In this document: positions 1 to 24,820 of the stretch, in pieces
How positions within the stretch are numbered: the first letter of the stretch is position 1
Layout of the letters: every line of letters begins with the position of its first letter
DNA from: a virus
DNA length: 24,820 nucleotides
Strand: one strand, 5' to 3'
IMG/VR virus record: IMGVR_UViG_3300023178_000256
Span: 1 to 24,820 of that record
The notes under the pieces: model-generated
The model's input: the letters and a program-made list of their open reading frames with translations, nothing else
What the model was told of the DNA's origin: nothing
Databases searched by the model: none
Position numbers and translations under genes: made by a program

Positions 1-1047
1 AAGATGAACGAACATATTTCTGACATCGAAAGTAAACAAACTAATATTGACACAGTTGACGAAGACATTAAAGCTCTCTACGAAACAATCAGTGACAAGA
101 AAGATGTAAAAGGCAAATTTGATAAGGCCAACTCTTTAAAACAAGACATGGAAACAACTCGTAGAAACTTTGATAAAGAGTTATCCTTTTACCACGACAA
201 TGATAATTGTCCAACCTGTAAACAAGGAATCGAACATGACTTTAAAGAGAAGGTTGTTAGTGAAAAGAATGACAAATTGCAAGAACTTGAAAATGGTTTG
301 GTTGAAATCACTACAAAGATTACCGATTGCCAAGAAAGACTTGACGCCATTGGTGAAGTTGAAGAGCAAATCCAAAATAAGAATTTTGAAATTTCTGAGA
401 TTAGAGCCGAAATCAAAATGGCTAAAAATGCTCTCGTCTCGTTTAAAACAGAACTTGAGTCGGCGGAACGTGAAGTCGAAGAAGTTGACACATCAAAACT
501 CGAAGCCTTACAAGAAGATCTCAACATCAAGAACTCAAAGGCTGAAGAGCTATTACGTGAACACGAGATTTTAAATGTCGTATCTACAATCCTTAAGGAT
601 GGTGGAATTAAGGCCAGAATTATTAGTCAATATATTCCAGTGATGAATAAACTGATTAATAAGTATCTAGCAGCATTTGATTTATTCGTTGACTTTCAAC
701 TTGATGAAGAGTTCAATGAGGTCATTCGTTCAAGATTTAGAGATAATTTTACATACGCCTCATTCTCAGAAGGTGAGAAACTCAGAATTACATTATCAAT
801 TATGCTTGCCTGGCGTTCAGTTGCCAAACTTCGTAATTCAGTTTCTACAAACCTACTCATACTTGATGAGACACTCGATGGTGCTCTTGATAGTGTAGGT
901 ATTGAAAGTCTAATTGAAACTCTACACGGACTGAATGCTGACGATAATATATTTGTTATCAGTCACAGAGGTGACCAGTTTGCAGAAAAATTTGATGGCA
1001 GCATTACTTTTGACAAGATTAAAAACTTCAGCGAAATTATCGGTTGA
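1..1047 (+). CDS. 46: gp46-like recombination endonuclease subunit (SbcC/Rad50 type), C-terminal part
   Basis: C-terminal part of the ATPase subunit of the gp46-gp47 (Rad50-Mre11 type) complex that resects DNA ends for recombination-dependent replication. The frame is open at base 1, so the gene starts outside the window and the ATG at 4 is probably internal. A coiled coil leads to a zinc-hook CPTC (208-219, residues 69-72 counted from that ATG) and a second coiled coil follows. The ATPase half has an ABC signature FSEGEK (residues 254-259), Walker B LLILDE (D288, E289) and an H-loop SHR. Walker A would lie upstream of the window. The TGA stop lies inside the -35 box of the next promoter. Family assignment is secure; the true length is unknown. 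Confidence 0.93.
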   Translation, partial: KMNEHISDIESKQTNIDTVDEDIKALYETISDKKDVKGKFDKANSLKQDMETTRRNFDKELSFYHDNDNCPTCKQGIEHDFKEKVVSEKNDKLQELENGLVEITTKITDCQERLDAIGEVEEQIQNKNFEISEIRAEIKMAKNALVSFKTELESAEREVEEVDTSKLEALQEDLNIKNSKAEELLREHEILNVVSTILKDGGIKARIISQYIPVMNKLINKYLAAFDLFVDFQLDEEFNEVIRSRFRDNFTYASFSEGEKLRITLSIMLAWRSVAKLRNSVSTNLLILDETLDGALDSVGIESLIETLHGLNADDNIFVISHRGDQFAEKFDGSITFDKIKNFSEIIG

Positions 1048-1072
1048 CATTTATCCTCAGGCGTGTTATAAT
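1044..1072 (+). promoter_or_regulatory. Sigma70-type promoter for gene 43
   Basis: TTGACA at 1044-1049 and TATAAT at 1067-1072 with a 17-bp spacer and an extended -10 (TGTTATAAT). The -35 box overlaps the TGA stop of gene 46 (1045-1047). Predicted start is about 24 bp before the polymerase ATG, so the leader is very short. Confidence 0.85.
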
Positions 1073-1095
1073 ATACACCTACAATATGGAATGAC

Positions 1096-3645
1096 ATGAC
1101 AATGACATCGTTTTACACATCAGTCGAACGCTTCGGCAATAATATCTTACATCGTGGATATAACAATGGGAAAAGATTCTCATATAAAGTTCCGTTCAAA
1201 CCGACACTGTATTTACATACACCAAAATCTGGTGAGGAAGGCTATACTTCCTTAGTGGGTAATTACAAACTTTCACCTCAGCAGTTTGGTGATATGCGCG
1301 AAGCCAAAAACTTTATCGAAGAGTATAAAGGCGTCGGCAATATGAAAATGTTTGGTAGTACAAACTATGTTGCTCAGTTCATTCAAGAAAACTACCCAGA
1401 TAAGATTGCATTCGACATGTCTCAAATCAATGTCGCCTCGTTTGATATTGAGGTTGATATACGTGATGGTTATGCAAACATCGAAGAGGCAGATAAAGAG
1501 ATTACATCAATTGCCTACCACAGTTCACGAAATTCAAAATACACACTCCTTGCGGTCAAAGATTTTGACAAATACGCAACGACTACTGGAATTGACCCAG
1601 AGGACATTGAGTTCGTCAAATTCAGTAGTGAACAACAACTCCTAAGATATTTCGTTGAATTGTGGGCGGCAGATTATCCAGATATTGTGACTGGTTGGAA
1701 CGTTGAATATTTTGACATACAATATCTTGTGACTCGTATTATTCGTATCTGTGGCGAAGACTTGGCAAAAAGACTTTCGCCTTGGAAACATATCAAGAAA
1801 CACTCAAACGAAATCTTCAATAAGGTCCAATCCACATATCGTATCTCTGGTATGACTGTGATTGACTACATGGACGCGTTCAAGAAATTTGGATACAAAT
1901 ATGGTCCACAAGAATCTTATAAACTTGACCATATTGCATATACAGTCCTTGGTAAGAAAAAATTGGACTATTCTGAATATGGAAACCTAACAGCTCTATA
2001 TGACGAAAATCCACAACTCTATCTTGATTATAATCTTCGTGATACTCAGTTGATTTCTGCTCTCGAAGAGGAAACAAGTTTATTACAATTGGTAATGACT
2101 GTCGCTTATGGTGGCGGTGTTGATTATAAAGATGCATTTGGTACTGTGGGTATCTGGGAAACAACCATTTACCGTAGACTATTGCGAGACAAAATTGTTC
2201 CACCTCTTAAAGGTGGTCCCGGCGAAAATTTAGGAGGACTTGTCGGTGGTTATGTTAAAGATCCAGTTCCTGGCATGCACCCTTGGGTTGTTAGTTTTGA
2301 CCTTAACTCCCTATATCCTCACCTGATGCTACAATATAACATGTCACCAGAGACTTGGGTTTCTGACCGACGTGAATATGTGACTCAGGATATGGTACTC
2401 GAAGGTGAGTTTACAAATGATGACCCAGATGTATCGGTATGTGCAAATGGTGTTTGTTTTAGGAATGACGAGGTTGGAATTATTCCAGGTATTATTAATG
2501 AATACTATCGGAATCGTGTTCAGATCAAGAAACAAATGCTTGCGGTCGAACAACAGCTCGAAGTAGAGATTGACGAAACCGAAAAGAAAAGACTCAAACG
2601 TGAAATGAATCAACTTCACAATTCACAAATGTCTATCAAAATTGCGATGAACAGTCTATACGGTGCAACGGCAAACAAATATTTCTTATATTATATTTCG
2701 GAAATGGCCGAGGCGATTACTACATCTGGTCAGTTGTCTATCCGATATGCTCAAAAATCTGTAAATGAATACATGAATAAAATCCTTGGCACAAAGGATA
2801 AGGATTATATCATTTACATTGACACAGATTCCATTTATGTCAACTTTGCCGACCTTATTACTGAAGTGTTTGGTACAACAGACATTGACCGTAAACAAGG
2901 CGAAGAGTTTCTCGATAAGGTTTGCTCTACAAAAATTGAACAAATCATTGAACAAGGCTACGAGGACCTTAAAACCAAGATGGGCGCATATCGAAATGCG
3001 ATGGTGATGAAACGTGAAAAAATTACTGACCGTGCCATCTTTGTTGCGAAAAAGAGATATATCCTGAATGCTCTCAACTCCGAAGGTGTTCATTACGAAA
3101 AACCAAAAATCAGCGTGACTGGTCTTGAAAGTGTTCGTTCCTCTACGCCAGAAATTTGTAGAGAAAAAATGAAACAGGCCTTCGATGTGATTATGAATGG
3201 TACCGAACAAGATGCTCAAACCTTTATTAAAGAGTTCAAGGAAGAGTTCCAATCAGTACCTATCGAGGATATTGCAAAAACATCTGGTACTGACGATATT
3301 GAAAAATACAAAGACAAGGCTACCTTATTCCGAAAAGGTTGTCCTATCCATGTACGTGGTTCAATCTTGTATAACCACCATTTGGTCAAAAACAAACTGA
3401 ACAAGAAATACGAACAAATACAATCTGGTGACAAGGTCAAACTTATCTATCTGAAGGTACCAAATCCTATTCAGCAAAATGTCATCAGTTTTCCTGGCGT
3501 TTTACCTAAGGAACTAGAACTTACTAAATATATTGACTACGACACACAATTTGATAAGGTATTCCTAACACCTATCCAAGGTATCCTAGATGCTCTTGGT
3601 TGGTCGGCAGAAAAGGTAGATACAATCGAGGATTTCTTTACATAA
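1096..3645 (+). CDS. 43: Family B DNA polymerase (T4 gp43-like)
   Basis: Replicative DNA polymerase with 3'-5' proofreading, 849 residues against about 900 for T4. Exonuclease motifs: Exo I FDIE (D117, E119), Exo II NVEYFD (N202, D207), Exo III YNLRD (Y312, D316). Polymerase motifs: A DLNSLYP (D402), B KIAMNSLYG (K515-G523) and C DTDS (D576, D578), followed by a KKRY motif. The C-terminus IEDFFT resembles the sliding-clamp binding tail of gp43. All catalytic residues are present. The start at 1096 has another in-frame ATG two codons later and no clear Shine-Dalgarno, so the exact initiator is uncertain. It has its own promoter, and the next gene begins directly after its TAA. Confidence 0.98.
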   Translation: MTMTSFYTSVERFGNNILHRGYNNGKRFSYKVPFKPTLYLHTPKSGEEGYTSLVGNYKLSPQQFGDMREAKNFIEEYKGVGNMKMFGSTNYVAQFIQENYPDKIAFDMSQINVASFDIEVDIRDGYANIEEADKEITSIAYHSSRNSKYTLLAVKDFDKYATTTGIDPEDIEFVKFSSEQQLLRYFVELWAADYPDIVTGWNVEYFDIQYLVTRIIRICGEDLAKRLSPWKHIKKHSNEIFNKVQSTYRISGMTVIDYMDAFKKFGYKYGPQESYKLDHIAYTVLGKKKLDYSEYGNLTALYDENPQLYLDYNLRDTQLISALEEETSLLQLVMTVAYGGGVDYKDAFGTVGIWETTIYRRLLRDKIVPPLKGGPGENLGGLVGGYVKDPVPGMHPWVVSFDLNSLYPHLMLQYNMSPETWVSDRREYVTQDMVLEGEFTNDDPDVSVCANGVCFRNDEVGIIPGIINEYYRNRVQIKKQMLAVEQQLEVEIDETEKKRLKREMNQLHNSQMSIKIAMNSLYGATANKYFLYYISEMAEAITTSGQLSIRYAQKSVNEYMNKILGTKDKDYIIYIDTDSIYVNFADLITEVFGTTDIDRKQGEEFLDKVCSTKIEQIIEQGYEDLKTKMGAYRNAMVMKREKITDRAIFVAKKRYILNALNSEGVHYEKPKISVTGLESVRSSTPEICREKMKQAFDVIMNGTEQDAQTFIKEFKEEFQSVPIEDIAKTSGTDDIEKYKDKATLFRKGCPIHVRGSILYNHHLVKNKLNKKYEQIQSGDKVKLIYLKVPNPIQQNVISFPGVLPKELELTKYIDYDTQFDKVFLTPIQGILDALGWSAEKVDTIEDFFT

Positions 3646-4377
3646 ATGAATACAATTTTAATTGTCACAAACTTTAGAGCAGCAAGTACTGCATTCACGC
3701 TTTTAAAAGCACAGGAATATAATGTACCATTTAAAGGTGAGATGTTTTCACATGAAAGACCACACAGTCTTGGTGAAGCAAAAGCAACATGGGAATTAAA
3801 CCAATTAGGAATATTCGGTAAGGAGAAAAGAAAAGAATTTGCTTCTGACGAAAAATTTATTGAACAACTTGAGAATGGCGAACCTTGTTGTTTTAAATAT
3901 ATGCCTTATCAACTCCATCAGCAAGATAAAAACATTGATAGGCTGATGAATAGTGTCGATAAAATTTATTATTTGTATCGTAGAGATTTTATGGCTCAAT
4001 GTAAAAGTTGGATTGCGGTAAGACAACAAGGAGACTTTGGTGGTACTGGATTTATTTCTGGTCCTCAAATTAGTAAGGCTCAATTTGAAGAGTCACAAAG
4101 AGAAAAACATTTAGGACTTTTGGGCAAAACTGAGGAACCAGTTAAACATCATATTGTAATAAACCCAGAAGGTCTTTACGCTACTAGATTAGTAAAACAA
4201 CTGACTAATAATTATGAGTACATGGCTGAGCTTTATAAAAAATATCCAGGTGAGCTAGTGTGCATGGAGGATTTCTTTGAAAATCGTCCAGAAGAAAAAT
4301 ATAATAGAATAGTCACATTTGAACAGGACCCAATACTACCAGAAGGGTTCGATGTTGAAAAACTTTTTACGGGTTGA
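3646..4377 (+). CDS. Sulfotransferase-like P-loop protein
   Basis: 243 residues. The N-terminus has a strand-loop TNFRAASTAF (residues 8-17) resembling the 5'-phosphosulfate loop of PAPS-dependent sulfotransferases. YRRDFMAQCKSW (R113, S121) matches their 3'-phosphate motif, an Arg with a Ser eight residues later; the Stf0-type family has a similar R-R-D...Q...S pattern. The likely role is sulfate transfer to a small molecule or glycan; the substrate is unknown. It starts immediately after the polymerase stop codon (TAAATG) with no separate Shine-Dalgarno, so translation is probably coupled to gene 43. A more distant P-loop kinase-like fold is the alternative. Its TGA stop lies within the next -35 box. 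Confidence 0.55.
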   Translation: MNTILIVTNFRAASTAFTLLKAQEYNVPFKGEMFSHERPHSLGEAKATWELNQLGIFGKEKRKEFASDEKFIEQLENGEPCCFKYMPYQLHQQDKNIDRLMNSVDKIYYLYRRDFMAQCKSWIAVRQQGDFGGTGFISGPQISKAQFEESQREKHLGLLGKTEEPVKHHIVINPEGLYATRLVKQLTNNYEYMAELYKKYPGELVCMEDFFENRPEEKYNRIVTFEQDPILPEGFDVEKLFTG

Positions 4378-4402
4378 CAAAGTCAACTTTTTATGTTATA
4401 AT
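4374..4402 (+). promoter_or_regulatory. Sigma70-type promoter
   Basis: TTGACA 4374-4379, 17-bp spacer, extended -10 TGTTATAAT with TATAAT at 4397-4402. The -35 box overlaps the upstream TGA stop (4375-4377). It drives the small beta-barrel gene and glutaredoxin. Confidence 0.85.
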
Positions 4403-4422
4403 ACCCCTTTAGGAGAAAAATT

Positions 4423-4716
4423 ATGAGCGATGGCGATATTAAACTAGTAAGACTATCAACTGGTGAAGAAGTTGTAGGTCGTATTAAAGAAACCGAAGAT
4501 ACCGTAGCAATTGTAGATGGTATTCTTTTGGTCCCAGCTGGAGAAGGTAAAATGGGAATGATTCCTTTTGTACCTTACGGCGATGGAAGTGATGTGGTTG
4601 TGAACAGAAATCATGTAATGTTTATTACAGAACCTGGAGCACAATTAAAAGCACAAATAGTAAAAGTGACATCAGGTTTGGAAATTCCAACAGAAGGCCT
4701 GAGTCTTATTAAATAG
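4423..4716 (+). CDS. Small LSm-like beta-barrel protein, function unknown
   Basis: 97 residues, rich in beta-type segments. The opening KLVRLSTGEEVVGRI (residues 7-21) resembles the first strands of Sm/LSm-type barrels, and similar small proteins are common in T4-like marine phages. Sm-like proteins often bind RNA, but nothing here proves that activity. A good Shine-Dalgarno (AGGAG) precedes an AAATTATG start. It is first in a two-gene unit with glutaredoxin, nine bases apart. The fold assignment is inference from sequence pattern; treat the function as unknown. Confidence 0.75.
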   Translation: MSDGDIKLVRLSTGEEVVGRIKETEDTVAIVDGILLVPAGEGKMGMIPFVPYGDGSDVVVNRNHVMFITEPGAQLKAQIVKVTSGLEIPTEGLSLIK

Positions 4717-4725
4717 GACTTTATT

Positions 4726-4950
4726 ATGATAGAAATATATGGAAAGCCAGCGTGTGGTTATTGCACAATGGCTAAAAATTTATGTGAGCAAAAAGGTGTT
4801 GAATACAAATACCTTTCATTAAATGAGGATTATACTGCAAATGAATTCTTTGATAAGTTTCCAGGTGCAAGAACATTTCCTCAAATTACAGTAAATGATA
4901 CCATCGTTGAAGGAGGCTACCAAGGATTGGTAGAACATTTCGAGCAATAG
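4726..4950 (+). CDS. grx: Glutaredoxin
   Basis: A 74-residue dithiol glutaredoxin. The active site is CGYC (C10-C13), the cis-proline motif is TFPQI (P52), and GGY (63-65) is the usual glutathione-side turn. Length is typical of bacterial and phage glutaredoxins. In T4-like phages such proteins usually supply electrons to ribonucleotide reductase for dNTP synthesis; no reductase gene is in this window, so that partner is inferred. It is co-transcribed with the preceding small gene, and a new promoter begins three bases after its TAG. Confidence 0.92.
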   Translation: MIEIYGKPACGYCTMAKNLCEQKGVEYKYLSLNEDYTANEFFDKFPGARTFPQITVNDTIVEGGYQGLVEHFEQ

Positions 4951-4953
4951 GGG

Positions 4954-4982
4954 TTGACAAATGCCCAAAAATATGTTATACT
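4954..4982 (+). promoter_or_regulatory. Sigma70-type promoter for the 5013-8041 unit
   Basis: TTGACA 4954-4959, 17-bp spacer, extended -10 TGTTATACT with TATACT at 4977-4982. It is the only one of the seven similar promoters with a -10 mismatch. It precedes a four-gene run that includes the first glycosyltransferase and the epimerase. Confidence 0.82.
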
Positions 4983-5012
4983 ATACATTAATACTAAATA
5001 CACCGCAATATT

Positions 5013-5603
5013 ATGCAAAACGAAACGACCTATACGGACAATCAGTGGGAAGTATATTACTTCTTCAAGAATAATGTCTTAAATCCATCTTATCATTTAT
5101 GTGATAAAATAACCCAACGTGCTCTAGCTAATGCATTATTTGATGCAGGACGAGAGCCAGTAGAGTTCATCTCAGAAGAGGCACAAAAATTAAAAGATGA
5201 AAAGGGTCACAAATATGTTCCATGCTATGAGCATTATCGAGGCAGGACACAATCAGCAAAAGACATTACCAGAGCATTTTTAACTGGTAAGAGTCAATCA
5301 TTTATAATGAAACTGATTAGGTCTAGAATGAGAGGTCATTATACAACAAGCGAAGAGAATGTCAAATTAAAAAGATTTGACCATCTACCTTGGAGACAGG
5401 CATATGCCGAGGCTGGTATTAAATTAATTCCTTGGGAACCAAAACCAGTTAGAAAATTTGACTATATAATAGAGGGTAAAACATATGAATCAATCTCAGA
5501 GGTTGCAGAAAAATATGGTATTACCACAGAAGGTGTTGTTTACAGGTGTAAATCAGATTCTGAAAGATTTACAGACTGGACAAGAGAAACTATTGATGAA
5601 TAA
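5013..5603 (+). CDS. Uncharacterised protein with NUMOD-like C-terminal DNA-binding motif
   Basis: 196 residues. The last 45 (about 149-190) read as a NUMOD-type module: a short beta hairpin ending IEGKTYESISEVAEKYGI, then a second helix and a CKSDSERFTDW ending. NUMODs are small helix-turn-helix DNA-binding modules often attached to homing endonucleases. The first 140 residues are basic and helical, with a CYEHYRGRT stretch (71-79), but I cannot make out a complete HNH or GIY-YIG nuclease. It could be a degenerate or unusual homing-type nuclease, or a DNA-binding regulator. The start uses an AATATTATG context without a clear Shine-Dalgarno. Confidence 0.7.
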   Translation: MQNETTYTDNQWEVYYFFKNNVLNPSYHLCDKITQRALANALFDAGREPVEFISEEAQKLKDEKGHKYVPCYEHYRGRTQSAKDITRAFLTGKSQSFIMKLIRSRMRGHYTTSEENVKLKRFDHLPWRQAYAEAGIKLIPWEPKPVRKFDYIIEGKTYESISEVAEKYGITTEGVVYRCKSDSERFTDWTRETIDE

Positions 5604-5635
5604 ATTTACTAAATATATGTCAGAGGTAATAAATT

Positions 5636-5959
5636 ATGAGTAATAAAAATTTAAAAGACTATACAAAAGACACGGCCGCTGAATACGAGGATTTGGTTGG
5701 ATATGTTTCTGATGATAATATTACAGATACATTGGATACTTTCCTCGGCGAAGAGAAGGCTGACTATAAACCAGAGGTTGCAAGGAAAAAAGTTGACCCA
5801 GAATTTCCAGAACCTTGGCAGACACTTTTTGTAAACTTTGAGAGCGAACAAGATTATATTGATTTTATGTTGGCGATTGACGAAAAGCCTATGCCTAAAT
5901 TAAAAGATGTTGTCTACAAGGCTGGACGACAAGAAAATGGAATTTTGGATTTATTATAA
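5636..5959 (+). CDS. Small acidic protein sharing a motif with the next glycosyltransferase
   Basis: 107 residues of unknown function. The N-terminal half is acidic and probably flexible. Residues 61-94 hold the pattern W-x-x-hydrophobic-F-V-x-F-E-S-E-x-D-x-x-x-F followed by a VVY strand. The same pattern (VKFKSEEDRKHF, then VVYYP) occurs in residues 38-71 of the protein encoded next. I have the impression that this motif recurs in other phage DNA-modification and ParB-like proteins. Shine-Dalgarno GAGG precedes AAATTATG. Its TAA shares one base with the next ATG (TAATG), so translation is coupled. Confidence 0.75.
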   Translation: MSNKNLKDYTKDTAAEYEDLVGYVSDDNITDTLDTFLGEEKADYKPEVARKKVDPEFPEPWQTLFVNFESEQDYIDFMLAIDEKPMPKLKDVVYKAGRQENGILDLL

Positions 5960-7188
5960 TGTATACACCAGTTCACACACAAGAAGAATTACAAAAGGAA
6001 TGGCGTAATCAGTATGTCCAATGGTATGCCGCTGGTATGCCAACCTTTAGAGCAAAGAAAAAAGATGTCTTTAAACAAATCGCTGTCAAGTTCAAATCAG
6101 AAGAAGACAGAAAACATTTCAGCGATAAACTGGATTATAATTTGACAAATAAAACAAATGTGGTTTATTATCCTGCTAGAGGCAGGGAAGAGAACATGAC
6201 CAACAGATATGTTGAGACTGATACTGACCACTTTCAACCAAGATATCCTATCTATATTATTAGTAAGGGACGATGGGATACAAGACACACCGCAAGGACA
6301 TTGGAAAAAATGGGTGTGCCATATTACATTGCAGTCGAACCACAGGAATACGACAAATATGTTGAGGCGACTCCTCCAGGCTTGGGTACTGTATTAAAAC
6401 TTCCTTTCAGTAATCATGGTAAAGGTTCTGGTCCTGCAAGAAATTGGTGCTGGGAACATTCACAGGCGAATGGTCATGCTAGACACTGGCTGATGGACGA
6501 TAACATTGATGGGTTTGTCAGATTAAATCATAACAAACGATACCGTGTAGAAAATGGTTCTGGTATTTTTAGGGCGACTGAGGATTTTGTTGACAGATAT
6601 GAAAATGTGGCTCTCGCCTCATTCCAATACAAATTCTTTGTGGTTGACCCATGCCCATATCAGCCATTTATACTAAATACAAGAATGATGTCCTGTATTT
6701 TAATTGATAATAATTGTCCGCACAAATGGCGTGGCAAGTTTAATGAAGATGTAGATTTGAGTATCCGTGTCCTTAAGGAAGGATTATGTACAATGCTAAT
6801 ATACGCATTTGTTCAAGGTAAACTCAGAACGGGAACAGTAAAAGGTGGAAACACAACTGAAGTGTATGAGGATTATAATGTTGATTCTGAAAATGACCCA
6901 GCATATAACAAATCAAAAATGTTAAAAGAAATGCACCCAGACTGTGTGACTCTCGTTGAGAGATATGGAAGAGTACATCACCATGTTGACCTCAACGCCA
7001 TCGTAAATAAGCATGGATACCCTGCTAGACAAAATCCACTTATATTGAAAAAAGATGTACCAATAGTGAATAAAGTAGATAATTACGGAATGCAATTAAT
7101 GCGAAATTGGAATACTGACGAACAATTCCCAGATCCGGATTTCGAAGCAAATATATTTCCGGAAGGGAGAACATCAATACATGGCTAA
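5959..7188 (+). CDS. TET-associated-type glycosyltransferase (TAGT-like), putative DNA-base glycosyltransferase
   Basis: 409 residues. After the small shared motif (38-71) comes a GT-A-type glycosyltransferase domain from about residue 95: YPIYIISKGRWDTRHTAR, then GPARNWCWEHS, then the metal/nucleotide-sugar site LMDDNIDGF (D180, D181). This arrangement is that of the TET-associated glycosyltransferases, which in phages modify hydroxymethylated pyrimidines in DNA. No TET/JBP oxygenase or dCMP hydroxymethylase lies in this window, so the acceptor (DNA base or surface glycan) is unproven. The gene is coupled at both ends: TAATG upstream, and an 8-base overlap with the epimerase downstream. Family call is moderately strong; the substrate is inference. 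Confidence 0.72.
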   Translation: MYTPVHTQEELQKEWRNQYVQWYAAGMPTFRAKKKDVFKQIAVKFKSEEDRKHFSDKLDYNLTNKTNVVYYPARGREENMTNRYVETDTDHFQPRYPIYIISKGRWDTRHTARTLEKMGVPYYIAVEPQEYDKYVEATPPGLGTVLKLPFSNHGKGSGPARNWCWEHSQANGHARHWLMDDNIDGFVRLNHNKRYRVENGSGIFRATEDFVDRYENVALASFQYKFFVVDPCPYQPFILNTRMMSCILIDNNCPHKWRGKFNEDVDLSIRVLKEGLCTMLIYAFVQGKLRTGTVKGGNTTEVYEDYNVDSENDPAYNKSKMLKEMHPDCVTLVERYGRVHHHVDLNAIVNKHGYPARQNPLILKKDVPIVNKVDNYGMQLMRNWNTDEQFPDPDFEANIFPEGRTSIHG

Positions 7189-8041
7189 AATATTAATTAC
7201 AGGTGGTGCAGGTTTTGTCGGTAGTCATTTGGCTGAAAGACTTGTTGCTGAAGGGCATCAGGTTTGTTCATTGGATAACTATTTTACAGGTTCAATGAAA
7301 AATCATGTCCGCGAAGTTTTATATGTACAGGATTGTACTACAAACTTGACACCAGATTTTGGCGAAGGTGATTTTGATATTGTGTATCATTTAGGTGAGT
7401 ATTCTCGTGTGGAACAATCATTCGAGGATATTGAACTTGTACACAAATTTAATATTGAAGGTACAACTCGTGTATTGGAATGTGTCCGTGCATGGAATGC
7501 CAAACTAGTTTATTCTGGTTCAAGTACCAAATTTGCAGACCGTGATGATAAGGATTATGTAATGAGTCCTTATGCCTGGTCAAAAGCCAAAAATACAGAA
7601 CTTGTTAAAATGTATGCTGAATGGTTTGGTATTGACTATGCAATCACATATTTTTATAATGTATATGGACCTAGAGAAATACAAGATGGAAAATATGCTA
7701 CACTTATTGCAAAATATGCCAGACTGATGGAAGAGAAACAATTATTACCAGTTGTATCGCCAGGAACACAACAAAGAAATTTCACTCATGTAGATGATAT
7801 TGTTGACGCTCTCGTTCTGATTGGTGAAAAAGGCCAAGGCGACGAATATGGTATCGGCCATCCAGAACGATTTACAGTATTAGACGTGGCCACATTATTT
7901 GGTGGTCAAATTGAAAAACTTCCACCTCGTAAAGGTAATCGTATGGCGGCAGATGTTATTACTGATAATACCAGAGCTCTCGGTTGGGAACCAAAACGAA
8001 ATCTGAGAGATTATATAAATAGGTTGGTAGATAATGGTTGA
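7181..8041 (+). CDS. NAD-dependent nucleotide-sugar epimerase/dehydratase (extended SDR)
   Basis: 286 residues. The Rossmann start ITGGAGFVGSHL (G8, G11, G14) binds NAD. The catalytic set is YSGSST (S114, S115) and YAWSK (Y131, K135), as in UDP-glucose 4-epimerase and dTDP-glucose dehydratase families. YFYNVYGPRE and the QQRNFTHVDD stretch are typical of sugar-binding extended SDRs. It therefore interconverts or dehydrates a nucleotide sugar; which one cannot be read from the sequence. It overlaps the glycosyltransferase gene by eight bases, suggesting it makes that enzyme's donor. Its TGA stop lies inside the next -35 box. Confidence 0.9.
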   Translation: MAKILITGGAGFVGSHLAERLVAEGHQVCSLDNYFTGSMKNHVREVLYVQDCTTNLTPDFGEGDFDIVYHLGEYSRVEQSFEDIELVHKFNIEGTTRVLECVRAWNAKLVYSGSSTKFADRDDKDYVMSPYAWSKAKNTELVKMYAEWFGIDYAITYFYNVYGPREIQDGKYATLIAKYARLMEEKQLLPVVSPGTQQRNFTHVDDIVDALVLIGEKGQGDEYGIGHPERFTVLDVATLFGGQIEKLPPRKGNRMAADVITDNTRALGWEPKRNLRDYINRLVDNG

Positions 8042-8066
8042 CATTGTGCCAAATATATGTTATAAT
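8038..8066 (+). promoter_or_regulatory. Sigma70-type promoter for dexA
   Basis: TTGACA 8038-8043 overlapping the upstream TGA (8039-8041), 17-bp spacer, extended -10 TGTTATAAT with TATAAT at 8061-8066, 27 bp before the dexA ATG. Confidence 0.85.
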
Positions 8067-8092
8067 GGCATATACATTGAGGAATTTTTATT

Positions 8093-8710
8093 ATGAAACA
8101 TTGCATTATTGACTTTGAAACTATGGGTATTGATGTCAACAATTGTGTAGTTATTGACATGTCAGCACTCGTGTTTGACTGGGATAAATTCTCATCTAAT
8201 AATCCTTATAACTTTAAGGACATCTCACAAGTTCAAAAATATAAATTTGATATCAGAGAACAAGTTGCTAAATACAACTTTACAATAGATAAAAGCACAG
8301 TAAAATTCTGGGAGGACCAACCACTAGAAGTTCGTAAAAATATTGTGCCAAGAAATACTGATATTAGTTTAGAGCAATTTGCAGAACAATTTATTTCATA
8401 CCTCATTCCACATGGAAAAATCTCACATTGGTGGTCTCGTAGTAATTCATTCGACCCTTGTATCCTATGGAGATTATTTGATGTGATTGGTAAAAAACAA
8501 CAGGTCTTGGAATACTTACCGCATTGGTCACTACGTGATACAAGAACATGGATTGATGCGAAATTAGATTTTCCAAGAAAAAATGGTTTCTGTCCTATTG
8601 AAGATGAAAAGATATGGGAACAGACTTTTAAAGCTCATGATAGTTCTTGGGATATCCTTGCTGATGTTTTAAGATTACAAGCTATTGACAGAGCTGAAAA
8701 ACTTGATTAA
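8093..8710 (+). CDS. dexA: DexA-like 3'-5' exonuclease
   Basis: 205 residues against 227 for T4 exonuclease A. It is a DEDDh (DnaQ/RNase T-type) exonuclease: IIDFETMG (D7, E9), SRSNSFDP, RDTRTWIDA, and the closing HDSSWD (H182, D187). STVKFWEDQPLEVRKNI resembles the T4 DexA sequence segment by segment. The function is single-strand 3'-5' DNA exonuclease; in T4 it is non-essential and aids host DNA degradation. Shine-Dalgarno GAGG is followed by TTTATTATG. It is transcribed from its own promoter and followed 19 bases later by the sugar dehydrogenase. Confidence 0.93.
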   Translation: MKHCIIDFETMGIDVNNCVVIDMSALVFDWDKFSSNNPYNFKDISQVQKYKFDIREQVAKYNFTIDKSTVKFWEDQPLEVRKNIVPRNTDISLEQFAEQFISYLIPHGKISHWWSRSNSFDPCILWRLFDVIGKKQQVLEYLPHWSLRDTRTWIDAKLDFPRKNGFCPIEDEKIWEQTFKAHDSSWDILADVLRLQAIDRAEKLD

Positions 8711-8729
8711 TTTATATTATGGAGAAGAA

Positions 8730-9620
8730 ATGCAACAAGCAAATATTAATGCAATCAAAACACCTAGGCAGAGGGTGAACATGAAAACTACTCAAACACT
8801 TAAACTCGGTATTATTGGCCGAGGTTTTGTAGGCGGAGCAGTATCCACTGGATTCGATACTAAAAATGTAGAACAATATATTGTAGACCCAGTACATTCA
8901 AAATTAACTTTTGCAGAGCTTATAGACTCAAACCCAGAAGTTATTTTTATTTGTTTACCTACACCAACAAGAACAAAGGCTTCGGTTGAAGGTCCTGTAG
9001 GTAGTGTAAACGCAGACTTAATTAAAACTACATTAAGTAATCTTGAAAAAGAACAATATGATGGTATTGTGGTCATTAAGAGCACAGTCGCACCTTCAGT
9101 GTTAGAATCATTTACAAATATTTTTACACAACTTAATATTGTTTACAATCCTGAATTTTTAACAGAAGCAAATGCAAATGATGATTTCGTAAATCCACCT
9201 TTCCAAATCTTTGGTGGTGATTGGGATATGTGTACAAAAGTAGAACAAATGTATACTCAATACAGTGATGTAAAACCTGTACCAACATTCAAACTTGACA
9301 TTAAGGCAGCAAGTTTCTTAAAATATACTATTAACAGCTGGTTGGCTACAAAGGTAGTATTTTTTAATGAACTAAGAGAACTTTATGCCGAATATGACAT
9401 GTCAACTTCCTGGTCAGAATTTATTGGTGTGTTGGCACACGAACCTCGTGTCGGTCCATCTCACATGAATGTTCCAGGACCTGATGGTAGATTTGGTTTC
9501 GGTGGCAATTGTTTCCCAAAAGACACAAAAGCATTTGTTGAAGAATCAAGAGATTATTCAATGCTTCAACTTTTAGAACAAGCGATTCAGCTTAATAATG
9601 ATATGCGTATTGACAAATAA
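8730..9620 (+). CDS. Short nucleotide-sugar dehydrogenase (UDP-glucose/GDP-mannose dehydrogenase family)
   Basis: 296 residues from the ATG at 8730, which has a strong GGAG. The ATG at 8781, with GAGGG before it, would give the more usual family start KLGIIGRGFVGG and cannot be excluded. Family motifs: NAD site GRGFVGG, KSTVAP, NPEFLTEANANDD, and the catalytic-cysteine motif GGNCFPKD (C261). Full-length enzymes have roughly 390-450 residues. This protein stops soon after the central helical domain and lacks the C-terminal nucleotide-sugar binding domain. It may act as a compact dehydrogenase on an unknown NDP-sugar. Catalytic residues look intact, so decay is not obvious. It probably belongs with the nearby sugar genes. 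Confidence 0.87.
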   Translation: MQQANINAIKTPRQRVNMKTTQTLKLGIIGRGFVGGAVSTGFDTKNVEQYIVDPVHSKLTFAELIDSNPEVIFICLPTPTRTKASVEGPVGSVNADLIKTTLSNLEKEQYDGIVVIKSTVAPSVLESFTNIFTQLNIVYNPEFLTEANANDDFVNPPFQIFGGDWDMCTKVEQMYTQYSDVKPVPTFKLDIKAASFLKYTINSWLATKVVFFNELRELYAEYDMSTSWSEFIGVLAHEPRVGPSHMNVPGPDGRFGFGGNCFPKDTKAFVEESRDYSMLQLLEQAIQLNNDMRIDK

Positions 9621-9638
9621 TCCTTTACGTGTTATAAT
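9610..9638 (+). promoter_or_regulatory. Sigma70-type promoter
   Basis: TTGACA 9610-9615, 17-bp spacer, extended -10 TGTTATAAT with TATAAT at 9633-9638. The -35 box encodes the last Ile-Asp-Lys of the upstream dehydrogenase. The ATG of the next gene is 16 bp after the -10 box. Confidence 0.85.
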
Positions 9639-9653
9639 ATAAGGAAAAATAAA

Positions 9654-9887
9654 ATGGCAAATTATAAAGATCAAATTTTAAAAGCTTCAAAGCTTCATTT
9701 CGAAGCTCATATTCAAAAGCATAAAATCAATGTCGACATTCTTTTGGACTCACATGTTGGTGTGGCCGAACATCCAGATGTAATGGAAACTATTGAAAAA
9801 GAATTAGCAATGATGGCTGATTATGAAGATAAACTTGCAATGTTAAACAAGTATTTTCATGTCCCTGAAGCACCAAGATTACCCTAA
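9654..9887 (+). CDS. Conserved-looking small phage protein, function unknown
   Basis: 77 residues, predicted mainly helical, with a histidine-rich first half (HFEAHIQKHK) and a charged helix IEKELAMMADYEDKLAML. I recognise no domain; similar small proteins accompany replication genes in marine T4-like phages, by general impression only. AAGGA serves as ribosome site. It leads the unit that carries the second glycosyltransferase, 12 bases downstream. Confidence 0.75.
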   Translation: MANYKDQILKASKLHFEAHIQKHKINVDILLDSHVGVAEHPDVMETIEKELAMMADYEDKLAMLNKYFHVPEAPRLP

Positions 9888-9899
9888 CGAGAAAATTAC

Positions 9900-10772
9900 A
9901 TGAAACTTGAAGTATCAACTGAAGAGTTAAGAAAATATAGTATCTTTATTGGCACACCAATGTATGGTGGCCAGTGCAGTGGTATGTTTACAAAGTCAAC
10001 AAACGACTTGAGTATGCTATGTGCAAAACATCAAATACCACTTAAATACTATTTTTTATTTAATGAGAGTCTAGTACAAAGGGCCAGGAATTATATTGTA
10101 GATGAATTCATGAGATCTGATTGTACACATCTTATGTTTATTGATTCCGATATTGGATTTAATCCTAGAGATGTACTTGCACTCTTGGCAATGAATATTC
10201 AAGATAAAGAAAACATGGACGTTGTCACAGGACCATATCCCAAGAAAACAATTGCTTGGGAAAAAGTAAGTAAAGCATCTGAACTTGGTCTTGCAAATGA
10301 CAATCCATTTAAACTAGAAAATTATACATCAGATTTTGTATTTAATCCTGTGAAAGGAATGACATCATTTAAACTTGGAGAACCTGTAGAGGTGTCCGAG
10401 GCCGGAACAGGATTTATGCTTATCACAAGAGAGGCTTTGGAGAAGTATAGAGATTCTTATCCAGAACTTTCTTACAAACCAGACCACATTCGAACCGACA
10501 ATTTTGACGGTACAAGAGAAATAACTGCTTTCTTTGATTGCGTCATTGACCCAGAATCAAAAAGGTATCTATCTGAGGATTATTTCTTTTGTCGTAAAGC
10601 CAGACAAATTGGTTTGAAAATTTGGATGTGTCCTTGGATGCAAATCAACCATGTCGGCTCTTATATTTTTAAGGGTAATATGGGCTCGATTGGTCAACTA
10701 GGTGTGTCCGCCACTGCGGATAAAACTTCCAACAGAAAATCGTACAAACCTGTTGACAAATCATCAAAATAG
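9900..10772 (+). CDS. GT-A-type glycosyltransferase
   Basis: 290 residues. The opening FIGTPMYGGQCSG and the arginine-containing helix SLVQRARNYIVDEF lead to the donor/metal site MFIDSDIGF (D82-S83-D84), the DxD of GT2-like enzymes. A SEAGTGFMLITREALEK segment and a C-terminal SEDYFFCRKARQIG resemble the acceptor-side parts of this class. It probably transfers a sugar from a nucleotide donor; the acceptor could be DNA, lipopolysaccharide or capsule. No membrane segment is visible. Together with the epimerase, short dehydrogenase and TAGT-like enzyme it completes a sugar block. The next promoter begins inside its final codons. Confidence 0.85.
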   Translation: MKLEVSTEELRKYSIFIGTPMYGGQCSGMFTKSTNDLSMLCAKHQIPLKYYFLFNESLVQRARNYIVDEFMRSDCTHLMFIDSDIGFNPRDVLALLAMNIQDKENMDVVTGPYPKKTIAWEKVSKASELGLANDNPFKLENYTSDFVFNPVKGMTSFKLGEPVEVSEAGTGFMLITREALEKYRDSYPELSYKPDHIRTDNFDGTREITAFFDCVIDPESKRYLSEDYFFCRKARQIGLKIWMCPWMQINHVGSYIFKGNMGSIGQLGVSATADKTSNRKSYKPVDKSSK

Positions 10773-10781
10773 GTATATAAT
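10753..10781 (+). promoter_or_regulatory. Sigma70-type promoter for gene 45
   Basis: TTGACA 10753-10758 within the last codons of the glycosyltransferase, 17-bp spacer, TATAAT at 10776-10781. The -10 lacks the TG extension seen at most of the others. Confidence 0.82.
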
Positions 10782-10816
10782 ACCAATCAAGAAAATAAAT
10801 TTGGAGAATCTATATT

Positions 10817-11479
10817 ATGAAATTTTCTAACGACACGTTGAATGTTTTAAAATCATTTACCGCAATTAACAAGAGTATTCTTTTAACTGAAGGTAATGTA
10901 ATTAAAACAATCACACCAGAAAAGACATTGATTGCAATCGCAGAGGTCCCAGATACAATGCCATCACAGGCTTGTGTTTACGACCTTTCAAGATTTCTAT
11001 CAATCTTGTCTTTATATAATGAACCCGATGTTGAATTTGGAGATAAATACTTTGTAATCTCTGAAGGCAAACGTCGAACAAAATACGTTTACGCTGACAT
11101 CTCCATGATTCATACTCCGCCAGAGAAGGATATTACATTGCCTTCCGAGGACGTGGTAGTAAATGTATCAGAAGGAGACTTATCGTCTGTATTAAAGGCG
11201 GCGGGTGTTCTTCAGTTCTCTGAGGTTGCATTTGTAGGCGAAGGCGGCACATGCTATCTCAAGGCAATCGACAGCTCAAACGAAAACGCAGATGACTTTG
11301 GCGTTGAAATCGGCGAGACTGACGATACATTTAAGGTAATTATTAAAACTGATAACCTTAAATTACTACCTTTGGATTATCAGGTCACAATATGCTCAAA
11401 AGGCATATCTGAGTTCAAAGGAAAAGGTGTCACATATTATGTGGCTATTGATTCAAAGTCGACTTATAATAAAAGGTGA
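10817..11479 (+). CDS. 45: Sliding clamp (T4 gp45-like)
   Basis: 220 residues, against 228 in T4. The N-terminus MKFSNDTLNVLKSFTAINKS aligns with T4 gp45, and VYDLSRFLSILSLYNEPDVE matches its central DLNGFLGILSLVNDD segment. The C-terminal FKGKGVTYYVAIDS corresponds to the end of T4 gp45. As a homotrimeric ring it tethers the polymerase and, in T4, activates late transcription with gp33 and gp55. That matters here because late boxes are present in the window. GGAG is followed by TATATTATG. It starts the clamp/clamp-loader run. Confidence 0.95.
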   Translation: MKFSNDTLNVLKSFTAINKSILLTEGNVIKTITPEKTLIAIAEVPDTMPSQACVYDLSRFLSILSLYNEPDVEFGDKYFVISEGKRRTKYVYADISMIHTPPEKDITLPSEDVVVNVSEGDLSSVLKAAGVLQFSEVAFVGEGGTCYLKAIDSSNENADDFGVEIGETDDTFKVIIKTDNLKLLPLDYQVTICSKGISEFKGKGVTYYVAIDSKSTYNKR

Positions 11480-11484
11480 TTAAT

Positions 11485-11763
11485 ATGAATGAACCAGTAA
11501 ATGGAAATTTTGGCCAACAAGGTCAAGAACAAAAGGTCACATTGACCTTAGGAGACATCAGCACTGTATTGCAGATTATTGATGTTGTTTCCACAAGAGG
11601 CGGGTTCCAAGGAAATGAATTGGCAGGAATTGGTATGTTGAGAAATAAACTCGAAGCATATCTACGTCAAAATTCACCTCAACCGGATGCTAGTGTAGCT
11701 GAAGGTGAGGTAGATGTTGATACAGCTGATGCAGCTCCTTTGGCTGACAAAGTTGTTGAGTAA
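11485..11763 (+). CDS. Small protein encoded after the sliding clamp, function unknown
   Basis: 92 residues from the ATG at 11485; an in-frame GTG at 11476 overlaps the clamp stop, but AAAAGG is spaced correctly for 11485. Three parts are visible: a Gln/Gly-rich start, a helical core (LTLGDISTVLQIID, RGGFQGNELAGIGMLRNKLE), and an acidic, Ala/Asp-rich tail. Proteins with this core are, to my knowledge, common next to gp45 in T4-like marine phages. No function is known to me. It is followed by a hairpin before gene 44. Confidence 0.8.
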   Translation: MNEPVNGNFGQQGQEQKVTLTLGDISTVLQIIDVVSTRGGFQGNELAGIGMLRNKLEAYLRQNSPQPDASVAEGEVDVDTADAAPLADKVVE

Positions 11764-11787
11764 TCAACAATCCTCTTCTCGAGAACA

Positions 11788-11814
11788 GGGGACTTGGTCA
11801 AAAGCCTAGTCCCC
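11788..11814 (+). terminator. Hairpin between the clamp unit and gene 44, possible weak terminator or attenuator
   Basis: GGGGACTTGG (11788-11797) pairs with CCTAGTCCCC (11805-11814) with one T-T mismatch and a 7-base loop. It is followed by GCCCTCAAATTTTATT rather than an immediate T run, so termination would be partial at best. Confidence 0.45.
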
Positions 11815-11854
11815 GCCCTCAAATTTTATTATATTATGTTTATGGTGATTTATT

Positions 11855-12805
11855 ATGATTGATGCGAAAGCAAATGAAGTGTTGTGGGTTGAAAAATACC
11901 GACCACAAAAAATTGACGACACTATCCTACCAGAACAAATGAAGGAAACATTCCGTAAATTTGTTTCTGATGGTAATGTCCCTAATCTATTATTGACTGG
12001 TGGACCTGGTGTAGGTAAAACAACCATCGCAAAAGCTATGCTTGACGAACTTGGTTGCGACTACATTGTAAAAAATGGTTCATTGAATGTCAATATTGAT
12101 ACCCTCCGATACGATATCTCTACATTCGCCTCTGCTGTGTCATTGACAGGTGGGCGTAAATATGTAATCTTCGACGAGGCAGATTATCTGAATGCTGCAA
12201 GTGTTCAGCCTGCTCTGCGTAATTTCATTGAGGAATATTCAGCCAATTGTGGCTTTATCTTTACATGTAATTTTAAAAATCGTATCATCTCTCCACTGAG
12301 ATCTCGACTCTCCGAAGTTGATTTCAGTATCGAACAGACTGAACGACCAATAATGGCGATGGAGTTTTTCAAACGCGTCCAACAGATTCTGAGAAATGAA
12401 AATGTTGATTATGACAAGGCAGTCCTTGCAAAGGTAATTGAAAAACACTTCCCAGATTTTCGTCGTGTATTAACAGAATTACAATCCTATGCAGCTTCAG
12501 GACGAATTGATGAAGGAATCTTTGTCAATATTAAACAAGAATCTATTGACGCTTTATTCAAATTTCTTAAGGAAAAGAACTTTACAGAAATGCGTAAATG
12601 GGTTGCAAACAATTCAGACCAAGATATGAATGAGATGTTCAGACGTATCTACGATGCAATGGCTGACAAGGTTGAATTTCGCTCTCAGGCTGGATTCATT
12701 GTGACCATTGCCGATTATATGTACAAGTCTAATTTTGTTGCCGACCAAGAAATTAATATGGTTGCATTCCTCACTGAGGTGATGGTTGAGTCCGAGTTTG
12801 TATAA
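11855..12805 (+). CDS. 44: Clamp loader large subunit (T4 gp44-like)
   Basis: 316 residues, an AAA+ ATPase; T4 gp44 has 319. EKYRPQKIDDTILP at the start is the usual clamp-loader entry. Walker A is GGPGVGKTT (K55), Walker B FDEAD (D107-D110), and the arginine-finger region is PLRSRLSEVDF, with Leu where T4 has SRC. FPDFRRVLTELQSYA matches T4 gp44. Four copies with one gp62 load gp45 on DNA. GGTG lies eight bases before the TTTATTATG start, which is similar to RegA-sensitive starts in T4. It shares one base with the next gene (TAATG). Confidence 0.95.
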   Translation: MIDAKANEVLWVEKYRPQKIDDTILPEQMKETFRKFVSDGNVPNLLLTGGPGVGKTTIAKAMLDELGCDYIVKNGSLNVNIDTLRYDISTFASAVSLTGGRKYVIFDEADYLNAASVQPALRNFIEEYSANCGFIFTCNFKNRIISPLRSRLSEVDFSIEQTERPIMAMEFFKRVQQILRNENVDYDKAVLAKVIEKHFPDFRRVLTELQSYAASGRIDEGIFVNIKQESIDALFKFLKEKNFTEMRKWVANNSDQDMNEMFRRIYDAMADKVEFRSQAGFIVTIADYMYKSNFVADQEINMVAFLTEVMVESEFV

Positions 12806-12969
12806 TGAAATGTTTTAGCTGTGGTAATAAATTCGACAAATCAAAAGGTTGGAAAGTCCGCATGGAAACTGCTGAAGGTCCTCACACAGTAGAACTCTGT
12901 GAACCTTGTGGTAAAAATTTTAACGAAATTGCAAAAGATTTACAAGAGGTGCTAAATGAAAGATCTTAG
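12805..12969 (+). CDS. 54-residue four-cysteine (zinc-ribbon-like) protein between the clamp loader genes
   Basis: A short gene starting at the ATG that overlaps the last base of gene 44 (TAATG) and ending at TAG 12967-12969, 14 bases inside gene 62. It encodes MKCFSCGNKF at the start and LCEPCGKNF further on, so two CxxC pairs (C3/C6, C32/C35) spaced like a treble-clef or zinc-ribbon knuckle. The C-terminus is a short helix. Overlap with both clamp-loader genes indicates coupled translation. A zinc-bound adaptor or regulator is likely; any interaction with the clamp loader is inference. Confidence 0.8.
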   Translation: MKCFSCGNKFDKSKGWKVRMETAEGPHTVELCEPCGKNFNEIAKDLQEVLNERS

Positions 12970-13348
12970 TCCGTTTGATTTTATGAATGCAGCATCTTTT
13001 ACTAAAAAAGATGTAATTCGTGAAAGTGAACTACCGGAAATGACTGAAAAACAATATAACGCATATATTGTCAACAGAGGCTTTACATATTTTGAGGACA
13101 CGATTTTACATGCTAACGAAATGAATCAAAGACATGACTTATTTCCAGCTGCCCAGTTTGACTATTACCGAAGTGTCTTAAGGAAACGCAAGAGATTTTC
13201 CAAATGGCACAAGGCAGAAAAGAACACAGACCTCGATGCAATTCAGGAAGTATATCAGTGTAATCGCACGGTTGCAAAGATGTATCTGAAAACATTGACA
13301 AAAGAACAATTAAAGACTGTACATGATAAGCTGGTCACTGGTGGTTAA
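12956..13348 (+). CDS. 62: Clamp loader small subunit (T4 gp62-like, short form)
   Basis: 130 residues, shorter than T4 gp62 (187), as in marine T4-like phages. The stretch NRGFTYFEDTILHANEMN, then FDYYRSVLRKRKRFSKWHK, is the conserved core of this family; the RKRFSKW segment parallels GKRYGKW in T4. The C-terminal helices (VAKMYLKTLTKEQL) follow. It is the non-ATPase subunit that completes the gp44(4)-gp62(1) loader. GAGG lies upstream inside the zinc-ribbon gene. The position after gene 44 and before regA matches the T4 order 45-44-62-regA. Confidence 0.9.
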   Translation: MKDLSPFDFMNAASFTKKDVIRESELPEMTEKQYNAYIVNRGFTYFEDTILHANEMNQRHDLFPAAQFDYYRSVLRKRKRFSKWHKAEKNTDLDAIQEVYQCNRTVAKMYLKTLTKEQLKTVHDKLVTGG

Positions 13349-13360
13349 GGTTTAAAATCC

Positions 13361-13368
13361 TATAAATA
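13361..13368 (+). promoter_or_regulatory. T4-type late promoter box candidate upstream of regA
   Basis: Exact TATAAATA in the 78-bp gap between gene 62 and regA. No sigma70-type pair is seen in the gap. It is unusual because regA is early in T4, so this may add late expression to read-through from gene 45. Confidence 0.5.
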
Positions 13369-13426
13369 GTTTTATTGGTTATTGGCCATTAAACCACTAA
13401 TTATAGAATAAAGGTGAATATGTATC

Positions 13427-13831
13427 ATGGACAACGAAGACATTTTTAGAGGCGTAGGTGTTGAGGTAGAATTACCGACACCTGATAGTTTCCTCAAAGT
13501 AAAAGAAACACTTACACGTATTGGAATCTCTTCTCGTAAAGAGAAGAAGTTATTTCAGTCGTGCCACATCCTTCACAAGAAAGGAAGATATTCTATTCTT
13601 CACTTTAAAGAATTGTTTATATTAGATGGTAAAGCGAATACATTTACAGAAGAAGATCTTTCAAGAAGAAACACTATTGTAAATTTATTGGAAGAATGGG
13701 AACTCATCAAAATTGTTGATTCCAGCAAAACAAAAGATCCAGTTGCTTCGTTGAACCAAATTAAAATCATTGCTTTTAAAGAGAAAGATGAATGGGAACT
13801 TGCCGTTAAGTATAACATCGGCAAAAAATAA
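13427..13831 (+). CDS. regA: RegA translational repressor
   Basis: 134 residues, T4 RegA 122. FLKVKETLTRIGI, then QSCHILHKKGRYSILHFKE, then the RR..I..LLE.W block, are close to T4 RegA throughout. RegA binds around the initiation codons of early mRNAs and represses their translation, including its own in T4. The N-terminus is about eight residues longer than in T4, and no other in-frame start lies between. A second ATG at 13420, out of frame, is better spaced from the AAGGTG than the regA ATG (see findings). It is followed 15 bases later by the methyltransferase-like gene. Confidence 0.95.
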   Translation: MDNEDIFRGVGVEVELPTPDSFLKVKETLTRIGISSRKEKKLFQSCHILHKKGRYSILHFKELFILDGKANTFTEEDLSRRNTIVNLLEEWELIKIVDSSKTKDPVASLNQIKIIAFKEKDEWELAVKYNIGKK

Positions 13832-13846
13832 ATTTTAGGTTATATT

Positions 13847-14512
13847 ATGAATAATGGAAATTTTGTACCAAAAGTAATTCCTATGCGAGAGTTTGTGCAT
13901 TTACCAAATTTAGAAGGTAAAACAATTCTCGAACTTGGAAATAAAGGTAATAGAAATGGTGTGTATAGAGATGATTATTTACGCGCCGGCGCAAAAAGTT
14001 ATCATTCAACAGATTTAAATGGTTTAGATGGAGCAATTCCACTTGACCTGCGAAGTGAATCCGCGGCAGAACAAATCAAAGAAGCTACTGGCATGGATTC
14101 CTTTGATATTATAACAAACTTTGGAATGAGTGAGCATATTCCAGTCCAAAGAACCTTTTACCAGTGTATGCATAATCTAGGACACGTTGGTTCTATATTT
14201 GTACATTGGACTCCTCGAGCTCGAATGTTTGTTGAACATGGATATCATGGTTCAATTTTCCACGCCGAAGATAATTTCTTTGATAAATTGACTATGGCTA
14301 ATAACTATAAAGTAATATCCTCACCAACATTCGCTGCAGAAGTAAATAGAATAATTACCTGTGTTCTACAAAAACAAGAGGATACTCCTTTTGTATGGGA
14401 ATCTAATTTTAGAGAGCTCTTTTGGTATAATGAATTATGGGAGCAATCTCCCGACTATCAACTATTTAAGGAAATGATAGAAAAACAAGATTGGTTTACG
14501 CCAGTTCCTTAA
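13847..14512 (+). CDS. Putative class I SAM-dependent methyltransferase
   Basis: 221 residues. Motif I is KTILELGNKGNRNG (about residues 25-38), the acidic ribose-binding position is probably D in YHSTDLNG, and FDIITNFGMSEHI resembles motif IV with the following helix. GHVGSIFVHWTPRA is the next strand. The glycine loop is atypical (GNKGN rather than GxGxG), so activity is plausible but not certain. The target is not evident; there is no DNA-methylase DPPY or NPPF motif. A TATATTATG start follows a weak AGG. It lies downstream of regA in the same direction. Confidence 0.65.
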   Translation: MNNGNFVPKVIPMREFVHLPNLEGKTILELGNKGNRNGVYRDDYLRAGAKSYHSTDLNGLDGAIPLDLRSESAAEQIKEATGMDSFDIITNFGMSEHIPVQRTFYQCMHNLGHVGSIFVHWTPRARMFVEHGYHGSIFHAEDNFFDKLTMANNYKVISSPTFAAEVNRIITCVLQKQEDTPFVWESNFRELFWYNELWEQSPDYQLFKEMIEKQDWFTPVP

Positions 14513-14517
14513 AAAAT

Positions 14518-14546
14518 TTGACAAATCACACATTATGTGTTATAAT
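14518..14546 (+). promoter_or_regulatory. Sigma70-type promoter for dut
   Basis: TTGACA 14518-14523, 17-bp spacer, extended -10 TGTTATAAT with TATAAT at 14541-14546, only 13 bp before the dUTPase ATG, giving an almost leaderless message. Confidence 0.83.
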
Positions 14547-14559
14547 ATAGGTATTGATT

Positions 14560-15057
14560 ATGAATATTTTTAAAGTAAAAGATTACGCTGAAATCCCCAC
14601 ATTCGCCACAGAAGGCTCTGCTTGCTTTGATGTTAAAGCTTGTTTAACAAATGGTGAGCGATTAAAAGGATATAACGCATGGAACAAACAAGTTCCAATT
14701 TTGGTAAAGAAAAACCAATCAATCCAAATCCCACCAGAAACACGAGTGCTAATTCCGACTGGACTTATATTTGATGTGCCAGATAACCATGTATTGGAAA
14801 TGTTTATTCGTTCAAGTGTAGCCACGAAGAAAGGTTTGATTCTTTGTAATAGTGTTGGTGTGATTGATAGTGATTACGTAGAAGAATCGTTTATCGCTGT
14901 ATTGAATATATCAGACAGTCTAGTCACTGTAGAGCACGGAGAAAGGTTAGCTCAATGTAGACTAGAGGAAACTTTACAATACGAATTAAAAGAGGTTAAA
15001 AAAGCCCCTGCTCAGAAAACGAGTAGAAATGGGGGCTTTGGAAGTACTGGAACTTAA
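14560..15057 (+). CDS. dut: dUTPase (trimeric type)
   Basis: 165 residues from the ATG at 14560. All five motifs are present in order: EGSACFDVKA (I), RSSVATKKG (II), NSVGVIDSDYVEE (III, catalytic Asp in VID), GERLAQCRL (IV) and the C-terminal RNGGFGSTGT (V). It hydrolyses dUTP to dUMP and pyrophosphate, protecting DNA from uracil and feeding dTMP synthesis. An insertion of about 25 residues after motif I (SACFDVKACLTNGERLKGYN onward) makes it slightly longer than the E. coli enzyme. Its TAA stop overlaps the stop of the convergent minus-strand gene in a shared TTAA, and its last 60 bases carry a hairpin that terminates that gene. Confidence 0.95.
   Translation: MNIFKVKDYAEIPTFATEGSACFDVKACLTNGERLKGYNAWNKQVPILVKKNQSIQIPPETRVLIPTGLIFDVPDNHVLEMFIRSSVATKKGLILCNSVGVIDSDYVEESFIAVLNISDSLVTVEHGERLAQCRLEETLQYELKEVKKAPAQKTSRNGGFGSTGT
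14998..15039 (-). terminator. Minus-strand intrinsic terminator inside the dut coding region
   Basis: On the minus strand AAAGCCCC (15039-15032) pairs with GGGGCTTT (15008-15001), with an inner 5-bp helix (15025-15021 with 15013-15009, one G-T pair) and a 7-base loop. The run continues to six T residues (15003-14998). It lies 15 bp beyond the stop of the minus-strand gene. On the plus strand only TTTGG follows, so it should work one way. Confidence 0.75.
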
Positions 15058-15413
15058 AGAGAAGCTAATCTAGAAACTTTACAGTTATGATGGTTATCTT
15101 TACCAATTATAAATGTAAGTTCTGAACCTTCCTTAATAGTTCTGTGAACAGTTTTGAAACTGACTTTAGAGTCTGTATTAATTGGTAAAACACAATTTAA
15201 ATCAGTTTTCCAAAATTTACCGGCTTTTTTGTCAAGGATTATCATTGAATCTTTTGTCATAACTGTCGTGTGGTCAATGTGTTTAATATTGACTTCGTTT
15301 GCAAAAGCCATTGATGGTAAAAGAAGGAGTGTTGCTAGATACTTATTGGCAATCTTAAAGAAATCACCAGATTTCATTAGGTTATCAAATTTTTTAAAAA
15401 AATCATTTAGCAT
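15054..15413 (-). CDS. Small secreted or periplasmic protein, function unknown
   Basis: 119 residues from the ATG at 15413, which has AGGAG seven bases upstream; a longer frame to 15470 lacks such a site. After a charged N-region comes a hydrophobic core KYLATLLLLPSMAFA and a likely signal peptidase cut before NEV. The N-region is long (about 24 residues), unusual for a Sec signal. The mature part is beta-rich with two cysteines (in LNCVLP and HNCKVS) that could form a disulfide. The pattern is reminiscent of small DUF6491-like secreted proteins, but I am not sure. It is the only minus-strand gene in this area, with its own late-type box and terminator. A role at the envelope (lysis or exclusion) is speculation. 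Confidence 0.8.
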   Translation of the reverse strand: MLNDFFKKFDNLMKSGDFFKIANKYLATLLLLPSMAFANEVNIKHIDHTTVMTKDSMIILDKKAGKFWKTDLNCVLPINTDSKVSFKTVHRTIKEGSELTFIIGKDNHHNCKVSRLASL

Positions 15414-15424
15414 TGTATTTCTCC

Positions 15425-15432
15425 TATAAATA
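15425..15432 (+). promoter_or_regulatory. T4-type late box, plus strand (RHH gene)
   Basis: Exact TATAAATA. Start would be near 15438, about 58 bases before the RHH gene. It faces the minus-strand box at 15449-15456. Confidence 0.55.
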
Positions 15433-15448
15433 TTTTGTATATACTTTT

Positions 15449-15456
15449 TATTTATA
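15449..15456 (-). promoter_or_regulatory. T4-type late box, minus strand (secreted protein gene)
   Basis: TATTTATA on the plus strand, so TATAAATA on the minus strand. Start would be near 15443, about 30 bases before the ATG at 15413. Confidence 0.6.
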
Positions 15457-15461
15457 CAACT

Positions 15462-15480
15462 ATGTGACATTCATGTGACA
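15462..15480. repeat. Direct repeat ATGTGACA, two copies 11 bp apart
   Basis: ATGTGACA at 15462-15469 and 15473-15480, phased by 11 bp (about one helical turn). It lies just upstream of the RHH gene and behind the minus-strand late box, so it could be an operator for the RHH protein. Confidence 0.55.
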
Positions 15481-15495
15481 AAAAGGTTAACAATT

Positions 15496-15645
15496 ATGAA
15501 AAAAGATGATACTTTAATAGTTAAAATCAATAAAGAACAAAAGAAAGAATTCATACAGCTTTGTAAAAGTGATGATACTTCGGCATCCAGAGAAGTACGA
15601 CACTTTATCAAACAATTTATTGCACAAAAAGCAGAAGCTGTATAA
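15496..15645 (+). CDS. Ribbon-helix-helix (Arc/CopG-like) DNA-binding protein, 49 residues
   Basis: A short gene, ATG 15496 to TAA 15643-15645, preceded by AAAAAGG. The sequence fits the RHH fold: beta strand TLIVKINKEQ (residues 6-15), helix A KKEFIQLCKSD, turn with SAS, helix B REVRHFIKQFIAQKA. RHH proteins dimerise through the strand, which reads DNA bases in the major groove, and act mostly as repressors. Two 8-bp direct repeats lie 16 bp upstream of the start, a plausible autoregulatory operator. Its stop codon overlaps the late box in front of hsp20. Fold assignment is good; the target is inference. Confidence 0.8.
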   Translation: MKKDDTLIVKINKEQKKEFIQLCKSDDTSASREVRHFIKQFIAQKAEAV

Positions 15646-15648
15646 ATA
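15641..15648 (+). promoter_or_regulatory. T4-type late box for hsp20
   Basis: Exact TATAAATA overlapping the TAA stop of the RHH gene (15643-15645). A start near 15654 would place a hairpin at the very 5' end of the message. Confidence 0.6.
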
Positions 15649-15654
15649 AATTTT

Positions 15655-15702
15655 GCATATGCCGAAAGGGTATGCGAAAACGGTGATGGGTAAAAACCAT
15701 CA
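15655..15702 (+). other. Structured 5' leader of hsp20 (two hairpins)
   Basis: Hairpin 1 (15655-15675) pairs GCATA with TATGC and CC with GG around a GAAA tetraloop, with one bulged G. Hairpin 2 (15684-15702) pairs TGATGG with CCATCA around a 7-base A-rich loop. The AAGGAG site (15725-15730) lies outside both. Confidence 0.55.
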
Positions 15703-15736
15703 AATATTAATATCTAGCTTAATTAAGGAGATAAAA

Positions 15737-16183
15737 ATGACTGGATTAAATATAAACCACTTAACCCCTTTTGCTGTCGGATTCGACAGAGTTTTTGATA
15801 GACTGGTCGAGTTCCCTCAAACTCATGCAGCAACAGGATTCCCACCTTATAATATCAGACGAAATCAAGATGGTGATAAGTTCACAATCGAACTTGCACT
15901 AGCAGGTCTTGATATTAATGATGTGGATATTGAAGTTAAAGAAGATGTTCTTACAGTAAAATCTACTTGGGACGAAAAACCAGAAGATGAATCTGTAGTT
16001 CTTCACAAAGGAATTTCACACAAGAAATTCACAAGAAGCTTTACACTCGCCGATGATTTAGAGGTGATTGGGGCTAACTTCAAAAATGGTCTATTGGTCA
16101 TTGCTCTTGAAAGGATTATTCCAGAAGAGAAACGACCAAAGAAAATCAAAATTGACAACAAGAAGGAATTCTTAGTAGGTTAA
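15737..16183 (+). CDS. hsp20: Small heat shock protein (Hsp20/alpha-crystallin family)
   Basis: 148 residues from the ATG at 15737, six bases after a strong AAGGAG; the frame is open upstream to a TTG at 15653 but that part is leader. The alpha-crystallin domain runs from PPYNIRRNQDGDKFTIELAL to about residue 136, with LAGLDINDVDIEVKEDVLTV and the FTLADDLEVIGANFKNGLL strand pair; the family's GxL is GLL. The N-terminal part resembles bacterial IbpA-type proteins (FDRVFDRL). It holds unfolding proteins in solution; hsp20 is widespread in T4-like marine phages. It has its own late-type box and a structured leader. Confidence 0.95.
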   Translation: MTGLNINHLTPFAVGFDRVFDRLVEFPQTHAATGFPPYNIRRNQDGDKFTIELALAGLDINDVDIEVKEDVLTVKSTWDEKPEDESVVLHKGISHKKFTRSFTLADDLEVIGANFKNGLLVIALERIIPEEKRPKKIKIDNKKEFLVG

Positions 16184-16196
16184 TTTTACTTTAATC

Positions 16197-16219
16197 CGGG
16201 AGAGTGCAATGCTCTCCCG
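16197..16219 (+). terminator. Hairpin between hsp20 and peroxiredoxin, possible terminator
   Basis: CGGGAGAG (16197-16204) and CTCTCCCG (16212-16219) form a perfect 8-bp stem with a 7-base loop. Only ACTTTAG follows, so it may stabilise the hsp20 message or attenuate rather than fully terminate. No separate promoter is seen for the next gene. Confidence 0.55.
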
Positions 16220-16238
16220 ACTTTAGAAAGGATATATT

Positions 16239-16751
16239 ATGAATAGAGTACCTGACGTCACTTTTAAATTAAGAGAAAGAAATGTAGAGACTGGAGAGTT
16301 CGAATGGACAAATCCTACTACTGAATCGTTCTTTGGTGGAAAAAGAGTTATAGCTTTTTCACTGCCTGGAGCTTTCACTCCAACATGTTCTAATTTCCAA
16401 GTTCCAGCCTTTGAAGGGTGTTTTGACCAATTTCAGGAACAAGGTATTGATGAGATTTATTGTATTTCATGTAATGATGCTTTTGTTATGAATGCTTGGG
16501 CTCAAGACCAAAGAGTAAGAAATGTTAAATTTATTGCTGATGGCTCTTGTGAATTTACTGCTGGTATGGATATGCTGGTAGCAAAAGACAATTTAGGGTT
16601 TGGAAAAAGATCTTGGAGATATGCTATGATTGTAAATGATGGTGTTATTGAAAAGATGTTTGTCGAGCCTGGAAAGGCAGATGATTGCGAAGATGACCCT
16701 TATGGAGAAACTTCACCAGAAACAATAATGGCTTATTTAAGAGGCGAATAA
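16239..16751 (+). CDS. Peroxiredoxin (Prx5-like)
   Basis: 170 residues. The active-site motif PGAFTPTCS gives the peroxidatic cysteine C50 with the T47-x-x-C50 arrangement, and RSWRYAMIV carries the arginine of the third conserved position. FVEPGKADD and the closing SPETIMAYL are typical of the Prx5 branch. It reduces hydrogen peroxide or alkyl hydroperoxides using thiol donors; the glutaredoxin at 4726 is a possible electron source. Several other cysteines (C60, C74, C77) could act as resolving residues, but I cannot say which. AAAGGA precedes TATATTATG. It is followed by a strong terminator and the convergent tail operon. Confidence 0.93.
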   Translation: MNRVPDVTFKLRERNVETGEFEWTNPTTESFFGGKRVIAFSLPGAFTPTCSNFQVPAFEGCFDQFQEQGIDEIYCISCNDAFVMNAWAQDQRVRNVKFIADGSCEFTAGMDMLVAKDNLGFGKRSWRYAMIVNDGVIEKMFVEPGKADDCEDDPYGETSPETIMAYLRGE

Positions 16752-16757
16752 AATTAC

Positions 16758-16779
16758 AAAGGGGCTTCGGCCCCTTTTT
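16758..16779 (+). terminator. Intrinsic terminator after peroxiredoxin
   Basis: AAAGGGGC-TTCG-GCCCCTTTTT: a 5-bp GC stem with a UUCG loop (16761-16774) extended by A-T pairs, then five T (16775-16779). It lies between convergent genes and its last bases include part of the minus-strand stop region, so it may also slow minus-strand transcription. Confidence 0.9.
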
Positions 16780-18649
16780 ATCCTAGAGCTACCTGTTCTC
16801 CAGAACCACCTGTTGCATTATCTACAATAACCTGACCTTGACTCCAATTATTTCTTGAGTTTTGAACGAATTGATTATTGTATGTATTATTAATAACCTG
16901 AGTATTAACAAAAGCACCACCGCCAGCAGAAGCAAGGGAAGCTAATGTTTCTGAGGCACTTGTATTATCTAACATTGCTATTGGTTGCATGCCAATTGAT
17001 TCCAAGAATTCATTTCTTCTTTTATTGGCCATTTCTTGTATTTTTATAGTATTTTGAAGCTGACTATAAGGAGTTGCTATATCCTTTTCTATTTTGTTTA
17101 TTTGCTTTTCTAAATCCTTTCGCTTTTTCTTTGTCTCTTCATCGGTGCCATCACCAACACTTTCTAATCTGGTTCGTAAATCGGTAAGTTCGGCTAAAGG
17201 TTCGGCAAGTTGATTTTCCAATGTTGCTCTTGTTTCGGCAATTTCCTTAGCAGTTGCATTTAGTTTAGTTGCCATATTTTCGGGAGTTAAACCCTCAGAA
17301 TCCATTAGTGTGATTTCTCTTTTTAAGGCCTTCTCCACCTTATTTGGTATATCGTCAATACCTAAATCAGTAAAGCTATCTTGATATAGTTCGACTGTGG
17401 ATCTGGCAACACCACTAAGAAATCCCCATACGCCACCAGATACAGCACCAGCAGTAGTTCCAAGACCGGGAACAACACTACCAACACCAGCACCAACACC
17501 GATCGAAATACCTGTTTCTAATGCAATATCTCCTAAACCAGTTCTGGCCGATTGGTCAAATTCTCCTGTGGCCAAAAGACCCAGAACTTCTCTATCAGTC
17601 AAAGTTTTTGCGTCAACACCATTCATTGCAATATCAGTTGCAATGACAGCAGGACCTACAATAGGCGTTCCTTTAACGATATTTTTTCCTGTAGTCACTA
17701 ATCCTTTTTTGGCAAGCTGTAATGGGTCAGGCTTTCTCGCGATATTTGGATTTGGTTTGCCTTTACTATCAAACAACTCATCTTGTCTGGCATTATTCAT
17801 ATTGACTTTAGGCTTAGGCGGGTCTTTCTTTGGAGGAGCAGGAGGACCCATTTTTTTCTTAGGAATATATTTCTTTGCTCTATCATATAATGTTAAACCA
17901 AATCTGCCTAGGCCTGTGAATGCAGATATTATAGACGCTAAACCCAATGCTCCCACCAAACCAAGAAGTATCTTTGTCCACGTTGACTCTTGGATATTTT
18001 CTATCATATTTGTTATGTCTTTAACAGCTGGGTCTTGAAGAGCATTATTAATACCCTGTTGAATTCCGTCGTTTATACCCTTGGTTATGCCATCTTGAAG
18101 GTCTACTTTTAGTCTTTCACCAGCGTCATCTAGAAATTGATTTCCTCTGGTCTCCATGGCCTTAATAAAACCACCTTCACTTTCAAACTTTTTATCTAAA
18201 GCTCCTAATGCAATATTACCAGCAACAAATCCAATAGCTCCAATAATGGCAGCATTTTTTAATAATTTTTTAGTATCACTTTCTTTAAATTTTGCAAATA
18301 GGCCAGGACCTTTGGCATCTCTTAATTCTTGTTTTGCTCTTAATGCGTCTGCCTTTGCTCGAAGTTCTGCTGCCTTTGCTTTATCTTTTTGTGTGAGTTC
18401 ATCAATCTCGCCTTGACGACGAGCTCTTTCTGCTTCTTCCTTTTTAATCTTATTTTCGATATCGGAAGCTTGTTTTATTACAGCTGTATTATTGAGCATA
18501 GCTGCATTAATTGCTTTAAAAGTAGTATGCAATTTATCAAGATTAATATTGACTTGCTTTATAGAATTTTTCCCACTATTACGAATTAAATCGCCTTCAT
18601 TTTTAAGACGTTTTAAAATAGCTTCTGTTTCTAGGCTCATTTCTGCCAT
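16778..18649 (-). CDS. Tape measure-like tail protein
   Basis: 623 residues. Features in order: helical, coiled-coil-prone region rich in Ala/Lys/Glu (60-110), hydrophobic segment KNAAIIGAIGFVAGNIALGA (131-150), a second one around 227-247, a Pro/Lys-rich linker (262-281), a Gly-rich hydrophobic stretch (379-413), another coiled coil around 455-520, and an Asn/Gln-rich C-terminus. Length and composition fit tail tape measure proteins (T4 gp29, 590 residues). The position directly after a frameshifting gp26/gp51-type chaperone is the same as the tape measure after the G/GT pair in lambda-like phages. Sequence similarity to gp29 itself is not obvious to me. It starts three bases after the chaperone stop. 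Confidence 0.72.
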   Translation of the reverse strand: MAEMSLETEAILKRLKNEGDLIRNSGKNSIKQVNINLDKLHTTFKAINAAMLNNTAVIKQASDIENKIKKEEAERARRQGEIDELTQKDKAKAAELRAKADALRAKQELRDAKGPGLFAKFKESDTKKLLKNAAIIGAIGFVAGNIALGALDKKFESEGGFIKAMETRGNQFLDDAGERLKVDLQDGITKGINDGIQQGINNALQDPAVKDITNMIENIQESTWTKILLGLVGALGLASIISAFTGLGRFGLTLYDRAKKYIPKKKMGPPAPPKKDPPKPKVNMNNARQDELFDSKGKPNPNIARKPDPLQLAKKGLVTTGKNIVKGTPIVGPAVIATDIAMNGVDAKTLTDREVLGLLATGEFDQSARTGLGDIALETGISIGVGAGVGSVVPGLGTTAGAVSGGVWGFLSGVARSTVELYQDSFTDLGIDDIPNKVEKALKREITLMDSEGLTPENMATKLNATAKEIAETRATLENQLAEPLAELTDLRTRLESVGDGTDEETKKKRKDLEKQINKIEKDIATPYSQLQNTIKIQEMANKRRNEFLESIGMQPIAMLDNTSASETLASLASAGGGAFVNTQVINNTYNNQFVQNSRNNWSQGQVIVDNATGGSGEQVALG

Positions 18650-18652
18650 ATA

Positions 18653-18820
18653 TTATTTCTCTTTTTGTGACTCCAAGAAGTTAATTAACATTTGGAAATA
18701 CAAATCCCTTTCGTAAGGTAATAAATTTTCTATTTCTGTTATTGAGTATTTATGGTGCTGTACCAAACTAAATATCATTTGATAATACTCGCTAAGAGTA
18801 ATGTGGCACAGCGCTAGATA
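18653..18820 (-). CDS. 51: gp51-like extension, reached by -1 frameshift from gp26
   Basis: A 55-residue reading frame in the -1 frame relative to gp26, from TAT 18820-18818 to TAA 18655-18653. It includes YYQMIFSLVQHHKYS, then ITEIENLLPYERDLYFQML, a pattern of small tail-assembly chaperone C-domains and of the short gp51-like proteins of T4-like marine phages. Its only internal ATG (18778) has no good ribosome site and would lose 14 residues. The slippery T7 run (18826-18820) sits exactly at the frame entry, so it is probably made as a gp26 fusion of about 287 residues. Confidence 0.75.
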   Translation of the reverse strand, partial: YLALCHITLSEYYQMIFSLVQHHKYSITEIENLLPYERDLYFQMLINFLESQKEK

Positions 18821-19515
18821 AAAAAACTTCTAGTACCCTCAACAACAAATGTTTGTTCCTTTCCTTCCTTATTTGTGTAAGGTATTTCATGCCTTAATTT
18901 TGGCATTGTTTCGAAAAACTTTACAACTTTATTTAAAACATCGCTAGATAAACTATTCATAAATTCTTCTGTTTCTTCATCAGAATAATCTTTAAAATAT
19001 TCAATTTCATCTTCCGATGCAACCTTATCTAAACAACTTGTCATAATATAATATGAAGTTAACGAATCACCAAATCCCATCTGAACCACCCTTACAAAAG
19101 ATTCAATTGTAGGATATTTTAAAAATAATGTATAATCATCATTTAATTTAATTTCCTTTGAATGTTCTGCCTCGTTTGTAAGTTTAACCTCATCTAAATT
19201 TAGTTCCAATTCTACTTTTTCTTCTGTATCTGGGTCAGAAACTACAAATTTTAATATATTATCTACAGAAGCAGACCTTAAAACCATAATTAAATATTCC
19301 AAATCAAACATTGGTATTTCATCAATATCTAAATTAACAAAACAATTATTGACAATTTGTTTCATTGCCAATATTTCTGCTGCCGGGTCGTCTGCCTCCT
19401 GAGCAACAAGAAGAACTTTTTCTTCCTTAACCGTAAACGGTCTATATTTTACTTTTTCACCCGTTGATGGTTGTACACATTCCATTAACGGTAAATCAAT
19501 TTTTGGCAAAGCCAT
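18814..19515 (-). CDS. 26: Baseplate hub / tail assembly chaperone (T4 gp26-like)
   Basis: 233 residues. KVKYRPFTVKEEKVLLVAQE near the start is the signature of the T4 gp26 family, followed by an acidic core (DIDEIPMFDLEYLIMVLR) and helices. T4 gp26 is a baseplate hub assembly protein of 208 residues. The ATG at 19515 has AGGAG and a TATATTATG context. The gene ends SFFI-stop, and the codons for Phe-Phe are a T TTT TTT slippery heptamer. The zero-frame protein is therefore the short form and the frameshift product the long form. It is adjacent to a tape measure-like gene, which supports a chaperone role. Confidence 0.85.
   Translation of the reverse strand: MALPKIDLPLMECVQPSTGEKVKYRPFTVKEEKVLLVAQEADDPAAEILAMKQIVNNCFVNLDIDEIPMFDLEYLIMVLRSASVDNILKFVVSDPDTEEKVELELNLDEVKLTNEAEHSKEIKLNDDYTLFLKYPTIESFVRVVQMGFGDSLTSYYIMTSCLDKVASEDEIEYFKDYSDEETEEFMNSLSSDVLNKVVKFFETMPKLRHEIPYTNKEGKEQTFVVEGTRSFFI
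18820..18826 (-). promoter_or_regulatory. Slippery heptamer for -1 ribosomal frameshift
   Basis: Seven T on the minus strand in the phase X-XXY-YYZ (codon boundaries 18825-18823 and 18822-18820). A -1 slip moves from the gp26 frame, two codons before its TAG, to the gp51-like frame. A weak 4-bp CGCT/AGCG stem downstream (about 18814-18791) could assist, but I would not rely on it. Confidence 0.75.
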
Positions 19516-19532
19516 AATATACTCCTATTTTA

Positions 19533-20300
19533 TCAAATCACATCAGAAACACGACCTACCGCGTTTCTAAATCTACTTATTCTGTTTATAGCATCTTGGA
19601 TGCTTGTTGGACGACCACCTTTTTTAATTCCTCGGATTGTGTCTGCAAGACCACCAAGTCGCCCTAATAAATCTAAGAATCCACCACCACGACCACGTCG
19701 GCCATCTGTCGGCGAACCTGTCTTTTCTCCAGTCACCTGCATTTCATCATAATTAAATGATACCGCAGATGTTAGGAATGAATCGTTATTATTCCAGGCC
19801 AAATCTAAATCACTAATTGCGTTTGGCCATACACCAGTAAATTTCCACTCGTAATATTTGTCATCAAAACTTTCTGTGGAATAATGTCTTATTGTTAATG
19901 TGCAAGAATAATCATCTTTAAACCCAACCTCGTGTGGATATCTACCATCCACCTCTGAATATGCTCCACCTGATGTACTATAGTTTACAACTTGTTGCAA
20001 CCAACCATGGAAAAATTTAATCATTTCATGGTCAGAATCAATTAATATATTACAAGATAAACCATCATTTGAAACTGTTGTGGGGAAGGACCTAGGCAAA
20101 GCTCCTACTGGAGCATAGTCTGCTGTATTAATACTAATCGAAGGAATTGTGACAGCATTACAAAAGAATGTAAATTCTCTTAATGGGTCAAATTCTGCAT
20201 CTGCTGAATTTTTTGTAAGAATGACTTCGAATAAAGATTCAAGCGCAACACCACCTCTTCTATCCATTGCCGATTTAAATTTATTAATATTGAATGGCAC
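19533..20300 (-). CDS. 54: Tail tube-like protein, probably tube initiator (T4 gp54-like)
   Basis: 255 residues from a GTG at 20300 with AGAGGA upstream. The first 190 residues have the gp19/gp54 tube fold pattern: a strand pair around FEVILTK, then LPRSFPTTVSN, LSCNILIDSDHEMIKFFHGW, a loop, YSCTLTIRHY, and a final FNYDEMQV strand. A Gly/Arg-rich linker (about 201-207) leads to a C-terminal helix pair (LLGRLGGLADTI and INRISRFRNAVGRV), which resembles the end of T4 gp54. Length and tail support gp54 over the tube subunit gp19. It lies four bases after the upstream stop. Confidence 0.65.
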   Translation of the reverse strand: MPFNINKFKSAMDRRGGVALESLFEVILTKNSADAEFDPLREFTFFCNAVTIPSISINTADYAPVGALPRSFPTTVSNDGLSCNILIDSDHEMIKFFHGWLQQVVNYSTSGGAYSEVDGRYPHEVGFKDDYSCTLTIRHYSTESFDDKYYEWKFTGVWPNAISDLDLAWNNNDSFLTSAVSFNYDEMQVTGEKTGSPTDGRRGRGGGFLDLLGRLGGLADTIRGIKKGGRPTSIQDAINRISRFRNAVGRVSDVI

Positions 20301-20304
20301 TTAA

Positions 20305-20931
20305 TTATCCTCTTACTATTTTTCTTGAATCAGCCCAAACTTTCTGTTTACTTGCACCAACAAATTCTTGTAATGGTAAAAATAATGCAATATCCCATTC
20401 TGAAGGATTCATATACACAAATCTGGTCTTAACGTGTTTCCCTAGATAATGTTTAATTGTTGGCTTAAATAATTTAAATTTTTTCGCCTTGTTTAAAATG
20501 TCATACGAAATTTTTAGCCTCGTAGTTTCATCAAACTTTTTATTTGACACTGTACTATAAAGAGCATCCATAAGTTCTGCTCTTAACATCGGTGGCAAAT
20601 AATGCATATTAATACCTAAAAAGCCGCCTTTAGCTTTATTTATTGGAAAAACCAGTGGATACCTATCATAATATGGTAGCGTATCTTTATGTTTTGGGTC
20701 ATATCGGAACAAATACATATTGCCGACAACTTGTTTCGCTGTTTTAGATTTGGAACCAGATGTTTTTAGGATATTCTCACCAGTAATTGAACCTTCTGTG
20801 TTTAAATCCTTTGATGAGTTTGCTCTTCTAGCTTGGTTTCGATACCATTCTCGTGCTTTTTCTGTACGTGCTGGGACTTGACCCGAGCGGATACCTTTTG
20901 CTAAAATATCAGTAAATAGTCTTGCTGCCAA
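20305..20931 (-). CDS. Conserved T4-like phage protein, probably virion or assembly, unassigned
   Basis: 208 residues. A basic N-terminus and Ser/Thr-rich stretch lead to a compact domain with MYLFRYDPKHKDTLPYYDRY, PLVFPINKAKGGFLGINMHY, LPPMLRAELMDALY and a C-terminal NPSEWDIALFLPLQEF followed by VWADSRKI. I recognise this set as recurring in T4-like phages, but know no function. The frame begins at a TTG directly after the gp4 stop (TAATTG) with GGAGCAAGG before it; the next ATG would remove about 70 residues, so TTG is preferred. Between gp4 and a tail gene, a head-tail or baseplate role is likely. Confidence 0.78.
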   Translation of the reverse strand: MAARLFTDILAKGIRSGQVPARTEKAREWYRNQARRANSSKDLNTEGSITGENILKTSGSKSKTAKQVVGNMYLFRYDPKHKDTLPYYDRYPLVFPINKAKGGFLGINMHYLPPMLRAELMDALYSTVSNKKFDETTRLKISYDILNKAKKFKLFKPTIKHYLGKHVKTRFVYMNPSEWDIALFLPLQEFVGASKQKVWADSRKIVRG

Positions 20932-21393
20932 TTACCTTGCTCCCGGTATGTGATGTTCTGTCATAATTGTAAATTGCCAACCTCTATCAGCACAAAAATT
21001 CTTTGCGGCCTTCCATTTGGCTTCATTTATCCCGTATCGTTTCACTTCGTTTAGATACCTTCTTGATATTCTGCCCGTTTTAGTTTTATTTTTATTCTTA
21101 GGGTCCGGTGGTCTACATTGAGCACTCGGTTTAATCTCAATCATAATAGTTTGAGGATTCCCTAAGCCATCCCTTTTATGCACAATTACATCAGGGAAAT
21201 ACCTATGTATTTTTCCATCAATCGGCGAACGATATGGAACAATCACTTCTTCCGATTGCCACCATACCACATCATTGTGTAAATCAAGCCATTTAAAAAC
21301 TTTAAATTCCCATAAAGACCTATAAATAATCTTTGTTGGGTCGCCTTTATACTTAGCCGGATTCTTGGGACGAAAACGTCCTTTATATGCCAT
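20932..21393 (-). CDS. 4: Head completion protein (T4 gp4-like, nuclease fold)
   Basis: 153 residues, T4 gp4 150. YKGDPTKIIYRSLWEFKVFK aligns with T4 gp4 (YRGDPKKITYRSNWEKFFF), and RYFPDVIV plus MIEIKP give a TnsA/PD-(D/E)xK-like set (E29, D68, E86-K88). EAKWKAAKNFCADRGWQF corresponds to the final T4 gp4 helix-strand. In T4 it acts in head completion before tail joining; whether it cuts DNA here is unknown. The ATG at 21393 follows a weak ribosome site in an AGATTATG context. It is the first gene of the minus-strand run and faces the gp48 gene. Confidence 0.93.
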   Translation of the reverse strand: MAYKGRFRPKNPAKYKGDPTKIIYRSLWEFKVFKWLDLHNDVVWWQSEEVIVPYRSPIDGKIHRYFPDVIVHKRDGLGNPQTIMIEIKPSAQCRPPDPKNKNKTKTGRISRRYLNEVKRYGINEAKWKAAKNFCADRGWQFTIMTEHHIPGAR

Positions 21394-21414
21394 AATCTAG
21401 TACCCGCTTTTGTA

Positions 21415-21422
21415 TATAAATA
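21415..21422 (+). promoter_or_regulatory. T4-type late box for the gp48-gp5 run
   Basis: Exact TATAAATA, 69 bp before the gene 48 ATG; predicted start near 21428. Confidence 0.65.
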
Positions 21423-21443
21423 ATCCAATATATCCTTAAAAGA

Positions 21444-21451
21444 TATTTATC
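21444..21451 (-). promoter_or_regulatory. Late-type box, minus strand (gp4 run)
   Basis: GATAAATA on the minus strand, one mismatch at the first base of the consensus. Predicted start near 21438, about 45 bases before the gp4 ATG. It faces the plus-strand box. Confidence 0.45.
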
Positions 21452-21491
21452 CAATCCAACAAAAAGTATGGAAGAAACATAGGACACTAAA

Positions 21492-22670
21492 ATGGCATTA
21501 TCATTTGGCGAAGGTAGTAGACCAAGAAAAGGTAAAAGTAAGACAAATAGGCCTGGACCTGCTATAGAATCAGTACGACGCGCAAGACAACAATCAGCAC
21601 AAATTTTAACATTTCCAGTAAAGCCTTTGTCTCCTCATGGAATTCAATTTATTTTTAAAGAATATAATTTTGCAGCATTTGTTGCATCAAAAGACGGTAG
21701 ATATGGTACTACAAGTCCTTTGGCTAAATATCAAAAAACTGTTAATAAAAAAAAGGTCGATTTAAAATCAACTCTTACCATTGAATTACCCTTTCCAACT
21801 TCTCTTACTGACGCAACAGGTCTTACAATTTCTGGGATTGAAAGAGACTTAGTCACTGCAGCTGTTGGTGATAGTCTTTCTCAAGCTTTTGCAGAGAGTC
21901 CAGAACAAGGAGCGGGACTTGTTAAAAGTCTTGCAAATCAATTACAAGGTCTTGGGACCGAATTAGCAAACAGCTATCAAACCGGCTCTGCAGATGGTGG
22001 ATTCGCGGGAGGTGCATCAGCTGTTGCATCCAATATCTATGACAAATTAAAAAGCACATTAAATATTTCCATGGAAGGTGCAAAATTGCTTGGTTCCTAT
22101 TTGGCCAGAGATTTTTTAGGTGATATTAGTAAAACAATAGCAATGGATTCTGCATTTGCAATTAATCCGCAAGAAACTTTATCATTTGAAGGTGTAGAGC
22201 TTAAGACATACACATTTGATTGGGAATTATATCCTAGTAATAAAGCAGACTCAGATAGAATTAAAGAATTAGTACGAAAGATAAAATCAAGAATTTTACC
22301 AAAAATGAGTGGTGGTGACTTTGAGGAATCTCTTGCCAACTTACTTAACTCTACAGACGGAATAAATGTTGAACGTTCAGCTGTGGGTAGGCTTTTCTTA
22401 AGTTATCCGGATACTGTAATTATGAATTTGGTTGGAGTTGATGAATCTCATTGGCCATTATTTAAACCGGCTATGTGTACTGGAATTGATGTTGATTATG
22501 CCGGAGGTGGTGATATGGTTATTGCAGAAGGTGGTAGACCAGCTGCTGTCACATTATCAATGTCATTCAGTGAACTAGTTATTCATACTCAAGATGATTA
22601 TGAAGATACTCCTACAATTAGCCCGCCTGATGTTGAAAATAAAGGTCCGAAATTCGGAGGATTTAGGTAA
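21492..22670 (+). CDS. 48: Baseplate tail tube cap (T4 gp48-like)
   Basis: 392 residues, T4 gp48 364. A basic N-terminus, then strand ITIELPFPTSL-type region, a Gly/Ala-rich helical middle (about 120-210), and the diagnostic NPQETLSFEGVELKTYTFDW followed by ELYPSNKADSDRIKELVRKI, as in gp48/gp54-class baseplate proteins. ending in AVTLSMSFSELVIHTQDDY. It joins the baseplate to the tube. AGGA is spaced seven bases before ATG. The stop shares a base with the next ATG (TAATG). Confidence 0.82.
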   Translation: MALSFGEGSRPRKGKSKTNRPGPAIESVRRARQQSAQILTFPVKPLSPHGIQFIFKEYNFAAFVASKDGRYGTTSPLAKYQKTVNKKKVDLKSTLTIELPFPTSLTDATGLTISGIERDLVTAAVGDSLSQAFAESPEQGAGLVKSLANQLQGLGTELANSYQTGSADGGFAGGASAVASNIYDKLKSTLNISMEGAKLLGSYLARDFLGDISKTIAMDSAFAINPQETLSFEGVELKTYTFDWELYPSNKADSDRIKELVRKIKSRILPKMSGGDFEESLANLLNSTDGINVERSAVGRLFLSYPDTVIMNLVGVDESHWPLFKPAMCTGIDVDYAGGGDMVIAEGGRPAAVTLSMSFSELVIHTQDDYEDTPTISPPDVENKGPKFGGFR

Positions 22671-23044
22671 TGAAATATTTTGAAAATTTCCCATTAATTG
22701 ATTATCAAGGGCGCCGTGTAAGAGATATATCGCGACGCAGTTCTTTTTTAACAGCAGTCCAAAATAATCCATATCTTTATTATCCATATACTGTCAAAGC
22801 AAATGAAAGGGCAGAGGATGTTGCAAATGCATATTATGGTTCAGTAGATTTTGTATGGTTAGTTTATTTGGCAAATAATATTATTGACCCATATCACGAA
22901 TGGCCTATGGACGAAAATACTTTTAATGATTATCTGGTTGACAAATATGCAGAACAATCAGGCGAAACTGGTGAAGATGTTATTGATTGGATTCGTGATG
23001 ATGCAAATGACCAGAATATTATCTATTATGTGAGGCAGGTATAA
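22670..23044 (+). CDS. 53: Baseplate wedge protein (T4 gp53-like)
   Basis: 124 residues, T4 gp53 196. The conserved part is ERAEDVANAYYGSVDFVWLV followed by YLANNIIDPYHEWPM, which matches T4 gp53 (ANAIYGNPQLYWVLLMCNDN, then YDPYYGW). This LysM-like segment connects wedge proteins. The shorter length is common in marine relatives. Start and stop are coupled by TAATG on both sides. Confidence 0.9.
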   Translation: MKYFENFPLIDYQGRRVRDISRRSSFLTAVQNNPYLYYPYTVKANERAEDVANAYYGSVDFVWLVYLANNIIDPYHEWPMDENTFNDYLVDKYAEQSGETGEDVIDWIRDDANDQNIIYYVRQV

Positions 23045-23310
23045 TGGCAGTTGATGATATTTTACTAGCGCCGGAATCGTTTCAGACGATTTACCTTCGT
23101 AGAGAAGACCGCGTTATTTTAAGAACAGAACGAGGTGAGAAAATCATTATTAAGAGAATCATTCCAGAGGAATGGGTACCTTATAGAATTTATGATTATG
23201 AACTTGCACTCAACGAAAAGAAAAAGGAAATATTTTTATTTGATAGATCTTTTGCAGCTCAAATTAGTGGCGAATTAAGAAGAAATTTGCTTGAAGCAAA
23301 TACGGAATAA
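23044..23310 (+). CDS. Small probable baseplate protein, unassigned
   Basis: 88 residues, beta-rich in the first half (IYLRREDRVILRTERGEKII) and helical at the end. I recognise no family. Its place between gp53 and a gp27-like hub, with TAATG coupling to gp53 and a three-base gap to the next ATG, argues for a baseplate part or assembly factor. Confidence 0.78.
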   Translation: MAVDDILLAPESFQTIYLRREDRVILRTERGEKIIIKRIIPEEWVPYRIYDYELALNEKKKEIFLFDRSFAAQISGELRRNLLEANTE

Positions 23311-23313
23311 TAA

Positions 23314-24699
23314 ATGGGCGGTGAATTTAATCCAACGCGCTGTATTGTTGAAAGTGCGATTGTTAAAAATAAAGCTGGTGATACGAAGGATATCACCGCT
23401 ATTATTGGTGAGTTTTCTTTATCTCAAGGTATTAACAGAATAGCAATAAATGGTATATTGACATGTCTTGATGGTGTTGGAGTTTTGGAAAATTATGGTT
23501 TGCGCGGCGAAGAAGAACTTGACATTGTTTTTAGATCGTTTGATTTCAATACCAAAGTTCGATTGAAGGCTCAAATTTATCGTATTGATGGTGTACAAAG
23601 ATCTGAAGATGGTGGTTCATTAAAATATAATTTATATTTTGCCACAAGAACATCATATAAAGCAGATTTAAGAAAAGTCACTGAAGCGTATAGAGAAAAG
23701 ACTGCAGGCTATATTGCTGAACAAATATTTAAAAAGAATTATTCCGAACTTAAATCTACAACACCTCGCAGCGATGGTCAAGAATTACCAGGAAGTTTTA
23801 AATCAAAGAAATATAGATTAGCAGCCGATAGGGAAAGATTTTTTTATGTGCAAGGAACCTATGGCAATTTAGATTTGGTTGTACCTACATTTAGGCCATC
23901 AAGAGCATTGGAATTAGTGGCTGCGAAATCATATAGTAAAGAAAGTTTAAGTAATTCATATAGATTCTTTGAAAATTTTGACGGCTATCATTTTGTGACT
24001 GATGAATATTTACTTGAAATGGGCAAAGCAAATCCTGGTATGGTCCATGATTTATTTTATTTTCCAGTTATGAATAAAACGGTTGAAGATGCTGAAATGC
24101 AAAGAAGGTCAATCGAAACATTTACAAACTCAAGAAGAGCACATACGGGACAAGATTTATATAATGGTGCTTATATGAATAAAGTTGTAGAAATAGACCT
24201 TTTACAACATAAAGTAAATTTCCGTACATTTAACTATCTTGAAGATGCCGATTATTATACAGGTCAAGGAAAGGCTGTTGTTCGCGATGATGTGCATACA
24301 GAAGATTTTATAAAAGACACATTTTTAGAAAGTAATGCAAAACAATTTATGGTGTTTAGAGATTATTCAGGACCAGAACATATACATCCGGAACCACCAT
24401 TAAGACCATCAGTAAAAACTGACCAATATTATGCTGAAATTAAAGCAAATAGAACAGCTTATGGAGAACACGTAAAATCAAATACGGTTGAAATTGGATT
24501 AAAAGGAAGACTTGATATACAAGCAGGTCACTGTGTAAATATTATTATGCCAGAAATTAATATTGATTCTGTAAGAATGGAAAACCAAACAATGGTAGGA
24601 ACATACTTAGTCACAGGAATTACACATATTGTTAAAGAAGGTGTTTGTGATACAAAAGCACAATTAGTAAAATATGGCCATGTAGGACTTATCGCATAA
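23314..24699 (+). CDS. 27: Baseplate hub protein (T4 gp27-like)
   Basis: 461 residues, T4 gp27 391. The N-terminal domain (ITAIIGEFSLSQGINRIAI, then LENYGLRGEEELDIVF and IYRIDGV) has the hub tube-domain pattern. A large middle region follows (FFENFDGYHFVTDEYLLEM is typical). The end, MVGTYLVTGITHIVKEG, is the standard closing strand pair of hub proteins in myophage tails. It forms the trimeric hub onto which the gp5 needle protein docks, and gp5 is the very next gene. Similarity to T4 gp27 is structural in pattern rather than close. Confidence 0.8.
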   Translation: MGGEFNPTRCIVESAIVKNKAGDTKDITAIIGEFSLSQGINRIAINGILTCLDGVGVLENYGLRGEEELDIVFRSFDFNTKVRLKAQIYRIDGVQRSEDGGSLKYNLYFATRTSYKADLRKVTEAYREKTAGYIAEQIFKKNYSELKSTTPRSDGQELPGSFKSKKYRLAADRERFFYVQGTYGNLDLVVPTFRPSRALELVAAKSYSKESLSNSYRFFENFDGYHFVTDEYLLEMGKANPGMVHDLFYFPVMNKTVEDAEMQRRSIETFTNSRRAHTGQDLYNGAYMNKVVEIDLLQHKVNFRTFNYLEDADYYTGQGKAVVRDDVHTEDFIKDTFLESNAKQFMVFRDYSGPEHIHPEPPLRPSVKTDQYYAEIKANRTAYGEHVKSNTVEIGLKGRLDIQAGHCVNIIMPEINIDSVRMENQTMVGTYLVTGITHIVKEGVCDTKAQLVKYGHVGLIA

Positions 24700-24820
24700 T
24701 GGATATTGCAGGAATTAAAGACCCTTTATTTTTTATTGGTGTCGTTGAAAATAATGTTGACCCTCGTAATGAGGGACGTGTCGCTGTTCGTGCATTTGGT
24801 ATTCATGGTAAAAACAATGA
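24699..24820 (+). CDS. 5: Baseplate hub / needle protein (T4 gp5-like), N-terminal fragment
   Basis: Partial: the gene runs off the window after 40 codons. It starts at the ATG sharing one base with the gp27-like stop (TAATG). FFIGVVENNVDPRNEGRVAV matches the OB-fold start of T4 gp5 (FVGVVEDRMDPLKLGRVRV). Whether the lysozyme domain of T4 gp5 is present cannot be seen from here. Confidence 0.88.
   Translation, partial: MDIAGIKDPLFFIGVVENNVDPRNEGRVAVRAFGIHGKNN

Follow-up and report, generated by a model that had tools for sequence, protein, structure and literature searches.

The gene at positions 3646–4377 of the analysed phage DNA is proposed to encode a PAPS sulfotransferase, at a probability of about 0.8, and the encoded enzyme is very likely Stf0/NodH-like, yet lies outside the Stf0 Pfam family. 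The DNA analysed (the window) comprises all 24,820 nucleotides of positions 1 to 24,820 of IMG/VR record IMGVR_UViG_3300023178_000256, and the phage carrying the gene is marine. A sequence-only reading had assigned the product to the sulfotransferases, and that identity is very likely because of invariant residues in register with those of known sulfotransferases, the missing Walker A motif, the position of Stf0 as best fold match in the PDB to a confident structural model, and the ranking of profile comparisons; the proposed match to a curated profile failed. The two genes discussed throughout are the following:

1096–3645, plus strand: DNA polymerase, the upstream partner in a predicted transcription unit

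3646–4377, plus strand: sulfotransferase-like gene (243 aa)

The ORF at 3646–4377 is genuine, and its ATG was confirmed to lie immediately 3' of the TAA that ends ORF 1096–3645 (0-nt gap), as the sequence-only reading had stated. The upstream ORF encodes a DNA polymerase, with a top identity of 45.3% to annotated phage DNA polymerases in tblastn. This tight junction is kept across the family, as all eight junctions read took the form TAA-ATG, TAATG or ATGA. Furthermore, dN/dS was 0.09–0.37 in seven of eight member pairs, while the eighth (L026/L024), with 0 synonymous and 5 non-synonymous differences, offered too few for use; by this measure of the coding sequences, the ORF is under purifying selection. 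The gene had also been described as fused in expression to the polymerase. The ORFs do abut and probably belong to one transcription unit, while fusion at the protein level was rejected given that these are two separate ORFs specifying separate proteins.

Five IMG/VR contigs, each from a different metagenome, encode the window protein at 100% identity over its full length. Diverged members of the family were obtained from the ORFs of loci collected with the polymerase as query, of which 80 were kept from 504 relatives. The gene was located directly behind the polymerase in 20 of these 80 loci and was at least partly present in 22, with fewer than 400 bases available downstream of the polymerase in five. 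Two profile-driven scans (the second keeping 80 of 96) extended the collection to at least 106 loci, several of which share contigs, and to at least 44 distinct full-length IMG/VR proteins (distinctness being judged on the last 150 residues). The alignment used below (A3) contains 34 of these 44, near-copies being omitted, as were L072 (60 aa, truncated where the contig stops) and the fragments L131 and L132 from the alignments generally; members other than the window protein share 35–57% identity with it. Among bacterial and archaeal genomes, 32 stretches fitted a search pattern and none coded for a relative. Where larger records were searched (n = 16, some of them fragments), seven held one copy of the gene and nine held none. 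The family is new and without annotation, and occurs in phages whose polymerase is T4-like (Kyanoviridae-related).

Relatives occupy six genomic slots: (i) behind the polymerase, (ii) behind the small gene downstream of the polymerase, (iii) behind a dCMP-deaminase-like gene, (iv) between DUF6433 and a nucleotidase-like gene, (v) behind a nuclease-like gene and (vi) behind a UvsX-like gene, the deaminase, nuclease and UvsX labels having been assigned by eye. On a tree of the 34 members, the slots require five changes in total, which is the minimum possible (19.2 in shuffles); neither the deaminase nor the nucleotidase slot forms a single clade, each requiring two changes.

Both motifs on which the sulfotransferase assignment was originally based are present, TNFRAASTAF as residues 8–17 (3667–3696) and RRDFMAQCKSW as residues 112–122 (3979–4011), and, with several of their residues invariant in the 34-row alignment, they exceed what chance would be expected to yield. 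Residues N9, R11, S14, T15, L19, K21, P28, E32, F34, G43, K84, P87, D105, L110, Y111, S121, R126, G135, Y190, E208, Y219 and N220 are invariant in all 34 members, with Arg at position 112 in 32 and at position 113 in 30 (another residue in the remaining four). The candidate functional elements are:

3667–3690, plus strand: TNFRAAST (residues 8–15), proposed loop for the 5'-phosphosulfate of PAPS; N9, R11, S14 and T15 in 34/34

3736–3747, plus strand: GEMF (residues 31–34), with E32 (34/34) as proposed catalytic base

3895–3897, plus strand: K84 (34/34), in strand 81–85

3961–4011, plus strand: residues 106–122, a strand-turn-helix with R112/R113 and S121, proposed 3'-phosphate motif

According to the available text of PMC11625862, PAPS-dependent sulfotransferases have a strand-loop-helix element whose PAPS loop includes a Lys or Arg, carry a conserved Ser on the 3'-phosphate helix and employ a His or Glu as catalytic base; the PAPS loop of Mt Stf0 carries an alanine and an arginine. 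The available parts of PMC11625862 and PMC4199319 describe the 3'-phosphate site as a strand-turn-helix in which an Arg precedes a conserved Ser by eight residues, as exemplified by Arg130 and Ser138 of mouse estrogen sulfotransferase, which bind the 3'-phosphate at a spacing of eight (PMC4199319). In the model of the window protein, strand 3–7, a loop and helix 12–24 place the invariant R11 in such a loop, while the invariant S121 sits on helix 115–128, preceded by strand 106–111, and the R113–S121 spacing of eight equals that of Arg130–Ser138. E32 is located at R11+21 in all 34 members. The residue 21 positions after the loop Arg is also Glu in all 12 NodH sequences inspected and in PDB NodH 9vki; among 12 Stf0-like sequences it is Glu in five and Ser in seven, for which reason E32 is put forward as a candidate base. 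A motif pattern gave 0 matches in 645 control ORFs, which shows the rarity of the pattern only, since it was derived from the family itself.

These residues also bear on the possibility that the protein descends from a sulfotransferase but no longer transfers sulfate, and instead binds a nucleotide (PAP, PAPS or another), with a role such as that of a regulator or decoy. Activity is beyond the reach of sequence evidence, and Glu is not universal at the Stf0-like base position, both of which would agree with such a role. Conversely, all 34 members retain the residues proposed for the loop, the base and the 3'-phosphate site, and the family is under purifying selection, so an active enzyme fits better and a non-transferring binder is considered unlikely.

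AlphaFold2 models were generated from 11 rows (pLDDT 80.7, pTM 0.81) and from 34 rows (pLDDT 92.8, pTM 0.90). The top PDB match of the 34-row model in VIA-align was Stf0 (1tex; Z 9.7, rmsd 3.8, 169 residues), which also ranked first for the 11-row model (Z 9.6). The next matches, a sulfotransferase (4gox, 8.2) tied with an adenylate kinase (8.1), lay 1.5 below Stf0. Foldseek against the PDB returned 0 matches at E <= 0.001, and its ranking mixed RapZ, GTPases (including a GPN-loop GTPase) and shikimate kinase with SULT1A1 (rank 4) and Stf0 (rank 10); Foldseek alone gives no separation of sulfotransferase from kinase folds for this model.

The fold comparison is thus also where a degenerate or unusual P-loop kinase, of shikimate or adenylate kinase fold and phosphorylating a small molecule, has to be weighed. 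Besides the first Foldseek rows, which include RapZ, the GPN-loop GTPase and shikimate kinase, 34 of the 50 VIA-align rows are not sulfotransferases, being mostly P-loop kinases (highest Z 8.1), while 16 are sulfotransferases. However, the closest VIA-align matches are not the P-loop kinases that had been named as contradicting the assignment (Stf0 9.7 vs 8.1), and most kinase alignments end at about residue 214, whereas most sulfotransferase rows extend to 241–243. The kinase reading is weakened further by the missing Walker A, as GxxxxGK[ST] is present at the loop after strand 1 in 0/34 members, and the sole GxxxxGKT among them (L159, residue 158) is a chance match away from that loop. Additionally, a profile of phage APS-kinase-like proteins (16 sequences) scored 15.7 in hhalign against the family, vs 30.1 for Stf0. 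A kinase is therefore regarded as quite improbable. In a viral-library fold search with the first, poorer model, three uncharacterised viral proteins (BFVD A0A1P8DJK9, A0A6J5LWC6 and A0A6J5LV69) were the top structural matches, at E <= 0.001 (3e-5 to 3e-4), and sixth place went to a sulfotransferase from Synechococcus phage S-SCSM1; on these modelled structures the three are perhaps further phage sulfotransferase families.

For the window protein, nothing credible was matched in Pfam, NCBIfam, PHROGs, PDB sequences or INPHARED phages. The Pfam matches were weak and fell on families that are unrelated or lack a name (lowest E 0.018, TsiV), and those in NCBIfam were weak as well (lowest E 0.048); in PHROGs the lowest E was 0.0067, to phrog_18084 (no function) and in 2/34 members, PDB sequence searches reached best E values of 0.2, 0.55 and 0.15, and tblastn of INPHARED with the window and L112 proteins found none. 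The profile search suggested as a check consequently failed to recover a sulfotransferase, as no such profile of Pfam, NCBIfam or named PHROGs matches any of the 34 members. Specifically, PF09037 (Stf0) and PF13469 (Sulfotransfer_3) each gave 0 matches in the window (E <= 10) and among the 34 members (E <= 1); PF09037 likewise gave none in three rhizobial/Paraburkholderia genomes or in six records from plasmids or phages.

Comparison sets were assembled from NodH and other PF13469 proteins, NodH relatives and Stf0 proteins (a match in 14 of 289 genomes). The Stf0 set consisted of 12 sequences from 23 places, retained when a PAPS-loop-like motif was present, and the NodH set of 39 distinct sequences chosen by MPRTGTHYL. 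In hhalign against the family, Stf0 scored 30.1 (P 0.0017) and NodH 28.4 (P 0.0032), above all 16 control phage families, NodH only narrowly so over Hsp20 (26.0, P 0.0037); the next-best controls were polymerase fragments (23.5 and 23.1, two controls that overlap) and dUTPase (22.9). Three controls (mt221, dut and prx) consisted of the window protein alone, with no homologue. The highest score among 60 column shuffles of Stf0 was 20.0, and Stf0 in reverse scored 14.1, while the small PF13469 set (4 sequences, including S-SCSM1) scored 15.2. The Stf0 match covers family columns 83–136, not the PAPS-loop-like motif used to pick the Stf0 set, and within the aligned stretch K84 and both 3'-phosphate motifs are in register. 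Taken alone, this profile comparison is modest evidence. The points counting against a sulfotransferase are the lack of a curated profile match, the mixed Foldseek ranking, the tie of the second-ranked sulfotransferase with adenylate kinase in VIA-align, the closeness of Hsp20 to NodH, the low score of the PF13469 set, the Ser at Arg+21 in 7/12 Stf0-like sequences and the replacement of R113 in 4/34 members.

Among characterised enzymes, the Stf0 trehalose sulfotransferase (1TEX, PF09037) resembles the family as the top fold match of both models (a shared fold only), in its R-x-G-S-T loop, in an R-x-D-x6-S motif in register and in the highest hhalign score. Unlike Stf0, the family is unmatched by PF09037, shows 13% identity over aligned residues and has a loop without the PRSG proline, and the Stf0-like base position is Glu in 5/12 only. 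NodH-type enzymes (rhizobial NodH; PDB 9vki, 'LPS sulfotransferase NodH') share the Glu at Arg+21 in a [GD]E-hydrophobic-[FL] setting, an RRN-x6-S motif and the second-highest hhalign score, although no significant HMMER match to NodH was obtained among PDB sequences. Sulfotransfer_3 enzymes of phages (S-SCSM1, OM43-phage contigs) are likewise sulfotransferases of marine phages, yet these are matched by PF13469, and the four-sequence set that includes S-SCSM1 scored low against the family. In S-SCSM1 (L174, MK867354) the PF13469 sulfotransferase likewise belongs to the replication region, directly behind a gp46-like gene.

The polymerase and the sulfotransferase-like gene are flanked by these elements:

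1044–1072, plus strand: promoter-like site (perfect TTGACA-17-TATAAT) ahead of the polymerase, whose -35 box contains the stop codon that ends the upstream gene

4371–4389, plus strand: terminator-like hairpin overlapping the 4374 promoter-like site

4374–4402, plus strand: promoter-like site (perfect TTGACA-17-TATAAT), whose -35 box contains the stop codon that ends the sulfotransferase-like gene

Sites of this TTGACA/TATAAT type are probably early promoters. Promoter-like sites overall are not enriched in 900–5100 (19 vs 15.4 expected), where the two 12-of-12 sites alone stand out; an 11-of-12 site lies inside the sulfotransferase-like gene at 4277, and terminator-like hairpins in the region are at chance level (3 found vs 1.8 expected). 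The exact form TTGAC-N18-TATAAT occurs seven times in the window vs 0.02 in shuffles, with one of the seven (7632) intragenic. Among the gene-end sites, the -35 box TTGACA contains the stop TGA at 1044, 4374 and 8038 and lies within the last codons of a gene at 9610 and 10753, while 14518 is just behind a gene. Across the family, 38 of 50 distinct gene tails carry such a site; the other 12 comprise six with TACAAT as second hexamer, five from UvsX-slot genes and one cut by the contig end. Distinct polymerase ends without a sulfotransferase-like gene carry it in 36 of 42 cases. In L011, L012, L038, L112 and L120, the C-terminus ...IDK is encoded by the -35 box of the next promoter (ATT GAC AAA), and the embedded promoter thus shapes the protein end.

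As the gene is preceded by the polymerase and followed by the promoter that starts the next unit, it should be transcribed with the polymerase, and is probably the last gene of a transcription unit bounded by sites 1044 and 4374; this shared expression is a prediction, since it is based on abutting ORFs and promoter positions. A literature search on TTGACA early promoters in cyanophages returned nothing on point.

The sequence-only reading had named a host surface glycan, a signal molecule or the products of nearby sugar genes as possible targets. Sugar genes do lie 1.6–5.2 kb downstream in the window, encoding a TET-associated glycosyltransferase (TAGT), an NAD-dependent epimerase and a member of the UDP-glucose/GDP-mannose dehydrogenase family:

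5959–7188: TAGT (PF20691, E 3.7e-44)

A glycosyltransferase or cytidylyltransferase is also close to some relatives, and a glycan acceptor is weakly favoured because sugar genes are near both the window gene and those relatives. Among 14 related records, TAGT was detected in three (1/8 with the sulfotransferase-like gene, 2/6 without), C5 methylase (PF00145) in 5/8 with and 2/6 without, and APS_kinase matches in 6/8 with and 4/6 without; an association with any of the three was rejected, as the counts give no clear link. An APS-kinase-like gene two genes behind the copy in L161 was considered as a PAPS supply and rejected, as both genes occur in only 4 of 82 loci scanned, these being three contigs of one lineage. 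The ~260-aa protein concerned (L161:4508-5293 and L022:10943-11722; 498 IMG/VR relatives, 80 kept) has a P-loop half resembling APS_kinase (PF01583, E 9e-8 and 4e-8) and a C-terminal WQPWHEGH or WQPWHNGH. The WQPWHEGH motif of the 261-aa form is presumably nucleotidyltransferase-like, and the protein is possibly, as its sequence suggests, a two-domain kinase-nucleotidyltransferase.

The same neighbourhood has to be considered for a sulfotransferase fold acting in replication, in which the family would be translated in step with the DNA polymerase and would sulfate phage DNA, nucleotides or DNA-linked sugars. The TAGT of the window, the C5-cytosine methylase two genes downstream of the copy in L106 (L106:5748-8170 encoding an unassigned 410-aa protein and this methylase) and the position of several slots amid replication and nucleotide genes are in keeping with it. 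However, neither TAGT nor C5 methylase is clearly associated with the gene, and the slots consist of core phage genes, so that the vicinity may be accidental. Such sulfation appears highly improbable; if true, it would represent a new class of DNA hypermodification.

We retain the Stf0/NodH-type reading, in which the product would be a small soluble PAPS-dependent sulfotransferase. Residues 8–15 would hold the 5'-phosphosulfate of PAPS, and Arg11 among them would occupy the position where a catalytic Lys/Arg is usually found. The 3'-phosphate would be held by Arg112/Arg113 and Ser121, and Glu32 would be the likely base activating the acceptor hydroxyl. The gene would be read last in the polymerase unit from a promoter that is predicted to be sigma-70-type and is therefore probably early, and PAPS would presumably be supplied by the host. 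The acceptor may be a saccharide or other small hydroxylated molecule; a glycan is our best guess, most plausibly one of the envelope or capsule or a phage-made sugar, and its sulfation would alter the surface of the infected cell. Considered as a whole, from the PAPS enzyme through the early polymerase unit to the sulfation of a saccharide or small acceptor, this mechanism is held with moderate confidence.

Sulfotransferases are already known in phages: the available text of PMC10580990 reports a case from OM43-phage contigs and states that the role of phage sulfotransferases is still unclear, and that of a glacier-ice study (PMC8290583) places a sulfotransferase among putative phage metabolic genes. 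A literature search drawing mostly on listings and the beginnings of abstracts found no paper on the present family, which spans diverse IMG/VR contigs. As profiles from Pfam, NCBIfam and PHROGs fail to detect the family, it would be overlooked in surveys of phage metabolic genes that rely on them, while the candidate catalytic residues and the predicted transcription unit make the role of phage-driven sulfation testable.

Follow-up and report, generated by a model that had tools for sequence, protein, structure and literature searches.

Which molecule receives the sugar handled by a small set of genes between the replication genes of this phage? The stretch of DNA that we analysed (the window, 24,820 nucleotides) is a contig of a T4-like phage with a TAGT cassette between gp43 and gp45. 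The genes in this interval encode the TAGT glycosyltransferase, an SDR epimerase, a short UDP-glucose dehydrogenase (UGD), dexA and a GT-A glycosyltransferase of phrog_1574 (GT1574). A first-pass annotation had named a TAGT, an epimerase, a short dehydrogenase, a DxD glycosyltransferase and dexA at this locus, and profile and phrog matches located each of them. From the comparisons that follow, all of them computational, we consider it likely that this is an exchangeable cassette in which a clamp-tethered TAGT would glycosylate newly made phage DNA with a glucuronate-derived sugar. The features are:

3622..3642, +, C-terminus of gp43 DNA polymerase, TIEDFFT, this phage's reference clamp-binding peptide (C-terminal peptide comparison)
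4954..4982, +, early-type promoter, 11/12 consensus, which would serve ORF 5013 and the TAGT unit (consensus scan)
5636..5959, +, 107-aa adaptor-like ORF, no family match, 1 nt overlap with the TAGT start
5939..5956, +, gp45-clamp-binding-like C-terminal peptide GILDLL (22/22 distinct family C-termini; LDFL motif, PMC9690074)
5959..7188, +, TAGT DNA glycosyltransferase with fused N-terminal MPEF domain (PF20691, E=4e-44; phrog_842)
6001..6183, +, MPEF domain of TAGT, about residues 15-75 (comparison with relatives' ORFs)
6244..6849, +, TAGT catalytic domain, invariant D180-D181-N182 at 6496-6504
7181..8041, +, SDR nucleotide-sugar 4-epimerase-like enzyme (PF01370, E=3e-42), 8 nt overlap with TAGT
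8038..8066, +, sigma70 promoter, exact consensus with extended -10, for dexA-UGD (consensus scan)
8093..8710, +, DexA-like 3'-5' exonuclease (phrog_255), backbone gene common to all cassette types
8781..9620, +, short UDP-glucose 6-dehydrogenase (PF03721 and PF00984, no C-terminal domain)
9610..9638, +, sigma70 promoter, exact consensus, for the phrog_1811-GT1574 unit (consensus scan)
9654..9887, +, phrog_1811 small protein, function unknown, backbone gene common to slot types
9900..10772, +, GT-A glycosyltransferase phrog_1574 (fold; invariant DxD, D82 and D84)
10753..10781, +, sigma70 promoter, exact consensus, for the gp45 unit (consensus scan)
10817..11479, +, gp45 sliding clamp, predicted docking partner, the gene after GT1574

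TAGT and the sugar-nucleotide enzymes

TAGT matched PF20691 with 151.6 bits against a curated cut-off of 27.5, covering profile positions 1-205 of 205. By this match TAGT belongs to a DNA-glycosyltransferase family and not to a polysaccharide family; placement among surface-polysaccharide families, which the first-pass annotation had named as the result that would speak against DNA modification, was not what the profile searches returned for this enzyme. Its acidic pair D180-D181 is invariant. Most relatives encode the MPEF domain as an 87-aa ORF of its own, and in one locus (L078) it forms the C-terminus of a ParB-like ORF. In one phage TAGT is part of a TAGT-UDG-DNA polymerase A fusion. The AF2 model of TAGT has a pLDDT of 75 and gave Foldseek matches to GT-A structures at E 3e-5 with TM-scores of only ~0.3; such scores are too low to assign a sugar specificity to TAGT or GT1574 from structure.

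UGD aligns with 3phl and 7kws and keeps the catalytic motifs GGNCFPKD and PEFLTE. Its ORF stops after the central domain, so that the C-terminal UDP-binding domain (PF03720) is missing, and its score falls below the NCBIfam subfamily cut-off; some related cassettes have no UGD. The nearest PDB relatives of the window's SDR are UDP-glucose 4-epimerases, followed by UDP-glucuronate decarboxylases. We rejected UDP-xylose synthase (UXS) as the identity of this SDR, since it is only the second-best PDB group; the Glu expected for UXS is also missing from the active-site SSTK. In distant cassettes the window-type SDR is replaced by a UDP-glucuronate-4-epimerase-like SDR (closest relatives 5u4q, 6zl6 and MoeE5). 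Together, UGD and the SDR would make a glucuronate-derived UDP-sugar, and the donor is probably derived from UDP-glucuronate. GT1574 is a GT-A enzyme by fold. It occurs with every cassette type, including those without TAGT, which rules it out as an obligatory TAGT partner; as a common slot gene it may extend the sugar or use it alternatively.

The same UGD-epimerase-glycosyltransferase set might instead build a uronic-acid polysaccharide, alter LPS or modify virion proteins, in the service of superinfection exclusion or virion decoration. Capsule and LPS pathways typically contain a UGD and an epimerase, the best matches in the PDB are to cell-surface sugar enzymes, and Foldseek places polysaccharide and protein glycosyltransferases among the neighbours of TAGT and GT1574. 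We regard this explanation as quite improbable: the family of TAGT and its fusion to a polymerase argue against it, no membrane or flippase genes were noted within the slot, and both the exchange of the slot's contents and the peptide on the 107-aa protein, described below, point the same way.

The slot between gp43 and gp45

The order 107aa-MPEF-TAGT-SDR-UGD-GT1574-gp45-gp44 is shared by phages with only 41% polymerase identity. Because the gene order recurs across many independent contigs, the arrangement is not due to chance. Three siblings (G004, G006 and G002), whose gp44 and gp45 are 85-87% and 86-87% identical to those of the window, carry in this slot a TS-type dCMP-hydroxymethylase-like enzyme, a dCMP deaminase and a C5-methylase-like enzyme of PF00145, along with sugar-nucleotide genes and other glycosyltransferases. 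The genes dexA, phrog_1811 and GT1574 form a backbone that is kept whichever cassette occupies the slot. Judged by gene content, the gp43-gp45 interval is an exchangeable DNA-modification slot in T4-like phages. A location among replication genes and exchange for hydroxymethylase or methylase sets count against surface glycosylation. The earlier preference for DNA modification over virion decoration is supported by the exchange with hydroxymethylase-type cassettes, by clamp-like C-termini and by the TAGT-DNA polymerase fusion.

Early timing had been proposed from early-type promoters on all three units. Exact TTGACA-N16-18-TATAAT sites number 7 in the window, against 0.05 expected; among them are sites upstream of dexA (8038), the 9654/GT unit (9610) and gp45 (10753). 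The proposal stands directly for two of the three units only, those of dexA and GT1574; immediately upstream of the TAGT unit the scan of the window found no early-type promoter. The nearest such site, at 4954 (11/12), precedes ORF 5013, with no predicted terminator between it and the TAGT unit.

The 107-aa partner and the sliding clamp

The 107-aa ORF accompanies TAGT at 52 of 79 TAGT loci. It has an acidic N-terminus, a small "VNF-SEEDY-FM" domain with a modest relationship to the TAGT N-terminus (hhalign probability 57-90%), and a C-terminal NGILDLL. A tblastn search of cultured phages with the 107-aa ORF and the MPEF domain gave no useful match; it was by profile-profile comparison, not tblastn, that we found small ORFs of 107-aa-like design adjoining TAGT in POP12 and Aeh1/phiAS5.

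gp55 and gp33 use a C-terminal LDFL motif (PMC9690074), and the C-termini of the 107-aa family fit this kind of hydrophobic/acidic gp45-binding peptide, which makes the family a predicted clamp binder. The window's clade ends in GILDLL or GILDLF, not in an F-rich peptide, and relatives carry GLLDFM, GLESFF or GILNFF. Clamp-like C-termini are present in 22/22 distinct members of the 107-aa family, 15/16 polymerases and half of the gp55-like proteins, against a mean of 2% in other families. In a scan that pools related genomes, such a peptide ends 28 of 1077 ORFs, compared with 4 of 4745 internal controls (~0.1%). The carriers include the glycosyltransferase (ATLEDFFG) and the C5-methylase (NLEEFFA) of the alternative cassette and, in phage C48C1, a TET enzyme (SLEEFFV) and a Dam-like methylase (TLDAFFG).

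We propose that the 107-aa protein pairs with TAGT, perhaps via the related small domains, and that its C-terminal GILDLL would dock TAGT on gp45; TAGT, from its family, fusion and slot, would then transfer sugar onto bases of new phage DNA. Clamp docking would make glycosylation track the replication fork. The α-glucosyltransferase (alpha-GT) of T4 co-purifies with gp45, and its clamp binding reportedly does not determine the level of modification (PMC13216743).

A decaying or neutral gene island, with the C-terminus of the 107-aa protein a chance hydrophobic tail, would account for the truncated UGD and for the differing glycosyltransferase content among relatives. It is very hard to reconcile with the 22 of 22 C-termini that keep the peptide or with TAGT itself, which keeps 66-74% identity between phages that have 41-45% in their polymerases, has intact reading frames and shows 59 invariant residues among 28 sequences. 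We give it almost no credence.

The acceptor and related systems

A conventional pathway would have TAGT glucosylate hmC or hmU supplied by a hydroxylase whose gene lies elsewhere in the genome, with the UGD and epimerase genes unrelated to it. The TAGT of T2/T6 does add glucose to alpha-glucosyl-hmC (PMC13216743), and Kuja, phiAS5, PTm1 and POP12 have both a TAGT and a TS-family gene. The first-pass annotation left the acceptor open and called for a search for TET/JBP oxygenases and dCMP hydroxymethylase; profiles PF12851 and PF00303 had no match in the window or in 12 cassette contigs (~780 kb), among them a near genome-sized relative of 169.7 kb (G001). PF00145, searched in 9 of these 12 contigs, had none there either, and neither alpha-GT (PF11440) nor beta-GT (PF09198) is among the window's annotated ORFs. 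The only thymidylate synthase found in G001 is ThyX, which we rejected as a cassette-linked hydroxymethylase since it also occurs in sibling G002 beside that phage's own TS-like enzyme. A 2OG-Fe(II) oxygenase of G001 was likewise rejected, being missing at that site in G013, the window's near-identical strain, and absent from other cassette contigs. Furthermore, Aeh1 and 65 carry TAGT, although PMC2993671 does not list gene 42 for them. On this evidence the conventional pathway is unlikely.

The most far-reaching form of our proposal is rather unlikely. It would have a uronic acid (glucuronate or galacturonate) placed on DNA at the fork, an acceptor from no known hydroxylase, and clamp tethering through a separate adaptor, with C-terminal-peptide tethering general among the DNA-modifying enzymes of T4-like phages.

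Similar to the window's TAGT, the beta-glucosyl-HMC-alpha-glucosyltransferase of T2/T6 is a GT-A enzyme of PF20691 in a T4-like phage. However, it acts after alpha-GT on gp42-made hmC (PMC13216743, PMC2993671), whereas here no gp42-type enzyme was found, and the window's cassette adds a UGD and an epimerase of its own as well as an MPEF domain and a partner carrying the clamp-like peptide. The predicted link between a DNA glycosyltransferase and the sliding clamp has a counterpart in T4 alpha-GT (PMC13216743), but that is a GT-B enzyme which binds the clamp itself, whereas here the peptide sits on a separate 107-aa partner. The pentosyl-cytosine pathways of RB69/Mosigvirus and Thanatos also combine, in T4-like phages, sugar-nucleotide genes with DNA glycosyltransferases, and the G002 and G006 cassettes resemble them in gene types (kinase, nucleotidyltransferase, TS-type enzyme). 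In RB69 the proposed transferase is GT-B and a TS-family enzyme provides the acceptor (PMC6024577, PMC13390438); both are missing from the window's cassette. A UDP-glucose dehydrogenase is also encoded by Bacillus phage SP-15, whose DNA bears glucose and phosphoglucuronate (PMC5977210), although it is an unrelated phage whose base is dihydroxypentyluracil. Phage C48C1 (Kyanoviridae) has an epimerase and a short UGD near its polymerase and clamp-like peptides on its TET and methylase; it differs in having Tet_JBP, followed by homologs of G004's 363-aa protein and UDP-galactopyranose mutase, and no TAGT.

Among 753 glycosyltransferase-encoding phages, 288 have TAGT without alpha- or beta-GT and may encode novel transferases (PMC13216743). 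The cassette described here offers a defined set of genes, a likely route to the donor, a predicted means of docking and named phages worth examining. Modified phage DNA would be protected against nuclease-based host defences. The chemistry would be new were the acceptor something other than a hydroxymethyl-pyrimidine. Comparison of the gp43-gp45 interval, together with clamp-peptide C-termini, offers a route to DNA-modification genes in uncultured phages.

Layout and relatives of the sugar block

The window is one entire IMG/VR record of a T4-like phage, with the gene order gp46, gp43 (DNA polymerase), sugar block, gp45 (sliding clamp), gp44, gp62, regA, dUTPase, Hsp20 and tail genes. ORF and family analysis of the window bore out the ORFs, families and overlaps that the first-pass annotation had described in the sugar block:

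5636-5959: 107-aa ORF
5959-7188: TAGT, a PF20691 glycosyltransferase
7181-8041: SDR, an epimerase-like enzyme
8781-9620: UGD, a short UDP-glucose dehydrogenase
9900-10772: GT1574, a GT-A enzyme of phrog_1574

The window contains seven exact sigma70 promoters (0.05 expected), one of them antisense, upstream of gp43, ORF 4423, dexA, ORF 9654 (phrog_1811), gp45 and dUTPase. Early-type promoters had been proposed for all three sugar units; exact sites were found for dexA and ORF 9654, but the window scan gave none belonging to the TAGT unit, whose closest promoter-like site, at 4954, is an 11/12 match. An antisense exact consensus promoter (5338-5365, minus strand, 16-nt spacer) lies within ORF 5013.

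Searching for TAGT identified 79 IMG/VR loci and 24 cultured-phage records. Contig G001 (169,742 bp), which has a second TAGT, is syntenic with the window from gp46 through the tail genes. Gene order is the same in contig G003, where identity is 41% for the polymerase, 71% for TAGT, 61% for GT1574 and 39% for UGD. In distant phages the operon generally runs 107-aa ORF, MPEF (a small domain), TAGT, SDR, often UGD and/or dCMP deaminase, GT1574, gp45 and gp44; the deaminase lies within the TAGT cassette at loci L034, L043, L047, L050 and L056, and likewise adjoins the thymidylate-synthase-type (TS-type) enzyme of the alternative cassettes described below. The G001 TAGT is 66–74% identical to TAGTs from phages with polymerase identity of only 41–45%. 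Identity higher in TAGT than in polymerase fits exchange of the cassette between phages, with unequal constraint a possible contributor. At L072:7030-10218, a single 1062-aa frame joins TAGT, UDG-like, 3'-5' exonuclease and DNA polymerase A domains.

Alternative cassettes between gp43 and gp45

Three sibling contigs (G004, G006 and G002; gp44 85–87%, gp45 86–87% and, where present, polymerase 75–76% identical to the window) retain dexA-GT1574-gp45, and G004 also retains the polymerase, sulfotransferase-like, 4423 and glutaredoxin genes. Where the window has TAGT/SDR/UGD, all three carry a TS-type enzyme, which shares 54–58% identity with phage genes that bear a dCMP hydroxymethylase or thymidylate synthase annotation, together with dCMP deaminase and a C5-methylase-like enzyme of PF00145. 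G004 adds an SDR, a 363-aa protein and UDP-galactopyranose mutase; G002 and G006 add a kinase-like protein, a nucleotidyltransferase and a 419-aa glycosyltransferase. The most fitting reading of a locus that switches between gene sets of this kind is a DNA-modification slot.

Two loci bear on the likely product of the G004-type cassette (TS-type enzyme, SDR, 363-aa protein, UDP-galactopyranose mutase, C5-methylase):

L212:1018-6206 (G004 21018-26206)
L172

Phage C48C1 encodes homologs of the G004 363-aa protein and mutase after a TET gene. The G004-type and C48C1 gene sets suggest galactofuranosylated hydroxymethylcytosine. Cassette exchange may be driven by homing endonucleases. Directly upstream of the window cassette, ORF 5013-5603 weakly resembles the I-TevI DNA-binding domain, and a GIY-YIG ORF lies inside the cassette of contig G014 (L242:14198-14677).

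Clamp-binding-like C-termini

In T4, gp43, gp55 and gp33 bind gp45 through mutually interchangeable C-termini of this type (PMC2988020), with an LDFL motif described for gp55 and gp33 (PMC9690074), and gp45 co-purifies with alpha-GT (PMC13216743). Polymerases of the window's phage group have TLEDFFS-like peptides at their C-termini. Members of the 107-aa family terminate in GLLDFM, GILNFF or GLESFF (GILDLL in the window), and a clamp-like peptide was present in 22/22 distinct C-termini of this family versus a mean of 2% in other families. A stricter motif, which does not match the window's GILDLL, was C-terminal in 28 of the 1077 ORFs taken from the window together with related genomes, versus 4 of 4745 internal positions. 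Its carriers comprise polymerases, gp55-like and 107-aa proteins, three C5-methylases, the 419-aa glycosyltransferase in two copies, and the C48C1 TET enzyme and methylase; in the few remaining proteins the match may be fortuitous. Near TAGT in phiAS5, ORF0215 (L158:9983-11236), a putative adenine methylase by its NPPY motif as judged by eye, ends in TLEAFF, a further clamp-like C-terminus on a probable DNA-modifying enzyme.

The MPEF domain is fused N-terminally to TAGT in the window, separate in most relatives, and C-terminal in an L078 protein that is ParB-like by its GGHQR motif only and had no match in a Pfam search. In POP12, a 59-aa ORF overlapping TAGT carries the small domain and ends in GLDDFM; its 66-aa counterparts in Aeh1 and phiAS5 end in GLASLFDI/GLASIFEI. 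Profile comparison (hhalign) related these small ORFs to the MPEF ORFs (E 1e-8, probability 96%), as it did the 107-aa family (E 2e-6, probability 90%). No small clamp-peptide partner was found beside TAGT in phage 65, Kuja, PTm1 or two small Vibrio phages.

Acceptor base and sugar donor

The first-pass annotation had seen no oxygenase or hydroxymethylase near the cassette and proposed a wider search. Profile searches agreed: neither PF12851 (TET/JBP) nor PF00303 (TS family) matched in 12 cassette contigs, some of them incomplete, and PF00145 had no match in nine of the 12. Among cassette-less siblings, PF00303 and PF00145 were present in 3/3 contigs checked for both families, and PF00303 also occurs in a fourth sibling, G008. 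In the near genome-sized G001 the set is limited to ThyX, SHMT and dCMP deaminase.

UGD keeps its catalytic motifs and lacks the C-terminal domain. The SDR of distant cassettes is closest to 5u4q, 6zl6 and MoeE5, the latter two of which are UDP-glucuronate 4-epimerases; the window SDR is closest to UDP-glucose 4-epimerases, then to UDP-glucuronate decarboxylases. The donor is likely a UDP-GlcA-derived sugar, though less than certainly so because UGD is absent from some cassettes. It is conceivable that the cassette product includes sulfated sugars. An ORF after gp43 (3646-4377) appeared sulfotransferase-like by eye and had no Pfam match; APS-kinase-like ORFs (PF01583) lie upstream in the window's near-identical strain (L240:18189-18626) and within the G014 cassette (L242:17933-18712).

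Judged by sequence, the sugar block is real, conserved and most probably a DNA-modification cassette, a variant of the T4-like glycosylation systems. What would be new relative to those systems is the exchangeable slot, the predicted clamp-docking partner and the missing conventional acceptor route.
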